Assembly (NCBI RefSeq): GCF_008711175.1
Contig: NZ_VWNF01000049.1
Location: forward strand, 62,001 to 126,000
Direction of reading: 5' to 3'
Source: Nesterenkonia ebinurensis
Lineage (GTDB): Bacteria > Actinomycetota > Actinomycetes > Actinomycetales > Micrococcaceae
Length of the DNA: 64,000 nucleotides
The position numbers and the translations under genes were made by a program. Shown piece after piece: positions 1-64,000 of the stretch (positions are counted from its first letter, which is position 1; each line of letters opens with the position of its first letter). A model generated the notes under the pieces. It searched no databases, had not been told where the DNA came from, and saw nothing but the letters and a program-made list of their open reading frames with translations.

Positions 1-282
1 GGGCGGGCTCGACGGCGCCGGTGCTGGGGGAGTGGCAGTGGCCGAGTTGGACTCCGGCGGTGTCTGGCCGGGTTCCAGGTCAGCAGCACTGCGCATACCC
101 GGGTTCTCCGCCGGGTCGGAACTCACATCCGGATCTGGGATCTGCTCCGGGTCCGGGTCCAGATTGGGGTTCCGTGCTGTCTCGTCGCGGCCGTAGCGGT
201 CCTCGCTCGGTGCGGCCGCTGCGGCCTCCTCAGGATTCTCCCGCGGAGCCGGCTTCGGGTTCTGGTTCGGGTGGGTGGTCAT
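1..282 (-). CDS. Partial hypothetical protein, Pro/Asp-rich N-terminus (DUF6480-like)
   Basis: An open frame on the minus strand begins at ATG 282-280 with GAGGTG 5-10 bases upstream and stays open to the window edge, giving 94 codons. The translation begins MTTHPNQNPKPAPRENPEE and is rich in Pro, Asp, Glu and Asn, with segments NPNLDPDPEQIPDPD and LEPGQTPPESNSATATPPAP. The dipeptide pattern DPDP followed by LEPG-x-TPP resembles the disordered N-terminus of the small actinobacterial DUF6480 proteins, which end in one membrane helix; that part would lie outside the window. Family assignment is from memory and tentative. The gene diverges from the Ada-AlkA gene across about 200 bases. Confidence 0.55.
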   Translation of the reverse strand, partial: MTTHPNQNPKPAPRENPEEAAAAAPSEDRYGRDETARNPNLDPDPEQIPDPDVSSDPAENPGMRSAADLEPGQTPPESNSATATPPAPAPSSPP

Positions 283-480
283 GTCGGTTCACCTCGTATT
301 CTCAATAGACACTGTGCTTCGTCCATGACCAGAGTTGTGGTGCAACTCCTTGTCACACTCTAAACACCCAAAACTCCAGGTCAGCCCACTGGAACCTCCA
401 CATACCTTGGGAACTTCCATGTCGAGAGCAGGGTCCGATTCCCGCTAGACAAGGGTCTGAGGCCAGGGTGAAATGGTCAT

Positions 481-2025
481 ATGGACATTGAAGACGCCTT
501 TGCGGAGCGCTACCGTGCAGTACAGTCACGAGACCGCCGCTTCGACGGCCAGTTCTTCACCGCGGTCTCATCCACCGGCATCTACTGCCGGCCCTCCTGC
601 CCGGCCATCACACCGAAACCGGCTAATGTGCAGTTCTTCACCACCTCAGCTGCAGCTCACGAGGCCGGCTACCGAGCATGCAAGCGCTGTCTGCCAGAAG
701 CATCACCGGGAAGTCCGGAATGGGACCTTCGTCAGGACCTAGCCGGTCGAGCTATGCGCTTGATCCGCGAAGGGGTGCTCAACCACGGCAGCGTTGAGGA
801 CCTGAGCAGCAGGCTTGGCTACAGCAGCCGGCACCTCCACCGCACTCTGCTCGCTGAGCTCGGAGCAGGTCCAGTGGCCCTTGCCCGGGCGCACCGGGCA
901 CAGATCGCACGGAACCTTTTGGTCAGTACGGATCTGAGACTCGTTGATGTAGCGTTCTCTGCTGGCTTCGGCTCCGTGCGTCAGTTCAACGACACTATTC
1001 GGCAGATCTACGCCGCCACCCCTACCGAAGTACGACAACGAGTCGGCGGCAACCGCTTGGCTGAAGATGCCGAGGACTCCAGGCTGTGCCTGAACCTGAT
1101 GCTTCCGGTCCGGCAGCCCTTCGACGCAGAAGGGGTGTTCACCTTCCTCGCTGAGCGTGCGCTGCCCGGTGTGGAGGCCGCCCGGCTGCAGAACGATGAG
1201 CTCCGCTATGCCCGCACACTGCGCCTGCCCCACGGGTCAGGAGCAGTGGAGGTGACTGCAGTTCGCAAAGGGAGCGGATGGAAGCTCTCGATGAGGTGTG
1301 AGGTGGGCTCTTTGGCCGATGTCGGCGTCGTACTGGCACGCGTGCGCCGCATGTTCGATCTGGATGCCGACCCGGCGGCGGTAGATTCCGTGCTCGGGGA
1401 AGATCCGGTGCTCGGACCACTGGTGCATCAGGTGCCCGGTGTGCGCCTGGTAGGTACAGCAGAAGCGCAGGAGTATGTGATCCGGGCGGTGGTGGGCCAG
1501 CAGATCTCGGTGAAGGCCGCACGAACACAGCTGAGCCGGTTGGTTCAGCAGCTCGGCACCCCGGTGGAGTCCACCTTCGAGGGGCTGGAGACACTGTTCC
1601 CCAGTCCGGAGGAAATCCTTGCCGGCGTGCCGGTGCCGCCGGAGGCCGGGGAGCTGAACCCGGAGCGTCCGCTGCGGCTGGCCAGGCGGCAGATCCGCAC
1701 CGTGCGGGCCGCTGCACAGGCGATCACCGAAGGCTCACTGGTCATCCACCCCGGTGTCCATCCCGAGCAGATGCGTGCCCAACTGCTCCAGCTGCCCGGG
1801 ATCGGGAAGTGGACAGCTGCCTACCTGGCTCTGCGGGTGCTGGGTCATCCGGATGACTGGATGACCGGCGACGTCGCCCTGGTGGCAGGTGCCCGCAGGC
1901 TCGGCCTGCTCAGTGATGCGGTCAGCCCGGCGACCACCCACCGCCGTCTGGAACAGCTGGCCGCGAGATGGGCGCCCTGGCGCTCTTACGCTGCGATGCA
2001 CCTGTGGCGTGCCGCAGCAGGCTAA
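481..2025 (+). CDS. alkA: Ada-AlkA fusion: Ada metal-binding/AraC HTH regulator joined to 3-methyladenine DNA glycosylase II
   Basis: This 514-residue protein joins three modules. Residues 9-75 form the Ada zinc domain, with the four cysteines C36, C40, C67 and C70 (YCRPSC ... ACKRC). The zinc-bound cysteine repairs methylphosphotriesters and, in Ada, activates transcription. Residues about 85-185 are an AraC-type double HTH (SSRLGYSSRHLHR, DVAFSAGFGSVRQFN). Residues about 195-514 are AlkA: an N-terminal beta domain, then HhH-GPD with LPGIGKWTAAYLALR and the catalytic Asp464 in TGDVAL. It excises alkylated purines. No Ogt domain is fused; ogt lies separately downstream. The ribosome site is weak (AGGGTG 10-15 bases upstream). 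The fusion type is common in actinobacteria; confidence in function is high. Confidence 0.93.
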   Translation: MDIEDAFAERYRAVQSRDRRFDGQFFTAVSSTGIYCRPSCPAITPKPANVQFFTTSAAAHEAGYRACKRCLPEASPGSPEWDLRQDLAGRAMRLIREGVLNHGSVEDLSSRLGYSSRHLHRTLLAELGAGPVALARAHRAQIARNLLVSTDLRLVDVAFSAGFGSVRQFNDTIRQIYAATPTEVRQRVGGNRLAEDAEDSRLCLNLMLPVRQPFDAEGVFTFLAERALPGVEAARLQNDELRYARTLRLPHGSGAVEVTAVRKGSGWKLSMRCEVGSLADVGVVLARVRRMFDLDADPAAVDSVLGEDPVLGPLVHQVPGVRLVGTAEAQEYVIRAVVGQQISVKAARTQLSRLVQQLGTPVESTFEGLETLFPSPEEILAGVPVPPEAGELNPERPLRLARRQIRTVRAAAQAITEGSLVIHPGVHPEQMRAQLLQLPGIGKWTAAYLALRVLGHPDDWMTGDVALVAGARRLGLLSDAVSPATTHRRLEQLAARWAPWRSYAAMHLWRAAAG

Positions 2026-2128
2026 CGTGGTCCCGGGGGTCGCGCCGCGGCAACAGAAACGACCTACACCTCATGTCGGGACCCAGAAGCCTCCGGGCTA
2101 TCTGTCGCATCTGCGCTATGTTTTTTGT

Positions 2129-2461
2129 ATGGCGAGAATGTTGACTTTCGATCCGAAGCGGATGACTGAGCGGCAGTGGGAGCAGATCCGTCAGACCTTC
2201 GAGCAGGCTGCTTCTGAGGGCGAGGTCGTCTCTGTCGCTTCGTTCGCTGATGAACTGAGTCCCAACGAGGTAGCTGAGCTGTTGATGATGTCCCGGGCCT
2301 CAGTGATGAAGCTGATCCGTTCCGGCCAACTGCAGGCACGGAAAGTTGGCTCACACTACCGCATCCCAGCCCGGGAAGCCGAGCGGTGCCGCGATGAGAT
2401 GATGGCTGCGATGGCCCACGGGGTCGCCGACGATATTCGGGATGAGCTGGGGCTCGACTGA
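2129..2461 (+). CDS. HTH (excisionase-type, MerR-like) antitoxin of a PIN toxin pair
   Basis: This 110-residue protein begins MARMLTFDPKRM. Residues about 40-90 hold an excisionase-family winged HTH (LSPNEVAELLMMSRASVMKLIRSGQLQARKVGSHYRIP), the form found in antitoxins paired with PIN-domain RNases. The frame stays open 240 bases further upstream, inside the Ada-AlkA gene, but ATG 2129 gives the normal N-terminus of the family. The remains of a PIN toxin gene start four bases after the stop, so this looks like the surviving antitoxin of a decayed toxin-antitoxin module. It may still bind its promoter. The reading frame itself is intact. Confidence 0.8.
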   Translation: MARMLTFDPKRMTERQWEQIRQTFEQAASEGEVVSVASFADELSPNEVAELLMMSRASVMKLIRSGQLQARKVGSHYRIPAREAERCRDEMMAAMAHGVADDIRDELGLD

Positions 2462-2464
2462 GTT

Positions 2465-3083
2465 GTGATCCCGGTCTTCCTCGACGCTAACGAGCTCTCC
2501 CGCCCTACCACCCGGATGCTGCTGCTGGCAGGATCCGCACTATGCGGAGTCGTTACCGTTGTGGAGCGCTCATGTCGAGGCCGAAGCTGATAGAGCTGTC
2601 GCCTGCCGCAACCATAAAGAGCGGAAGACCATCATGCTTCCTTCGGCGGTCCGGCAACGCTATATGCCTGAGTTTGCGCTCTCAGCACGAGGGCAGGACC
2701 CTGAGCGGTTCACCCGCACATAGGGCGCTGATAAACAAGTCCTGGCCGATGCCCAGGCAGCTGGGGTGCGGTTTCTGATTACCGAGGACGTGGATGATTT
2801 CGACCCCAGGGACTTGGATGCCGCTGGGGCCAGCGCGGTGACTGCTGACCTGTTCATGAGCCACCAGTGGACTGAGGACGCCTACCGCAACGGCATCGAA
2901 CTACTTGCCACCACCGCCAAGAGCACACCGGAACGCATTCATCAGGCGCTCGAACGGCTGCACCCGCACCTGACTACAGCCTTCGACGATCTCTACCCCG
3001 AGATCACCCCCGATGCGCTCGCGCATGCAGCTCCCGCGGTGGAATACCGCGGTCGTCACCGCCTCCCACCTGCCTCGCACTGA
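2465..3083 (+). pseudogene. Decayed PIN-domain toxin (VapC-like)
   Basis: GTG 2465 opens a frame reading VIPVFLDANELSR, the first PIN strand with its metal-binding Asp. After about 25 codons the similarity moves to another frame (DPHYAESLPLWSAHVEAEAD, from about 2533), so a frameshift lies near 2530-2540. That frame continues through ARGQDPERFTRT, hits an in-frame TAG at 2721-2723, and goes on in the same frame with QVLADAQAAGVRFLITEDVDDFDPRDL to the stop at 3083. The later acidic residues of PIN (TEDVDDF) are visible. One frameshift and one nonsense codon make it inactive. The partner antitoxin is directly upstream. The family match is by motif recognition. Confidence 0.8.
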
Positions 3084-3302
3084 AAGTCCCTTCAGGGCTT
3101 GGAACAGAATGCCGACCGGCCCCTCACCGTCGATCCTGGTCTTGCTGAAGTGTCTGCATCGTTCGCACTTTCCGTCTTTACGACGTAGATACGTTTGCCC
3201 AACCTTGGAGGTTATGTCGGTACCATCACCGACTCAAATCACACGCCTATCTACCGATTCCCCCAGAGAACGTCCTGGTCGAGGAGATTACGGACCCGCG
3301 TG

Positions 3303-3923
3303 CTAGGTTTTTGGCTGTCTTTCCCGGTTGAGCAGGCTGGTTTTGATCTCCAGCCCGTAGCGGAATCCGCCGAGGCTGCCGTCGGTGCGGATGACCCGAT
3401 GGCAGGGCACAAACAACGCTGCGGCGTTCTGTGCACAGGCCCCGGCGGCCGCGCGGATTGCAGCCGGACTTCCGGTGCGCCGAGCGTACTCTGCGTAGGA
3501 CACTGGCTGCCCCGGCTTCACCTGGCGCAGCACCTCCCAGGCGCGTTCGCGGTAGGGGCCAGAGCGCTGCCGGACCGGAATTTCCGCCACAGCACCGTGC
3601 TTGCCCGAGTAATAGGCCTGAACAGCCTGGACCGCCCGGTTGATCAGGGCGTCGCTTCGCTCACTCTCCTCGGCAGGTCCGGAATAAGTCCCCGATGTGG
3701 CTTGCACAGATTCTGAAGAAGCTGAACGGGCCCCTGGGGCCAGGGGCCCTCCGGTCTGCGGTTGGCTCAAGCGGGTGGCGTCGTACTCTGCCTGGTTGCG
3801 CAGCTGGGGGTGGATGAGGGCACGGAGGGAGGCGTGGTCCTCCGTCCAGCCGGAGGCGAGGACATGCTGTGCATCGACAATGATGGTGAACGGCCCGTCG
3901 GGCGTAGCAACAGTGGTGTGCAT
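3303..3923 (-). CDS. ogt: Methylated-DNA--[protein]-cysteine S-methyltransferase
   Basis: This 206-residue protein removes O6-methyl groups from guanine by transferring them to its own cysteine. The C-terminal domain has the active-site motif VPCHRVIRTDGSLGGFRYG with Cys174, the winged-helix arginine-finger region (PVSYAEYARRTGSPAAIRAAAG) and the final LLNRE. The N-terminal ferredoxin-like half is longer than usual because of a Gly/Ser-rich stretch around residues 58-85. ATG 3923 (MHTTVATPDGPF) is chosen; GTG 3947 would add eight residues, and neither start has a convincing ribosome site. It is convergent with the PIN remnant and next to two other alkylation-repair genes. Confidence 0.93.
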   Translation of the reverse strand: MHTTVATPDGPFTIIVDAQHVLASGWTEDHASLRALIHPQLRNQAEYDATRLSQPQTGGPLAPGARSASSESVQATSGTYSGPAEESERSDALINRAVQAVQAYYSGKHGAVAEIPVRQRSGPYRERAWEVLRQVKPGQPVSYAEYARRTGSPAAIRAAAGACAQNAAALFVPCHRVIRTDGSLGGFRYGLEIKTSLLNRERQPKT

Positions 3924-4051
3924 ACCCCTATTCCACCGTGACAGCACTCCCGCGTCTAGCGGAAAACGGACGTCGACTCGATTCCGAGCCGATGCGCCAC
4001 AGAAGCGAAAGATACCCTGACAATAAGGCAGTGCCTCTTTGCACTAAAACG

Positions 4052-4101
4052 TTGACGCTCTAGGACAGCTGCCCTAATCTTGTTGTAGGACAGTCGTCCT
4101 A
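4052..4101 (+). promoter_or_regulatory. Promoter with two TetR-type operators upstream of the tetR-yciI-tag operon
   Basis: TTGACG (4052-4057) and TAATCT (4075-4080) are separated by exactly 17 bases, a good sigma-70-type promoter. Two near-palindromes sit on it: TAGGACAGCTGCCCTA (4061-4076) fills the spacer and TAGGACAGTCGTCCTA (4086-4101) covers the expected transcription start. Their centres are 25 bases apart. This is the layout expected for self-repression by the TetR protein encoded just downstream; the binding itself is inferred. Confidence 0.8.
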
Positions 4102-4118
4102 TCGAGGAGGTGAGATTG

Positions 4119-4703
4119 ATGCCGACAGCAACTCGGCAGCGGATTATCGAAGCAGCTGATGATCTGTTCTACCGTCGAGGCTTCGATCACACATCCTTTG
4201 CCGACATAGCTGGAGAGGTGCACATCTCTCGTGGGAACTTCTATCACCACTTCAGGACCAAAGATGAGATTCTTGCCGCAGTGATCGAGGCTCGACAGGC
4301 GTCTACCCGAGCCATGATCCGGTTATGGGAGGATCAGGAGCCCACTCCTGAGGGGCGCATTCGATGCTTCATCCGGATCGTCATCACCAACGGAGCACTG
4401 ATCGAGCGCTATGGGTGTCCGGTGGGGACTCTGACCAGTGAGCTGGCGAAGCTCGATCACCCCTGCATGGAGCAGGCGCGATCGGTGTTCAGCGTTTTCC
4501 GTGACTGGCTCACGGAGCAGTTCACCGCCCTTGGGCACAAGGACCAGGCAGATGAGCTTGCCATGCGCGTTCTTGCGTTCAGCCAGGGTGTGGCAACTCT
4601 GCACAACGCCTTCGGTGACGAGGCTTTCGTCCAACGTGAGGTGGGCAGCATGGAGCAGTGGCTCAGCACCTACAGCGAACACCTGAAGAGAAAGGAACCT
4701 TAA
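4119..4703 (+). CDS. TetR/AcrR family transcriptional regulator
   Basis: A 194-residue repressor. Residues 1-50 hold the TetR HTH (ADDLFYRRGFDHTSFADIAGEVHISRGNFYHHFRTKDEIL); the rest is the ligand-binding helical domain, similar in style to TetR_C_16/YcdC-like regulators. ATG 4119 has GAGGAGG at 4104-4110; the frame also has GTG 4110 and TTG 4116, but the spacing favours the ATG. The stop overlaps the ATG of the next gene by one base. Two palindromes in its own promoter suggest autoregulation. It heads an operon with a YciI-like gene and the 3-methyladenine glycosylase gene tag. The inducer cannot be told from sequence. Confidence 0.9.
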   Translation: MPTATRQRIIEAADDLFYRRGFDHTSFADIAGEVHISRGNFYHHFRTKDEILAAVIEARQASTRAMIRLWEDQEPTPEGRIRCFIRIVITNGALIERYGCPVGTLTSELAKLDHPCMEQARSVFSVFRDWLTEQFTALGHKDQADELAMRVLAFSQGVATLHNAFGDEAFVQREVGSMEQWLSTYSEHLKRKEP

Positions 4704-4999
4704 TGTTCTTGGTCCTGCTCCGCTTCGGAGAGAACAAACACACTGCATCTGATCACCTCGCCGGGCACAATGCCTGGATCGATCAGGGCTTCGCAGATGG
4801 TGTATTCCTGTTGGTGGGCAGCATTCAGCAGGCCTCCGGTGGAGCGGTTCTCGCAGCAGGTGTCTCACGCGAAGAATTGGAACACCGAGTGGATAATGAC
4901 CCATTCGTTGCAGAGGGTGTGGTGACTGCTGAGATTGTCGAGATTGAGCCGGGGCGGGCAGATGATCGGCTCAGCTTCCTCTTATCAGGTCAGGGGTAG
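4703..4999 (+). CDS. YciI-like family protein
   Basis: A 98-residue protein with the ferredoxin-like YciI pattern: an N-terminal strand (MFLVLLRFGENK), a His followed by a Trp helix (HLAGHNAWIDQGFADGVFLLVG), a glycine strand (SGGAVLAAG) and the DPF motif near the C-terminus (VDNDPFVAEGVVTAEIVEIEP). These are small dimeric proteins with a conserved His/Asp pair and usually no known reaction. It starts at the last base of the tetR stop, so the two are translationally coupled, and it is followed five bases later by tag. Its role in the operon is unknown. Confidence 0.8.
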   Translation: MFLVLLRFGENKHTASDHLAGHNAWIDQGFADGVFLLVGSIQQASGGAVLAAGVSREELEHRVDNDPFVAEGVVTAEIVEIEPGRADDRLSFLLSGQG

Positions 5000-5004
5000 A
5001 GAGG

Positions 5005-5613
5005 GTGGCAGAAGCGATCGTGTTTGCCCCTGATGGTTTGCCGCGGTGCCCGTGGAGCGCGGGCGCACCGGAGTTCCTGGACTACCACGACACCGAATGG
5101 GGCTTCCCCGTTGGAGAGGATCAGCGCCTCTTCGAGAAACTGTGCCTGGAGAGTTTCCAGTCTGGACTGAGCTGGCGCACCATCCTGGTCAAGCGGGAGA
5201 ACTTCCGGGCTGCGTTCCATGGTTTCGACGTGGCGAGGATGGCGCGGATGACTGAGGAGGACGTCGCCCGGCTCCTGCAGGACGCAGGCATCATCCGGCA
5301 CCGCGGCAAGATCGAGGCGGTGATCAATAACGCCCGGCGCGGCGAGGAACTGATCGACCATGAAGGTTCACTGGCGGCCTTCGCCTGGTCCTACGAGCCC
5401 CGCCCCGAGGAGCTGAGTGAGCCGCAGACTGTCTCCACCTCTCCGGCATCGGTGGCGATGTCCAAGGAGCTGAAGAAGCGCGGCTGGAAGTTCGTCGGTC
5501 CCACCACTGTCTTCGCCTTCATGCAGGCCATGGGGCTGATCAACGACCACGTTCACGACTGCATCAGTCGGACAGCGGCAGAGCGGGCCCGCGAGGAGTT
5601 TCAGCGCCCCTGA
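5005..5613 (+). CDS. tag: DNA-3-methyladenine glycosylase I
   Basis: A 202-residue enzyme that removes 3-methyladenine from DNA. The Tag signature is clear: RCPWSAG, YHDTEWGFPVGEDQRLFEKLCLESFQSGLSWRTIL, the KRENFRAAFHGFD segment, and the late SKELKKRGWKFVGPTTVFAFMQAMGLINDHVHDC. The zinc ligands would be the early Cys and the H-x3-C of HVHDC. The start is GTG 5005 with AGGGG at 4991-4995. It is the third gene of the tetR-yciI-tag operon, five bases from the previous stop. With Ada-AlkA and Ogt it gives three alkylation-repair enzymes within 5.2 kb. Confidence 0.95.
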   Translation: MAEAIVFAPDGLPRCPWSAGAPEFLDYHDTEWGFPVGEDQRLFEKLCLESFQSGLSWRTILVKRENFRAAFHGFDVARMARMTEEDVARLLQDAGIIRHRGKIEAVINNARRGEELIDHEGSLAAFAWSYEPRPEELSEPQTVSTSPASVAMSKELKKRGWKFVGPTTVFAFMQAMGLINDHVHDCISRTAAERAREEFQRP

Positions 5614-5706
5614 CTTTTGTTCGAGTGGAGCGAGCGTAGCTGCGGCAAGGCCGTCTGTACCTGGTGTAAGCATCGCCCTGTCACCTACATCCTGACATCA
5701 AGCCAG

Positions 5707-5726
5707 GCGCCGCCCCGGGGCGGCGC
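5707..5726. terminator. Perfect 20-bp GC palindrome after tag
   Basis: GCGCCGCCCCGGGGCGGCGC is a perfect inverted repeat about 95 bases past the tag stop. It is followed by ATTCT, not a T-run, so it is at best an atypical terminator for the tag operon. A second small hairpin (CCAAAA/TTTTGG, 5756-5772) follows. Confidence 0.35.
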
Positions 5727-5812
5727 ATTCTGCGGAAGGCTGGTCCAGCTGGAGCCCAAAAGCTCGTTTTGGACGCATTTTTGGAACAAGCCTCATCGGG
5801 TGGAGAAGGCAC

Positions 5813-5844
5813 AAAAAAGCCCGAGTAGGCGAACCTACCCGGGC
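5813..5844 (-). terminator. Rho-independent terminator of ssrA
   Basis: Read on the minus strand, GCCCGGGTAGG and CCTACTCGGGC form an 11-bp stem with a single mismatch around a TTCG tetraloop, followed directly by six Ts. It lies six bases past the tmRNA 3' end. Confidence 0.93.
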
Positions 5845-5849
5845 AATTT

Positions 5850-6225
5850 GTGGAGACGGCGGGAATTGAACCCGCGTCCGATCTGGATTCACATGGACTT
5901 CTACGTGTGTAGTCCGCTGGGCGTGTTACTCGGTCCCAGGTGTCTCACGGACAAGCACCTGACGGACCCAGCCGCATTAATTGTCGAGAGTCCTTCCTGC
6001 GGCAAGAAGAGCTCTCCAGTGGCCATCTAGCTGATGCCAGTCACTGAGCCGATGGCGTACTCAGGCTGACAGACTCGCGGTCGCTGTATTTCAGGCAGCG
6101 AGGGCGAAGTCAGTGCGCTTAGATTCGGCACTTATTGGGTTGCGCAAGGGGTATTAACGTGGTCACTTGGCGTCCACGACACGCTTCCCCACGATCACCT
6201 CAGATCGTCGAAACCGATCGTCCCC
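5850..6225 (-). ncRNA. ssrA: tmRNA (transfer-messenger RNA)
   Basis: The minus strand starts GGGGACGATCGGTTTCGAC, the conserved tmRNA 5' end, and finishes with GGGTTCAATTCCCGCCGTCTCC, the T-arm and acceptor strand; GGGGAC pairs with GTCTCC. CCA is not encoded in full. The resume codon opens the tag reading frame at 6127 and closes at TGA 6091-6089, encoding AESKRTDFALAA, with the hydrophobic DFALAA end seen by ClpXP. The length of about 376 bases is normal for one-piece tmRNA. It rescues stalled ribosomes together with SmpB, whose gene is not in the window. A strong terminator follows. Confidence 0.97.
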
Positions 6226-6318
6226 GTATGGAGTTGTCAAACTCTTCTCCCCGCCAAAGCGGGTGTGTCAGTCTATCTCAACGACGCCGAGGTCCCAAAT
6301 CATTCCCCCGTACTCCGT

Positions 6319-6385
6319 GGTTACCCGACCGTTGTTTCATCATGTGCTGGATATCCGGTTGCTCGTGCAACAAAGGCTGGGTTGA
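6319..6385. repeat. Palindromic repeat family B, copy 1 (degenerate)
   Basis: GGTTACCCGACCGTTGTTTCA at the left and TGCAACAAAGGCTGGGTTGA at the right are imperfect inverted arms around about 26 bases. The left arm matches family B copies at 16108 and 28588 (consensus TTTACCCGSCCGTTGTTTCA). It lies between the tmRNA 5' end and the end of the second crcB gene. Confidence 0.7.
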
Positions 6386-6452
6386 TTCGTCGGCTGTGAG
6401 TGGCTAGGACAGGCGGCTGGCCATGGGGTGGGCATACCAAAGCAGCCTGCCG

Positions 6453-6890
6453 TCATACTGCCAGCGCCCAGCCGAGGGCGAGGCCGCCGGCAGCCGCGGT
6501 GATGCCGAAGCCGCAGTGCAGCCCCCACAGCCCCAGCGCAGCCCAGCGCCGCCTGTGGGTCCATAGCTGCGCGGCCCGCAGCGACACTGTGGCGAAGGTG
6601 CTCAGGGCACCGACCAGGCCGAAGGCCAGCAGGCCCACCGTCCAAGGCTCCCAGGCGCTGGTGCCGCCGTAGGCGAACCCCGAAGAGACTGTCACACGGC
6701 CGCCGGCAGAAGCAGCGGCAGCCATCGCAGCCGCGGCCCCGATCAGCACCCCCAGCAGCAGGCAGCCCAGCGTATTAGCGATCAGGACACCGGCCCGCAG
6801 ATATTTATCCAGCAGGAAACGTGACGCTGCCCCGGCGGCTCCGCCCAGGGCCACAGCGGCAATAACTCCAACTGACAGCTCAACACTCAC
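6453..6890 (-). CDS. crcB: Fluoride efflux channel CrcB/Fluc, second subunit
   Basis: A 145-residue membrane protein with four predicted helices. CrcB features are the N-terminal GGAAGAASRFLLD, ANTLGCLLLGVLIG (the asparagine-glycine signature of the second helix), and the SGFAYGGTSAWEP ... GLVGALSTFATVSLRA segment with the polar track S-T-F-A-T. The start GTG 6890 overlaps the stop of the upstream crcB by four bases (GTGA). Fluc channels are antiparallel dimers; paired genes usually form heterodimers with opposite orientation. The FG-T-x-T-F region here (YGGTSAWEP) departs from the usual GF-GG-TTFSTF order, as often in one member of a pair. Confidence 0.88.
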   Translation of the reverse strand: MSVELSVGVIAAVALGGAAGAASRFLLDKYLRAGVLIANTLGCLLLGVLIGAAAAMAAAASAGGRVTVSSGFAYGGTSAWEPWTVGLLAFGLVGALSTFATVSLRAAQLWTHRRRWAALGLWGLHCGFGITAAAGGLALGWALAV

Positions 6891-7405
6891 CGGTGGTCGC
6901 CTCCCGTGTGCTGACAGTCCATGGCCGTGCATCCGAACACTGCACGGCCCAGGGTGATGCCCGCTGCTGCAGCCGCAGTGCAGAACAGCATGGAGATCAC
7001 CAGGTAGGCTCCGACCTCCCACATTTCCGGGGGCACTACCAGAGTGGAGGTCACCTGTGCGAAAAGATCGCGCTGTTGCGCGGCAGCGCCGGCCAGAATT
7101 ACCGCGGAGAACGTGGTGAAAGACCCTAGGAATCCGGTGCCCAGCACTGGTACGGTCCATTGCGGCAGTCGCTGCCAGGCGTGTGTCGCACCTACCAACG
7201 TGCCCAGGGCGCCGGAACCGGCTAAGTTGATCACCAGGGTCACCCAGGGGAAGCGCATGTACTGCTCATCAGAGAGCTCCACCAGCAGCAGGCGGAGCAC
7301 CGCCCCGCAGGCCCCGGCCGCCGCCACCCAGAGCACCAGCACAGGCAGGGAGGGGCCGAAACTCGGGCTGGACCGCTGCGCGGCGTTCTCCTCCGTGGTA
7401 GGCAC
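6887..7405 (-). CDS. crcB: Fluoride efflux channel CrcB/Fluc, first subunit
   Basis: A 172-residue protein with four membrane segments. CrcB motifs are GACGAVLRLLLVE, TLVINLAGSGALGTLVG and the signature GTGFLGSFTTFSAVILA, whose Phe and Thr/Ser residues line the fluoride pore. GTG 7405 (VPTTEENAAQRSS) is chosen because it lies just beyond the mntR stop at 7428; the frame remains open upstream into mntR, so the start is uncertain. It is coupled to the second crcB by a GTGA overlap and lies 22 bases after mntR on the same strand. I see no fluoride riboswitch in the short gap, so it is probably co-transcribed with mntR. Confidence 0.9.
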   Translation of the reverse strand: MPTTEENAAQRSSPSFGPSLPVLVLWVAAAGACGAVLRLLLVELSDEQYMRFPWVTLVINLAGSGALGTLVGATHAWQRLPQWTVPVLGTGFLGSFTTFSAVILAGAAAQQRDLFAQVTSTLVVPPEMWEVGAYLVISMLFCTAAAAAGITLGRAVFGCTAMDCQHTGGDHR

Positions 7406-7427
7406 AGGAAACAGGATAGGCCGTGTT

Positions 7428-8138
7428 TCAGCCGGCAGAGACGCTGACGCGCACAGCATGGGTGACTTCATGCGGCAGTGAGACCGAACCGCGCCCAGTC
7501 CCGGGGGAGAGCACCACATCGCCCTTGCTGCTGGTGAGGATCTTGGCCTGAAGCCCGATGGGCAGCTGCTCCTGGGCCAGGGTGTGCAAGGCTTGGGGGA
7601 CGGCGTCGTCCACCTGCTCCACCCGGACTGAGGTCTCCTCCGGCGCCCGGCACAGCAGCATAGTCTCCGGGTAGCTCATGCTCAGGTCTGGGGCAGGGAT
7701 GGGGTCCCCATGCGGATCAGTCTCGGGATGGCCGAGTTTGGTGTCCAGCCGCTGGATGAAGGTCTCGGAGACCGAATGTTCTAATCGTTCGGCCTCCTCA
7801 TGCACCTCGTCCCAGGAGTAGCCCAGCTCGCGGACCAACCAGGTCTCGATCAGCCGGTGCCGGCGCACCATCGCCAGGGCCAGCTGGCGCCCCTGCTCAG
7901 TCAGCCGGATCGGCGCATAGGGCTTGTGCTCCACCAGCCCCTGCTCAGCCATCTTGCGAATCATCAGGCTCACCGAAGGGTTGGAGACGCCCAGAGCCTT
8001 GGCCAGCGCACTGGCGGTGACATCAGTGCTCTCCCACTCGGCCAGGCCGTAGATGGTCTTGGCGTAGTCCTCCACACTGGTGGTGGCGCCCGCCGCCGTT
8101 CCGATAGTGGAACGACCCTGGTCTGATGTGCGTGGCAT
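7428..8138 (-). CDS. mntR: MntR/DtxR-family metalloregulator
   Basis: A 236-residue repressor. Residues about 20-80 are the DtxR winged HTH (VEDYAKTIYGLAEWESTDVTASALAKALGVSNPSVSLMIRKMAEQGLVEHKPYAPIRLTEQG). The dimerisation domain follows with the metal ligands of the family (RRHRLIETWLVRELGYSWDEVHEEAERLEHSVSE ... LGHPETDPHGDPIP), and a C-terminal FeoA/SH3-like domain (LPIGLQAKILTSSKGDVVLS). In this family Mn(II) drives operator binding. It lies downstream of a Mn-type ABC transporter on the same strand, and two TTAGG-type boxes sit at that transporter's start. DtxR/IdeR iron sensing is the alternative; the neighbours favour manganese. Confidence 0.88.
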   Translation of the reverse strand: MPRTSDQGRSTIGTAAGATTSVEDYAKTIYGLAEWESTDVTASALAKALGVSNPSVSLMIRKMAEQGLVEHKPYAPIRLTEQGRQLALAMVRRHRLIETWLVRELGYSWDEVHEEAERLEHSVSETFIQRLDTKLGHPETDPHGDPIPAPDLSMSYPETMLLCRAPEETSVRVEQVDDAVPQALHTLAQEQLPIGLQAKILTSSKGDVVLSPGTGRGSVSLPHEVTHAVRVSVSAG

Positions 8139-8161
8139 AGCGCTGATTCTACTTGGGGTCC

Positions 8162-8314
8162 TTTAGGCGTGAAGGCCGGCGCCGCTGTAGCCGGCCGAGA
8201 GGCGAGCGGGGTTTCCCCGTCGCCGGGACCAGCTCCAGGCGTGAAGGCCGGCGCTTCACTGGGGTGTCCGGCCGAGAGGCGAGCGGGACACGTGCCCGTC
8301 ACCGGGACCAGCGC
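8162..8314. repeat. Repeat family A, two tandem copies (about 72-80 bp each)
   Basis: Copy one (8162-8233) and copy two (8234-about 8314) both read AGGCGTGAAGGCCGGCG ... GGCCGAGAGGCGAGCGGG ... CACCGGGACCAGC or CGCCGGGACCAGC. The same unit occurs at 17043-17315 (three copies), 29801-29872 (reverse) and 60974-61044 (inside ftsW). The second copy contains the stop codon of the metal permease gene, so that protein's last 18 or so residues come from the repeat. Confidence 0.88.
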
Positions 8315-9197
8315 TGACAGCACGACGCCGCCCGCCCCGCCAGAGTCTCGGAAGCAGCCCGCGTCTGGGGGAGAGCAGATAGGCGAGCAGGAACTGGGCC
8401 GAAGCTGCCAGCACGATCGACCCGCCAGTGGAGATGTCCAGCCAGTAGCTGGCATAGACTCCGGCCACAGCGGCGATGGCGCCCACTGCCGAGGAGACTG
8501 CCAGCATCGCTCCGAAGCTGCGCACCAGCAGGAACGCGGTGGCTCCCGGGATCACCAGGATGGCGACCACCAGGATCACCCCGAGCGTCTGCAGGGCGGT
8601 GATCGTGGTCAGTGCCAGCAGCATCAGCAGCACCGTGGTGAGCAGGCCCACCGGCAGCCCGATCGCCTGGGCATAGATCCGGTCGAAGGCCACCAGGGTG
8701 AAGTCGCGCCGCTTGACCAGCAGCACCGCAGCGGTGATCGTGCCCAGTGCGGCCACCTGGTAGAGATCCGCGCGAGAGGTGCCCAGGACATTGCCGAACA
8801 GGATGTGCTGCAGATGCGTCTGAGTGGTCACCGTGGACATCAGCACCAGGCCAAGGGCGAACAGCGAGGTGAACACCACCCCGATGCTGGTGTCACGCTT
8901 CAGGGTAGTGGTCTGGCCGAGCGCACCGATGAGTGCTACCGCCGCCATGCCGAAGATGAAGGCGCCTATGCCCAGTGGGATGCCGAGGATGAACGCCAGC
9001 ACCACACCGGGCAGGATCGAATTCGCCACGGCCTCGCCCATCAGCGACCAGCCCATCAGCACCAGCCAGGCCGAGAGCATCCCGCAGATCGCCGCCGAGA
9101 TCACGGCAACGGCCAGGGCGTTCTGCATGAACGGGTACTGCAGCGGGGTCAGCACAAGGTCGAGCAGGCCGGTAGTGATCATTGCGGTGTTGGTCAT
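8256..9197 (-). CDS. mntC: Metal (manganese-type) ABC transporter permease
   Basis: A 313-residue ABC-3 family permease with about eight to nine hydrophobic helices. The opening (YPFMQNALAVAVISAAICGMLSAWLVLMGWSLMGEAVANSILPGVVLAFILG) is the standard start of MntB/TroC/ZnuB permeases, and the late TLGVILVVAILVIPGATAFLLVRSF is the ATPase-contact region. The last residues (VSAGPGDGHVSRSPLGRTPQ) are read from repeat family A and are not typical of the family. The start overlaps the ATPase stop by four bases. It forms the membrane pore of the importer encoded by the three-gene operon at 10853-8256. Confidence 0.9.
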   Translation of the reverse strand: MTNTAMITTGLLDLVLTPLQYPFMQNALAVAVISAAICGMLSAWLVLMGWSLMGEAVANSILPGVVLAFILGIPLGIGAFIFGMAAVALIGALGQTTTLKRDTSIGVVFTSLFALGLVLMSTVTTQTHLQHILFGNVLGTSRADLYQVAALGTITAAVLLVKRRDFTLVAFDRIYAQAIGLPVGLLTTVLLMLLALTTITALQTLGVILVVAILVIPGATAFLLVRSFGAMLAVSSAVGAIAAVAGVYASYWLDISTGGSIVLAASAQFLLAYLLSPRRGLLPRLWRGGRRRAVSAGPGDGHVSRSPLGRTPQ

Positions 9198-9937
9198 TTC
9201 AGTGCCTCCCCGAAGGCCTGGGCCAGCTGCTCATCGGTGAGCACCTCTGCAGGGGACCCGGCGGCGAGCACCTTGCGGTGCAGCAGCACCACCTGATCGG
9301 CCAGCTGGTGGACACCCTCCAGATGATGGGTAGAGATCAGCACGGTGGTCCCGGCGGCGCGCAACTGGTGCAGCACCTGGGTGATCAGCGCCTCGCTGCT
9401 GCGGTCGACACCGGCGAACGGTTCGTCCAGCAGCATCAGCGGTGCGTTCTGGGCCAGCGCCCTGGCCACAAATGCCCGCTTGCGCTGCCCTCCGGACAGC
9501 TCGCCGATGGCGCGCTTGCGATAGGCTGTCAGCTGAGTCTGCTCCAGGGCGCGATCCACCGCCTCTCGGTCGGACCGCCGCGGAATCCGGACAAAACCCA
9601 TATGCGGGTACCGACCCATCATCACCACCTGCTCCACGGTGATCGGGAAGGTAGTGTCCACCTGCTCGTGCTGCGGCACATAGGAGACCAGGTTGCGGCG
9701 TCGTGCCTGGGCGGACTCGGCGCCGAAGATCCGCACCGAGCCGCTGTTGGCCGACACCAGGCCCAGCAGTGCGGAGAACAGGGTGGACTTACCGGATCCG
9801 TTGGCGCCCAGCAGAGCGGTTATCTGGCCCGGCTCCAGGGCCAGGCTGACCTCCTCCAGAGCGGTGACGCCGGGGTAGCCGGCGGTGAGATTTTCAACGA
9901 CGACGGGGCCGTTCTTGGCGCCTGAAGCCCTATTCAT
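9194..9937 (-). CDS. mntB: Metal (manganese-type) ABC transporter ATP-binding protein
   Basis: A 247-residue ABC ATPase. Walker A is GANGSGKST (residues about 43-51), the Q-loop is YVPQHEQVDTTFPITV, the signature is LSGGQRKRAFVARALAQ, Walker B is LMLLDEPFAGVD and the H-loop is STHH. The VPQH-E-x-VDTTFP-x-TV pattern is typical of Mn/Zn importers (MntA/TroB/ZnuC group). It begins eight bases before the end of the substrate-binding protein gene and overlaps the permease start, so all three are translationally coupled. It powers import of the metal delivered by the lipoprotein. Confidence 0.93.
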   Translation of the reverse strand: MNRASGAKNGPVVVENLTAGYPGVTALEEVSLALEPGQITALLGANGSGKSTLFSALLGLVSANSGSVRIFGAESAQARRRNLVSYVPQHEQVDTTFPITVEQVVMMGRYPHMGFVRIPRRSDREAVDRALEQTQLTAYRKRAIGELSGGQRKRAFVARALAQNAPLMLLDEPFAGVDRSSEALITQVLHQLRAAGTTVLISTHHLEGVHQLADQVVLLHRKVLAAGSPAEVLTDEQLAQAFGEALK

Positions 9938-10853
9938 AGCTGCTCAGAATCGTGTTGATCGTGTACTCCAGCAGGTCGAGGTGAGTCCCTGCGGGGCCGT
10001 CGGGCTCGGTGAGTGAGTCCACGTAGAGCGGCCCGGCGCGTTCGGCACCGGTGGTCTCCGCCACCTGAGCCTGGGCGGCGTCGTTGACCGTTGACTCGCA
10101 GAAGACAGTCTCCACGTTGTTCTCCTGGACGAACTGGATCTGCGCCTCCACCTGCTGCGGAGTGCCCTCGTTCTCCGCGTTGAGCGGCCAGAGGTAGTGT
10201 TCGGTGAGACCCAGGTCCTCAGCCAGGTAGCCGAAGGCCCCTTCGCAGGTGACCAGTACCGGGTCCTCCAGCGCAGCGGCGCGCTGCTGGGCGTCGGTCA
10301 GCAGCGTCTCCAGCTCGGCGCGGTAGTCCTCTGCCTGTTCGGCGAAGTAGTCGGCGTCCTCGGGGGAGAGCTCGGCCAGGGCGGCCTCGATATTGTCAAC
10401 ATAGGTCAGCGACTGCGTCGGGGAGATCCAGCCGTGTGGGTCAATGGGCAGATCCTCATCCTCGCCCGGATCGTCGGGATGGCCAGGCAGCCGGGTGATG
10501 GGCCGGGCGTCGATGCTCTGCGAGGCGATAGCCACCGGGGCGTCCGAATGGGCGATGAACTGGCCGAACCACGCCTCCAGCCAGTATCCGTTTTCGATGA
10601 TCAGGTCGGCGTCGGTCGCGGCCTGTACGTCGGAGGGGGTGGGATCGTATTCGTGGACCTCGGCTGCGATGGGAGTGATGGAGCGGACCTCGATGCGATC
10701 GCCGCCGATCTCCTCGGTGATGTCAGCCAGCACGGAGAAGGTGGTGACCACCAGCGGGAGGCTCTCGGCGTCGTCGTGCTCCTCACCGGTGGGGGAGCAG
10801 GCGGTTAGGACCAGTGGGAGGGTGAGCGCCACTGCTGTCATGTGTTTAGGCAT
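9930..10853 (-). CDS. mntA: Metal ABC transporter substrate-binding lipoprotein, manganese type
   Basis: A 307-residue cluster A-I binding protein. The signal peptide ends in the lipobox LTAC. Ligand regions of the PsaA/MntC group are visible: EVHEYDPTPSD (His), DPHGWISP (His), VTCEGAFGYLAED (Glu, where zinc binders usually have His) and LYVDSLTE (Asp). The His-His-Glu-Asp set points to manganese. ATG 10853 is used; ATG 10841 is the alternative. The start lies within a TTAGG-type palindrome and has no ribosome site, so the message may be leaderless. It is the first gene of the transporter operon. Confidence 0.92.
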   Translation of the reverse strand: MPKHMTAVALTLPLVLTACSPTGEEHDDAESLPLVVTTFSVLADITEEIGGDRIEVRSITPIAAEVHEYDPTPSDVQAATDADLIIENGYWLEAWFGQFIAHSDAPVAIASQSIDARPITRLPGHPDDPGEDEDLPIDPHGWISPTQSLTYVDNIEAALAELSPEDADYFAEQAEDYRAELETLLTDAQQRAAALEDPVLVTCEGAFGYLAEDLGLTEHYLWPLNAENEGTPQQVEAQIQFVQENNVETVFCESTVNDAAQAQVAETTGAERAGPLYVDSLTEPDGPAGTHLDLLEYTINTILSSYE

Positions 10854-10882
10854 ACCTACACTCTAGAGTTAGGTGTGGCTAA
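10846..10882 (-). promoter_or_regulatory. Two MntR/DtxR-type boxes at the start of the manganese operon
   Basis: TTAGGCATACCTAC (10846-10859) and TTAGGTGTGGCTAA (10869-10882) both fit TTAGGYRTRSCTAA, with centres 23 bases apart. The first covers the start codon at 10853; the second overlaps the 3' end of hisN. A possible minus-strand -10 (TAGAGT, 10865-10860) lies between them, six bases before the ATG, which would make the transcript leaderless. Binding by the nearby MntR is inferred. Confidence 0.75.
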
Positions 10883-11700
10883 AAGTCCAGCGTAGGCTCA
10901 TCCGGCACCGGCTCAAGTGCGGTGAGCGCAGGCTCGTGAAGCAGGCCGTTGGTGGCCAGCGCATTGGGACCGGTGCAGCCGGGATCATTGTCCAAGGAGG
11001 TGAACTGGCCGCCGGCCTCGGTGACAATCGGCACCAGGGCGGCCATATCGTAGAGCTCCAGCTCGGGCTCGGCGGCGATGTCCACCGCCCCTTCGGCCAC
11101 CAAGCAGTAGGACCAGAAGTCGCCATAGGCGCGGGTGCGCCACACCTGTTCAGTGAGCCCCAGGAACTGCTCCGTCCGGCCCAGGTCTCGCCAGCCCTCC
11201 AGTGATGAGTAGCTGAAACTTGCGTCGGCCAGCTGGCTGACCTTGGAGACGGTCAGCTGCTTGGCTGCGCTCAGCGATTTGCCGGTGTAGGCCCCACCGT
11301 CCTTGGCCGCCCACCAGCGCCGGCCCAAGGCTGGGGCTGAGACCAGACCTACCACCGGCTCACCGTGGTCGATCAGGGCGATCAGGGTGGCCCAGACAGG
11401 CACGCCGCGGATGAAGTTCTTGGTCCCGTCGATCGGGTCCAGCACCCAGCGGCGTGGACCGGATCCGGATTCGCCGAACTCCTCGCCGTAGACCGCGTCC
11501 CGGCCCCGCGCGCGGGAGAGCTGGGAGCGGATGAGCTGCTCGGCCTCCCGGTCGGCCACTGTCACTGGGGTGAGGTCCGGCTTGGTCTCGACCTCGAAGT
11601 CCATCAGGGTGAAATGCTGCATGGTCTTAGCGTCGACCGAGTTGGCGATCATATGTGCCAGGCGCAGGTCTTCGGTGTAGGGGCTGGAGGCAAGGCTCAT
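10879..11700 (-). CDS. hisN: Inositol monophosphatase family protein, probable histidinol-phosphatase
   Basis: A 273-residue Mg-dependent phosphatase. IMPase motifs are in order: TVADREAEQLIRSQL, the Glu pair YGEEFG (first metal site), WVLDPIDGTKNFIRG (the DPxDGT signature), and near the C-terminus GDFWSYCLVAEGAVDIAAEPELELYDMAALVPIVTEAGG, whose YDMAAL is the second signature. The version with GDFWSY and PELELYD is that of actinobacterial HisN, which dephosphorylates histidinol phosphate; an inositol or fructose bisphosphatase role is possible. It lies just upstream of the manganese operon on the same strand and its 3' end overlaps that operon's operator. Confidence 0.85.
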   Translation of the reverse strand: MSLASSPYTEDLRLAHMIANSVDAKTMQHFTLMDFEVETKPDLTPVTVADREAEQLIRSQLSRARGRDAVYGEEFGESGSGPRRWVLDPIDGTKNFIRGVPVWATLIALIDHGEPVVGLVSAPALGRRWWAAKDGGAYTGKSLSAAKQLTVSKVSQLADASFSYSSLEGWRDLGRTEQFLGLTEQVWRTRAYGDFWSYCLVAEGAVDIAAEPELELYDMAALVPIVTEAGGQFTSLDNDPGCTGPNALATNGLLHEPALTALEPVPDEPTLDF

Positions 11701-11746
11701 GCGCTCAGCCTACGCCGAGGGAGCTGAAGCCGGGCCCACCACACCG

Positions 11747-11816
11747 TTGAGTGCATGATCTGAGCAGCAGTTCGGCCTCAGAATCGGTGGAGATGCTGCA
11801 CAACTCACGCACTCAG
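11747..11816. repeat. Palindromic repeat family C, copy 1
   Basis: GAGTGCATGATCTGAGCAGCA (11749-11769) and its counterpart ending at 11814 form inverted arms that match at 17 of 21 positions around about 24 bases. The same unit lies inside hrpA at 31347-31416 in the opposite orientation. The stop codon of rsgA (11805) is inside the right arm, so the last three residues of RsgA (LSA) are repeat-derived. Confidence 0.85.
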
Positions 11817-12911
11817 GGAGCCGAGGCGTTTTTCGGGGCCGCTGTCCTGCCCGCCGGTCAGCGAGGTCAGCAGCCTGCGCAGGCTGGCCAGTCTGGCCGG
11901 ACCGTGTTCGCCCGCATTCCCGGCAGCCACATAGGCGTCCAACGCGCAGCCGCCCTCGGGGGATTCATGCAGGCAGCCCGGCTCGCAGGCGGCAGAGCCC
12001 TCCACCAGGTCCTCGAAGGCGGCCAGCACATCATCGGGGTGCACATGGGCCAGCCCGAAGCTGCGGACCCCAGGAGTATCAATCACCCAGGACGACGCCG
12101 CCACCTCCGGCCCCAGCCCCTGGCCGGGCTCCAGATTCAGCGCCACAGCCGAGGAGGAGGTGTGCCGGCCCCGTCCGGTGACCGCGTTGACCCCGCCGGT
12201 GGCCCGGTCGGCACCTGTGAGCGCATTGACCATGGTGGATTTGCCCACCCCGGAGTGCCCGATCAGCGCGGTGACATGCCCGACCAGCAGCTCGCGCAGC
12301 TGCGCCACCGCGGCGGGGGAAAGCACCGCCCCGTCCTCGCGGCTGGAGATGACCGTGGTCAGGCCCAGCTCGCTGTAGTGGGAGACAAGCCCCGCCGGGT
12401 CGGCCGGGTCATCGGCAAGATCGGCTTTGGTGATCAGCAGGATCGGTTCGATCCCGGCGTCGAAGGCGGCGACCAGGGCACGGTCGATGAACCCGGTGCG
12501 CGGCTCAGGATCGGCCGAGGCCACCACGACCAACAGCTGGTCGGCATTGGCCACGACTATTCGTTCTGCCTCATCGGTGTCATCGGCAGAGCGCCGCAGC
12601 AGTGTGGCTCGCTCCTCGATCAGCACCAGGCGAGCCAGGGAACCTCCGGCTCCTGAGGTGTCGCCCACCAGCCGGACCAGGTCTCCGGGGGCCACCGGGG
12701 TGCGCCGCAGAGCTTTGGCCCGCATGGCGGTGACCACACGCGCCGGCTGCTGATCGACCATCGCGCAGGTGTAGCGGCCGCGGTCCACCTGGACGACTCG
12801 GGCCAGTTGAGCCTCCGAGTAGTCGGGGGTCTCCTTGGTGCGCGGCCGGGAGCCCTTCTTATTGGGCCGGACACGCACCCTGGATTCGTCCCAGGAGTCC
12901 CATTTGCTCAT
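11805..12911 (-). CDS. rsgA: Small ribosomal subunit biogenesis GTPase RsgA
   Basis: A 368-residue circularly permuted GTPase that tests late 30S subunits. An N-terminal OB fold (VVQVDRGRYTCAMVD ... PGDLVRLVG) is followed by the permuted G motifs: ITKADL (G4) first, then GHSGVGKST (G1), the switch GRGRHTSS and DTPGVRSFGL (G3), and a C-terminal zinc knuckle (CEPGCLHESPEGGCALD: Cys-x4-Cys-x-His-x6-Cys). ATG 12911 (MSKWDSWDESRVRVRP) is preferred to the upstream GTG because it overlaps the aroA stop by four bases. The gene ends inside repeat family C. Confidence 0.95.
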   Translation of the reverse strand: MSKWDSWDESRVRVRPNKKGSRPRTKETPDYSEAQLARVVQVDRGRYTCAMVDQQPARVVTAMRAKALRRTPVAPGDLVRLVGDTSGAGGSLARLVLIEERATLLRRSADDTDEAERIVVANADQLLVVVASADPEPRTGFIDRALVAAFDAGIEPILLITKADLADDPADPAGLVSHYSELGLTTVISSREDGAVLSPAAVAQLRELLVGHVTALIGHSGVGKSTMVNALTGADRATGGVNAVTGRGRHTSSSAVALNLEPGQGLGPEVAASSWVIDTPGVRSFGLAHVHPDDVLAAFEDLVEGSAACEPGCLHESPEGGCALDAYVAAGNAGEHGPARLASLRRLLTSLTGGQDSGPEKRLGSLSA

Positions 12912-14260
12912 TGGCTCACCAGGCTGGCCCAACGATGGGGGAAATCCGGCATGGTCTTCGCCGTGCAGCCGATATCCTCCACCGTGACACCTTCCACGGC
13001 CAGGCCCAGCACTGCGCCGAAGGTTGCCATCCGATGGTCTGCATAGCTGCGTACCACGGCGCCGCGGGTGATGGGGGAGAGGATGCGGAAACCGTCGTCA
13101 GTCTCCTCCGCCTTACCGCCGAGCCTGCGGATCTCTGTCACCAGGGCAGCAATCCGGTCGGTTTCGTGGCCTCGCAGGTGACCCACTGAGGTGAACTTGC
13201 TCTCCTCAGCGCAGAGCGCCGCCAGGGCGGCGACGGTGGGGGTCAGCTCCGCGGTGCCGTCGACGACGCCGGGGGAGACTAGGCGACTGGGTCCGCGCAC
13301 GCTCAGCGTGGCTGTGCTCTCCGAGACCGGGGACAGCTCCACCTGGCAGCCGAAGTCGGCCAGCAGCTGGGTCCACCGCCGTCCGATCTGCGTGGACCCC
13401 AGGGGCCAGCCCGGCATGGTGACCTCGCCGCCGGTGACCGCCGCAGCGCACAGGAAGGGCCCCGCGTTCGAAAGGTCCGGCTCCACCCGAGCGGTGAACG
13501 GTGCGATCGGACCCGGCTCCACCCGCCAGGTGTACTGAGCCGGCGAACTCACCTGCACGCCCAGACCATCGAGCACACTCAGCGTCATCTCCACATGCTC
13601 CAGGGAGGGCACCTGGGCTCCTGAATGGCGCAGGGTCAGCCCCTCAGGCATGCGTGGAGCCGCCAACAGCAGCCCGGAGACGAACTGACTGGTGGCCGAG
13701 GCGTCAATGGTGACGTCACCCCCGGTGATTTCGGCGGGGGAGTGACCAGTAGAGGAGTGGACGGTGAACGGCAGAAAGCCCGGTGCGCCGTCGTCGCCGA
13801 TCTGCACCCCGAGTGCACGCAACCCCTCCAGGACCGCGGTCATCGGCCGCAGCTTGGCTTCCGGGTCGCCGTCGAAGTGCACTGTGCGTGCGGTCAATGC
13901 GGCCACTGCGGGCAGGAACCGCATCACGGTCCCAGCCAGACCGCAGTCGATGCTCACCGGATCCGCTCCGGTGCCCGGAGCGGAGAGTGGGATCGGCGTG
14001 ATGCGCACCGCTGCTTCTCCGCTGTCACCCCAGTCGGTGATGCGCTCCACTTGCGCACCGAGAGCCTCCAGAGCGGTGAGCATCAGTCGCGAGTCCCTGG
14101 AAACCAGGGGGTTGACGACTACGCTGGGGCCCTCAGCCAGGGCGGCCAGGAGCAGATACCGATTGGTCAGCGACTTCGAGGCCGGCACTCTGACTTCGCC
14201 GCGCACAGAAGACCCCGGGTGCGGGGCGTTCCACCCACCACCCGGGGCCACGGCAGTCAC
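12908..14260 (-). CDS. aroA: 3-phosphoshikimate 1-carboxyvinyltransferase (EPSP synthase)
   Basis: A 450-residue enzyme that joins phosphoenolpyruvate to shikimate 3-phosphate, the sixth step of chorismate synthesis. Family motifs: VRVPASKSLTNRYLLLAALAEGPSVV at the N-terminus, CGLAGTVMRFLPA, DGDPEAKLRPM, the SATSQFVSGLLLAAP segment, PDLSNAGPFLCAAAV, and the C-terminal HLRGHETDRIAAL with SYADHRMATFGAVLGL. Full length. The typical Class I GNAGTAMR is CGLAGTVMR here, as in many actinobacteria. It is coupled to rsgA (ATGA overlap), a pairing common in actinobacteria, and nine bases follow the DoxX-like stop region. Confidence 0.95.
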   Translation of the reverse strand: MTAVAPGGGWNAPHPGSSVRGEVRVPASKSLTNRYLLLAALAEGPSVVVNPLVSRDSRLMLTALEALGAQVERITDWGDSGEAAVRITPIPLSAPGTGADPVSIDCGLAGTVMRFLPAVAALTARTVHFDGDPEAKLRPMTAVLEGLRALGVQIGDDGAPGFLPFTVHSSTGHSPAEITGGDVTIDASATSQFVSGLLLAAPRMPEGLTLRHSGAQVPSLEHVEMTLSVLDGLGVQVSSPAQYTWRVEPGPIAPFTARVEPDLSNAGPFLCAAAVTGGEVTMPGWPLGSTQIGRRWTQLLADFGCQVELSPVSESTATLSVRGPSRLVSPGVVDGTAELTPTVAALAALCAEESKFTSVGHLRGHETDRIAALVTEIRRLGGKAEETDDGFRILSPITRGAVVRSYADHRMATFGAVLGLAVEGVTVEDIGCTAKTMPDFPHRWASLVSQ

Positions 14261-14268
14261 TGGAGCAG

Positions 14269-14910
14269 TCAGGAGACCTTGTCCTTGACCTTCTCCGCCT
14301 CAGCAGCGGCAGCCTTCACAGCCTTCTTGGCCTGCTTCTCCGCCTTCTTGAAGTTCTTCTTGGCGTCCTTCTCCCAGGCACGCAGGGTCTTGGCCGCGTC
14401 GTCACCGAGATCCTCGGCCCACTTAGCGGTCTTCTCGCCGAACTTGGTGCCCTTCTTCTTGGCCTGCTTAGACAGGTGCTCAGCCCGCCAGCTCAGCGAG
14501 GGCTTGCCAGCCAGATCCACCACCGCCAGACCGAGCCCGCCCAGGATGGAGACGTTCTTCACCAGGGTCTTACGCTGGGCGATCTCATCACCGGGGTTCT
14601 CCAGCGGTGCAGAGCGGAACTCGGCATAGGAGTTCAGCTTGTGCACGCCCACCAGGGTGAAGGCGGCCAGCCGGGGGAACTTGCCGATGGCCAGGGCTGC
14701 GCCTGCGGTCACCTGCACACCGCCCAGCACCTGAGCGGTCAGCTTGGGCTTGGCGGCCAGCTGCTCGGCCTGCGGAACCAAGCTGGCCAGCTCATCCAGC
14801 GCGGGAGAGAGCTCCTGAGCGGCCTCATCGGGGTTGCGCAGTGTCTCCACACCGCCGTAGATGAAGTGTGCACCCAGCAGCGGTCGGGCGATCTTGCGGA
14901 TCAGAGTCAT
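14269..14910 (-). CDS. DoxX family membrane protein with lysine-rich tail
   Basis: A 213-residue protein. Residues 1-135 are a DoxX-like four-helix membrane domain (RPLLGAHFIYGGVETLRNP, LGGVQVTAGAALAIGKFPRLAAFTLVG, NVSILGGLGLAVVDLAG). Residues 140-213 form a highly charged helix rich in Lys and Ala (AKKNFKKAEKQAKKAVKAAA) that probably lies in the cytoplasm as a coiled coil. DoxX proteins include thiol-oxidation partners of SodA in mycobacteria, but many have no known role. A strong AGGAGG precedes the ATG. It is divergent from sigR, sharing the 180-base gap. Confidence 0.85.
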   Translation of the reverse strand: MTLIRKIARPLLGAHFIYGGVETLRNPDEAAQELSPALDELASLVPQAEQLAAKPKLTAQVLGGVQVTAGAALAIGKFPRLAAFTLVGVHKLNSYAEFRSAPLENPGDEIAQRKTLVKNVSILGGLGLAVVDLAGKPSLSWRAEHLSKQAKKKGTKFGEKTAKWAEDLGDDAAKTLRAWEKDAKKNFKKAEKQAKKAVKAAAAEAEKVKDKVS

Positions 14911-14993
14911 GCTTACTCCTCCTTGGGGCGGGAATCCCGCGCGGAAAAACGCTTGTCCGGTACTAACTTATCAAGTGAGGGGCGAGTGGGACA

Positions 14994-15019
14994 GGAATGC
15001 TGGAGCAGACGGCGTCGTT
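14994..15019 (+). promoter_or_regulatory. SigR (thiol-oxidative stress) promoter
   Basis: GGAAT (14994-14998), exactly 18 bases, then GTT (15017-15019) is the consensus SigR/SigH-dependent promoter, directly upstream of the sigma factor's own gene. It implies autoregulation and excludes ATG 14997, which lies inside the -35 element, as the translation start of the main transcript. Confidence 0.9.
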
Positions 15020-15092
15020 ACTATCTGACATGAGCACGGCGACACTGACCCGACCCGCAACATCTGCGTGGATGGGCGTAGACTCAGGTGTG

Positions 15093-15725
15093 ATGAGTGA
15101 GCGCCCTGCATCTGCTTCCACCCTGTCCGAGGACCTCGACGTCGCTGAGGAGACCGAGGCGGCACGGCGGACCCGTTTTGAACGGGACGCCCTGCAGTAC
15201 GTGGACCAGCTGTATTCGGCGGCGATGCGGATGACCCGCAACCCGCAGGATGCTGAGGACCTGGTCCAGGAGGCCTACACCAAGGCCTATTCGGCCTTCC
15301 ACCAGTACAAGCCCGGCACAAACCTGAAGGCCTGGCTGTACAGGATCCTGACCAACACTTACATCAATATCTACCGCAAGAGGCAGCGGCAGCCTCAGCA
15401 GGCCAATACCGACACGGTGGAGGACTGGCAGATGGCTCAGGCTGCTGAGCACACCAGTTCGGGGCTGCGCTCCGCAGAGGCGGAGGCGCTGGACCACCTG
15501 CCGGACAATGATGTGAAGGAAGCTCTGCAGCAGATTCCGGAGGAGTTCCGGCTGGCGGTGTACTTCTCTGATGTGGAGGGCTTCGCCTACAAGGAGATCG
15601 CCGAGATTCTCAACATCCCGATCGGCACCGTGATGTCCCGGCTGCACCGCGGGCGCAAGCTGCTGCGCGGGCTGCTGGCCGACTATGCGCGGGAACGCGG
15701 CTTCAACCGGGGGGAGAAGAACTGA
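15093..15725 (+). CDS. sigR: ECF RNA polymerase sigma factor SigR (SigH-type)
   Basis: A 210-residue group IV sigma factor controlling the disulfide-stress response. Region 2 is [69 protein letters not shown]; region 4 is [63 protein letters not shown] 15093 ([10 protein letters not shown]) gives the usual length. ATG 15030 would add 21 residues and is still downstream of the SigR promoter, so a longer form is possible, as known for Streptomyces SigR. The anti-sigma gene rsrA follows after four bases. Confidence 0.94.
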
Positions 15726-15729
15726 GCCC

Positions 15730-16005
15730 ATGGGCACAGAGAACTGCAAGGACTGTGAGACCACCGCTGAGGCCGCTGAGCGTCTGGAGCGGATCTACGA
15801 ATACCTCGACGGGGTGCTGACCCGTAAGGACATCACCGAGGTGCAGCAGCATCTCACTGACTGCCCGGAGTGCGCCTCCGACTATGACCTGGAGTGCGTG
15901 ATCCGTTCGGTGGTGAAGCGCTCCTGCACCGAGCAGGCGCCGGAGATGCTGAAGGTGACGATCATCGAGCGGATCAGTCAGATTAAGCTCGACGCCCGCC
16001 ACTGA
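15730..16005 (+). CDS. rsrA: Zinc-binding redox-sensitive anti-sigma factor RsrA
   Basis: A 91-residue protein of the ZAS family. The zinc site is the H-x3-C-x2-C motif in QQHLTDCPECASDYD, together with a further cysteine in the N-terminal NCKDC and one in VVKRSC. Oxidation of these thiols releases zinc and frees SigR. ATG 15730 lies four bases after the sigR stop. The helical C-terminus (EMLKVTIIERISQIKL) matches the RsrA/RshA pattern. The pair forms a feedback circuit with the SigR promoter at 14994. Confidence 0.94.
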   Translation: MGTENCKDCETTAEAAERLERIYEYLDGVLTRKDITEVQQHLTDCPECASDYDLECVIRSVVKRSCTEQAPEMLKVTIIERISQIKLDARH

Positions 16006-16107
16006 GTTTCTCCAGCGGCGAGGTGTGCCACGAGGTGCCCCGCACAACTGCTGCGCGGTGGCACAGATCCCTGACTGACTTCAGGTTCCATCCCGGTCCA
16101 CGCCCTG

Positions 16108-16174
16108 ATTTACCCGGCCGTTGTTTCAGCAAACGGCGGTGCGGGACGGCGGATGAAACACAGCCTGGGTAAAT
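16108..16174. repeat. Palindromic repeat family B, copy 2
   Basis: ATTTACCCGGCCGTTGTTTCA and TGAAACACAGCCTGGGTAAAT are inverted arms (17 of 21 positions pair) around a 25-base GC-rich loop. It lies between the convergent rsrA and bL37 genes. Copy 3 at 28588 also lies between convergent genes. Confidence 0.88.
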
Positions 16175-16190
16175 AGCCGCTGAAAGCGAG

Positions 16191-16217
16191 AAACCCCGCC
16201 AGATTCACCTGGCGGGG
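16191..16217 (-). terminator. Rho-independent terminator of the bL37 gene
   Basis: On the minus strand CCCCGCCAG and CTGGCGGGG form a perfect nine-base stem around GTGAAT, followed by TTTCTC. It lies 24 bases past the bL37 stop. Confidence 0.85.
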
Positions 16218-16240
16218 CCCCGCTAATGCTTATCTGCGCT

Positions 16241-16315
16241 TCAGGCGTTGGGCCGCTTGCCGTGATTGGCGCTGTTCTTGCGGCGAGCCTTGCGCTTACG
16301 TCCACGCTTTCCCAT
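16241..16315 (-). CDS. Ribosomal protein bL37
   Basis: A 24-residue basic protein, start ATG 16315 preceded by GGAG seven bases upstream and stop TGA 16243-16241. It begins MGKRGRKRKARRKNSANHG and ends KRPNA. This is the very short actinobacterial large-subunit protein first seen in mycobacterial ribosome structures (there with the same ANHGKRPNA ending). It is a single-gene unit with its own terminator. Most automatic gene callers miss it because of its length. Confidence 0.9.
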   Translation of the reverse strand: MGKRGRKRKARRKNSANHGKRPNA

Positions 16316-16365
16316 AGTGAACTCCTTTCGTCGACAACTCGGCCCAGTTTACAGGACCGAGCAGC

Positions 16366-16992
16366 TTAGGGCGTCGCCTGCTCCACGTCCAGCCACTCAA
16401 ACCAGCCGCGGTGCAGCACCAGCCAGGCGATCAGTCCGAAGGCTGCCTGACCCGGCTGCCCCTCATTGGCCGTGAGATCCTCACGCCACTGGGCATGGTC
16501 AGCCAGTGGGGTGAAGGCATCCACATAGGGGTGCCCGCGGCGTTCAGCCACATCCTGGTAGGCGCGGTTGAGCTCCGCAACCCGTCGGTTGTGCTCAGAG
16601 TCCAGGCCGGGCACCGGCCCCACCACAAAACAGCGAATGCCCTGCTGGGAGGCCCGGTCCAGGATATTGGCCAGGTTCAGCCGGGCTCGGGCCGACGACG
16701 CGGTCCGCAGATCGGAATCGTTCAGCGCCACCAGCAGGTGCCGTTCGGCTGAATCCTCACCGGCCACCGGTCCGAAGCGGGGGGAAGCCTCGGCCTCCCA
16801 GCGTTTGGACAGTGCTTCCACACCCTCACCGGGCACAGCCAGCACATGGGGTTGCAGGTGCAGACCCTCCAGAGGTGTCTTGGAGAGCACCCGGCCCAGC
16901 CAGCCCAGGGCGCGCGGATCCCCGGCAGGGGTGAGCAGCTCATCGCCCACGGCCACCAGCCGTATCCGCCGCGTTTCGTGAATGTCACTCAT
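16366..16992 (-). CDS. SGNH/GDSL-hydrolase-like protein lacking the usual nucleophile
   Basis: A 208-residue protein starting MSDIHETRR at ATG 16992. The fold elements of SGNH hydrolases can be followed: block I VAVGDELLTPAGDPRALGW, block III-like LLVALNDSDLRTA, a GPVPG strand and the terminal HPYVDAFTPLADHAQWREDLTANEGQPGQAAF. The block I motif is GDE where active members have GDS, and the block V Asp-x-x-His is replaced by LTANEGQPG, so the catalytic Ser and His appear absent. It may be inactive or use another chemistry. It stands alone between the bL37 gene and the family A repeat array. Confidence 0.65.
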   Translation of the reverse strand: MSDIHETRRIRLVAVGDELLTPAGDPRALGWLGRVLSKTPLEGLHLQPHVLAVPGEGVEALSKRWEAEASPRFGPVAGEDSAERHLLVALNDSDLRTASSARARLNLANILDRASQQGIRCFVVGPVPGLDSEHNRRVAELNRAYQDVAERRGHPYVDAFTPLADHAQWREDLTANEGQPGQAAFGLIAWLVLHRGWFEWLDVEQATP

Positions 16993-17042
16993 ACGCAGAC
17001 ACCATACCTTCCGGATGAGGCGCAAGCGTAGTGGTGCGCCGA

Positions 17043-17315
17043 CTTCAGGTGTGAAGGCCGGCGCCGCTGCAGCCGGTTGGGAACCGCGAGGTTCGGGACC
17101 CGTGCAGCCGGAACGGCTGTGCGGGCCACCTCGTGGCGAGGCGAGCGGGGTTTTCCCTCCGCCGGGACCAGCTTCAGGTGTGAAGGCCGGCGCCGCTGCA
17201 GCCGGCCGAGAGGCGAGCGGGGTTTTCCCGCCGCCGGGACCAGCTTCAGGTGTGAAGGCCGGTAAAGCCTTGCCCGCCGCTGGAGGGCCCCTGACGTCTG
17301 GGACCCGTGCAGCAC
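17043..17315. repeat. Repeat family A array, three copies
   Basis: Units begin at 17043, 17173 and 17244 with TTCAGGTGTGAAGGCCGG. The middle one (17173-17243) is the cleanest at 71 bp: GTGAAGGCCGGCGCCGC, GCAGCCGGCCGAGAGGCGAG, GGGGTTTTCCCGCCGCCGGG, then ACCAGC. The first carries about 60 extra bases and the third is cut off after GGCCGGTAAAGCC. Internal palindromes (GGCCGGC/GCCGGCC and GCGGG/CCCGC) suggest folded RNA or DNA. The array fills the gap between kgd and the SGNH-like gene, both on the minus strand. Confidence 0.9.
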
Positions 17316-17348
17316 CGCACAGTAGGTGAGAGGTTGATCGGCCACGCC

Positions 17349-22915
<5,567 letters not shown>

Positions 22916-23325
22916 GTGGTCAGGCCGCTGCGAGCCGGCCACGTCAGGCAGCGGGGGAGCAACCCGATCGAGCCGAGTCAAGACCCGAGCTTCGCTCGAG
23001 GCTTCCGAACCGATTTGAGGGTTGGAGCACCGCAGGTGCGGGATCTGTGCCCGCCGCCGGAGGCAAGCACTGGGCGAGCAAACCGGTCCCTTCCGGCTGG
23101 AGCTGAAGATCAGGTAACATCTGAATCCTTATGGAGTATCGAAGTCCCGGCTTTCGCCGGATACTTGTTTCAGACACTTTTGCCCATGCGGCACCTACCC
23201 GAGCCCCTTTGAGCTGCGAGCCACACGATGCAGCGACTTTAGGTGTGATCTCCGGCGCACCCCGGACGAGAGTGGCTGCGAGACGCGCGTTACCAGCGGG
23301 ACTAGCAGGGTGGTGGCTCCGCTAA
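22916..23325. other. 410-base gap without a recognisable gene
   Basis: No credible coding frame is seen. CGAGCTTCGCTCG (22986-22998) and a hairpin at 23135-23165 (AGTAT...ATACT outside CCGGC...GCCGG) are visible. CCCGATCGAGCCGAG here (22962-22976) also occurs inside the low-complexity insertion of guaB1. A possible -10 (GGTAACATC, 23113-23121) precedes the hairpin, so a leader of about 200 bases ahead of the CNNM gene is conceivable. I cannot match it to a known riboswitch. Confidence 0.5.
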
Positions 23326-24714
23326 GTGGAGTGGATTCTTCTTCTGGTCGGCATTCTGTTGATCCTCGGCAACGGGTTCTTCGTGGCAGTGGAGTTCGCC
23401 CTGGTCGCCCTTGACCAGCCCACGGTGCAGCACGCCATCGATCATGGCGATAAGCGTGCAGTGCCGCTGATGAAATGCCTCAAATCGCTCTCCACTCAGC
23501 TGAGCAGCTGCCAGCTGGGCATCACCCTGAACACCCTGCTCATCGGATACGTCACCGAACCCGCACTGGGCACTCTGCTGGAACCGGTGATCGAGGCCGC
23601 CGGCGTCCCCGACGCCGCAGCCGGGGGAGTCTCACTGTTCATCGCCATGCTGGTGGCCACCCTGGTCACCATGCTCATCGGCGAGTTGGTGCCAAAGAAC
23701 CTGGCAGTGGCGGAGTCCTTCCGGATCGGCCGCGCCCTGGCCCGGCCTCAGCTGGTCTTCACCGCAGTGTTCAAACCGCTGATCATTGTGCTCAACGGTT
23801 TCTCCAATAAGGTCCTCAACCGGTTCGGCCTGGAGGTCAAGGAGGAGCTCTCCGGGGCCCGCACTCCGGAGGAACTCTCCGCAATGGTGCGCCGTTCCGC
23901 GAGTTTGGGCACCCTGGACGAGCAGGCTGCCACCTTCTTGGACCGCACCCTGCGCTTCTCTGAGCAGACCGCCGCCGATGTGATGACACCCCGGCCCCGG
24001 ATGCTCACGGTGGATGCCGAAGCATCCCTGGATGAGCTGATCGACACCGCCCGGCGCACCGGCTATTCCCGGTTCCCGGTGCTGGGCGAGTCTGGAATCG
24101 ATGAGGTCCGCGGCGTGGTGCATGTCAAGAAGGCCGTGGCTGTCCCACGAGAGAAGCGCGAACCCCTGGTGGCGGCCACCCTGATGAGTGAGATCACTCG
24201 GGTGCCGGAGACCATCCACTTAGACGCCCTGCTTCCCGGGCTGCGCCAGGCGCCTCTGCAGATCGCGGTGGTGGAGGACGAGTACGGCGGCACCTCCGGA
24301 GTGGTCACTCTTGAAGACCTGGTGGAGGAGATCGTGGGCGAGGTCGCCGATGAGCACGACGCCCTGACCCCCGGGGTGCTGCAGTCAGCCTCCGGGGCCT
24401 GGTACTTCCCCGGACTGCTGCGCCCCGATGAGATCAACGCCCAGATCCTTGAGCTGGAGATCCCCGATGATCCCGCCTACGAGACCGTGGCCGGGTTCAT
24501 TCTCTTTGAGCTGGGCCGGGTAGCCGCCTTGGGCGATGAGGTCAGCTTCGACTCCGGGCGCCTGGTGGTGGCCGGGATCGAGGGCCGCCGCATTGACCGG
24601 GTCAAGTTCATCCCCGACCCCGAGGCCCGCCGGGCCGCCTTGGAAGCTCATGCCGAACGTGTGCAGCGTCTGGCTGAGGAGCGCGCCGAGCGTGAAAGGA
24701 CGGGTGGACGATGA
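23326..24714 (+). CDS. CNNM/CorC-family (hemolysin-type) transmembrane protein
   Basis: A 462-residue protein. Residues 1-190 are the CNNM (DUF21) membrane domain with about four helices (LLLVGILLILGNGFFVAVEFALVALD, SCQLGITLNTLLIGYVTEPALG, LFIAMLVATLVTMLIGELVPKNLAVA). Two CBS domains span about 205-345 (DVMTPRPRMLTVDAEASLDELIDTARRTGYSRFPV; VVEDEYGGTSGVVTLEDLVEEIVGEVADEHD). A CorC/HlyC domain ends the chain. Relatives export Mg/Co or move sodium; true hemolysis is unlikely. The start is GTG 23326. Its stop overlaps the ATG of a paralogue by four bases; adjacent pairs are typical of actinobacteria. Confidence 0.92.
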   Translation: MEWILLLVGILLILGNGFFVAVEFALVALDQPTVQHAIDHGDKRAVPLMKCLKSLSTQLSSCQLGITLNTLLIGYVTEPALGTLLEPVIEAAGVPDAAAGGVSLFIAMLVATLVTMLIGELVPKNLAVAESFRIGRALARPQLVFTAVFKPLIIVLNGFSNKVLNRFGLEVKEELSGARTPEELSAMVRRSASLGTLDEQAATFLDRTLRFSEQTAADVMTPRPRMLTVDAEASLDELIDTARRTGYSRFPVLGESGIDEVRGVVHVKKAVAVPREKREPLVAATLMSEITRVPETIHLDALLPGLRQAPLQIAVVEDEYGGTSGVVTLEDLVEEIVGEVADEHDALTPGVLQSASGAWYFPGLLRPDEINAQILELEIPDDPAYETVAGFILFELGRVAALGDEVSFDSGRLVVAGIEGRRIDRVKFIPDPEARRAALEAHAERVQRLAEERAERERTGGR

Positions 24715-25778
24715 CCTCCGACCTCTTCGGACTGGTCTGGCTGGTGGTGCTGCTTGCCGGAAACGCCTTCTTCGTCGCTGGTGAGTTCGCGGTGCTTTCT
24801 GCCAGACGCAGCCAGATCGAACCCAAGGCAGAAGCCGGGTCCAAACGGGCCAAGACTGCGCTCTACGCCATGGAGCATGTCAGCCAGATGCTGGCCATCG
24901 CCCAGCTGGGCATCACCGTCTGCTCCCTGCTGCTGCTGCTGATGGCCGAGCCGGCCATCCACCATATGCTTGCCGTGCCCTTCGAGGCTCTCGGGGTGCC
25001 CGATGCCGCAAGCTACGTGGTCTCCCTGGTCATCGCCCTGCTGCTGGTCAGCTTCCTGCACGTGACCTTCGGCGAGATGGTGCCCAAGAACTTTGCCGTC
25101 TCGGTGGCGGATAAGGCCGTACTGCTGCTCAGCCCCCCACTGGTGCTGCTCTACCGGGTGTTCATGCCGGTCATCTGGATGCTGAACCTGTTCGCCAACC
25201 TGGTGCTGCGCGTCTTCCGGGTCACTCCTCGCGATGAGGTGATCTCCACCTTCACCCTCGAGGAGCTGGAGTCCATCGTCAACGAGTCCAAGCGCGGCGG
25301 CACGGTCAACGACGACGCCGGGATCATCGCAGGTGCCCTGGACTTCACCGAGCGCACCGCGGTGGAGATCATGGTCCCGGTTGAAGAGCTGGTCACCGTG
25401 CCCCGCACCGTGACCCCCAAGCAGGTGGAGAAGGCGGTGGGTCGAACCGGGTTCTCCCGGTTCGTTGTGGAGTCAGAGTCCGGCGGCTATACCGGCTACC
25501 TGCATCTCAAAGACGTCATGGCCCTGCCGGAGACCGCCGCAGAATCCCCGGTGCCGGTCACCATAGTCAGGTCCCTGGGTAATATGCGCACCGGTGATGA
25601 CCTCGACAACTGCTTGGCCGCCATGCAGTCCTCAGGATCCCACCTGGCCCGGGTCATCGACGAGACCGGCACCACCGTAGGCATCCTCTTCCTCGAAGAT
25701 GTCTTGGAGGTGCTGGTCGGCGAGATCCACGACATCACGCAGGCCAGAGATAGCCGCCGCCAGCACCACGTAGACTGA
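24711..25778 (+). CDS. CNNM/CorC-family transmembrane protein, second of the pair
   Basis: A 355-residue paralogue of the upstream protein: DUF21 membrane domain (residues 1-190: FGLVWLVVLLAGNAFFVAGEFAVLSARRSQIEP, AQLGITVCSLLLLLMAEPAIH, HVTFGEMVPKNFAVSVADKA) and two CBS domains (about 205-345: EIMVPVEELVTVPRTVTPKQVEKAVGRTGFSRFVV; RVIDETGTTVGILFLEDVLEVLVGEIHD). It ends shortly after, with no CorC/HlyC C-terminal domain, unlike its neighbour. The translational overlap suggests equal synthesis and possibly a heteromeric complex. Substrate unknown; Mg/Co efflux is the best guess from the family. Confidence 0.9.
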   Translation: MTSDLFGLVWLVVLLAGNAFFVAGEFAVLSARRSQIEPKAEAGSKRAKTALYAMEHVSQMLAIAQLGITVCSLLLLLMAEPAIHHMLAVPFEALGVPDAASYVVSLVIALLLVSFLHVTFGEMVPKNFAVSVADKAVLLLSPPLVLLYRVFMPVIWMLNLFANLVLRVFRVTPRDEVISTFTLEELESIVNESKRGGTVNDDAGIIAGALDFTERTAVEIMVPVEELVTVPRTVTPKQVEKAVGRTGFSRFVVESESGGYTGYLHLKDVMALPETAAESPVPVTIVRSLGNMRTGDDLDNCLAAMQSSGSHLARVIDETGTTVGILFLEDVLEVLVGEIHDITQARDSRRQHHVD

Positions 25779-25963
25779 GCACCTGTGCGGGCATTTGGCT
25801 CCGCTGCAGGCCGGCCGCGGAACCTCAGTGACGGCATCTTAGTGCATGTACCGCTTCCTCCCTGACATGCCCCGAACAGGCGAACGATGTGTGCACTGGT
25901 TCCAATGTCAGGGATCTGCCCCATCTCCTGCGGTGGACTTCGCGCAGCCGCTCAGGATTGATT

Positions 25964-25992
25964 TTGAGAACTGTTTTCAACAAATGTACTGT
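25964..25992 (+). promoter_or_regulatory. Zur box overlapping the zinc transporter promoter
   Basis: TTGAGAACTGTTTTCAA (25964-25980) is a near-perfect palindrome (TGAGAAC-T-GTTTTCA, one mismatch) of the Fur/Zur type. It overlaps TTGAGA (-35, 25964-25969), and TACTGT (-10, 25987-25992) follows after 17 bases. The predicted transcription start falls on or one base before ATG 26000, so the message is probably leaderless. A zur gene lies 3.4 kb downstream. Confidence 0.75.
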
Positions 25993-25999
25993 AGTCGGC

Positions 26000-26929
26000 A
26001 TGCGAAGACTGTTCTGGGCAGCTGCCGCCTGCGCGGGCGGTGTCGTCCTCTCCTCCTGCGGGAACCCGGATGCGGGTACCGAGCCGCTGGGTGATGAGAT
26101 CGCTGAGGTGGAGGACACCGGGCTGACCGTGGTGGCCTCTATTGACGTCTACACCGACCTGGTGACCGGCATCGCCGGGGACACTGTGGAGGTCCAGCCC
26201 CTGGTGGACTCCACCGCCATCGACCCGCACTCCTATGAGGCCACCCCGCAGGACCGGCTCACCGTAGAGAACGCCGATATCATCATCGCCAACGGCGGCG
26301 GCTACGACTCCTTCATCACCCTGCTGGCCTCCGCTGCGGATAAGGACGACGATGTCTACCAGCTCATCGAAGGCGAGAACTGGCACTCCCACGAGTCCGA
26401 GGGCAGCTGGGAGAACGAGCACATCTGGTACGACCTGGAGCGGATGAGCGAGTTCGTGCTGGACTTTGCCGAACACCTGGGTGAGATCGCCCCGGAGAAC
26501 TCCGACTACTATGCGGAGAACGCCTCAGCCATGGCTGCTGAGATCGAGGCGCTCGCCGAGCGCAACACCGCCCTGGACGCCGAAGGGCACAGCTACTTCG
26601 CCACTGAGGCGGTCAGCGGATCCCTGCTGGACGACGCCGGGCTGCAGAACCTCACCCCGTTGGAGTTCCTCAACGCCGTGGAGCACGGCGACGACGTCTC
26701 CCCGCGGCTGTACGCCCAAGCCCTGGACCTGGCGGAGGAGATCGACCTGCTCTCCTACAACCCGCAGACCGAAACCCAGCAGTCAGCCCGTATCCGGGAT
26801 GCCGCGGCCGATGCTGGGGCGGTAGTGGTGGAGTTCACCGAGACCATCCCCGACGAAGCTGACGGGTACCTGGACTGGATGGAGGCCAATATCGACATCA
26901 TCGAATCCGCCCTGCAGGAGATCCCGTGA
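26000..26929 (+). CDS. znuA: Zinc ABC transporter substrate-binding lipoprotein
   Basis: A 309-residue cluster A-I binding protein with a signal peptide ending in LSSC. It has VVASIDVYTDLVTGIAGDTVEVQPLV, DPHSYEATPQDRLTVENADIIIANGGGYDSF (first His ligand), a short His-rich loop HSHESEGSWENEHIWYD (second His) and ATEAVSGSLLDDAGL, ending with FTETIPDEADGYLDWMEANI. It lacks the long His/Asp zinc loop of classical ZnuA. Zinc is inferred from the Zur-type box at its promoter. No ribosome site precedes ATG 26000. It shares a four-base overlap with the ATPase gene. Confidence 0.88.
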   Translation: MRRLFWAAAACAGGVVLSSCGNPDAGTEPLGDEIAEVEDTGLTVVASIDVYTDLVTGIAGDTVEVQPLVDSTAIDPHSYEATPQDRLTVENADIIIANGGGYDSFITLLASAADKDDDVYQLIEGENWHSHESEGSWENEHIWYDLERMSEFVLDFAEHLGEIAPENSDYYAENASAMAAEIEALAERNTALDAEGHSYFATEAVSGSLLDDAGLQNLTPLEFLNAVEHGDDVSPRLYAQALDLAEEIDLLSYNPQTETQQSARIRDAAADAGAVVVEFTETIPDEADGYLDWMEANIDIIESALQEIP

Positions 26930-27711
26930 CCGCTGCGCTGAGCCTGAACCAGGCGAGTGTGCGCTTCGGCTCCCGCGCGCTCTGGTCAGAGGTCAACCTT
27001 GCCCTGGAAGCAGGGGAGTTCCTGGCCGTGCTGGGACCCAACGGGGCTGGGAAGTCCACCTTCCTCAAAGTGCTGCTGGGCCTGCAGCGGCTCACTACCG
27101 GCAGGGCAGAGGTGCTCGGCCGGCCGGTGCGGCGAGGCTCGGCCCAGGTGGGCTACATCCCCCAGCACCACAACCTGGAAGTGGAGACCCCGCTGCGTGC
27201 TCAGGACCTGGTGGCCCTGGGGCTTGAGGGGCATAAGTACGGCATCCCCTGGACCTCTCGGAAGGCCAGGGCACGGATTGAGCAACTGCTGGGCCAAGTG
27301 GGCGCCGCCGACTACGCCGACCGGCCAGTAGGGCTGCTCTCCGGGGGTGAGCAGCAGCGGCTGCGGGCTGCTCAGGCGCTGGCGTCCAACCCCGCCCTGC
27401 TGCTCTGCGACGAGCCCCTGCACTCCCTGGACCTCAACCACCAGCGCGCCATCACCGAGCTGATCCGCTCCCAGGCGGTGGAGCGCGGCTCGGCGGTGGT
27501 GTTCGTGACCCATGAGATCAACCCGGTGATCGAACACGTGGATCGGGTGCTGTACTTCGCCCGCGGCGGCTACCGGATCGGCCCGGTGGAGGAGGTGATG
27601 CGCTCCGAGGTGCTCACCGAGCTCTACCAGTCCCCGGTGGAGGTCATCGAGCACAAGGGCCGTCTGGTGGTCATGGGTGAGCATGCTGAGGGGGAGCATC
27701 ACAATGATTGA
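26926..27711 (+). CDS. znuC: Zinc ABC transporter ATP-binding protein
   Basis: A 261-residue ABC ATPase: Walker A GPNGAGKST, Q-loop YIPQHHNLEVETPLRAQDLV, signature LLSGGEQQRLRAAQALASNP, Walker B LLLCDEPLHSLD, and H-loop FVTHEINPV. The signature and D-loop (LHSLDLNHQ) fit metal importers of the Mn/Zn group. The start is GTG 26926, overlapping the substrate-binding gene; the stop overlaps the permease gene by eight bases. Three-gene operon under the Zur-type box. Confidence 0.92.
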   Translation: MTAALSLNQASVRFGSRALWSEVNLALEAGEFLAVLGPNGAGKSTFLKVLLGLQRLTTGRAEVLGRPVRRGSAQVGYIPQHHNLEVETPLRAQDLVALGLEGHKYGIPWTSRKARARIEQLLGQVGAADYADRPVGLLSGGEQQRLRAAQALASNPALLLCDEPLHSLDLNHQRAITELIRSQAVERGSAVVFVTHEINPVIEHVDRVLYFARGGYRIGPVEEVMRSEVLTELYQSPVEVIEHKGRLVVMGEHAEGEHHND

Positions 27712-28573
27712 GCAGGTCACCTCCAGCTTCAGCACTGAGAACTACTGGGAGCTGTTCTGGCTGGTCCGCAACTCCGTGATCACCGCAGGGGTGCTGGGCC
27801 TGATGGGCGGGATCATCGGCATCTTCATCATGCTGCGCCGCTCCGGACTGGTGGTCCACGGCATCGCCGAGATTTCCTTTGCCGGTGCCGCACTGTTCCT
27901 GCTGGCTGGGCTGGATGTGGTGTTCGGCTCCGCTGTGGGTGCGGTGGTCGCCGCCCTGCTGATCGGTGTGCTCGCGCTGCGCGATAAGGACACCTCCGGG
28001 GTCACCGCGGTGCTGATGCCTTTTGGACTGGGCCTAGGGATATTCTTCCTGCACCTCTACCAGGGGCGCACGGCTAACCGGTTCGGCCTGCTGACCGGTC
28101 AGATCGTGGGGGTCGACGACGTCCAGACCCGCACCCTGGTCACCGGGGCGGTGGTCATCGCCGCGGTGCTGATTCTGATCTGGCGGCCGCTGATGTTCGC
28201 CTCGGTGGATCCCCAGCTGGCAGCTGCCCGAGGGGTGAACACCAACCTGCTGACCATCGTGTTCATGGTGCTGCTGGGCGGCGCAGTGGCGATGAGCGTC
28301 CAGGTGGTCGGCGCCCTGCTGGTGCTGGCCCTGCTGGTGGTGCCATCCGCTGCTGCGCTGAAAGTCGCCCGGCATCCGGCGGCAGTGGTGGCGCTGTCCT
28401 GCACCTTCGCCACCGTCTCAGCAGTGGGCGGGATCATGATCGCGATCATGGGGACCGTTCCGATCAGCCCCTACATCACCACCATCAGCTTCTTGTTCTA
28501 CCTGGTCTGTCTCATCGTCGGCTGGCGGCAGCGCCGGGTGCGGCAGCGCAGCGCTGTGCAGGCGGGATCCTGA
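27704..28573 (+). CDS. znuB: Zinc ABC transporter permease
   Basis: A 289-residue ABC-3 family permease with about eight hydrophobic segments. It opens LVRNSVITAGVLGLMGGIIGIFIMLRRSGLVVHGIAEISFAGAALFLL, the usual first helices of ZnuB-type proteins, and carries QVVGALLVLALLVVPSAAALKVAR, the ATPase contact and pore region. ATG 27704 has GGGAG at 27691-27695; the longer upstream frame inside the ATPase gene is not needed. Its end faces an oppositely oriented hydrolase gene with a family B repeat in the gap. Confidence 0.9.
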   Translation: MIEQVTSSFSTENYWELFWLVRNSVITAGVLGLMGGIIGIFIMLRRSGLVVHGIAEISFAGAALFLLAGLDVVFGSAVGAVVAALLIGVLALRDKDTSGVTAVLMPFGLGLGIFFLHLYQGRTANRFGLLTGQIVGVDDVQTRTLVTGAVVIAAVLILIWRPLMFASVDPQLAAARGVNTNLLTIVFMVLLGGAVAMSVQVVGALLVLALLVVPSAAALKVARHPAAVVALSCTFATVSAVGGIMIAIMGTVPISPYITTISFLFYLVCLIVGWRQRRVRQRSAVQAGS

Positions 28574-28587
28574 CACGGCCGGCAGCA

Positions 28588-28653
28588 ATTTACCCGCCCG
28601 TTGTTTCAGAATCTTCCTATTCAGGTCGGTTTGTGAAACAAACCCCGGGTAAC
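28588..28653. repeat. Palindromic repeat family B, copy 3
   Basis: ATTTACCCGCCCGTTGTTTCA and TGTGAAACAAACCCCGGGTAAC are imperfect inverted arms around about 24 bases. It lies between the convergent permease and hydrolase genes. The hydrolase stop codon is at 28621, inside the loop, and its last residues are read from the right arm. Confidence 0.88.
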
Positions 28654-29358
28654 TTCGGCTATGAACTGCGTGGTGCGGCGGTTGAGCAGCTCGGCGTCGT
28701 AATCGAGGGTCGCCACATGGCGGGAGCGCCGCAGGATCACCTCACGGGTCTGCGGCACGGCGCGCTTGAGCAGGGCGGCCGAAGACGAGCCCACTACCTT
28801 GTCGATGGGCGAGCGGATCAGCAGCACCGGGGTCTTCGACTGCGCGAGCTGGGGCAGTGCAGTGCGGCATTGCCGGAACAGCCGGTTCAGCTGCACCACA
28901 GCTTTGACCGGGGTCACCGAATAGGCCTCCTCGATCACCCCCGGAGTGGCGATCTCCCCGGCAATGGCGGGGATTGTCGGCTTGAACCGGTGCAGCACAC
29001 CGGCCAGCAGCCCCTGCCCCGGTCCCAGTCTGAGCCCCGGATTGATGACGACCACGCCCGCCGCACCTTTCTGCGCAGCAGCCCAGAGCGCCAGCCCGCC
29101 ACCCATGGACAGGCCCACGGTGACGATAGTGTCGCAGCGTTCAGCAAGCCGCTCGTAGGCCTGGCAGACAGCCTCGAGGATCTGCCCGGCCCGGGTCTCA
29201 GCCAGGTCCTCCCACCGGGTGCCATGGCCGGGCAGCAGCGGGAGCTCTGTGTCGTAGCCGGCTGCGGCCACGGCGTCGGCCACCGGCTGCATCGAAGCTG
29301 TGGTGGAGGTGAACCCGTGGATGATCAGGGCGCCGGCTGGGGGCGTCGTGGTGCTCAT
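28621..29358 (-). CDS. Alpha/beta hydrolase (carboxylesterase/lipase type)
   Basis: A 245-residue protein starting MSTTTPPAGALIIHGFTST at ATG 29358. The nucleophile elbow is GLSMGG, the oxyanion strand IIHGFTST, the acid lies in LLIRSPIDKVV and the His in SRHVATLDYD. It resembles Est30/monoacylglycerol-lipase-like esterases with a small cap. The residues EVTRGLFHKPT at the end come from a family B repeat. Its substrate is unknown. It lies eight bases downstream of zur on the same strand and may be co-transcribed with it. Confidence 0.88.
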   Translation of the reverse strand: MSTTTPPAGALIIHGFTSTTASMQPVADAVAAAGYDTELPLLPGHGTRWEDLAETRAGQILEAVCQAYERLAERCDTIVTVGLSMGGGLALWAAAQKGAAGVVVINPGLRLGPGQGLLAGVLHRFKPTIPAIAGEIATPGVIEEAYSVTPVKAVVQLNRLFRQCRTALPQLAQSKTPVLLIRSPIDKVVGSSSAALLKRAVPQTREVILRRSRHVATLDYDAELLNRRTTQFIAEVTRGLFHKPT

Positions 29359-29365
29359 CCGGCGG

Positions 29366-29779
29366 TTACTCAGTGCTGCAGTTTTTGCAGAGGCCGAAGA
29401 TCTCCAGGGTGTGCCGCACCTCGGTGAACCCGTTCTCTGCGGCCATCCGCTCGGCCCAGGACTCCAGGTCAGGGGCCTCGAACTCCACGGCGAGCCCACA
29501 GCTGCGGCAGACCAGATGGTGGTGGTGCTCATCGGCGGCGCAGAGCCGGAAGATCGCCTCACCGTCATCAGGTCGCAGCACATCCAGCAGCCCCTCCTCC
29601 TGGTGGGACTGCAGCACCCGGTAGACAGTGGCCAGGGAGACCTTCTCCCCGCGGTCAGTGAGGATTCGGTGCAGATCCTGGGCGGAGACGAAGTCGTCCA
29701 GCTCGCTCAGCGCGGCCCAGACCGCGCGCTTCTGGCGGGTGGACCGGCCTTTCACCGAGGGAGTGGCAGTGGTATTCAT
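29366..29779 (-). CDS. zur: Fur-family zinc uptake regulator Zur
   Basis: A 137-residue repressor. The winged HTH is TRQKRAVWAALSELDDFVSAQDLHRILTDRGEKVSLATVYRVLQSHQEEGLLDVL; the dimerisation domain has the metal ligands of the family in CAADEHHHHLVCRSCGLAVEF (His run and Cys-x2-Cys) and FGLCKNCSTE (second Cys pair, structural zinc). The zinc operon with a palindromic Fur-type box upstream identifies it as Zur rather than Fur. The box it probably binds is at 25964-25980. Confidence 0.92.
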   Translation of the reverse strand: MNTTATPSVKGRSTRQKRAVWAALSELDDFVSAQDLHRILTDRGEKVSLATVYRVLQSHQEEGLLDVLRPDDGEAIFRLCAADEHHHHLVCRSCGLAVEFEAPDLESWAERMAAENGFTEVRHTLEIFGLCKNCSTE

Positions 29780-29800
29780 GATGCTGACACTCTAACAGCG

Positions 29801-29872
29801 CTGGTCGCGGCGGTGGGCGCATTCCCGCCGCCTCTCGGCGGGCTGCAGCGGCACCCGCCTTCGCACCTGAAG
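29801..29872 (-). repeat. Repeat family A, single reversed copy
   Basis: Read on the minus strand: CTTCAGGTGCGAAGGCGGG, TGCCGCTGCAGCCCGCCGAG, AGGCGGCGGGAATGCGCCC, ACCGCCGCGACCAG. It follows the unit at 17173 base for base with compensating changes in the palindromic arms (CCGGC to CCCGC on one side, matched on the other). It lies between the divergent zur and HIT genes. Confidence 0.85.
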
Positions 29873-29920
29873 GGCTCACCATCGCTTCGCTTGGCTCGGG
29901 TTTTGGCTTAGTGTATTGAT

Positions 29921-30355
29921 ATGGCCAGTGTTTTCTCTAAGGTGATCAGCGGGGAGTTCCCCGGGCGGTTCGTATGGCAGGACGAGGTGTGCGTCGGGTT
30001 CCTCTCGATCGCGCCCCTGGCCTACGGGCACACCCTGGTGGTGCCGCGTGCCGAGGCGGACAAGTGGACTGATGCTGAGCCGGAGCTGGTGGCCCATCTG
30101 AGCACGGTGGCCCACCGCATCGGCAAGGCCCAGGTGGAAGCCTTCGGCTCAGCGCGGGCCGGCCTGGCGATCGCCGGCTACGAGGTCCCGCACCTGCATC
30201 TGCATGTCTGGCCTTCCAACTCCTTGGCGGACCACGACTTCGGCAAGGCCATGGCTGAGCCGGACCCGGGGAAGATGGACGAAGCCGCTGAGAAGATCCG
30301 GGTCGCCCTGCGCCTGATGGGCGAGACCGACCACGTGCCCGCCGAAGACGACTGA
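29921..30355 (+). CDS. HIT family hydrolase/transferase
   Basis: A 144-residue histidine-triad protein. It opens SVFSKVISGEFPGRFVWQDEVCVGFLSIAPLAYGHTLVVPR, the usual HIT start, and has the triad VPHLHLHVWP (His-phi-His-phi-His). Members hydrolyse nucleoside phosphoramidates or dinucleoside polyphosphates. This actinobacterial type is close to the HIT proteins often annotated without a defined substrate. It is divergent from zur and convergent with hrpA, one base short of its stop. Confidence 0.92.
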   Translation: MASVFSKVISGEFPGRFVWQDEVCVGFLSIAPLAYGHTLVVPRAEADKWTDAEPELVAHLSTVAHRIGKAQVEAFGSARAGLAIAGYEVPHLHLHVWPSNSLADHDFGKAMAEPDPGKMDEAAEKIRVALRLMGETDHVPAEDD

Positions 30356-30356
30356 G

Positions 30357-33300
30357 CTAGCGTGACTGTTTGACGCGTGAGCGGATGCGCTTGGCGCTGA
30401 CGGTCTGAGCGGTCCCCAGTTGTTGGGCGAAGAGGTTGACCCGCAGCTCCTCGATCATCCACTTCACCGCAGCCAAGCTGGCAGGTACCGGAAGCTGAAC
30501 CGGAACGGCCTCCACCGCGGCGTCGAACTCATCCTCCAGCTGCTGGATCTGCTGCATATCAGTGGTGTCCTTGGCCAGCCCCTGCCCGGCCTCCAGCCGG
30601 TCCAGCCGCACAAGCATCGCTTTGAGATACCGAGGAAGATGCTGGGCCTGAGCGAAACCGGTGACGGCGATGAATCCCGGGTAGACCAGCTGATCAATCT
30701 GTGCCTGCATATCTGAAACCGCGGCAGCCAAGGCCTTGGACTTCACGCTGGCCAGCCGGGCGCGCACCTCTGTGTTGAGGGTCAGCACCTGAGCCAGGAC
30801 GTCGGTGAGCTTCAGCACGGTGTCGATCAGCTCAGCTCGGGCCTGCCGGGAGATGGTCTCGAACGCGGCGGCGGTGAACGGCAGCTCAGCGGGCACCAGA
30901 TGGTCCAGCACGGCGGTGGTTGCCTCCGCGACGATCTGGTCTGTGCTGGTGGCGGCATCCTTGGCGAACTGCCCGAAGGCCAACCGCTCCCGATTGCTCA
31001 GGTGGTCCACCACATAGCGCTGGGGACTGGGCAGCACAGAGGTGAGCAGCGCCACGACGCCGCGGTGGTGGGTGCGTGCCTGCTCTGCGGCAGAGCCGGT
31101 GATGGTCAGCCGCACGCCGGAGTCTCCGACGTGGTCTGCACCATTGCTGCTGCGTTGGCGCCGGTCCCGCACATCAGGGGAGGCATCCGGAGCCAGGGCC
31201 GGGTAACCGGTGATCGCACGGCCTGCGACCTGACTGGTGACCTGCTGCGGGATGTCCCCGAAGGTCCAACTGGTCTGATTCCGCGCTGAGGTGTCGATTC
31301 CCGGGCCGGTGAGCTCGCCGCTCGCCTCGGTACCCCCGCTTCCACGCTGAGTGCGTGATTTGTGCAGCGCTTTAGCCTGATTTGGCCCGGAATTACTGCT
31401 CAGATCATGCACTGAACGAGAATCGGCGCCCGGCGGGGTTGGAGAATCGGCGCTTGGCGAGGCTGGAGATTCGGTGCCCGGCGGGGCTGGAGATTCACTG
31501 CCCGGGCCGCTGACCGAGCGCTGGATCGCCTCCCGGTTCTCCCGGCTGAACCGGACTTGCAGCTCCTCTAGGTCGAAGCCGGAGTCCAACACCCGTCCCC
31601 GCTCGCTGACCACCGCAAAGGTGAACCGCAGATGGTCCGGCAGAGCACCCAGATCCAGGTCCGCCGGATCCACCACTACGCCTTTGAGCTGGCGCAGCGC
31701 AGCAGCCAGAGCGGGCCGGAAAGGAGAGCGGGTCGCGTGGTCATCTTGCTCCATCTGCTCACGGGCTCGAGCCGCGACATCAGGGGCCGGCACAAAGTTC
31801 TTCCGCAGCTGCTTGGGCATTGACCGGATCAGTGCGGTGATCATCTCGGTGCGCCGGCCCGGGATGAACCACCCGAACCGGTGCGGCTCCAACTGGTTGA
31901 GGAAGAGCACCGGGATCCGGACGGTGACCCCAGCCTCATAGGCGTAGGTGAGCTCCAGGGGCAGGCCGTCATGGTCTAAGTGTTCAGGGAAGGCCTCCAG
32001 ATCCAGCTGCTCGGCCTCAGGCGCCATCAGCGTGGACTCCGGCAGATCCAGCAGCTCAGGGGTCTGGTGGCGCTGCTTCTTCCACCAGGCGTCGAAGGCA
32101 CGCTGTGAGGTGATCTGCTCAGGCAGGCGCTGGGCAAAGAACTCCACCAGGTGATGGTCAGCAGCACGCAGGTTCTTGCGCCGGGTGCGCTCCTCCAGCT
32201 CAGCGATCTCCTTCAACCGGTCCCGGTTGCGCTTATCAAAGTGGTGCCGGGTGCTCCAATCGCCCTCGATCAGTGCATGCCGGATGAACTCGGAGCGGGC
32301 AAACTCAGGGTCCAGATTTCCGTAGAGCACACTGCGGTCGGCCACAATCGGTACGCCGAAGAGGGTGATCCGTTCGGTGGCGACCACCGCGCCGCGCTTG
32401 GCGGACCAGACGGGGTCGGAATGGCTGCGCTTGACCAGGTGGCTGCCCACATCCTCGGCCCAGGCCGGGTCCACTGCGGCGACCGTGCGCGCCCAGAGCC
32501 GGGAAGTCTCCACCAGCTCAGCGGCCATCACCATCTCGGGATTCTTCTTGAACAGTCCGGACCCGGGGAAGATGGCGAACCGGGTGCCGCGCGCTCCCTG
32601 GTACTCACGGGTGCGCGGGGTGTAGAGACCAAGATGGCTGAGCAGCCCGGCCAGCAGTGACTTGTGGACCGCATCATGCTTGATCACGTGTTCGACACTG
32701 TCCCGGACGCGGATCCGGCGGGCGGAGAGCTTGGCCTGCTGCGCAAGCTCGCCGAGCTGGTTGACCAGATCCTGCCATTCGCGGATGCGCAGCCAGTTCA
32801 GATGCTCGCGGCGACACAGCTTGCGGAACTGCGATGATGACTGCCCTGCCTGCTGCTCCCCGAGGTAGCGCCACAGGTTCAGCAGTGCGGAGAAGTCAGA
32901 CTTGTCATCGGCGAACCGCTTATGCAGCGCATCTGCCTCATCGCGGTGTTCGGCGGGGCGCTCGCGGACGTCCTGAATGGAGAGCCCGGCCACCAGCACG
33001 GTGACCTCGGTCAGGCAGTCGCGCCGAGCGGCCTCGACCATCATCCGGGCCAGTCGGGGGTCTACCGGCAGCTGGGCGATCCGCTTACCGGTGCCGGTGA
33101 CCCGGCCTGAGGGTTCCAGGGCCCCGAGTTCGGTGAGCAGCCGGACGGCGTCATTGACCGCTTTGGCATCCGGCTTCTGCACGAACGGGAAGTCCAGCAG
33201 CTCCTGCGGGGTCCTGGTGATTCCCATTGCGGACATCTGCAGCAGCACGGACGCCAGCGAGGTGCGCAGGATCTCGGGATCGGTGAACTCCGGCCGGGCT

Positions 33301-34427
33301 TCGAAGTCCTCCTCCGAGTAGAGCCGGATACAGATGCCGTCTGAGGTGCGTCCGCAACGCCCGGCCCGCTGATCGGCGCTGGCCTGGCTGATCGGTTCAA
33401 TAGGCAGCCGCTGGACCTTGGTGCGGGTGGAGTACCGGGAGATCCGGGCGCTGCCGGTGTCGATGACGTATTTGATGCCGGGCACGGTCAGGGAGGTCTC
33501 AGCCACGTTGGTGGCCAGGACAATACGACGCCGCCCACCAGTGGTGAAGACCCGCTTCTGCTCCTGGAGGGAGAGCCGCCCGAAGAGCGGGAGGATCTCG
33601 GAACCGGCCAGCTTGCGGTGGCGCTTGATGGTGTCGGCCAGGGCGTCGGCGGCATCTCGGATCTCGCGTTCGCCGGGGAAGAAGATCAGGATGTCTCCAT
33701 CGGGCTCATCGGCGAGTTCGACCACGGCGTCACTGACTGCATCGAGCTCGTCACGGTCCTGTGCGGGCTGAGGTGAGTCCACTGCGTCGTTGTCTAGATC
33801 GACTACGGGCCGGTAGCGGATCTCTACTGGGTAGGTGCGCCCGGAGACCTCGATGATCGGGGCATCAGAGAAATGCTCGCTGAACCGCTCGGGATCGATG
33901 GTGGCGGAGGTGACCAGCACCTTCAGGTCCTTCCGCTGTGGCAGGATTCGCTTCAGATACCCGAGGATCACATCGATGTTGAGGCTGCGCTCATGGGCCT
34001 CATCAATGATGATGGCTGAATACCTGCGCAGTTGCGGGTCGCGCTGGATCTCGGCCAGCAGGATGCCGTCGGTCATCAGCTTGACCGAGGTGTCCTGGCC
34101 GACTTCGGCGGTGAAGCGGACCTGGTAGCCCACGGTGCTGCCGATCTCGGTGCCCAGCTCCTCGGCCAGGCGCTCGGCCACGGTGCGAGCCGCCAGCCGG
34201 CGCGGCTGGGTGTGCCCGATCAGGCCCTGCTCATGCAGTCCCAGTTCCAGCAGCATCTTGGGCAGCTGGGTGGTCTTTCCCGAGCCGGTCTCACCGGCGA
34301 TCACCACCACCTGGTGCTCACGCAGCGCCGCCAGGATGGTATCCCGTTCACCGGTGACCGGCAGATGCTCGGGGTAGTTCAGGTCGGCAGGGGAGTAGGC
34401 CGAGGTGGTGGAAGTCTCCGTAGGCAT
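30357..34427 (-). CDS. hrpA: ATP-dependent RNA helicase HrpA
   Basis: A 1356-residue DEAH-box helicase. Residues about 15-180: motif I GETGSGKTTQLP, Ia TQPRRLAARTVAERLAEELG, II DEAH, III TSATID. Residues 230-390: RecA2 with ATNVAETSLTVPGIKYVIDTG and QRAGRCGRT. HA2/OB-fold follow, then the HrpA-specific C-terminal DUF3418. The chain contains a disordered linker at about 975-1065 made of tandem PGxESPAP-type repeats and a family C palindromic repeat read in frame (SVHDLSSNSGPNQAKALHKS). Related proteins in E. coli act on mRNA and stalled ribosomes. Faces the HIT gene. Confidence 0.95.
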   Translation of the reverse strand: MPTETSTTSAYSPADLNYPEHLPVTGERDTILAALREHQVVVIAGETGSGKTTQLPKMLLELGLHEQGLIGHTQPRRLAARTVAERLAEELGTEIGSTVGYQVRFTAEVGQDTSVKLMTDGILLAEIQRDPQLRRYSAIIIDEAHERSLNIDVILGYLKRILPQRKDLKVLVTSATIDPERFSEHFSDAPIIEVSGRTYPVEIRYRPVVDLDNDAVDSPQPAQDRDELDAVSDAVVELADEPDGDILIFFPGEREIRDAADALADTIKRHRKLAGSEILPLFGRLSLQEQKRVFTTGGRRRIVLATNVAETSLTVPGIKYVIDTGSARISRYSTRTKVQRLPIEPISQASADQRAGRCGRTSDGICIRLYSEEDFEARPEFTDPEILRTSLASVLLQMSAMGITRTPQELLDFPFVQKPDAKAVNDAVRLLTELGALEPSGRVTGTGKRIAQLPVDPRLARMMVEAARRDCLTEVTVLVAGLSIQDVRERPAEHRDEADALHKRFADDKSDFSALLNLWRYLGEQQAGQSSSQFRKLCRREHLNWLRIREWQDLVNQLGELAQQAKLSARRIRVRDSVEHVIKHDAVHKSLLAGLLSHLGLYTPRTREYQGARGTRFAIFPGSGLFKKNPEMVMAAELVETSRLWARTVAAVDPAWAEDVGSHLVKRSHSDPVWSAKRGAVVATERITLFGVPIVADRSVLYGNLDPEFARSEFIRHALIEGDWSTRHHFDKRNRDRLKEIAELEERTRRKNLRAADHHLVEFFAQRLPEQITSQRAFDAWWKKQRHQTPELLDLPESTLMAPEAEQLDLEAFPEHLDHDGLPLELTYAYEAGVTVRIPVLFLNQLEPHRFGWFIPGRRTEMITALIRSMPKQLRKNFVPAPDVAARAREQMEQDDHATRSPFRPALAAALRQLKGVVVDPADLDLGALPDHLRFTFAVVSERGRVLDSGFDLEELQVRFSRENREAIQRSVSGPGSESPAPPGTESPASPSADSPTPPGADSRSVHDLSSNSGPNQAKALHKSRTQRGSGGTEASGELTGPGIDTSARNQTSWTFGDIPQQVTSQVAGRAITGYPALAPDASPDVRDRRQRSSNGADHVGDSGVRLTITGSAAEQARTHHRGVVALLTSVLPSPQRYVVDHLSNRERLAFGQFAKDAATSTDQIVAEATTAVLDHLVPAELPFTAAAFETISRQARAELIDTVLKLTDVLAQVLTLNTEVRARLASVKSKALAAAVSDMQAQIDQLVYPGFIAVTGFAQAQHLPRYLKAMLVRLDRLEAGQGLAKDTTDMQQIQQLEDEFDAAVEAVPVQLPVPASLAAVKWMIEELRVNLFAQQLGTAQTVSAKRIRSRVKQSR
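31347..31416 (-). repeat. Palindromic repeat family C, copy 2, in frame inside hrpA
   Basis: CTGAGTGCGTGATTTGTGCAGC and GCTCAGATCATGCACTGAA are inverted arms. On the minus strand the unit aligns from end to end with the 70-bp copy at 11747-11816 (about three quarters identical). It encodes about 23 residues of HrpA (about 1004-1027) without a stop. Confidence 0.85.
31430..31505 (-). repeat. Tandem 24-base repeat in the hrpA linker
   Basis: Three to four copies of a unit like GAATCGGCGCCCGGCGGGGT follow each other, read on the minus strand as PGSESPAPPGTESPASPSAD-type residues. They adjoin the family C element and lengthen the linker between the helicase and DUF3418. Confidence 0.75.
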
Positions 34428-34460
34428 GACCCGCTGAGTCTATCGGCCCGCAGTCCGGAG

Positions 34461-34823
34461 TCAGTCCTCGGTGGGGGCCAGCGTCAGCTCCCCGAACTCT
34501 TCACGGACTTCCTCAGTGTCGGGAACCAAGATGTACTCACCGCTTTCCCGTTCGATATCGAACAAGAAAGGACCCTCGTCCTCAGCGTCCTCCACATCCA
34601 GTGTGAGCACGCCTTCTTCCACCGAATAGCTGAACCCTCGGCTGAAGGTGGGGGAGGTGTAGGCAGCGGTGCTGACATTGAAGGTCATCTGGCCGGATTC
34701 ACCGTTGGTGGAGACCACGCGCCAGGTCTGTGACCGCAGATCCGAGGCCGGGTCTGGAACGCAGCCGGTGAGAAGGCCTGCACAGAGGACAGCGGCGAGC
34801 AAGAGAAAATTCTTAGATCTCAT
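34461..34823 (-). CDS. Small secreted lipoprotein of unknown function
   Basis: A 120-residue protein with a signal peptide (MRSKNFLLLAAVLCAGLLTGC) and lipobox LTGC, so it should be anchored on the outer face of the membrane. The mature part is rich in Thr, Ser and acidic residues, with alternating beta-type stretches (WRVVSTNGESGQMTFNVSTAAYTSPTF; GVLTLDVEDAEDEGPFLFDIE). I do not recognise a family. It is 33 bases upstream of hrpA on the same strand. Confidence 0.75.
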   Translation of the reverse strand: MRSKNFLLLAAVLCAGLLTGCVPDPASDLRSQTWRVVSTNGESGQMTFNVSTAAYTSPTFSRGFSYSVEEGVLTLDVEDAEDEGPFLFDIERESGEYILVPDTEEVREEFGELTLAPTED

Positions 34824-34990
34824 GTCTGTGGTGAGTCTACAGGCGCGTTATGCGCAGCAGGGCGGGCCGGCTTGGGAAGCCGTGATGATGGATTAGGTTC
34901 TCGGTGCACTTTGGGGGTACGATAACTCTCGCTGTTTTCAGCAAGTTGAGGTCCCAGGGACTCGGTGAGAACCGGGATAACAGGACCGAT

Positions 34991-35053
<63 letters not shown>

Positions 35054-35074
<21 letters not shown>

Positions 35075-35150
35075 CGAGTGTTAAGTGGCCTCTGACCTGG
35101 GGTTTTGTACTCCGGGTTGGGGCCATTTTCGTGCCATGTGCCGAGATATG
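35054..35150 (+). repeat. Attachment-site direct repeat 1 (tRNA-Leu 3' end plus 75 bp)
   Basis: The sequence from GTTCAAGTCCCCCCTCGCGC to GTGCCGAGATATG recurs at 39156-39251 with a single-base indel in the C-run. It contains the T-arm and acceptor of tRNA-Leu, the usual core of tRNA-targeting integrases, followed by about 75 shared bases of element end. Confidence 0.92.
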
Positions 35151-35151
35151 G

Positions 35152-36006
35152 GGGTTATTAGGGGTTATAGGCAGAAATCTCGACGAGACTACGCCGCATA
35201 TCCAGTTGGTCGCGGACACCCACGCTCCCGATCCGAAGCACGAAGGCCACCTGCGGGTGACGGCCTCACAGATGTGGGGTCAGCACCGCGAGGTCACCGA
35301 ATCCAACGGCAAGACGATCCCGGCCCAGCAGAAGATGCGCACCTACCAGGCCGGGTTCCGGGAGCGTATGCACGGTGCCGGGTTCGACGTGGAGTTGGAC
35401 GCTGATCCGGTGCGTAGCAGCCGGAAGCACACCAAGGAGGAATACGTCGAGATTCAGGAGGGCCAGGAAGCTCTGGAGGACCGCGCTACCCGCACTGGAG
35501 GTCAAGGAACGGGACTACCAGGCACGGGAGGCCAAGCTCTCCCATTTGGAAGCGGCTGCTGAGCGGACCGGGTTCAGCGAAGGCAACAAGCGCGGCTACC
35601 AGGATGGCTGGAAGAAAGGCTACTCCGAGTCCGAGGGATTCACCCCGGGCAAGAGCACAGGTGCTGCCGAAGCCGAAAAGGAGAACCGGCGTATCCATGC
35701 GCTGCTGGTCAAAGACCGACGGGCTACCCAGGAGGAGCGGGACAAGGCCGCCGCCGAGAGGCAGGAGGCCGAGCAGGCCTGGGCGCAGGCCCAGCAGCAT
35801 CTTGAGATCGCGCGTGCGGTTGCTACGACACACCAGAAGTCGGTCAGCTTGCTGGAGGCTGCCCGGAAGTCCCTGCTGGATAAGCCCCCTATCTGGAAGG
35901 CGTTCCTGAAGGGCCGCCCGAAGCTCCAGGCCCAGTTCGAGGACTTCGAGCAGAAAGCTCACAGGCGCTCGACCGGGGTGTTTCTAAGGCCAAGCAGAAG
36001 TCCTAG
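35152..36006 (+). pseudogene. MobV/Pre-type relaxase remnant (plasmid mobilisation)
   Basis: Right after direct repeat 1 the frame reads NLDETTPHIQLVADTHAPD, the metal-coordinating HxDExTPHIH-type motif of MobV relaxases (first His lost, last His is Gln), then VTASQMWGQHREVTESNGKT, QAGFRERMHGAGFDVELD and KHTKEEYVEIQEGQEALED. Near 35490 the similarity moves to another frame (LPALEVKERDYQAREAKLSHLEAAAERTG) and carries the coiled-coil tail AQAQQHLEIARAVATTHQ; near 35965 it shifts again to ALDRGVSKAKQKS and stops at 36006. The N-terminus with the catalytic region is missing. Two frameshifts and a 5' truncation: inactive. Confidence 0.82.
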
Positions 36007-36129
36007 GAGGCCAAGGCCGCAGCAGAGAAGAGGATGGGTCTGCTGAAGGTGTGGTGGAGTTCAAGACCAAACTAACCTCTGGGCGACGCTGGCTGCCCTA
36101 TGCGGGAGCATGCACACGTTCAGATCGGC

Positions 36130-36657
36130 CTAGTCTCGCCAAAACCACCGGCGGAACCATGGCGTTCGTGAGTTCCTCTGTGCATGCTGTTCTTCTTCGC
36201 GGGCCTGTGCCTTCTCGATGCGTTCTGCCTTTCGACCCGCCCAGGCCTCCACAGTGGTTTCGACGTCACGGGGCATGGTCAGCAGCGGAGGGCCCTCTGG
36301 CGGCTCATAGCGAGCACGGATCACACTTTGATTGAATGTCTCTATCTCCTGGCGCACTGCCTCTTCGTTCGGCAGCTGGTCGAGCTTGGCATCGAGCTCA
36401 GCGTCCCTCTTACGCAACTCCACAGAGAGAGGCAGAAGCGCCAGCTTCTCACGCTTGAGCAGACTCTTGAACCACCAATCGGGATCGTAGCTATCCGAAA
36501 GGTCAAGCGGTTCTCCGCTGCCTGGAAGGTCATCGAACTCACCGCGTTCAGTAGCTTTGCGGATCTGATAGTCGGCCATCAGCGCAATGGTGACCTCGAT
36601 GTCGACGGCGAAAGCGGCCGGTTCACAGAACCTGGCGGGCGGCGGCCAGTAGTTCAT
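36130..36657 (-). CDS. DUF1992 domain protein (DnaJ-C28-like)
   Basis: A 175-residue protein starting MNYWPPPARFCEPAAFAVD at ATG 36657 with AAGGAGG nine bases upstream. Its middle has the DUF1992 pattern MADYQIRKATERGEFDDLPGSGEPLDLSD, then a charged helix (LLPLSVELRKRDAELDAKLDQLPNEEAVRQEIETFN) and a basic C-terminus. No function is established for the bacterial members. It is transcribed away from a TetR gene; the shared 68-base gap has an inverted repeat, so TetR may control it. Cargo of the tRNA-Leu island. Confidence 0.8.
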   Translation of the reverse strand: MNYWPPPARFCEPAAFAVDIEVTIALMADYQIRKATERGEFDDLPGSGEPLDLSDSYDPDWWFKSLLKREKLALLPLSVELRKRDAELDAKLDQLPNEEAVRQEIETFNQSVIRARYEPPEGPPLLTMPRDVETTVEAWAGRKAERIEKAQAREEEQHAQRNSRTPWFRRWFWRD

Positions 36658-36670
36658 GGTGACTCCCTCC

Positions 36671-36710
36671 TTTTTCAAGTCACATGTATTATGTCATGCG
36701 TATTGAAAAA
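36671..36710. promoter_or_regulatory. Inverted repeat in the DUF1992/tetR divergent promoter
   Basis: TTTTTCAA (36671-36678) and TTGAAAAA (36703-36710) are perfect eight-base arms around CACATGTATTATGTCATGCG-type sequence that itself holds two CATG half-sites. This is an operator candidate for the adjacent TetR. Confidence 0.55.
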
Positions 36711-36725
36711 CAGAGGAGGTCAAGG

Positions 36726-37436
36726 ATGCCCAAGCAGGTAGACCATCGCCAACGGCAGGACCTGATCGCACGCGCCCTCTGGCAGGTCGTTGATCAACAT
36801 GGGTGGGCGCAGGCGTCCATGCGCGAGGTCGCCCGGGAGGCGGGAGCGTCTCTTGGGCAAGTGCAGCACTACTTCTCGTCTCGAACAGAGATGCTGACCT
36901 TCGCGATGGAACACGCCTCCGCTGAGACGTCCCACCGCATCCAACATCGCTTGGATGAGCTCGAGACGCCAGACCATCCTCGAGAGGTGCTGAGAATCGT
37001 GCTCACCGAGATGCTGCCGCTGTATTCCGACAGTCGCGCCAGAAGTCGCATGAGTGCCGCATACGTGCTCGAGGCACTTCATGATGAGTCACTGCGAGAA
37101 CAGGCCCGGGCGGGGCTACGCGATGGACGCTCGATGGTTGAGAGCCTGATCCGGCAAGCGATCACTGATGGGCACATTGCTCGGGGCCGTGACCCCGTGG
37201 TGGAGACAAATCTCCTCCTCGCGCTGACCGGCTTCACTCCATTGCTCGAACTCGGAGTTATAGACACCGATGCAGTGCTGAAGTCCATCGACGATTATCT
37301 AGATCGGCTTTTTGCGGCACCACAAACCTCAATGCCGCTTAGATGTTGTGCCGAAGCTGAGCCCCACGCAGGAGGTCGAGCGGAAACTGGCACTGCTGGT
37401 ACCGGAGGAGAAGGAGCGGGATCAGCAGTGGAGTAA
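36726..37436 (+). CDS. TetR family regulator with an extended C-terminus
   Basis: A 236-residue protein starting at ATG 36726 with GAGGAGG at 36713-36719. Residues 1-55 are the HTH (QDLIARALWQVVDQHGWAQASMREVAREAGASLGQVQHYFSSRTEMLTFAM); the rest resembles the TetR_C_6/BetI-like domain (RIVLTEMLPLYSDSRARSRMSAAYVLEALHDESLR). The TetR fold should end near DDYLDRLFAAPQTS (about 205). The last 30 residues are read across DNA that in another frame encodes VVPKLSPTQEVERKLALLVP, stopping at 37440, so the tail probably arose from a junction with a lost gene. Confidence 0.82.
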   Translation: MPKQVDHRQRQDLIARALWQVVDQHGWAQASMREVAREAGASLGQVQHYFSSRTEMLTFAMEHASAETSHRIQHRLDELETPDHPREVLRIVLTEMLPLYSDSRARSRMSAAYVLEALHDESLREQARAGLRDGRSMVESLIRQAITDGHIARGRDPVVETNLLLALTGFTPLLELGVIDTDAVLKSIDDYLDRLFAAPQTSMPLRCCAEAEPHAGGRAETGTAGTGGEGAGSAVE

Positions 37437-37515
37437 GTGAGGCCTGGGTTTTGAGTCCGGTCGAGTTCAAGTTCCATGTTGCCAAGTTGCTCTATGGGAG
37501 CCCTTCGCCTCCGAC

Positions 37516-37554
37516 CAAAAAGAAAACCCGCCCGGTGCCGGAGCACCAGGCGGG
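37516..37554 (-). terminator. Rho-independent terminator of the island's small minus-strand operon
   Basis: On the minus strand CCCGCCTGGTGC and GCACCGGGCGGG form a 12-bp stem with one mismatch around TCCG, followed by TTTTCTTTTT. It lies 17 bases past the stop at 37572. Confidence 0.9.
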
Positions 37555-37571
37555 CATCTTGGGTGGTGTGG

Positions 37572-37757
37572 TCATAGTCCGGTGGTCTTCTTCACCAGGG
37601 CGCGGGCCTCGCGGTAGGTCTCCCGGAAGTCCTCCAGCATGTGGAAGCGGGCACCATCGGGCAACTTCCCCCTCACGACCACGACGAAGACGTCGCGGTG
37701 GGTCCGGGGGTCATAGTCGATGTATGCGAGATATTCGTCGTTCTCAAAGCGGCGCAC
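37572..37757 (-). CDS. Hypothetical small protein, island cargo
   Basis: A 61-residue protein from GTG 37757, sequence MRRFENDEYLAYIDYDPR at the start and a predicted strand-strand-strand-helix order (YLAYIDYD, VFVVVVRG, RFHMLED, FRETYREARALVKKT). I do not recognise it. It lies 32 bases downstream of the next gene on the same strand and ends at a good terminator, so the two are a likely operon. The ribosome site is weak. Confidence 0.55.
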   Translation of the reverse strand: MRRFENDEYLAYIDYDPRTHRDVFVVVVRGKLPDGARFHMLEDFRETYREARALVKKTTGL

Positions 37758-37789
37758 ACCGCCCCTGGGGAGTTGCTGCTGTTAGGTCG

Positions 37790-38137
37790 TCATGCCACCA
37801 AGACACCTTCGACGAAATACTCGATGGCTCGGTAGACAGCCTTATCGGAACCAATGACCTTCTCGATTTTCTCCCCTCCCCAGTAGGAGTGCCAAGAAGC
37901 TCTGGTGATGCTCCTCTCGGTATCGAGGGTGGCCACGATCTCCACGTGCGGGCCTCCGGTGGTCAGCACGATGGAGACCTGGCGCTGGAGGACCACTTCA
38001 AGCGGTTCCTCGTGCAGCGAGTCCATAGGGTCCCGGCCCTCGTGGCTCTCTCCTGCATCCAGCGCGGTGAAGATCGCCTGGAAGGACTCTTCGTTGGCGC
38101 GGATTTGGTCAGCCAGCTTCTGCTGTAGCGATGGCAT
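37790..38137 (-). CDS. Hypothetical protein of phage/plasmid type
   Basis: A 115-residue protein starting MPSLQQKLADQIRANEESF at ATG 38137; GTG/ATG further upstream would add 13 residues. The central strand SIVLTTGGPHVEIVATLDTERSITRASWHSYWGGEKIEKVI, with an invariant-looking LTTGGPH, recalls small hypothetical proteins carried by actinobacterial phages and conjugative elements. No activity is known to me. It precedes the 61-residue gene, and the pair is closed by a terminator. Confidence 0.65.
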   Translation of the reverse strand: MPSLQQKLADQIRANEESFQAIFTALDAGESHEGRDPMDSLHEEPLEVVLQRQVSIVLTTGGPHVEIVATLDTERSITRASWHSYWGGEKIEKVIGSDKAVYRAIEYFVEGVLVA

Positions 38138-38230
38138 AGCGGGTTCCTCTCGGGTCGTGAACGCTTTCGTGCTCACTCCCCGGGCAGCGGTCTCCGCTGT
38201 CCAGCCCCAAAGGATCGATAGACTTGTGTG

Positions 38231-38956
38231 ATGGCAGAGTTTCAGGTTCCCAAGAACGATCCCTCACTGTCGTTGGAAGAAGTGTGGCCGCCATTCGGGC
38301 TGCGGATCGAATCGCCGCGACTAGTCCTGCGGCAAGTTCGGGAGACTGATTTCGCGGGCTTCCTGGCGGCAGCATCATCTGGTATCCGGAACACGGAGAA
38401 ATGCCCATTCCTCACACCGTGGGATGACAACCCACCGGAGGCGATGGCAAGGAACTCGCTGCCCTACATCTGGAGTCAGCGCGCCAAGATCGGCCCAGAC
38501 CACTGGTACCTCATGCTCGGAGTATTCTTGAAGAACGACGACCGCTCGGAGGGGCTTCTGATCGGGGTCCAGGACGTCAACGCCAGAAATTATCGGGTGA
38601 TGCGCACTGTGAATTCGGGCTCCTGGATGCGTCGCGATCACCAGGGGCAGGGTCTTGGTAAAGAGATGCGGGCCGCCATGCTGCTCTGGGCCTTTGACCA
38701 CTTCAATGCAGAATATGCACAGTCCGGCGCCAACTCGTGGAACAAGCCGTCACAAGGGGTCTCAGCGTCTTTGGGTTACCAAACCGTCGGACGGGCACGG
38801 CGGGTCGGTGCTTATGGTGATGAGGCCGAGGAGGGGCTGTACTTCCTGCTGTCTGCTGACGAGTTCAACCGCCCCGACTGGGACATAGAGGTTACCGGCA
38901 ACGAGCTTCTCAGGGACTTCATGCTTCTGACTAACCGGCACCTTCACTCGTCATGA
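38231..38956 (+). CDS. GNAT family N-acetyltransferase
   Basis: A 241-residue protein. It opens LRIESPRLVLRQVRETDFAGFLAAASSGI, the usual RimJ/RimL-type start, and the acetyl-CoA-binding motif A is RRDHQGQGLGKEMRAAMLLWAFDHF; motif B is SWNKPSQGVSASLGYQTVG. ATG 38231 is used (GTG 38228 is adjacent). Such enzymes are frequent cargo of actinobacterial mobile elements; the substrate is unknown. It is the last gene before direct repeat 2. Confidence 0.87.
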   Translation: MAEFQVPKNDPSLSLEEVWPPFGLRIESPRLVLRQVRETDFAGFLAAASSGIRNTEKCPFLTPWDDNPPEAMARNSLPYIWSQRAKIGPDHWYLMLGVFLKNDDRSEGLLIGVQDVNARNYRVMRTVNSGSWMRRDHQGQGLGKEMRAAMLLWAFDHFNAEYAQSGANSWNKPSQGVSASLGYQTVGRARRVGAYGDEAEEGLYFLLSADEFNRPDWDIEVTGNELLRDFMLLTNRHLHSS

Positions 38957-39155
38957 CACCGAGTATCGACGGAATCGAGGTCGCCCGACACGCCAGAGGT
39001 CCCGGCACTCACCTCCATGGGGCAAACGATGGGGCACCGACCATGTATCTAGACGAATCTCGACGTTGTTACTCGTTGGCCTGGACCTCTAGATCGTTGA
39101 TTTCATGCGGAGCGAGGTACTAGTTGTGTATCTCCATGTACGAGCGCGATGGGCA

Positions 39156-39251
39156 GTTCAAGTCCCCCTCGCGCACGAGTGTTAAGTGGCCTCTGACCTG
39201 GGGTTTTGTACTCCGGGTTGGGGCCATTTTCGTGCCATGTGCCGAGATATG
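39156..39251 (+). repeat. Attachment-site direct repeat 2
   Basis: This copy starts GTTCAAGTCCCCCTCGCGC and ends GTGCCGAGATATG, identical to 35054-35150 except for one C. It keeps only the 3' end of tRNA-Leu. It is followed at once by the 3' end of an integrase gene. Confidence 0.92.
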
Positions 39252-39253
39252 TG

Positions 39254-39373
39254 CTAAGCGTTCCCGAGATGGGCCGCGAAGCGGTCGGCTGTGGCCTTCT
39301 GCATCGTCGGGGTGACATGGCTGTAGGTGTTCATCGTGGTGGTGATGGTGGAGTGCCCGAGGCGGTCTGCCTG
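39254..39373 (-). pseudogene. Tyrosine recombinase (integrase) C-terminal remnant
   Basis: On the minus strand the frame reads DRLGHSTITTTMNTYSHV, then TPTMQKATADRFAAHLGNA and TAG at 39256-39254. RLGH-S is the conserved His box and NTYSHV holds the catalytic Tyr. Everything upstream of RLGH is gone; the frame meets TGA at 39376. The gene ends two bases from direct repeat 2, the normal position of int next to its att site. Confidence 0.88.
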
Positions 39374-39454
39374 TCATAGCGCTCCTGGTACACCTCGCGT
39401 GGGGTGACGTCGACTTGTCTCCCTAACCGTGAACCCTTTTGTATCATTTCTCAC

Positions 39455-39467
39455 TTAGATCATCTAA
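39455..39467 (+). promoter_or_regulatory. Perfect palindrome ahead of fic
   Basis: TTAGATCATCTAA is a perfect 13-base palindrome 34 bases before the fic ATG, in an AT-rich patch (39436-39480) unlike its surroundings. TTGTAT (39439-39444) could serve as a -35. It may be an operator used by the HTH domain of the Fic protein itself. Confidence 0.5.
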
Positions 39468-39500
39468 AGTAGAAATATCGACTGCGGAAGGGAGGTTGTG

Positions 39501-40811
39501 ATGGGTGAGTCTGTCGAGCGTCTGTGGCATCCCGAGGAGGCGAGCGGCCTGAGCCGCAAGGATCGTGCTCCTGGTCGTTATCTGGCCTACGTGCCCGACG
39601 AGCTGGGCGGCAGGCTCCCGTCGCTCGGTGCCGAGGCGCAGGGCGCGGCGGAGGATGCGTTGGCGGTGCTTGCCCGCGCGGATGAGCGGATCGGGGTACG
39701 TGGTCGGTATCTGAACCATCTGCTGATTCGGTCGGAGTCCATCTCGTCGTCGTGGATTGAGGGCAACCGGGTCACTCCGAAGCGCCTGGCGATCGCGGAG
39801 CTGCTGCATCAGGGGCCGCGCCAGGCTTTGGACGTCGTGGCGAATGTGCGGGCCACGGAGGCGGCCATCGCCGAGTTGGCCGACCACAGGCGTGACATCA
39901 CGGCCGACGACATCGTGGATCTCCAGCACGTGATCGAGCCGCGTTTGGAACGCGGGCTGCGGCAGGAGCAGAACTGGGTCGGCGGGCCCGGTTGGTCGCC
40001 GCTGCGGGCGGCGTTCGTGCCGCCGCCGGAAACCGAGGTGCCCCGCCTCGTGGCCGACCTCGCCCGTTTCGTCACCGAGACGGGCGGGAATCCGGTCGTG
40101 CGGACCGCGATCGCGCACGCACAATTCGAGACCATCCACCCGTTCATCGACGGCAACGGCCGCACCGGGCGCGCGCTCATCCACACGATCCTGCGCCGCG
40201 CCGACGCACTACGGAACGCACTCATCCCGATCAGCGCCGTCTTCGCCGGAGACACCGATGCCTATATCGCCGGACTCACCGGCTATCGTGCCGATCCGCC
40301 TGCGCTTGATGAGTGGGTGATTGGCTTCGCGCAGGCGGCGGAGAAGGCCGCGGGGAACGCGGTGAGGCTGGCGGAGGACATCGCTGTGCTCGACCGCGAG
40401 GTGTACGACCGGTTTATCGCTTTCCGCCGTGACCGTGGCCTGAACCCGGCAGTGCCCCGACGGGATGCCGTTGTGCTGCGAATCCTCGACACGCTCGCCT
40501 CGGACCCGGTGCTCACCGCCGAGTCCGTCAGCACGCGCCTATCCGTCTCGCCTGCGGCGGTGCATCGGGCGCTGACTGAACTGGCTGAGGCGGGCATCCT
40601 CGGTCGCACGAAGGATCAGCGAGGTCGGCTGGTGTGTTGGACCGCCGACCGTCACCTCGCGCTCGTCGCGCTCACCGAGCGCAGCAACCGCGTCGGCGGC
40701 GAGGACACCCGGGGTCGTAAACCGCGGCTCGGACCTGCGCTACCCGAGGTGAGTCAGTTGGGCGTGCGACGCTCGTCGTCCACCACACGAGGTAACTCTC
40801 CTGGCCTGTAA
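39501..40811 (+). CDS. Fic family protein (AMPylator) with C-terminal winged helix
   Basis: A 436-residue protein starting MGESVERLWHPEEASGLS at ATG 39501, with GGGAGG at 39490-39495. An N-terminal helical domain holds the inhibitory motif SSSWIEGNR (S-x3-E-G), which makes it class II and self-inhibited. The Fic core has HPFIDGNGRTGRALIH, the full HPFx(D/E)GNGRxxR active site (residues about 213-224). Residues about 330-400 are a winged HTH (VSPAAVHRALTELAEAGILGRTKDQRG). It transfers AMP or another nucleotide group to target proteins. It lies beyond direct repeat 2 and looks like cargo of a second element. Confidence 0.9.
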   Translation: MGESVERLWHPEEASGLSRKDRAPGRYLAYVPDELGGRLPSLGAEAQGAAEDALAVLARADERIGVRGRYLNHLLIRSESISSSWIEGNRVTPKRLAIAELLHQGPRQALDVVANVRATEAAIAELADHRRDITADDIVDLQHVIEPRLERGLRQEQNWVGGPGWSPLRAAFVPPPETEVPRLVADLARFVTETGGNPVVRTAIAHAQFETIHPFIDGNGRTGRALIHTILRRADALRNALIPISAVFAGDTDAYIAGLTGYRADPPALDEWVIGFAQAAEKAAGNAVRLAEDIAVLDREVYDRFIAFRRDRGLNPAVPRRDAVVLRILDTLASDPVLTAESVSTRLSVSPAAVHRALTELAEAGILGRTKDQRGRLVCWTADRHLALVALTERSNRVGGEDTRGRKPRLGPALPEVSQLGVRRSSSTTRGNSPGL

Positions 40812-40824
40812 GTCGACGAGGCCG

Positions 40825-41080
40825 ATGGTCGACTACTGGAACCATAACACCGCGTACCACGCGGAAATGCTCGCGGCTGTGCCACTGCGAGGTGGGGATG
40901 TGCTCGACATCGGCTGCGGGGAGGGCCCCGGGTAGAGAAGCTTGCAACGAAAGCCACGGGAGTGATCGGCGTCGATCCTGATCCGCAGACGATCGCCCGA
41001 GCGCAACGACGTCTCACCGAGACACCGAACGCCCTGGTCGCCCTCGGCTCATTCCTCACAGCGCCGGAACTGGACGGGCG
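40825..41080 (+). pseudogene. SAM-dependent methyltransferase fragment
   Basis: ATG 40825 reads VDYWNHNTAYHAEMLAAVPLRGGDVLDIGCGEGPG, including the SAM-binding motif DIGCGEG, then TAG at 40933. Similarity resumes in another frame (EKLATKATGVIGVDPDPQTIARAQRRL), so a frameshift lies at about 40930. It then fades after about 41080, before the core gene plsC. Truncated and inactive. Confidence 0.78.
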
Positions 41081-41257
41081 ACATAGGCGTGTTTTTCTTG
41101 GTGGTGCGGGTTTGGCCGGTCCTGTTGTCGCTGTGGGTGCGCCTTGCTGCTGCACCAGCCCTGGGGTACTGCTTGGGTTATAGGGGGTGATAGGTCATAA
41201 ACGTGGTGCTGGGCCGGGCGTGTCATACCCGGCCCGCCTGATGGGGGCGGCGTCGTG

Positions 41258-41995
41258 CTACTTCTGCTCGCGCTTCTGGGCTTCCAGCTTCTGCTTGGCC
41301 ACCGAGGCGTAGACATCTACATACTCCTGCCCGGAGAGCCGCATGATCTGGCTCATGATCTGGTCGGTGACCGCGCGCTGGGCAAACCTATCGCCCACAT
41401 TGCCGTAGTAGCCCTCAAAGTGCAGCGGTTCGCCGATGATCAGCCCCACCCGGTGGATGCGCGGGATGTTCCGGTCAATAGGCTGGACCTTATCCGTGCC
41501 GATCAGCGCCATCGGGATCACCGGGACCTGGGCGCGCAGGGCCAGCTGCGCCACCCCCAGCTTGCCGCGATAGAGCCTGCCATCGGGGGAGCGGGTGCCT
41601 TCGGGGTAGATGCCCAGCAGATCACCGTTGCCCAGGGCGGCAGCCCCGTTGTCCAAGGAGTTCTGGCTGGCCGCCCCGCCAGAACGGTCCATCGGGATCT
41701 GCCCGGTGATGTCGAAGAACCAGCGGCTCCACAGCCCGGAGACGCCCTTGCGCTTCCAATAGTCGTTCTTGGCCAGGAATCGGACCGGACGCGGGATAGC
41801 CACCGGGATGAACACCGAATCGGAGAAGGACAGGTGGTTGCAGGCCAGGATCGCCGCACCCTCAGCCGGCACATTGTCCAATCCCTTGACCCAGGGCCGG
41901 AAGATGGTGTTGACCGCCGGTCCCACCAGGAAGCGCTTGGCATTGTTGTAGAACAGCAGAGAGCCCACGTGCAGTCTCTTCCTCTCGGCCGGCAT
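41258..41995 (-). CDS. plsC: 1-acyl-sn-glycerol-3-phosphate acyltransferase
   Basis: A 245-residue membrane-associated enzyme that acylates lysophosphatidic acid in phospholipid synthesis. The PlsC motifs are NHLSFSD (NHx4D), GQIPMDRSGG, YPEGTRSPDGRLYRGKLG and VPVIPMALIGTD, in order. Its start is ATG 41995 or nearby. It marks the return of the core genome after the tRNA-Leu elements and heads away from a small membrane-protein gene. Confidence 0.92.
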   Translation of the reverse strand: MPAERKRLHVGSLLFYNNAKRFLVGPAVNTIFRPWVKGLDNVPAEGAAILACNHLSFSDSVFIPVAIPRPVRFLAKNDYWKRKGVSGLWSRWFFDITGQIPMDRSGGAASQNSLDNGAAALGNGDLLGIYPEGTRSPDGRLYRGKLGVAQLALRAQVPVIPMALIGTDKVQPIDRNIPRIHRVGLIIGEPLHFEGYYGNVGDRFAQRAVTDQIMSQIMRLSGQEYVDVYASVAKQKLEAQKREQK

Positions 41996-42054
41996 TGAGG
42001 TCTCGGTCGGTGAACCGCTACTACTCTAAGCGCTTGAACCGATACTCTGGTGCC

Positions 42055-42435
42055 ATGCACAAGCGACCTGATGGTGACTCCTACTACCGGCGCCGGACCT
42101 CCCGGCCCCAGCCCGGGCGCCCGGTCCCCAAGAACCTCGGCGCCCGCGGCCCACGTGACTACACTCCCGCGGAGCCGGAGGATGACTTCCGCCCGCCGAA
42201 CCCTAAGAGCCCGGTGGCCGGGGCCAAGCCCGGAGTAGTCATCGGGGCGGTGCTGATGATCCTCGGCATCCTCGCGCTGATCCTCTACCCGTTCCTGGGC
42301 GGTTTCCTGCCCGCTACCTTCCAGTCCGGCTGGACTGTGGCCGCACTGCTCGGGATGGCGATCTTCGGGCTGGTGGTGCTGTTTATGCAGATGCCCTCCA
42401 AACGCTCAGGAAGCGACGACGGCGCACGGCTCTGA
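42055..42435 (+). CDS. Small two-helix membrane protein
   Basis: A 126-residue protein starting at ATG 42055. Residues 1-60 are hydrophilic and rich in Arg and Pro (SYYRRRTSRPQPGRPVPKN); residues 62-85 (PGVVIGAVLMILGILALILYPFLGG) and 92-115 (GWTVAALLGMAIFGLVVLFMQM) are membrane helices; a short basic/acidic tail follows. It is probably a conserved actinobacterial protein of unknown function. It is divergent from plsC. The 232-base gap that follows has CATATACT (42613-42620) as a possible -10 for the ligase gene. Confidence 0.75.
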   Translation: MHKRPDGDSYYRRRTSRPQPGRPVPKNLGARGPRDYTPAEPEDDFRPPNPKSPVAGAKPGVVIGAVLMILGILALILYPFLGGFLPATFQSGWTVAALLGMAIFGLVVLFMQMPSKRSGSDDGARL

Positions 42436-42667
42436 GCTGGTACCGGGCCGCAGTCCATACCCCGGCCCTCTCGGCGAGCTTACGCTGGCCATCACGACGA
42501 AGTCGGCGAATCGCTGCGCTTGCGGCTCATCGGCTGAGCTGAACTGCAGAGGTTGTAGTCGCTGCAGCGCTTCGCTGGTAGCTCATAGGTGCTGCTAGTG
42601 TGTCCTCCAACACATATACTGGCCAGTAAGTCTATGAGCCCGGCACATCCCCTGGGAGGAGAAGCGC

Positions 42668-44497
42668 GTGAAAGAATATGCCATACCCGCCGCAGTAGAG
42701 GTTGAGCAGGACCTCAACATCACCGATCTGCTGGAGCGACAGGTTGCTGAGAATCCCGGTAACGCTCTCTTCGGCCGTCAACTGACCCCGGGTGAGTGGA
42801 CTGATGTGACGGCAGCTGAGTTCCGCGACGACGTCGTCACCCTGGCCAAGGGCCTGATCGCCAAGGGGATCGAGCCCGGGGAGAAAGTGGCCATCATGGC
42901 CGCCACCCGGTATGAGTGGACACTGCTGGACTTCGCCATCTGGTACGCCGGAGCGGTCACCGTGCCGATCTACGAGACCTCCTCACCCTCCCAGATCGCC
43001 TGGATCGTGCAGGACTCCGATGTCAAACTGGTCTTCACTGAGACCGACTCGCACGCCAAAGCAGTGGACCGAGCCATCATCCAGGAGAAGCTGGAATCGG
43101 TCAAAGAACTGCTCACCATTGAGGGCGAGGACCTCGACGAGCTGCGCAGCGCCGGCAAGGACATCCCCGAGGAGGAGCTGGAGTCCCGCCGTTCGGCAGC
43201 AAACCTCGAGGACCTGGCCACCATCATCTACACCTCGGGCACCACCGGTAAGCCCAAGGGCTGCGAGCTGACCCACGGCAACTTCGCGGAGCTCAGCCTC
43301 AACGCCCTGGCCTCCCTCAAGGAGGCCATCAACATCAACGCCTCCACCGTGCTGTTCATCCCGCTGGCCCATGTCTTCGCGCGGTTCATCTCAGTGATCT
43401 GCGTAGCAGCCGGCGCCCGGGTCGGCCATACCTCTGACATCAAAGAGCTGGTGGACGACCTCGGCACCTTCCAGCCCACCTTCCTGCTGGCCGTGCCCCG
43501 CGTGTTCGAGAAGATCTACAACGCGGCGATGATGAAGGCCGATGCAGACGGCAAGGGCAGCATCTTCCAGAAAGCCGCCCAGACTGCCATTGACTACGCC
43601 AAAGCAACCCAGGACGGCAAGCCCGGTCTGGGGCTCAAGCTCAAGCACGGACTCTTCGACAAGCTCGTCTACTCCAAGCTGCGCGCCCGGATGGGCGGCC
43701 AGGTGCAGTACGCAGTCTCCGGGGGCTCACCTCTCGGGGCGCGGCTGGGCTTCTTCTTCAAAGGCATCGGCCTGCACGTGATGGAGGGCTACGGCCTCAC
43801 CGAGACCACCGCTCCGCTGACGGTCAACACCCCCAGCGCCACCAAGATCGGCTCAGTGGGCCAGCCGCTGCCCGGCCACGCCGTGCGGATCGACGAGTCC
43901 GGCGAGATCCTGGGCAAGGGCATCTGCGTATTCCGCGGCTACCGCAACCGTCCGGATGCCGATGAGGAGTCCTTCATGGAGGACGGCTGGTTCCGCACCG
44001 GCGATATCGGCTCCCTGGACTCCGAGGGCTTCCTGACCATCACCGGCCGAAAGAAGGAGATCCTGGTCACTGCCGCAGGCAAGAACGTAGCACCAGCCCA
44101 GCTGGAGGACCAGATCCGGGCCGATGCCATCGTCTCCCAGGCCGTGGTGGTCGGCGACGGCCGGCCCTTCGTGGCAGCACTGATCACCTTGGACGCCGAG
44201 ACCCTCCCAGCATGGTTGGAGTCCCACGGCATCAAGCCCGATACCCCGGTCAGCGAGCTGATCGAGGACCAGAAGATCATCGACCACGTCCAGTCTGTGG
44301 TGGACAAGGCCAATGAGTCGGTCTCCAAGGCAGAATCAATCCGGGAGTTCAAACTGCTGGAGAGTGACTTCACCATCGAATCCGGGCATCTGACCCCCTC
44401 CATGAAGATTCGCCGCGCCGACATCATGAAGGACTACGCAGAGGCTGTGGACTCGCTCTACGCGGAAGCCGCAGAGGCCCGCGCAACCCAGGCCTGA
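42668..44497 (+). CDS. fadD15: Long-chain fatty-acid--CoA ligase (FadD15-type)
   Basis: A 609-residue AMP-forming acyl-CoA synthetase. P-loop motif IIYTSGTTGKPKGCELTHGN, the YGLTETTAP motif, the hinge WFRTGDIGSLDSEGFLTITGRKKEILVTAAGKNVAP and the late lysine region (LTPSMKIRRADIMKDY) are all present. It is the actinobacterial FadD15 type, whose M. tuberculosis relative is near plsC and aroG as here. The start is GTG 42668 with GGGAGGAG at 42654-42661. It activates fatty acids for lipid synthesis or degradation. Confidence 0.93.
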   Translation: MKEYAIPAAVEVEQDLNITDLLERQVAENPGNALFGRQLTPGEWTDVTAAEFRDDVVTLAKGLIAKGIEPGEKVAIMAATRYEWTLLDFAIWYAGAVTVPIYETSSPSQIAWIVQDSDVKLVFTETDSHAKAVDRAIIQEKLESVKELLTIEGEDLDELRSAGKDIPEEELESRRSAANLEDLATIIYTSGTTGKPKGCELTHGNFAELSLNALASLKEAININASTVLFIPLAHVFARFISVICVAAGARVGHTSDIKELVDDLGTFQPTFLLAVPRVFEKIYNAAMMKADADGKGSIFQKAAQTAIDYAKATQDGKPGLGLKLKHGLFDKLVYSKLRARMGGQVQYAVSGGSPLGARLGFFFKGIGLHVMEGYGLTETTAPLTVNTPSATKIGSVGQPLPGHAVRIDESGEILGKGICVFRGYRNRPDADEESFMEDGWFRTGDIGSLDSEGFLTITGRKKEILVTAAGKNVAPAQLEDQIRADAIVSQAVVVGDGRPFVAALITLDAETLPAWLESHGIKPDTPVSELIEDQKIIDHVQSVVDKANESVSKAESIREFKLLESDFTIESGHLTPSMKIRRADIMKDYAEAVDSLYAEAAEARATQA

Positions 44498-44578
44498 CAG
44501 GTGCTCCGGACGGCGGTTTCCACCATGTGGACCGCTGTCCTGGCACATTAGGCGGGCTGCAACCTCCACCATTACCCT

Positions 44579-45991
44579 ATGGGGGTGACTGTTGCAGAAG
44601 AGCCCCGCGTCGAGACCCCGCTGACAGCCCCCGGTGAGATCGTTCACACCGGTGCTGCCGAGTATCCGGGTCTTGACCGCTGGCGCGACCTTCCGCTGAA
44701 GCAGCAGCCGCATTGGCAGGATCATCCTGACTTCGACTCCGCCTACGCCAAGCTCTCCGCCAACCCGCCGCTGGTCTTCGCCGGTGAGGTGGACAAGCTC
44801 AAGCGGCGGCTTGCCAAGGTGGCCCAGGGCGAAGCCTTCCTGCTCCAGGGCGGGGACTGCGCTGAGACCTTCAGCGATATCACCGCAGACAAGATCAGCG
44901 CCAAGGTCAAAACCCTGCTGCAGATGGCAGTCGTACTCACCTACGGTGCCGCTCTGCCAGTGGTGAAAATGGGCCGAATGGCCGGCCAGTACGCCAAACC
45001 GCGCAGCTCAGACTCAGAGACCCGCGGCGAGGTGACCCTGCCCAGCTTCCGCGGCGAGATTGTCAACGGCTTCGACTTCACCGCGGAATCGCGGCTGCCC
45101 GACCCCAAACGCATGGTGGAGGCCTACCACAAAGCGGCCTCCACACTGAACCTGATCCGCGCCTTCACCGAGGGCGGCTTCGCCGATCTGCGTGCCGTCC
45201 AGCAGTGGAACAAAGGGTTCATGGAGAACCCCGCCCACGCCAAGTATGAGCGCATCGCCGGAGAGATCGACCGCGCGGTGCGGTTCATGAGCGCCTGCGG
45301 GGTGGAGTTCGAGGGGCTCAAGCGCACCGAGTTCTACTCCGCCCATGAGGCCCTGCTGCTGGACTATGAACGCGCCCTGACCCGCATTGACTCCCGCACC
45401 GGCAAGCCCTACGTGACATCCGGTCACTTCGTGTGGATCGGTGAGCGGACCCGCGACCTGGACGGTGCCCATGTGGACTACCTTTCCCGGGTGCGCAACC
45501 CGATCGGCGTGAAGCTGGGGCCCTCCACCACCCCGGAGACCGTGCTGGCGCTGATCGAGAAGCTCGACCCCACCCGTGAGCCCGGTCGACTGACCTTCAT
45601 CACCCGGATGGGAGCGGCGAATATCCGCCAGAAACTGCCGCCCCTGGTGGAAGCAGTGCGCGATGCGCAAGCCAAGGTGGTCTGGGTGACTGACCCGATG
45701 CACGGCAACACCATCACCGCCAAGAACGGGTACAAGACCCGCAGATTCGATGACGTGATGGACGAGGTCCGCGGATTCTTCCAGGTCCACCAGGCCGCCG
45801 GCACCTACCCCGGCGGGCTGCACGTGGAGATGACCGGCGATGATGTGGCCGAATGCCTCGGCGGCTCCGATGTGATCGACGAGTCAGCCTTCAACTCCCG
45901 TTACGAGTCCCTGGTGGACCCGCGACTGAACCATAAGCAGTCCCTGGAGATGGCCTTCCTGGTGGCTGAGGCCCTCACCCAGGTCAAATAG
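44579..45991 (+). CDS. aroG: Class II 3-deoxy-7-phosphoheptulonate synthase
   Basis: A 470-residue plant-type (class II) DAHP synthase, which joins PEP and erythrose 4-phosphate as the first step of chorismate synthesis. Motifs: LQGGDCAETF (metal-binding Cys), KMGRMAGQYAKPRSSD, GHFVWIGERTRDLDGAHVDYLSRVRNPIGVKLGP, FITRMGAANIRQKLP, WVTDPMHGNTI and GGLHVEMTGDDVAECLGG. Full length. Start ATG 44579 (GTG 44585 is also possible); no strong ribosome site. Convergent with pknL, 18 bases apart. Confidence 0.94.
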   Translation: MGVTVAEEPRVETPLTAPGEIVHTGAAEYPGLDRWRDLPLKQQPHWQDHPDFDSAYAKLSANPPLVFAGEVDKLKRRLAKVAQGEAFLLQGGDCAETFSDITADKISAKVKTLLQMAVVLTYGAALPVVKMGRMAGQYAKPRSSDSETRGEVTLPSFRGEIVNGFDFTAESRLPDPKRMVEAYHKAASTLNLIRAFTEGGFADLRAVQQWNKGFMENPAHAKYERIAGEIDRAVRFMSACGVEFEGLKRTEFYSAHEALLLDYERALTRIDSRTGKPYVTSGHFVWIGERTRDLDGAHVDYLSRVRNPIGVKLGPSTTPETVLALIEKLDPTREPGRLTFITRMGAANIRQKLPPLVEAVRDAQAKVVWVTDPMHGNTITAKNGYKTRRFDDVMDEVRGFFQVHQAAGTYPGGLHVEMTGDDVAECLGGSDVIDESAFNSRYESLVDPRLNHKQSLEMAFLVAEALTQVK

Positions 45992-46009
45992 CCCAGGTGA
46001 GCTGCCGGC

Positions 46010-47569
46010 CTATCCGCCCAGCGGGGGGATGATGCTGTTGCTGATCCCCAGCTGGTAGCCCAGCAGCATCAGCAGTGCGGTGATCATGATGACGACGACG
46101 CCCGCCACTGCCTGCCGTGCCGGGCTGGGACCGTCCAGCTGCTCCATGGGCCGCTGCCGCTGCTTCTTACCCGCCCGCGGATCATAGCTGCCGCGCCTCC
46201 TTGCCCCGGATGGGGTCTTGGGCTTCGAAGCGGCCTGCTGGCCGGTGTCAGCATCGTCCACGCTGAGCCTGCCCAGCTGCAGAGGGACTTCGGCCACCGT
46301 CTGACGGTCCTCCTCGGCCAGTGTGGCCCAGGGGTCTGCGGGCTGGGCCTGCTGCGGGGCCTGGGGCCGAGGGGCGGGCGGCGGAGGAGCCGCTGCCGGC
46401 TGGGTCAGCGCTGCGGTGGCATCCTCCCCGACGGGGTCCGCAGGATGCTGCGCATTCAGCGGGTCCCAGACCTCGGGGTCCCTATCGAAAGTCCCGTCAT
46501 CGGCGGTCGGGAAGTCTTCGGAGGATACCGCCACTGTGGTGTCCTCGTGGTCGGTCTCCTCAGCGAGTTCCGGAGGAGTCCCGGCCGAGGCCGCGGAGCC
46601 GGGTGAACCGGCAGCCGGCATCACCTGGGTGGCAGAGGAGGTCGCTGCGGCGTCGTCGTACCCTGTTGCATCTGCAGGGGGAGGCGGGTTGTGCCGATGA
46701 TGCTTGGCGATGGCGCCCTCAAAGTCCAGGTCCTCTGCCGAGAGCTGCTCCCGGGCAGACTCCAGCAGCTGAAGCAGCTCATCAGCGTTCTTGGGGCGGT
46801 CTACCGGATCGCTGCGGGTAGCTTCCCGCACCAGATCGTCCAGCGGCGCGGCCAGTCCCGGAACATAGGAAGAGGGCGCGGGCACCGTGGAGTTCACATG
46901 CTGGAAGGCCACCCGGACCGGGGTGTCCCCGGTATAGGGCTGGACCCCGGTGAGCATCTCGTAGAGCAGGATGCCCACCGCATAGATGTCAGCCCGCTCA
47001 TCGGCGCGCTCTCCGGAGAGCAGCTCCGGTGCGATATAGGCCACGGTGCCCATCAGGGTGGATGTCCCGGAGTGATGGGTGGCCGCCCGCGCCAGCCCGA
47101 AGTCGGCCAGTTTGATCCGCCCCTCGGGGGAGACCAGCACATTCTCTGGCTTGATGTCGCGGTGCACCAGCCCCGCCCGGTGCGCAGCACCCAGCCCGCC
47201 CAGGATCGCCTGACCATAGGCCAGGGCCAGGCGTGGAGTCATCGGGCCCCGCTTGAGCAGCGTGCGCAGAGTGGCACCCGGCACATACTCCATGACCATA
47301 TAGGCGGTCTCACGGGTCTGCCCCTGGTCGAGCACCTGGACCACATTGGGATGGCTGAGCAGTGCAGAGTTGCGGGCCTCCTGCTCAAAGCGCTGGACCA
47401 CCTTGCGGTCCTCGGCCATATGCGGGAAGAGCACCTTGATGGCCACATCCCGGTGCAGCCGGGAATCGGTGGCCAGGTAGACGGTGGACATGCCCCCGCG
47501 CGCCACACGCTTCTGGATCGTGTAGCGCTCACCGATGGTGGCGCCGATCCAGCTGTCCTCTGAGCTCAT
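46010..47569 (-). CDS. pknL: Transmembrane Ser/Thr protein kinase (PknL-type)
   Basis: A 519-residue kinase. Residues 13-275 are the catalytic domain: glycine loop VARGGMSTVYLA, VAIK lysine, HRDIKPENVL, DFGLA and APE (AYIAPELLS). A long disordered Pro/Ala/Glu-rich linker (about 285-485) leads to one membrane helix near the C-terminus (AVAGVVVIMITALLMLLGYQLGI) and only about ten residues outside, with no PASTA repeats. The neighbourhood (aroG, prenyl synthase, rsmH) matches that of mycobacterial pknL. The lack of an extracellular sensor agrees with that type. Confidence 0.92.
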   Translation of the reverse strand: MSSEDSWIGATIGERYTIQKRVARGGMSTVYLATDSRLHRDVAIKVLFPHMAEDRKVVQRFEQEARNSALLSHPNVVQVLDQGQTRETAYMVMEYVPGATLRTLLKRGPMTPRLALAYGQAILGGLGAAHRAGLVHRDIKPENVLVSPEGRIKLADFGLARAATHHSGTSTLMGTVAYIAPELLSGERADERADIYAVGILLYEMLTGVQPYTGDTPVRVAFQHVNSTVPAPSSYVPGLAAPLDDLVREATRSDPVDRPKNADELLQLLESAREQLSAEDLDFEGAIAKHHRHNPPPPADATGYDDAAATSSATQVMPAAGSPGSAASAGTPPELAEETDHEDTTVAVSSEDFPTADDGTFDRDPEVWDPLNAQHPADPVGEDATAALTQPAAAPPPPAPRPQAPQQAQPADPWATLAEEDRQTVAEVPLQLGRLSVDDADTGQQAASKPKTPSGARRRGSYDPRAGKKQRQRPMEQLDGPSPARQAVAGVVVIMITALLMLLGYQLGISNSIIPPLGG

Positions 47570-47604
47570 TGGTTCAGGGTATCGAAGTCAGCCTGAACAC
47601 ACGC

Positions 47605-48783
47605 TCAGGACGTGCGGGAGGTCAGCAGGCGCGCGGTATGCGCCAGCAGAGCCTGCCCCAGAACCTCAAGGTCACTGAGCACCTGGGGCGGGGCGCCCTG
47701 CTCACCGAGCATATGACGTGACTTCGAGGAATCCTCCCGCAGCTGCTCGATGTTCCGCGCTACCTCAGCCAGCGCGCCAGACTCAACGATGAGCCTGCGA
47801 GCGCTGCGGACTTCGGGCTCTGCCAGATGGGGGCTGCCGAGGAGCTGCTTAAGCTCGGCGGCCGCCGCGGCGGGGAGTCTGCCCACTGCATAGCTGATGA
47901 GCTGGGTGCGCTTTCCCTCCCGCAGGTCATCACCGACCGGTTTGCCGGTGACCTCAGGATCGCCGAAGACTCCGAGCAGGTCATCCTGAAGCTGAAATGC
48001 TTCGCCCAGGGGCAGAGTGGACTCAGAGAGAGCCGCCAGAAGCGCCGCAGACCCGCTGTTGAGGGCAGCGCCTAAGAGCACCGGATACTCAACGCTGTAC
48101 TTGGCTGATTTGTAGACAGCGATCCGCCGGGCCCGCTGCAGGGCCTGCTCATCGCCCAGGTTCAGGTCCACCTCCGCCAGAACATCCAGGTATTGGCCGG
48201 TGATGACCTCGGTGTGCATCCGTCGGAAGATCCCCCAGGCTTCTTCTGCAGGGCTGCCCGCAGCCTGACGCGCCTGCTCGAAGGCCTCAGAAGCCCAGGC
48301 CAGCGCCAGATCACCGCTGAGGATTCCGCCTGCGGCGCCGAAATGCTCCCGGTCTCCGCCGAACTGTGCCCGGCTGTGCAGGCTTTCGAAGCGCTTATGC
48401 GTGCTGGGTGCCCCACGCCGGGTTGCGGATCGATCAATGATGTCATCATGGACCAGGGCGGCAGCCTGGAAGAGCTCCAGGGCCACCCCGAGGCCGACCA
48501 CTGCCGGATGGGCAGCGGCAGCCACAGGATCAGCAGCCTCAGGATCATTGTCTCCCGCGGCGGCCCGCCAGCCCAGCCAGCCCAGCAGCGGGCGCATCTT
48601 CTTGCCCCCGGCTGTGAGTTCCAGCAGCGCATCCACCAGGGGAGCGGCGTCAGGATCGATGGCAGCAATCTCAGCCCGTTTGTCCTCCAGCAGCGCCTGG
48701 CACCTGATCTTCACGTTCTGCACGAGCTCGCTGCCGCCGGGCGGGGGGAACGGTGAGGCTCCGGTATCTCCAACGGTGGGCAT
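47605..48783 (-). CDS. idsA: Polyprenyl diphosphate synthase (geranylgeranyl/IdsA type)
   Basis: A 392-residue trans-isoprenyl diphosphate synthase. The first Asp-rich motif is ALVHDDIIDRSATRRG (DDxxD), the second is AFQLQDDLLGVFGDPEVTGKPVGDDLREGKRTQLI, and KKMRPLLGWLGW is the KxRP region. ATG 48783 (MPTVGDTGASPF) is chosen over the upstream GTG. It makes C15-C20 or longer prenyl diphosphates for carotenoid, menaquinone or quinone chains; length cannot be fixed by eye. Divergent from dinB with 12 bases between starts. Confidence 0.9.
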   Translation of the reverse strand: MPTVGDTGASPFPPPGGSELVQNVKIRCQALLEDKRAEIAAIDPDAAPLVDALLELTAGGKKMRPLLGWLGWRAAAGDNDPEAADPVAAAAHPAVVGLGVALELFQAAALVHDDIIDRSATRRGAPSTHKRFESLHSRAQFGGDREHFGAAGGILSGDLALAWASEAFEQARQAAGSPAEEAWGIFRRMHTEVITGQYLDVLAEVDLNLGDEQALQRARRIAVYKSAKYSVEYPVLLGAALNSGSAALLAALSESTLPLGEAFQLQDDLLGVFGDPEVTGKPVGDDLREGKRTQLISYAVGRLPAAAAAELKQLLGSPHLAEPEVRSARRLIVESGALAEVARNIEQLREDSSKSRHMLGEQGAPPQVLSDLEVLGQALLAHTARLLTSRTS

Positions 48784-48795
48784 ACCCTTGATCCT

Positions 48796-50064
48796 ATGGG
48801 TTCGCAGCAGTCCAGGACGCAGGGGGCCGGCGCGCCGATCATCGCGCATGTGGATATGGACGCCTTCTACGTAGAGGCCGAGCTGCTGGACAAGCCGGAG
48901 CTGCGCGGCCGCAAGATCATTGTGGCCGGCGGAGCCCATGACGTCGGGGACCCGCGCCAACGCGCCAGCGCGGCAGTAGGCCATGTCAGTGAGGGCCGTT
49001 ATGTGGTGCTCTCAGCCTCCTACCAGGCACGCACCGACGGGGTGCGCTCAGCGATGCCGCTGACCAGGGCACGCCGACTCAGCCCGGACTCGGTGATTAT
49101 CCCGCCGCAGATGCACCGCTACCGGGAGCTCTCGGCAGCCATCATGGAGTATTTCGACACGCTGACCCACCGCAAGGAGCAGCTCAGCGTGGACGAGGCC
49201 TTTCTGGACCTCACCGGAGCACGACGCCGCCTGGGTGATCCTGAGCAGATGGGTCGGCTGATCCGTACCGGACTGCGCGAGCGGGTGGGACTGCCCGCCA
49301 CCGTGGGCATCGCCGACCGCAAGTTCATCGCCAAGATCGCCTCCACCAAGGCCAAGCCGGACGGACTGCTGGTGGTCCCGCCACAGAGGCGCACCGAGTT
49401 CCTGCACAGTCTGGCGGCCACCGAACTGTGGGGAGTCGGGGCCAAGACCGCAGAGGCGCTGGCCGGTATGGGGCTGCGCACCGTAGCTCAGATCGCCGAG
49501 ACCCCCAAGCAGGCGCTGGCCCGCCGGCTGGGCGCGGTGGGGGAGCAGCTGCACGATCTGGCCTGGGGGATTGACCCTCGCGAGGTGGAGCCGCACCGGG
49601 TGGAGAAGAGCATCGGGGCGGAGGAGACCTTCGCCGCTGATGTGCACTCTGAGGACCAGCTGCGCAGAGAGCTGCTGCGGTTGGCCCATAAGGTGGCCGC
49701 CAGGCTGCGTGCTGCGGAAGTGGCTGCCCACGGGGTGAGCCTCAAGCTGCGCTGGCGGGACTTCTCCACGCTCACCCGCTCGGCAACCCTGCCGCACGGC
49801 ACCCAGTCGGCTCCAGAGCTGCACCGGCATGCAGTGCGGATGCTGGCAGGACTCGGGCCGCGCGTCCAGCCGGTGCGATTGGTCGGCATCCGGGCCGAAC
49901 GCCTGGGAGCCGCCGATGGCAGCCTGCAACTCAGCTTCGACGCCCATGACGACGACTGGCTGGCCGCCCAGCGTGCCCTGGACCGGGTGGCCGGGAAATT
50001 TCCCGGCTCAGCTGTGCGTCCAGCCGCACTGCTGGACCCCAGAGAAGACGGGGACACCGACTGA
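48796..50064 (+). CDS. dinB: DNA polymerase IV
   Basis: A 422-residue Y-family translesion polymerase. IAHVDMDAFYVEAELL carries the first catalytic Asp pair, LSVDEAFLDLTGARR the second acidic set, and VGIADRKFIAKIASTKAKPDG and LWGVGAKTAEALAGMGLRTVAQIA (helix-hairpin-helix) complete the palm/thumb. The little-finger domain follows and the final beta-clamp peptide is not obvious (LQLSFDAHDDDW may serve). Actinobacterial DinB usually lies beside idsA, as here. Confidence 0.93.
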   Translation: MGSQQSRTQGAGAPIIAHVDMDAFYVEAELLDKPELRGRKIIVAGGAHDVGDPRQRASAAVGHVSEGRYVVLSASYQARTDGVRSAMPLTRARRLSPDSVIIPPQMHRYRELSAAIMEYFDTLTHRKEQLSVDEAFLDLTGARRRLGDPEQMGRLIRTGLRERVGLPATVGIADRKFIAKIASTKAKPDGLLVVPPQRRTEFLHSLAATELWGVGAKTAEALAGMGLRTVAQIAETPKQALARRLGAVGEQLHDLAWGIDPREVEPHRVEKSIGAEETFAADVHSEDQLRRELLRLAHKVAARLRAAEVAAHGVSLKLRWRDFSTLTRSATLPHGTQSAPELHRHAVRMLAGLGPRVQPVRLVGIRAERLGAADGSLQLSFDAHDDDWLAAQRALDRVAGKFPGSAVRPAALLDPREDGDTD

Positions 50065-50187
50065 GTCTGGAGAGTTCCTGGGTATCACGTGACAACTCGA
50101 TCACAGATTCGCTTCCGGCTATGTGGTGAAGGGGTCAAGAAGATAGACTGGGGATCCAGAGACCACAGGAGACCCAAGGAGCATCCC

Positions 50188-50598
50188 ATGCCACTGTCGG
50201 AACGCGAGCAGCGGCTGCTGAAAGAGCTGGAGCAGCAGCTTCAGACCGAGGACCCCAGCTTTGCCAGCTCGCTTGAAGAATCTCCTGTCGGCGGTAAGTT
50301 CAACGTCCGCAATCTGGTGCTCGGCCTGCTCGTAACAGTGGTGGGCATCGGAGTGCTCATCCTGGGCATCTACCAGCAGCTGATCCCGGTAGGCATTCTC
50401 GGCTTCATCGTGATGGGAGCCGGTGTCTACTTCGCCACCGCTGGCGGGCCCTCGGTTCCCCGATCCGGCGGAAACAGCGGCAACGGAAACGGCGGCGGCT
50501 CCGGAGGCACCGGGCCCAGGGCCCCCGCCCCCAGCCCCTCCGGCGGCTCCTTCATGTCCTCCATGGAGGAAAAGTGGGAAAAGCGCCGCCAACAGTAG
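50188..50598 (+). CDS. DUF3040 domain membrane protein
   Basis: A 136-residue protein. It begins MPLSEREQRLLKELEQQLQTEDPSFA, the DUF3040 signature, then two membrane helices (NLVLGLLVTVVGIGVLILGIY; IPVGILGFIVMGAGVYFAT) and a Gly/Ser/Pro-rich tail with a helical end (SFMSSMEEKWEKRRQQ). It is conserved beside the mraZ operon in actinobacteria; role unknown. AGGAG precedes the ATG by four bases. A good terminator follows. Confidence 0.9.
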   Translation: MPLSEREQRLLKELEQQLQTEDPSFASSLEESPVGGKFNVRNLVLGLLVTVVGIGVLILGIYQQLIPVGILGFIVMGAGVYFATAGGPSVPRSGGNSGNGNGGGSGGTGPRAPAPSPSGGSFMSSMEEKWEKRRQQ

Positions 50599-50620
50599 CC
50601 CCTCCACTTTCCACCACTGA

Positions 50621-50653
50621 GCCCCTGCGCTGACCGGCGCGGGGGCATTTTTC
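50621..50653 (+). terminator. Rho-independent terminator after the DUF3040 gene
   Basis: GCCCCTGCGC and GCGCGGGGGC (50637-50646) form a ten-base stem with one T-G pair around TGACCG, followed by ATTTTTC. Confidence 0.9.
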
Positions 50654-50800
50654 TGCCCGGAGGGCACGACGCCGCCCATAGCGCTCCACCGCGCTCCCCA
50701 CTACTCTCCACTCCACCCCACCATGCAAAACCCCAAGTCAGCAGGGGATTAGTGGGCGTCGTCGTCCTCGAAAACAACTCAGAGGGGAGAAGTGCGGCCA

Positions 50801-50840
50801 AATGTGGTTGGAAAGTGGGGGAAAGTGGAGTAAAGTGGAG
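50801..50840 (+). promoter_or_regulatory. MraZ-binding region: four 10-bp direct repeats
   Basis: AATGTGGTTG, GAAAGTGGGG, GAAAGTGGAG and TAAAGTGGAG follow each other in exact ten-base register, 132 bases ahead of mraZ. Tandem GTGG repeats one helical turn apart are the MraZ operator that controls the dcw cluster. GTGGAG-type repeats also occur on the opposite strand at 50602-50617 and 50700-50720. Confidence 0.9.
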
Positions 50841-50844
50841 CGTG

Positions 50845-50934
50845 ATGGAAGACCGATTGAGCCGAGAGCAGTGGCAGCTTGCTGACAGTGCCGAGGTGAT
50901 TGAGGAAAACCGGAGCCGCCAGGCTCTGGGCTGA
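50845..50934 (+). CDS. Possible 29-codon leader ORF before mraZ
   Basis: ATG 50845 opens [20 protein letters not shown] and ends at TGA 50934, 37 bases before mraZ. The residue content is protein-like and GTGGAG lies seven bases upstream, but that motif is also part of the MraZ box. It could be a translated leader or chance. Confidence 0.3.
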
Positions 50935-50971
50935 GACGGCACCGGATCGGACAAGTGAGGAGTCAGGCGCC

Positions 50972-51403
50972 ATGTTTCTGGGCACCTACACCCCTCGCCT
51001 GGACGATAAGGGCCGCCTGATTCTGCCGGCGAAATACCGGGACGAGCTCACAGCCGGGCTGGTTCTGACTCGCGGGCAGGAACGCTGCATCTACGTGTTC
51101 AGCACTGATCAGTTCGCGGCAGTGCATGCACAGATGCGGCAGGCGCCGCTGACCTCCCGCCAGGCACGTGACTACATTCGCGTGTTCCTATCCGGGGCCT
51201 CCGACGAGACCCCGGATAAGCAGGGCCGGATCACCATCCCCCCGGGCCTGCGGGAGTACGCGGGACTGGGCCGGGAGGTCACAGTGATCGGAGCGGGTGA
51301 CCGCGCCGAGATCTGGGACAGCGCGGCCTGGAACACCTACCTGGAGGAGAAGGAGTCCGAGTTCTCCTCCACTGACGAGGAAGCCATCCCCGGCCTCTTC
51401 TGA
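50972..51403 (+). CDS. mraZ: Transcriptional regulator MraZ
   Basis: A 143-residue protein of two AbrB-like swapped-hairpin repeats, each with the DxxGR signature: [21 protein letters not shown] (residues 6-26) and [21 protein letters not shown] (about 77-97). It binds the GTGG repeats upstream and controls the division and cell-wall cluster. AGGAG lies 12 bases before ATG 50972. 154 bases without a gene separate it from rsmH. Confidence 0.96.
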
Positions 51404-51557
51404 CAACAGAACATGACGGCCCTTGAGTGAGCCTCCTTACCGGACCGGCGCATCCTGACTTCACTTCCCCGATGTCAGGCGGCCCCGGCCCCGGTGGGGG
51501 AGCAGATTCAAGGGCCGGATTCGTCCAGGTGCTCAGCACGACGCAGCGGAGGTGAGT

Positions 51558-52562
51558 ATGAGCGCACAGGCAGCCCAGAAGCATGTGCCGGTCATGCGCG
51601 AGCGCTGCACCGAGCTGCTGGCCACCGCCTGCCGGGGATTCCTGCAGAACGACGACGCCGCTGTGGTGATCATCGACGCCACTCTGGGTATGGGCGGGCA
51701 CAGCGAAGCAGTGCTGGAGGCCGTGCCCGAGGCCACTGTGGTCGGCATCGACCGGGACCCCCAGGCACTGCAGCTGGCAGAGGAGAGGCTTCAGCGGTTC
51801 GGCCCCCGGTTCCGCAGCGTCCGGGCAGTCTACGACCAGGTGGCCGAAGTCGCAGCAGGACTGGCCGAGCATGAGGTGCTCACCGGGGTGCTGTTCGACC
51901 TCGGAGTCTCCTCTCTGCAGCTGGATGAGGCACAACGGGGCTTCGCCTACTCCTATGACGCGCCGCTGGATATGCGCATGGACTCCAGCGCCGACTCCCA
52001 GGACCCCACCGCCGCCGAGCTGCTGGCCACCATCAGTCAGGCAGAGCTCAAACAGATCCTCTCCGAATACGGTGAGGAGCGCTTTTCCGGGCGGATCGCC
52101 TCCGCGATCATCCGCGCCAGGGACTCAGCACCGTTGACCACCACCGCGCAGCTGGCCGCAGTGATCGACTCCGCGGTGCCCGCAGCGGCCAAGCGCACCG
52201 GCGGACACCCGGCCAAACGCAGCTTCCAGGCCATCCGGATTGCGGTCAACCGCGAACTGGAGGTGCTCAAGCGGGCAGTACCGGCAGCCATGGACGCAGT
52301 GGTCCCCGGCGGCGTCGTCGTGGCGCTGTCCTACCACTCCCTGGAAGACCGCATCGTCAAACGGGCCTTCGCCCAGCGGAGCACTTCCTCGGCCCCGGCC
52401 GGGCTGCCGGTGGAGCTGGAGGAGCACAAACCCACCTTCCGGCTGCTGCTGCGCGGAGCCGAATCACCCCAGCAGGACGAAATCGTCCAGAACCCGCGAG
52501 CCGCCTCCGCGAAGCTGCGGGCAGCTGAGAAGATCAGGACAATGGCAAGGAGTAGCCTATGA
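51558..52562 (+). CDS. rsmH: 16S rRNA (cytosine-1402-N4)-methyltransferase
   Basis: A 334-residue SAM-dependent enzyme that methylates C1402 in the decoding site. Motifs: HVPVMRERCTELL, IIDATLGMGGHSEAVLE (SAM loop), VVGIDRDPQAL, GVLFDLGVSSLQLDEAQRGFAYSYDAPLDMRMD, KRSFQAIRIAVNRELE and the late VALSYHSLEDRIVKRAF. ATG 51558 has GGAGG five bases upstream; GTG 51552 is the alternative. Its stop overlaps ftsL by four bases. Confidence 0.96.
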   Translation: MSAQAAQKHVPVMRERCTELLATACRGFLQNDDAAVVIIDATLGMGGHSEAVLEAVPEATVVGIDRDPQALQLAEERLQRFGPRFRSVRAVYDQVAEVAAGLAEHEVLTGVLFDLGVSSLQLDEAQRGFAYSYDAPLDMRMDSSADSQDPTAAELLATISQAELKQILSEYGEERFSGRIASAIIRARDSAPLTTTAQLAAVIDSAVPAAAKRTGGHPAKRSFQAIRIAVNRELEVLKRAVPAAMDAVVPGGVVVALSYHSLEDRIVKRAFAQRSTSSAPAGLPVELEEHKPTFRLLLRGAESPQQDEIVQNPRAASAKLRAAEKIRTMARSSL

Positions 52563-53206
52563 GCGTTCTGCCAGCAGAGGAGCTGCGCACCGCCGACCGT
52601 ACCGAGGGCCAGGGCTCCCAGCGCGGGCGGGCCAAGGCCCAGCCTGCGCTGCAGGCACTGCCCACGGTGCGCCGCCGCCAGCGCGGACTGATCGCCGGGG
52701 TGCTGCTGCTTCTGCTCTCCGCCTTAGGCGCGGTGCTCGCGGTCAACATCCACGTGGCCAACTCCCAGTACCAGGTGGTGCAGCTGACCAACCAGCACCG
52801 GGACCTGGTGCATCAGAACCAGGCCCTGGCCCAGCAGGTGCAGTTCCTGGAGTCCCCGCAGAGCCTCTCCAACTCCGCGGTGACGGTGGGTATGGTGATG
52901 CCCGCCACCGCCGGCACCTTCGACCTGCACAGCAGGGAGATCGTCAGCTCCGCAGAGGAGGCCTCCAACTCTCAGGTGCCCTCCAACTTTGTGGGCGCCC
53001 CCGGCTACAGCCAGCCGGAGACTGCCGCAGCCGATGTGGCCGAGCAGGCCGAGGCCGCACCCTCCGGAGTTCTGGGCGCCGGCGCGTTGCACACGCTCAC
53101 CGAGACCCCGGCGGGTGAGAATGGAGCCGGCAGTCAGGAGACCGTCACCAGAGCCGGCTCCGCACTCAACGGCGGAACCATCCCAGCACCCGACGTGACC
53201 GAGTAA
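52559..53206 (+). CDS. ftsL: FtsL-like cell division protein
   Basis: A 215-residue bitopic protein: a basic cytoplasmic N-terminus with VRRRQRGL, one membrane helix (about 43-63: IAGVLLLLLSALGAVLAVNIHV), a short coiled coil (NSQYQVVQLTNQHRDLVHQNQALAQQVQFLESPQSL), then a long Ser/Ala/Glu-rich extracytoplasmic tail. Place in the dcw cluster and topology identify it; sequence conservation of FtsL is always low. It works with FtsB and FtsQ to activate FtsW-FtsI. Confidence 0.85.
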   Translation: MSVLPAEELRTADRTEGQGSQRGRAKAQPALQALPTVRRRQRGLIAGVLLLLLSALGAVLAVNIHVANSQYQVVQLTNQHRDLVHQNQALAQQVQFLESPQSLSNSAVTVGMVMPATAGTFDLHSREIVSSAEEASNSQVPSNFVGAPGYSQPETAAADVAEQAEAAPSGVLGAGALHTLTETPAGENGAGSQETVTRAGSALNGGTIPAPDVTE

Positions 53207-53226
53207 CCCGCAAGGAGCACGCACCT

Positions 53227-55002
53227 ATGGCGCGAACCCTCTCACTGCGGATGCGCATCGGCCTGGCCATTGTGCTGGCCATGCTGGTAGTGCTCGGCGG
53301 AAGGCTCTTCCACATCCAGGGCCTGGACCCGGCCGGTCACGCCCAGGACGCCGTGTCCAACCGGCTGCACACCGTGGAGCTGCCCGCGGCCCGCGGGAAC
53401 ATCCTGGACTCGCAGAACCGGCTGATGGCTTCAAGCGCTGACCACTACGACATTGTCGCCGACCCTCGGCTGATCGGGGAGTACACCGTGGCCGATGAGG
53501 CCCTGGGGCTGCAGCGCCCGGTGACCATCGAGCAGACTGCCCAGGAGCTGGCCACCATCCTGGACCGGGAGTACAGCGAGGTGCTGGAAGCGCTCACCGC
53601 TGAGGAGATCCACTACTCAGTCATCGCCCGCAGCGTCACCCCCGAGGTGCACCAGCAGGTGATGGCGCTGCGCGCCCCCGGCGTCTACTCCGAACCGGTC
53701 TCCGAACGCACCTACCCAGCAGGCTCGGTCGCCGGATCCGTGGTGGGATTCGTAGGCTCCGACGGCCCGCTGGAAGGCATCGAGAGAGCCCAGGACGAGG
53801 CGCTGACCGGCGAGCCCGGCGAGCGGATCTACGAGGTGGGCGCCGACGGAGTGCGCATCCCCACCGCCACCTACGAGGAGACCCCGGCCCAGGACGGCCA
53901 GGACGTGCGGCTGACCATCGACCAGGACCTGCAGTGGTTCGCCCAGGAGGCCATCGCCGCCAAGGCCAACGAGTACAACGCCCAATGGGGCAACGCCACC
54001 GTGGTGGACCTGCGCGAGGGCAGCGAGGGCGAAATCCTGACCATGGCCGATTCGGAGACCGTGGACCCGGCAGATCCGGCGGCCACCGATGAGCTGTTCC
54101 GCCGCCCGCTGGCACTGACCCAGTCCTTCGAACCGGGCTCCACCGGAAAGTCGGTGACCTTCGCCGCAGCACTGGAGGAGGGCGTGGTCTCCCCGGAGGA
54201 TCAGTTCACCGTACCCTTCCGGCTCACCGTCGACGGTGAGACCTTCCGCAACGCCCGCTCCCACGCCGACTATCAGATGACCGCTGCCGGCATCTACGCC
54301 CGGTCCTACAACACCGGGACCATCCTGATCGGCAACCAGCTCGACGACCAGACCCGCTACGACTACCTGCGCAAGGTGGGCTACGACGCCCCGATCGACA
54401 TCGGCCTGGGCATCGACGGGGAGTCCTATGTGCGCCCGCCCGAGGAATGGGACCGCCGGCAGCCGATGACCACCCAGTTCGGCCAGGGCTATGAGGGCAC
54501 TGTGATGCACAATGTGCAGCTCTACCAGATGCTCGCCACTGACGGGGTCAAACATCCGCTGCGGATTGTGGATGCCACCATCGACCCCGACGGCACCGAG
54601 CACCCGGTGGCCAGTGAGCCCGAGCAGGTCTTCTCCCCGGAGACCTCCGAGGAGATGCTTAAGCTCATGGAGGGTGTGGTGGAGTACGGCTCGGCCCAGG
54701 GCGCACAGATCGAGGGCTACCGGGTAGGCGGTAAGACCGGCACCGCAGAGGCCGCCAGCCAGACCGGCGGATTCGACGGCTACACCATCAACTTTGTGGG
54801 GGTGGCCCCCCTGGACGACCCCCAGTTCCTGGTCTCGGTGACCGTGCACCGGCCCGCCGGCCAGTTCGGCGACTGGGACCTCACCGACACCTTCAACGAC
54901 ATCATGACCCACACGCTGACCAGCTACGACGCAGCACCCTCCGAGGAAGAGTCGGAGGCCTATGATGGTTTCGTGGGTGAGCGTCAGGACTATCCGTGGT
55001 GA
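53227..55002 (+). CDS. ftsI: Septal peptidoglycan transpeptidase FtsI (PBP3)
   Basis: A 591-residue class B penicillin-binding protein with an N-terminal membrane anchor (residues 8-26), the pedestal domain (ARGNILDSQNRLMASS) and the transpeptidase domain: Ser305 and Lys308 in STGK, S360-Y361-N362, and K503-T504-G505 in KTGTAE. It cross-links septal wall with FtsW. AGGAG precedes ATG 53227. The C-terminus overlaps the GTG of murE by seven bases. Confidence 0.96.
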   Translation: MARTLSLRMRIGLAIVLAMLVVLGGRLFHIQGLDPAGHAQDAVSNRLHTVELPAARGNILDSQNRLMASSADHYDIVADPRLIGEYTVADEALGLQRPVTIEQTAQELATILDREYSEVLEALTAEEIHYSVIARSVTPEVHQQVMALRAPGVYSEPVSERTYPAGSVAGSVVGFVGSDGPLEGIERAQDEALTGEPGERIYEVGADGVRIPTATYEETPAQDGQDVRLTIDQDLQWFAQEAIAAKANEYNAQWGNATVVDLREGSEGEILTMADSETVDPADPAATDELFRRPLALTQSFEPGSTGKSVTFAAALEEGVVSPEDQFTVPFRLTVDGETFRNARSHADYQMTAAGIYARSYNTGTILIGNQLDDQTRYDYLRKVGYDAPIDIGLGIDGESYVRPPEEWDRRQPMTTQFGQGYEGTVMHNVQLYQMLATDGVKHPLRIVDATIDPDGTEHPVASEPEQVFSPETSEEMLKLMEGVVEYGSAQGAQIEGYRVGGKTGTAEAASQTGGFDGYTINFVGVAPLDDPQFLVSVTVHRPAGQFGDWDLTDTFNDIMTHTLTSYDAAPSEEESEAYDGFVGERQDYPW

Positions 55003-56651
55003 GCTCCGGCCAGCAGGGCCGGGGCACCGATGTCGGCACTCTGGCTGACCAGCTGGTGGCCGCCGGATACAGCCCCATCATCACCCCGGTGGCCGAGAGC
55101 ACAGACCGGATCAGGCTCACCGGGGCTGCGATGACCCCGGCCCAGGTGGAGCCCGGCGACCTCTTCGTCGCCGTCACCGGGGCGCGCGCCCACGGCGCAG
55201 ACTTCATCGACCAGGTCCTTGCCCGCGGCGCGGCCGCAGTTCTCACCGACCCCGCAGGAGTGGTCAAAGTCCGCGAGGCCACCGGCTACCGGCTCCCGGT
55301 GATCGAGGTGACCGGGGTACGCGATGCCGCCGGGCCGGCCGCCGCAGCCATCTACGGCACCACCGCCACCTCTGACCCGGCCCTGTTCGGTGTCACCGGC
55401 ACCAACGGCAAGACCACCACCACCTACTTCCTGCGCAGCCTGCTGGACACCCTGCTCACCGGCAAGGGACGCAAGACCGGACTGATCGGCACCATTGAGA
55501 TCGCCGCAGGCTCCACGGAGGCCGGGTACGAGACCATCGCCTCAGATATGACCACCCCGGAGGCGGTGGCCCTGCACAAGCTCATGCACTCCTTCCGGGA
55601 GAAGAACGTGGCCGCCGCAGCCATGGAGGTCTCCAGCCACGCGATCAGCTACCAGCGCATCTCCGGGCTCTACTACGACGTCGCCGGGTTCACCAACCTC
55701 ACCCAGGACCACCTGGACCTGCACCGCACCATGGAGGAGTACTTCGCCGCCAAGGCCGAGCTGTTTCGCCGGGCACGCACCCGCACCTCAGTCATCACGG
55801 TCGACGACGCCTACGGCCACCAGATGGCCGCCGAGGCCACCGGACACGTGGTCACCCTGGCCACCACCGGCCAGCCGGCCCAGGCGCACTGGGAGGTCAC
55901 CGAGGTCAGCCCCGAAGCACTGGGCAGCGCCTTCACCCTGGCCAACCGGCACACCGGGGAGCGCATCCGCACCTCCACCGCACTGCCCGGTAAGTTCAAC
56001 GTCTCCAATGCCGCACTGGCCGCAGTGATGGTGCTGGAGGCTGCAGCAAGCACCGAACGCACCCAGAGCTTCAGCCGGGAAGAGGTGGTCCAGGCGCTAG
56101 AAACCGCCACACCCTTCCACATCCAGGTCCCGGGCCGGATGCAGGTCATCGCTGAGACGCCGGCGGCCATCGTGGACTTCGCCCATAACCCGGATGCGAT
56201 GATCCGCGCCCTGGAAGCGGTGCGCAGACCGGGGAGGGGCAAGCTCATCCTGGTCATCGGAGCAGCCGGGGAGCGGGATGTCACCAAACGTCCCACGATG
56301 GGTGCGATCGCAGTGCGGATGGCCGATCACGTGATCATCAGCGATGACGACCCGCACCGCGAGGACCCCGCCGAAATCCGGGCCGGCCTCATGCAGGGCG
56401 CCCAGGATGCCATCACCACCGGCGGGCTCACCACTCATCTGGAGGAGATCTCGCCACGCACCGAGGCCATCGCCGCAGCGGTGGCCGTCGCCGGGCCGGA
56501 GGACACCGTGCTGCTGGCCGGCCGGGGGCACGAGGACCACCAGGACCTGGCCGGCACCCGGGTGGAGATCGACGACCGGGCAGAACTGGCCCGGGCCCTG
56601 ACCGCCCGCGGATTCACCACATTGGCCCAGCCGACCGGGGGTGCGGCATGA
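54996..56651 (+). CDS. murE: UDP-MurNAc-tripeptide ligase MurE, probably lysine-adding
   Basis: A 551-residue Mur ligase: an N-terminal UDP-binding domain, the ATP loop GVTGTNGKTTTTY (about 134), EVSSHAISYQRI, NLTQDHLDLHRTMEEY, and the C-terminal domain with VDFAHNPDAM and LLAGRGHEDHQ. In DAP-type enzymes the residue-3 specificity motif is DNPR; here it is DDPH (residues about 450-453, SDDDPHREDP), as in lysine-type relatives. It adds the third residue of the stem peptide. The start is GTG 54996 (or GTG 54999). Four-base overlap with murF. Confidence 0.94.
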   Translation: MVSSGQQGRGTDVGTLADQLVAAGYSPIITPVAESTDRIRLTGAAMTPAQVEPGDLFVAVTGARAHGADFIDQVLARGAAAVLTDPAGVVKVREATGYRLPVIEVTGVRDAAGPAAAAIYGTTATSDPALFGVTGTNGKTTTTYFLRSLLDTLLTGKGRKTGLIGTIEIAAGSTEAGYETIASDMTTPEAVALHKLMHSFREKNVAAAAMEVSSHAISYQRISGLYYDVAGFTNLTQDHLDLHRTMEEYFAAKAELFRRARTRTSVITVDDAYGHQMAAEATGHVVTLATTGQPAQAHWEVTEVSPEALGSAFTLANRHTGERIRTSTALPGKFNVSNAALAAVMVLEAAASTERTQSFSREEVVQALETATPFHIQVPGRMQVIAETPAAIVDFAHNPDAMIRALEAVRRPGRGKLILVIGAAGERDVTKRPTMGAIAVRMADHVIISDDDPHREDPAEIRAGLMQGAQDAITTGGLTTHLEEISPRTEAIAAAVAVAGPEDTVLLAGRGHEDHQDLAGTRVEIDDRAELARALTARGFTTLAQPTGGAA

Positions 56652-58114
56652 TCGCCCTGACCGCAGCAGAGATCGCCCAGGCGGTCGGCGGCCGGCTGCG
56701 CGGCTTCGAGCCGGCCGGGGCCACCAGCCCCGAGCAGCTGACCCTGACCCACGCCGACACCGACTCCCGGAACATGCGGGAAGGCTCCCTGTTCATCGCC
56801 AAACCCGGCGAGACCACCGACGGCCACCGGTTCATCGACTCCGCCCTGGCCGCCGGCGCCCAGCTGATCCTGGCCGAGCGGGAGACCGAGAGTCCGGCAG
56901 GGTGTGTGCACCCAGCAGTGATTGTCGACGACGCCGTGGCCGCCATGGGTGCCCTGGCCGCAGAGATCATCCGCCGCATCCGGGCACATTCGCCCACCAC
57001 GGTCATCGGCATCACCGGATCCGCCGGCAAAACCACTACTAAGGACCTGCTGGCCGCGGTGCTTTCGGCTGAAGGCCCCACAACGGCGCCCCAGGGCTCC
57101 TACAACGGGGAGGTCGGGGTGCCGCTGACCGTCTTCGCCGCCGAGCTGGACACCCGGTACCTGATCATCGAGATGGGCGCCGACGCTCCGGGCAACATCG
57201 CCTACCTCTGCCGGATGGTGCAGCCCGATATCGGCGTGGTGCTCATGGTGGGCACCGCCCACGCCGGCAAGTTCGGCGGAGCCGAGAAGATCGCGGCCAC
57301 CAAGGGGGAGCTCGCCGAACTGGCTGCCGGCCAGGTGATCCTCAACGCCGATGACCCTCAGGTGACCGCCATGGCCGGCCGGGCCAGCGCCCCGATCACC
57401 TGGTTCGGAGAATCAGCTGAGGCTGATGTGCGTGCCGAGAACCTCAGCCTGGACTCCGCAGGACATCCTGTCTTTGACCTGGTGACCGGCACCGACCGGC
57501 ACCGGATGGCCTCCGGTCTGATCGGTGCCCACCACGTGACCAATCTGCTCGCCGCAGCGGCGGCCGCCCAGGCAGCCGGGGCGTCGTCGTCGACTGTTGC
57601 CCACAGACTCAACGGACTGGGCCCCAGCTCCCGCTGGCGGATGGAGCGCACTGAACGGGCTGACGGGGTCACCATCATCAACGACGCCTATAACGCCAAC
57701 CCCGAATCCATGCGCGAGGCGCTGCGCACCCTGGCCACCTTGGCCCGAGACTCCGGGCGGCGCAGCGTGGCCGTGCTGGGACCCATGCTGGAACTCGGTG
57801 AGGAGTCCGTCTGGCGGCACCATCAGCTCGGCGAGACCGTGGTACGGCTGAACATCCACCAGACCCTGGTGGTGGGCCAGGAGGCCTACGGGCTCTACCG
57901 GGGGGCGATCGCCGAGGGTTCCTGGGCCGATGAGGTGCACTGGGTCGAAGCCCTGGACGAGGCCGAGGCCTGGCTGGCCACCGCCCTAGAGCCAGGGGAT
58001 ATCGTGTTGTTCAAGTCCTCGAACTCCGCGGGGCTTAGACTTCTCGGTGACGAAATCGCCGCTGGTGCCGCAGACCCGGGCCGCCAGACACCGTTACAGG
58101 AAGGAACTGAGTGA
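56648..58114 (+). CDS. murF: UDP-MurNAc-tripeptide--D-Ala-D-Ala ligase MurF
   Basis: A 488-residue Mur ligase that completes the pentapeptide. It has THADTDSRNMREGSLFIAKPGETTDGHRF at the N-terminus, ATP loop GITGSAGKTTTKDLL, GSYNGEVGVPLTVFA (the MurF-specific N-N-x-G-V segment), EMGADAPGNIAYL, and NDAYNANPESMREAL in the C-terminal domain. ATG 56648 overlaps the murE stop; GTG of mraY overlaps its stop. Confidence 0.95.
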   Translation: MIALTAAEIAQAVGGRLRGFEPAGATSPEQLTLTHADTDSRNMREGSLFIAKPGETTDGHRFIDSALAAGAQLILAERETESPAGCVHPAVIVDDAVAAMGALAAEIIRRIRAHSPTTVIGITGSAGKTTTKDLLAAVLSAEGPTTAPQGSYNGEVGVPLTVFAAELDTRYLIIEMGADAPGNIAYLCRMVQPDIGVVLMVGTAHAGKFGGAEKIAATKGELAELAAGQVILNADDPQVTAMAGRASAPITWFGESAEADVRAENLSLDSAGHPVFDLVTGTDRHRMASGLIGAHHVTNLLAAAAAAQAAGASSSTVAHRLNGLGPSSRWRMERTERADGVTIINDAYNANPESMREALRTLATLARDSGRRSVAVLGPMLELGEESVWRHHQLGETVVRLNIHQTLVVGQEAYGLYRGAIAEGSWADEVHWVEALDEAEAWLATALEPGDIVLFKSSNSAGLRLLGDEIAAGAADPGRQTPLQEGTE

Positions 58115-59217
58115 TCGCCGTCGTCATCGGTGCTGCCCTTGGGCTGCTCCTCACCCTTCTGGGCACTCCGCTGCTGATCCGTTTTCTGGTCAAGCACCAG
58201 TACGGACAGTTCATCCGGGAGGACCTGCCTACCGCCCACCAGGTGAAGCGGGGCAAGCCCACCATGGGCGGACTGGCCATCATTCTTGCGGTGGTCCTGG
58301 CCTATTGGATCACCCATGGGATCATGATGCTGGTCTCACCCAACGCCTCGGGTCCCACCGCCTCCGGCATGCTGGTGCTGCTGCTGATGGCCGGGATGGG
58401 CCTGGTGGGCTTCTTCGACGACGCCGCGAAGATCACCAAGAAGCAGTCCCTGGGGCTGACCCCCTGGGCCAAGATCTTCGGCCAGGGCGCGGTGGGCGTC
58501 CTCTTCGCCGTGCTGGCCCTGCAGTTCCCCAATGCCGAGGGGCTGACCCCAGCCTCCACTGCGATCAGCTTTGTCCGGGAGACCGCCCTGGACTTTGCGG
58601 TGCTCGGCACCATCGGGGCCGGGATCCTCTTTGTGATCTGGGCGAACCTGATCAACACCGCCACCACCAATGCGGTCAACCTGGTCGACGGGCTGGACGG
58701 TCTGGCCACCGGGGCCACCGCCATGATCACCGGGGCCTATGTGATCATCTCCATCTGGCAGTACAACCAGACCTGCGGGGGAGTGCGCGCGGTGGATGCG
58801 GTCTGCTACAGCGTGCGCGACCCGATGGATATGGCCACCCTGGCAGCGATCATCACCGGTGCGCTGATCGGCTTCCTGTGGTGGAACACCTCCCCGGCCA
58901 AGATCATCATGGGCGATACCGGCGCCCTCGCCCTGGGCGGGGCACTGGCCGGATTCGCCATCCTCACCCATACCCAGCTGCTCCTGGTGATCCTGGCCGG
59001 ACTGTTCGTGATGGTGACCTGCTCGGTGATCATCCAGGTGGGCTACTTCAAGCTCACCAAGGGCAAACGGGTATTCCTGATGACCCCGCTGCACCACCAC
59101 TTTGAGCTCAAAGGCTGGTCCGAGGTCACCATTGTGGTCCGGTTCTGGATCATCGGGGCTTTGGCGGTGGGCCTGGGCCTGGCCATCTTCTACGGCGAGT
59201 GGATCTTGACCCAATGA
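58111..59217 (+). CDS. mraY: Phospho-MurNAc-pentapeptide translocase MraY
   Basis: A 368-residue membrane enzyme with about ten helices that loads phospho-MurNAc-pentapeptide onto undecaprenyl phosphate to form lipid I. Active-site loops: KRGKPTMGGLAI, GFFDDAAKITKKQSLGLTPWAKI (Asp pair), NAVNLVDGLDGLATG, NTSPAKIIMGDTGALALGG and LHHHFELKGWSE (HHH motif). The start is GTG 58111. Stop overlaps the murD ATG. Confidence 0.97.
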   Translation: MIAVVIGAALGLLLTLLGTPLLIRFLVKHQYGQFIREDLPTAHQVKRGKPTMGGLAIILAVVLAYWITHGIMMLVSPNASGPTASGMLVLLLMAGMGLVGFFDDAAKITKKQSLGLTPWAKIFGQGAVGVLFAVLALQFPNAEGLTPASTAISFVRETALDFAVLGTIGAGILFVIWANLINTATTNAVNLVDGLDGLATGATAMITGAYVIISIWQYNQTCGGVRAVDAVCYSVRDPMDMATLAAIITGALIGFLWWNTSPAKIIMGDTGALALGGALAGFAILTHTQLLLVILAGLFVMVTCSVIIQVGYFKLTKGKRVFLMTPLHHHFELKGWSEVTIVVRFWIIGALAVGLGLAIFYGEWILTQ

Positions 59218-60752
59218 GCACCCCCACCCTGCCTGAGCTGCACGGCTGGGACGGGCCCTGGGCCGGCCTGCGGGTGCTGGTGACCGGCTTCGGGGTCACC
59301 GGCTTCTCTGCTGCCGATACCCTGGCTGAGCTCGGCTGCCAGGTGGTGGTGGTGGACGGGACCCAGACGCAGCAGAAGAACGACGACGCCGCCACCCTCA
59401 CCACGGTCTGGGGAGACCGGCTCGACTTCCGTTGGGGCCAGCAGAGCACGACCACACTTGCTCACTTTGAAGGTGACCAACTGCCGGACCTGATCGTCAC
59501 CTCACCGGGCTGGCGGCCGGACTCACCGATCATGCACGCCGCCGCAGAGGCTTCGATCCCGGTCTGGTCTGAGGTGCAGCTGGCCCGCCGGCTCGGCGCC
59601 CGCCCGGGGGCCAGGCAGCCGGACTGGCTGATGCTCACCGGCACCAACGGCAAGACCACCACCGTCACGCTGCTGGAGGCCATGCTCATCGCCGATGGTC
59701 GCCGGGCTGTGGCCTGCGGGAACATCGGGATGCCGGTGCTTGACGCGATCCGCGACCCGGAAGGCTTCGAGGCATTGGCTGTGGAGCTCTCCAGCTTCCA
59801 GCTGCACTACACCGAGGCCCCCGGCGAGCACGAGGCCGGGCCGCTGGCCGCCGCAGTGCTCAATATCGCTGAGGACCATGTGGACTGGCACGGCAGCCTG
59901 GAGTCCTACCTGGCGGATAAGGCCCGGATCTACCAGGCCACTCAGGTGGCGTGTGTCTACAACGCTGAGGATCCGGCCACCGAGCAGATGGTCGCCGCCG
60001 CTGATGTGGTCGAAGGTGCCCGCGCTATCGGGTTCACCACCTCCACCCCGGATATCTCCATGCTGGGCCTGGTGCACACCGAGGAGGGCGACGACGTGGT
60101 AGTGGACCGTGCCTACCTGGACAACCGTGCCCACCAGGCCTTGGAGCTGGGCGCCCGGTCCGACCTCGGCCAGCTGGCACCCAGGCACCTGGTGGCCAAC
60201 GCCCTGGCCGCCGCCGCCCTGGCCCGTGCCGCAGGGGTGGCGCCGGAGGCGGTGCAGCAGGCGCTGCGCAGCTACCAGCCGGCTGAGCACCGGATCCAGC
60301 CGGTGGCCCAGGCTGAGGATGTGCTCTGGATCAACGACACCAAGGCCACCAACCCGCATGCTGCCGCGGCGTCCCTGAGCAGCTTCTCCGGTGTGGTGTG
60401 GATTGCCGGCGGGCTCTCCAAAGGCGTGGACTACTCCGAACTGGTCCAGCAGGTGGCTCCTAAGCTGCAGCATGTGGTGCTCATCGGCACAGACTCCACT
60501 CAGCTGCGTTCCAGCCTTGAGCGACACGCCCCGCAGGTGCCGGTCACAGAGGTATCCGGCGGCGATGATGGAGTGGCAGCAATGCGCAGCGCAGTCGAGG
60601 CAGCCGATACGCACGCCCAGCCCGGGCAGGCGGTGGTGCTGGCCCCGGCCGCAGCCTCAATGGACCAGTTCGCCTCCTATATCGCACGGGGCGAGGCCTT
60701 CATCGAGGCGGTGGCAGACCTGATGCGGCGCAAAGGATTCAACGAGCTCTAG
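59214..60752 (+). CDS. murD: UDP-MurNAc-L-alanine--D-glutamate ligase MurD
   Basis: A 512-residue ligase that adds D-Glu. The N-terminal Rossmann domain opens LRVLVTGFGVTGFSAADTLAELG; the ATP loop is LMLTGTNGKTTTVTLLEAML; ELSSFQLHYTE, NIAEDHVDWHG and INDTKATNPHAAAASLSSF follow, with the C-terminal LAPAAASMDQFASYIARGEAF. ATG 59214 overlaps the mraY stop (ATGA). It is longer than the E. coli enzyme by about 75 residues, which is normal in actinobacteria. Confidence 0.95.
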   Translation: MSTPTLPELHGWDGPWAGLRVLVTGFGVTGFSAADTLAELGCQVVVVDGTQTQQKNDDAATLTTVWGDRLDFRWGQQSTTTLAHFEGDQLPDLIVTSPGWRPDSPIMHAAAEASIPVWSEVQLARRLGARPGARQPDWLMLTGTNGKTTTVTLLEAMLIADGRRAVACGNIGMPVLDAIRDPEGFEALAVELSSFQLHYTEAPGEHEAGPLAAAVLNIAEDHVDWHGSLESYLADKARIYQATQVACVYNAEDPATEQMVAAADVVEGARAIGFTTSTPDISMLGLVHTEEGDDVVVDRAYLDNRAHQALELGARSDLGQLAPRHLVANALAAAALARAAGVAPEAVQQALRSYQPAEHRIQPVAQAEDVLWINDTKATNPHAAAASLSSFSGVVWIAGGLSKGVDYSELVQQVAPKLQHVVLIGTDSTQLRSSLERHAPQVPVTEVSGGDDGVAAMRSAVEAADTHAQPGQAVVLAPAAASMDQFASYIARGEAFIEAVADLMRRKGFNEL

Positions 60753-60762
60753 GGAGGGCGCC

Positions 60763-62325
60763 ATGGACAAGCGGCCCCCACGCCTGCCGACATCCTCTCG
60801 GAGCGACTCAGCAGTTCTCACCCCGCCAAGCGCCGCCACCCCCGATGAACTGCCAGCCCAGCGCGGCAGCGATGGGGCCAGCGCTGAGCAGCCCACCGGT
60901 GAAATCACCAGAGGCCACCTCCGTACCGTCGAGGATGGGCCCGGTGAGGCCGGAGGCGAAGCTGATGGGCCGACTTTAGGCCGTGAAGGCGGGCAGGGCT
61001 TTGCCCGCCGAGAGTCGGCGGGAGATCTGCCCGCCGAGACCAGCTCAGACGGCTCGGCAGGCCGTGCCTGGCGCGCCGAGCGGGCCAAACAGCGCGCTGA
61101 GCGGATCACCAAGTTCTGGAACATCTTCGAAGGCGGCAACCCCTACACCAACTACTGGCTGGTGCTCGGGGCCACTATCGCCCTGGCCGGCTTCGGACTG
61201 ACCATGGTGCTCTCCTCCACCTCGGTGGACAGCACCGGCGAAGCCTTCACCACCGCCACCCGGCAAGCGGTCTGGGCCGGCATCGGGGTGGCCGGGATGC
61301 TCTTCCTGACCCTGATCCCCACCAAATGGATGGGCTGGATCGGCTGGGCGGCGATGATCACCGCAGGGGTACTGCTGGCCCTGGTGGCCTTCTCGCCCTG
61401 GGGCTACACCGGTGGTGGGTCCACCAACTGGCTGCGCATCGGCTCAGTGCAGGGCCAGCCCTCCGAGGTGGCCAAGCTCGCCCTGGTGCTCTGGGGCGCG
61501 GCAGTGCTGGCCAAGAAAGGCCGGCTGGTCCAGCAGTTCACGCACTGGATGATGCCCTTCGTGGCACCCGGTGCGCTCTCCGTTCTGGTGCTGGTGCTGG
61601 CCGGCGGTGACCTGGGCACCTCGATTGTGATTATCCTCATTGTGGGCGCACTGCTCTTCGCCGCAGGAGTGGGCATGCGCTGGTTCTTCCTGGCCGGACT
61701 GCTGGCCTCAGCTGCGGTGGCCCTGCTGATGTGGATCACCCCCTACCGGATGATGCGCGTCTACGCCTGGCTCGGCATGAACTGCGACCACCCCACCGAA
61801 CCCTGTTACCAGACCGAACAGGGCCTCTACGCCCTGGCCTCCGGCGGCTTCTGGGGCGTGGGCCTGGGCCAGTCCCGGCAGAAGTGGGACTACATCCCCG
61901 AGGTGCACAACGACTTCATCTTCACCATCATCGGTGAGGAGCTGGGACTGCTGGGCACCGCCACCGTGCTGGGGCTCTTCGCCATCCTGGTGGTCGGCAT
62001 CTTCCGGGTGGCCAACGGGGTCTCCAAGGACGACTACCACGGCCGGTTCGTCAAACTGGTCTGCATGGGCATCATCGCCTGGCTGGTCGGCCAGGCCTTC
62101 ATCAACATCGCCATGGTCACCGGCCTGATCCCGGTGGTCGGGGTGCCGCTGCCGTTCATCTCCTACGGCGGCTCGGCGCTCACCGTGGCACTGCTGGCCA
62201 TCGGGGTGGTGCTGAACTTCGCCCGCCGCCAGCGGCTCCAGTCCCGCAGGCCCAAGACCCGCCCCAAGAAGCGGCGCAGGCGGTCTACACTGGCACCGCT
62301 GAACAAGAAGACCACCACCGCCTGA
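60763..62325 (+). CDS. ftsW: Septal peptidoglycan glycosyltransferase FtsW
   Basis: A 520-residue SEDS protein. Residues 1-115 are a disordered charged cytoplasmic tail; ten helices follow from about 130. SEDS marks: MVLSSTSVDSTG, LRIGSVQGQPSEVAKLALVLW, GGDLGTSIVIILI (with the key Asp), ASGGFWGVGLGQSRQKWDYIPEVHNDFIFTIIGEELG and GVPLPFISYGGSALTV. It polymerises lipid II with FtsI. Residues about 71-94 (LGREGGQGFARRESAGDLP) are read from a family A repeat. Ten bases separate it from murD; a basic tail (KTRPKKRRRRS) ends it. Confidence 0.95.
   Translation: MDKRPPRLPTSSRSDSAVLTPPSAATPDELPAQRGSDGASAEQPTGEITRGHLRTVEDGPGEAGGEADGPTLGREGGQGFARRESAGDLPAETSSDGSAGRAWRAERAKQRAERITKFWNIFEGGNPYTNYWLVLGATIALAGFGLTMVLSSTSVDSTGEAFTTATRQAVWAGIGVAGMLFLTLIPTKWMGWIGWAAMITAGVLLALVAFSPWGYTGGGSTNWLRIGSVQGQPSEVAKLALVLWGAAVLAKKGRLVQQFTHWMMPFVAPGALSVLVLVLAGGDLGTSIVIILIVGALLFAAGVGMRWFFLAGLLASAAVALLMWITPYRMMRVYAWLGMNCDHPTEPCYQTEQGLYALASGGFWGVGLGQSRQKWDYIPEVHNDFIFTIIGEELGLLGTATVLGLFAILVVGIFRVANGVSKDDYHGRFVKLVCMGIIAWLVGQAFINIAMVTGLIPVVGVPLPFISYGGSALTVALLAIGVVLNFARRQRLQSRRPKTRPKKRRRRSTLAPLNKKTTTA
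60974..61044 (+). repeat. Repeat family A, in frame inside ftsW
   Basis: TTTAGGCCGTGAAGGCGGGC, AGGGCTTTGCCCGCCGAGAG, TCGGCGGGAGATCTGCCCGC, CGAGACCAGCTCAG follows the unit at 17173 over its whole length, with compensating changes in the palindromic arms. It adds about 24 codons without a stop to the N-terminal tail of FtsW. Confidence 0.8.
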
Positions 62326-62340
62326 CCAAGAAGGAACCCC

Positions 62341-63435
62341 ATGAGCGCTGCCACCGTCGTCCTGGCCGGCGGAGGAACGGCCGGACACATCTCTCCGCTG
62401 CTGGCCATCGCCTCCGCCATCACCCGGCTGGACCAGCAGGCAGAGCAGTCGGTGATCGGTACCCCCGCCGGACTGGAGACCCGGCTGGTCCCGGAGGCCG
62501 GCTACCCGCTGGACCTCATCGACAAGGTGCCCTTCCCACGCCGGCCCACCCCCGATGTGCTGCGCTTCCCCTCCCGGTTCAACCAGGCCACCAGGGAAGC
62601 CCAGGCGATCCTGCAGAAGCGTGGAGCAGACGTCGTCGTCGGTGTGGGCGGCTATGTGTGCCCCCCGGTGTACAGGGCGGCTAAGAAGCTGGGCATCCCG
62701 GTGGTGATCCATGAGGCCAATGCCCGCCCCGGGCTGGCCAATAAGTGGGGTGCACGCTCGGCTGTCTTCATCGGCACCGCCTTCGAGAACACCCCGCTGA
62801 AAGGCGCCGAATGGGTGGGAATGCCGATACCTCAGCAGATCTCCCAGCTGGACCGGGAGGCAGAGCGCGCAGCGGCCCGGACGCAGCTGGGACTGGACCC
62901 AGAAACCCCCACCCTGGTGGTCACCGGAGGCTCCTCCGGGGCGCTGAACCTCAACCAGGCAATAGCCTCGGCGCTGAATGACCTGCTGGGCACCGGCGCC
63001 CAGGTGCTGCACCTGACCGGTCGGGACAAAGAGCTCTACAATCAGGCCGGGAAACTGCTCACAGCCCCGGGCTACCACCAGCGGGTCTACCTCGACGGCA
63101 TGCACTTGGCCTATGCGGCAGCAGACGTGCTGATCGCCCGGGCCGGGGCGGCCACCGTCTGTGAGGTCGCCGCGGTGGGGCTGCCCGCAGTCTTTGTGCC
63201 GCTGCCCATCGGCAACGGCGAACAGGAGCTCAACGCCCGCGGACTGGTGGACGCCGGTGGCGCTTTGTTAGTCAAGGACGAGCACTTCACCCGGGAGTGG
63301 ATCAGCCGCAATGTGCTGCCGCTGCTGAAGGATCCCCGACTGCTGGCCACCATGCAGAAGCACTCCGCCGAACGTGGTATCACCGACGCCGACGAGCGGA
63401 TGGCGGCCCAGGCCCTCAAGGCGGCCAAAGGATGA
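62341..63435 (+). CDS. murG: UDP-GlcNAc--lipid I N-acetylglucosaminyltransferase MurG
   Basis: A 364-residue GT28 enzyme making lipid II on the inner membrane face. The three glycine-rich loops are present: GGGTAGHISPLLAIASA, GVGGYVCPPVYRAAK and TGGSSGALNLNQAI; the C-terminal domain has ARAGAATVCEVAAVGLPAVFVPLPIGNGEQELNARGL with the UDP-GlcNAc-binding Glu. AGAAGGAA precedes ATG 62341. Its stop overlaps murC by four bases. Confidence 0.96.
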   Translation: MSAATVVLAGGGTAGHISPLLAIASAITRLDQQAEQSVIGTPAGLETRLVPEAGYPLDLIDKVPFPRRPTPDVLRFPSRFNQATREAQAILQKRGADVVVGVGGYVCPPVYRAAKKLGIPVVIHEANARPGLANKWGARSAVFIGTAFENTPLKGAEWVGMPIPQQISQLDREAERAAARTQLGLDPETPTLVVTGGSSGALNLNQAIASALNDLLGTGAQVLHLTGRDKELYNQAGKLLTAPGYHQRVYLDGMHLAYAAADVLIARAGAATVCEVAAVGLPAVFVPLPIGNGEQELNARGLVDAGGALLVKDEHFTREWISRNVLPLLKDPRLLATMQKHSAERGITDADERMAAQALKAAKG

Positions 63436-64000
63436 ACCTGGAAAGTATCGGCCGGGTTCACTTCCTGGGCCTGGCCGGAGTGGGCGTCTCCGCAGTGGCC
63501 CGGCTCATGCTGGCCGCCGGGGTGCCCATCTCCGGCACCGACGCCAAGGAGCTGCCGGTGCTCGATGAGTTCCGCGCCGCCGGTGTGCCGGTGCGGGTGG
63601 GCTACAGCGCGGCGAACATCGCCTCCATTGAGGCTGAGGCCGGGGAGCCGATCAGCACCGTGATCGCCTCCTCGGTGGCCACCGCCGGCAACCCAGAGTA
63701 CGACGCCGCTGCAGCAGCAGGCGCCACCCTGCTGCACCGTTCCCAGGGCCTGGCCGCCTGTATGGCCTCCCGCCGGGCGATCGCGGTAGCCGGTACCCAC
63801 GGCAAGACCACCACCAGCTCGATGACCGCGGTGATGCTCGATGCCGCAGGTGAGGATGTCAGCTTCGCCATCGGTGCCACTGTGGCGGGCCTGGGCAGCA
63901 ACGCCCGGCTCGGCTCCGGGGAGTGGTTCGTGGCTGAGGCGGATGAGTCCGACGGTTCGCTGCTGAACTACGCCCCCGAGGTGGCAGTGGTGACCAACGT
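63432..64000 (+). CDS. murC: UDP-MurNAc--L-alanine ligase MurC, partial
   Basis: ATG 63432 opens a frame that runs off the window after 189 codons. It reads RVHFLGLAGVGVSAVARLMLAAG (the GIGGxGMS-type UDP-binding loop, here GLAGVGVSA), ASSVATAGNPEYDAA, the ATP loop VAGTHGKTTTSSMTAVML and EADESDGS, all MurC. It adds the first residue of the stem peptide. The overlap with murG (ATGA) shows translational coupling. Confidence 0.95.
   Translation, partial: MNLESIGRVHFLGLAGVGVSAVARLMLAAGVPISGTDAKELPVLDEFRAAGVPVRVGYSAANIASIEAEAGEPISTVIASSVATAGNPEYDAAAAAGATLLHRSQGLAACMASRRAIAVAGTHGKTTTSSMTAVMLDAAGEDVSFAIGATVAGLGSNARLGSGEWFVAEADESDGSLLNYAPEVAVVTN

Follow-up and report, generated by a model that had tools for sequence, protein, structure and literature searches.

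The window, a stretch of DNA of 64,000 nucleotides, contains three genes that together form a tight operon on the forward strand at 4119-5613. The first, tetR (4119-4703), begins with an ATG at 4119, with an in-frame GTG at 4110, and ends with the TAA at 4701-4703. It overlaps by one base the ATG (4703) of yciI (4703-4999), which encodes a small, ferredoxin-like YCII protein. A gap of 5 bases (4999 to 5005) separates yciI from tag (5005-5613), which starts with GTG, has its likely ribosome site inside yciI and encodes DNA-3-methyladenine glycosylase I. All three Pfam domains, TetR_N, YCII and Adenine_glyco, score above their gathering cutoffs. Outside the operon lie a fusion of Ada metal-binding, AraC-HTH and AlkA domains (481-2025, forward strand, Pfam), the O6-methylguanine methyltransferase gene ogt (3303-3947, reverse strand, Pfam DNA_binding_1), which is divergent from tetR, and, downstream, the tmRNA gene ssrA (5850-6225, reverse strand, by ARAGORN and Rfam RF00023). 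A GC palindrome near 5707-5725, behind tag, folds. As a terminator this region was rejected, the 127-base stretch being no stabler than its shuffles (z 0.70) and having no T run.

A promoter can be read from the sequence upstream of tetR, at 4052-4080 on the forward strand, with the hexamers TTGACG (4052-4057) and TAATCT (4075-4080) set apart by a 17-base spacer. A mechanical sigma-70 scan missed it because TAATCT matches the -10 consensus TATAAT at only 3/6 positions. Two 16-base palindromes accompany the promoter, 25 bases apart from start to start. The distal one, operator 1 (TAGGACAGCTGCCCTA, 4061-4076), overlaps the spacer and the -10 hexamer, whose TA is the end of the operator, and the proximal one, operator 2 (TAGGACAGTCGTCCTA, 4086-4101), sits over the predicted transcription start. 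With one operator over the spacer and -10 and the other over the expected start, the arrangement is that of a polymerase-blocking repressor. The preliminary description had yciI overlapping tetR, tag five bases behind yciI, and all three genes under a TTGACG-N17-TAATCT promoter covered by two palindromes. The coordinates that were compared hold, the promoter has the sequence claimed for it and its register is conserved in relatives, and palindrome 1 does overlap the promoter, but palindrome 2 lies over the predicted start and off the hexamers.

Within the window alone, the palindrome pattern with up to 3 mismatches has 17 matches against 11.6 expected, a count reached by 9 of 100 shuffles; such weak statistics could not have revealed the significance of the operators. 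In the full genome (3.74 Mb), the only sites of the loose pattern TAGGNCNNNNGNCCTA are these two, and the pattern read backwards gives 7 matches. Since this genome holds no further exact match to the loose pattern, ogt and ada-alkA have no operator copy of their own, and the same genome-wide search for exact matches speaks against a regulon with further targets in this genome.

The significance of the palindromes emerges from the relatives of the repressor. A TetR protein search of genome contigs gave 209 relatives, of which the best 80, at 54-67% identity, were analysed. These best 80 of 209 span Pseudomonadota, Actinomycetota (Streptomyces, Nocardiopsis, Pseudofrankia and Planosporangium) and three metagenome-assembled genomes (MAGs), cyanobacterial, Bdellovibrionaceae and Polyangiaceae; three pairs among them share more than 90% DNA similarity across 1.5 kb or more. 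Upstream of tetR, the 16-base palindrome TAGGAC-N4-GTCCTA is present almost everywhere. Two of the 80 loci are too short upstream for a count; in the other 78, sites with at least 9/12 positions number two in 68 loci, one in 9 and none in 1 (L039), and the spacing between copies peaks at 25-26 bases. When at most one mismatch is allowed, 135 sites are found in the 909 kb of the 80 loci. The 300 bases preceding the TetR match account for 125 of these sites, and each of 20 control palindromes with shuffled halves has 0-4 sites in the same 909 kb. These controls and the uniqueness of the pattern in the genome rule out chance palindromes. The promoter register is conserved as well. When the 69 promoters of the window and 68 loci are aligned by their distal operators, T-T-G-A-C occupies positions -9 to -5 relative to the operator, with frequencies of 0.88, 0.81, 0.80, 0.81 and 0.83, and the -10 has the form TAnnnT, in which TA is the last two operator bases and the T at +19 has a frequency of 0.68. 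The window promoter fits this register exactly.

The gene order is conserved together with the operators. YciI follows TetR in 74 of the best 80 loci. Tag has a match in 43 of the 80, of which 41 are more than stubs, one of these being split (L015); the two stubs (L003 and L041) are N-terminal and shorter than 30 residues each. Tag stands directly behind in 38/80 loci, both stubs counted, and where YciI and a non-stub Tag occur together, Tag lies within 100 bases of the YciI match in 31 of 38 loci. Across all the loci sampled, TetR is joined to Tag without a detected YciI in L044 (the Polyangiaceae MAG), L052, L072, L175 and L180, and to YciI without Tag in the cyanobacterial MAG (L020); L040 ends 43 bases past its TetR match and could show neither. 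Tag is, by this comparison, a frequent but optional member of the operon, which roughly half of the 80 tetR loci lack. Its absence there would speak against reading the operon as a module, and the ancestral target may be YciI alone. Other genes join in places. A cyclase-family gene lies inside the L005 operon and has relatives in L007 and L012, and a NemA-like alkene reductase (PF00724, 43-46% identical to NemA) precedes tetR in L024, L035, L051 and L057. In these four loci the double operator stands before the alkene reductase gene and not before tetR, and the operators were counted there, before the gene preceding tetR. In L157, from an actinobacterium, broken alkene-reductase-like matches lie between the operators and tetR.

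Two further samples, from which duplicates of the first 80 loci (L147, L156, L172 and L174) were excluded, extend the picture. Among 394 Actinomycetia genomes, 19 have a TetR match at E 1e-30, the window's included. Thirteen loci have a 53-65% identical TetR; leaving out two that are identical to the first set, all 11 added loci have two operators and YciI, and 5 of 11 have an intact Tag within about 1.5 kb. Where TetR is only 32-37% identical, operator, YciI and Tag are absent in 5/5 loci. In 289 Alphaproteobacteria genomes there are 16 loci, two of them again identical to the first set, and the 14 that remain show an operator (at least 10/12 positions) in 13, YciI in 12 and Tag in 12. By the same threshold, five of all 16 loci have a single operator site, and no operator was found at L180, as at L039 in the first set. 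The order tetR-yciI-tag with the same operators thus recurs in Pseudomonadota and Actinomycetota, which supports the earlier proposal of a route to Tag under repressor control, separate from the Ada-type regulator.

The operon Tag has the hallmarks of its family. It scores 231.7 bits with PF03352 (Adenine_glyco) against a cutoff of 25, falls narrowly below the cutoff of NCBIfam TIGR00624 (223.1 bits versus 232.5) and matches the structure of Escherichia coli Tag (PDB 1lmz) at E 3.6e-57. C15, H28, E49, H182 and C186, which align with E. coli Tag, are kept in 41/41 rows (the window and 40 operon Tags); we take them to be the catalytic Glu and the zinc-binding Cys/His positions. No other full-length Tag was found in this genome, whose assembly is 98.65% complete. 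Among 30 loci hand-picked out of the 80, 12 of 15 genomes with an operon Tag have a second, full-length and more distant Tag, two have none and one has a fragment. These second Tags share 42-60% identity with the window Tag, and a Tag is encoded elsewhere in all 15 genomes that lack an intact operon copy. Usually, then, the operon Tag supplements another one.

YciI matches Pfam YCII (PF03795) with 28.2 bits against a cutoff of 24. H22, W25 and D66 are invariant in an alignment of 44 rows, and D32, considered along with H22 and D66 for the His-Asp catalytic dyad of YCII proteins, is present in 30. Sequence searches of the PDB with YciI gave no match; its AlphaFold model (pLDDT 94) has a ferredoxin-like fold and is nearest to TftG, annotated as 5-chloro-2-hydroxyhydroquinone dehydrochlorinase, then to HI0828 and the muconolactone-isomerase-like ClcF, with chloromuconolactone isomerases further down. 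To judge from this model, YciI would be alike in fold to TftG and ClcF (TMq 0.67-0.70), with His22 invariant, but is only 15-19% identical to them.

TetR combines a TetR_N helix-turn-helix (57.3 bits, cutoff 24) with a C-terminal domain matching the LmrA/YxaF-like family PF21993 (32.2 bits, cutoff 27), a family in which cysteine sensing is not known to us. The motif YGCPVGTL contains C100, which is invariant in 81/81 rows, and the other cysteines of the window protein are unconserved (C83 in 25/81, C116 in 2/81). In an alignment with E. coli NemR (MG1655 sequence), C100 falls in the column of the redox cysteine C106. NemR is a distant relative (phmmer 29.8 bits, residues 5-117) whose model is absent among the NCBIfam matches of the window TetR. 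The columns of NemR C21 and C116 hold F17 and A110 in the window TetR and so offer no cysteine partner. C106 of NemR is reported to be critical for reactive chlorine, and C21 and C116 to be needed for glyoxal sensing (PMC5297802); Cys100 of AltR is likewise reported as essential for thiosulfinate sensing (PMC13178969). A thiol-reactive electrophile is suggested by the invariance of C100 and by the alkene reductase that some versions of the operon include. Given the missing partners of NemR C21 and C116 and the LmrA/YxaF-like domain, the electrophile step is one that we infer, and the inducer, presumed to be an electrophile, need not alkylate DNA. With the LmrA/YxaF-like match, C100 might be structural, and the lack of an alkene reductase gene in the window operon also runs against an electrophile. 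An identity of TetR as AcuR (NCBIfam NF051457) was rejected at 47.2 bits against a cutoff of 247. A close relative with a solved structure exists (PDB 3dpj); in the open literature we found no paper naming 3dpj together with 'TetR'.

The operon reached its present place as an insertion. At E 1e-20, 25 of 29 congeners contain a match to the Ada-AlkA fusion, the window TetR has none at E 1e-20 in 57 relatives, 29 of them these congeners, and Tag is found at E 1e-6 in 50/57. In three congeners (G005, G007 and G010), ada-alkA, ogt and ssrA stand side by side. Similarity to them, by blastn and alignment, stops near 3974 and resumes at 5808, with the ogt-side blastn match of G010 ending earlier, so the whole operon is contained in an insertion of about 1.83 kb (3975-5807) between ogt and the 3' side of ssrA. 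A further congener (G015) has other DNA at this place. The G+C content of the inserted segment is 59.4%, compared with 65.3% for the window, and that of the genes is 57.6% for tetR, 56.6% for yciI and 64.2% for tag. An integrase-type island at ssrA was considered and rejected, there being no integrase gene in the inserted segment and, by inspection, no clear terminal repeats at the two borders. A TetR relative (E 1e-30) is found in 38 of 72,556 plasmid records. Of four plasmids that were inspected, three carry TetR followed first by YciI or a small protein and then by Tag, and the record of the fourth ends with TetR-YciI; an Agrobacterium plasmid (L167) carries an alkene reductase, TetR, an unnamed small protein at the place of YciI, and Tag.

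The history of tag adds a layer. In a tree of Tag proteins (matches of at least 160 residues at E 1e-10 or better), the operon Tags cluster with stand-alone Tags from some congeners, and 17 other Tags from the order fall outside this cluster; a single Tag from the order (L094) branches next to the operon group. That tree omitted the window's own and duplicate loci, a relic locus, a congener row with a run of N, L015 (in two pieces) and L093 (with a stop codon). For the clade test, only three clade-A rows were retained and intact Tags from the Actinomycetia loci joined the set; a single clade of the 10 congeneric clade-B rows, one of them the window's, was not rejected (p-AU 0.486). The window Tag belongs to a group of 11 rows, together with the operon Tag of L046 and nine stand-alone Tags from congeners; the group has a support of 99/98 from a bootstrap that had not settled. 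What looked like an insert within one congener's Tag proved to be a run of N. The chromosomal tag position of congener G015 corresponds by synteny to a site in this genome that keeps only the last ~39 codons of a tag, and a TetR tree made by a quick method has the window on a long branch. The low G+C of tetR-yciI, the native-like tag and its grouping leave two histories: either a foreign tetR-yciI pair would have been combined with a tag belonging to the genus, or the genus may once have acquired the operon, most members then keeping tag alone.

From these comparisons we infer repression, electrophile sensing, a YciI reaction and Tag induction, and we propose the following model. TetR would bind the two 16-base TAGGAC-N4-GTCCTA operators and block the polymerase at the spacer and -10 and at the transcription start, keeping the expression of all three genes low. 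A thiol-reactive electrophile would modify Cys100, as in NemR and AltR, releasing the repressor and allowing the operon to be transcribed as one message; the compound or chemistry involved may also be what alkylates the DNA. YciI, joined in some relatives by the NemA-like alkene reductase or the cyclase-family enzyme, would then dispose of the compound or its product, while Tag would excise N3-alkyladenines from DNA, working in this genome alongside the AlkA of the Ada-AlkA fusion. We consider it fairly probable that the operon is a self-contained and horizontally moving module of detoxification and repair that is derepressed by an electrophile, and repair by the operon Tag is probably switched on when a reactive chemical appears. 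It is tempting to go further, if only tentatively, and see a mobile genotoxin-response operon in which one chemical would be sensed by Cys100 and detoxified by YciI (with the alkene reductase), its lesion being removed by a specialised second Tag lineage whose substrate may be an N3-adduct other than methyladenine. Such a response would be independent of Ada and SOS, with an operator shared across phyla.

TetR could also act through its two operators in answer to a non-covalent metabolite, for instance an aromatic or lactone substrate of YciI, by analogy with the roles of TftG and ClcF in chloroaromatic pathways, in which case C100 would be structural and Tag raised incidentally. The resemblance of the YciI model to TftG, and further down to chloromuconolactone isomerases, would suit such a ligand, as would the cyclase-family gene of L005 with its relatives in L007 and L012, the LmrA/YxaF-like PF21993 domain and the optional nature of Tag. 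We nevertheless regard this explanation as rather unlikely, because C100 is invariant in 81/81 rows, an alkene reductase is the first gene of the operon in four loci and on one plasmid, and Tag is found directly behind TetR, with YciI undetected, in five loci (L044, L052, L072, L175 and L180), an argument for Tag as an independent target.

Those five loci also weigh on the idea that Tag is a passenger, which joined tetR-yciI by chance, was kept by the mobility of the cassette and has its own weak promoter, the operators mattering only for tetR-yciI. Native-like G+C in tag and not in tetR-yciI, the grouping of the window Tag with stand-alone congeneric Tags and the lack of Tag from about half of the loci are what such a history would leave behind. 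It is made improbable by the recurrence of the three-gene order with short gaps (31/38 loci), by the 5-base gap between yciI and tag with a likely ribosome site inside yciI, and, more weakly, by a promoter scan that found none in 3900-5900 but also missed the main promoter. An ordinary constitutive tag beside an unrelated tetR-yciI pair, with palindromes present by chance, would agree with the state described for E. coli tag (PMC7051996) and with the unremarkable palindrome count within the window, but is hardly credible in view of the operator statistics and the conserved promoter register, and is already contradicted for the operators.

The preferred reading, of an electrophile-derepressed operon for detoxification and repair, has partial precedents. 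In the E. coli nemR-nemA-gloA operon, as here, the gene of a TetR-type autorepressor heads a detoxification operon; NemR, which responds to electrophiles and bleach, shares its C106 column with C100, and a NemA-like alkene reductase is likewise present in several of the window operon's relatives. The window operon differs in having YciI and a DNA glycosylase and neither gloA nor nemA. For the thiosulfinate-responsive AltR of Pantoea ananatis, a TetR-type protein, derepression is reported to need the conserved Cys100, and the inverted-repeat operator to lie partly over the -10; its sequence, CAATCTAC-N6-GTAGATTG, is unlike TAGGAC-N4-GTCCTA, and its targets are the alt (allicin tolerance) cluster, with no Tag named in the accessible text (PMC13178969). 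E. coli Tag belongs to the same family, PF03352, with the catalytic and zinc positions kept in the operon Tag; its gene is described as constitutive (PMC7051996), whereas the operon tag is predicted to stand behind a dedicated repressor. The searches of the open literature, which leave subscription papers largely uncovered, gave no description of a tetR-yciI-tag operon or its operator among the matches listed. No such operon is described in the accessible portions of PMC13178969, PMC5297802, PMC7051996, PMC7641849 and PMC6180224, and those of PMC11450739 name a YciI protein and a glycosylase in separate places, with no tetR-yciI-tag operon.

What appears to be new here is a NemR-like regulated detoxification operon that would include DNA repair. 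Tag is the textbook constitutive glycosylase, and Ada senses methylated DNA phosphate. The ada-alkA adaptive response and the operon would both make N3-methyladenine excision inducible, but they differ in regulator, operator and signal. If our reading is correct, many bacteria switch on 3-methyladenine repair by sensing a chemical and not damaged DNA. The operator consensus TAGGAC-N4-GTCCTA predicts target genes from sequence alone, and may provide a handle on the function of YCII proteins and on the natural electrophiles that demand an extra Tag. As the operon Tag is the sole full-length Tag found in this genome, its expected cost and benefit are directly testable here. The operators also sit 114-154 bases upstream of the ogt reading frame, and may affect ogt as well.

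The operon's tag, the gene for DNA-3-methyladenine glycosylase I, has been lost more than once: at two loci among the best 80 of 209 TetR relatives (L003 and L041) all that is kept of Tag behind yciI is an N-terminal stub. A tag relic also lies in the window's own genome, on contig 42 (L002, 1501-1620), where only the last ~39 codons are present, at a position syntenic with the intact tag of the congener G015.

Elsewhere among these best-scoring relatives, in three Stappiaceae loci (L005, L007 and L012), a gene of ~340 aa is found between yciI and tag; its products are mutually similar, and that of L005 is a cyclase-family (PF04199) protein. In a gammaproteobacterial MAG (L066), a gene for an AraC-HTH/O6-methylguanine methyltransferase (4794-5768) stands immediately 5' of tetR-yciI-tag, and this is a second pairing of the operon with an Ada-type gene. 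The Ada metal-binding domain was not found in this Ada-like product at E 1e-4.

At the ogt-ssrA junction occupied by the operon in the window, G015 carries a different insert of ~2.5 kb (L141, 4310-6804), and the junction may be an insertion hotspot. By eye, a PIN-like reading frame can be seen inside the G015 insert. Between tag and the tmRNA gene, the window has a GC-rich palindrome without a T run (5707-5725).

A second insertion relative to congeners occupies the interval between ada-alkA and ogt in the window (2026-3302), whereas ada-alkA adjoins ogt in G005, G007 and G010. It encodes an HTH_17 protein (2129-2458), followed by what we judged by eye to be a broken PIN-type gene; on visual inspection of the sequence, the two look like a toxin-antitoxin remnant.
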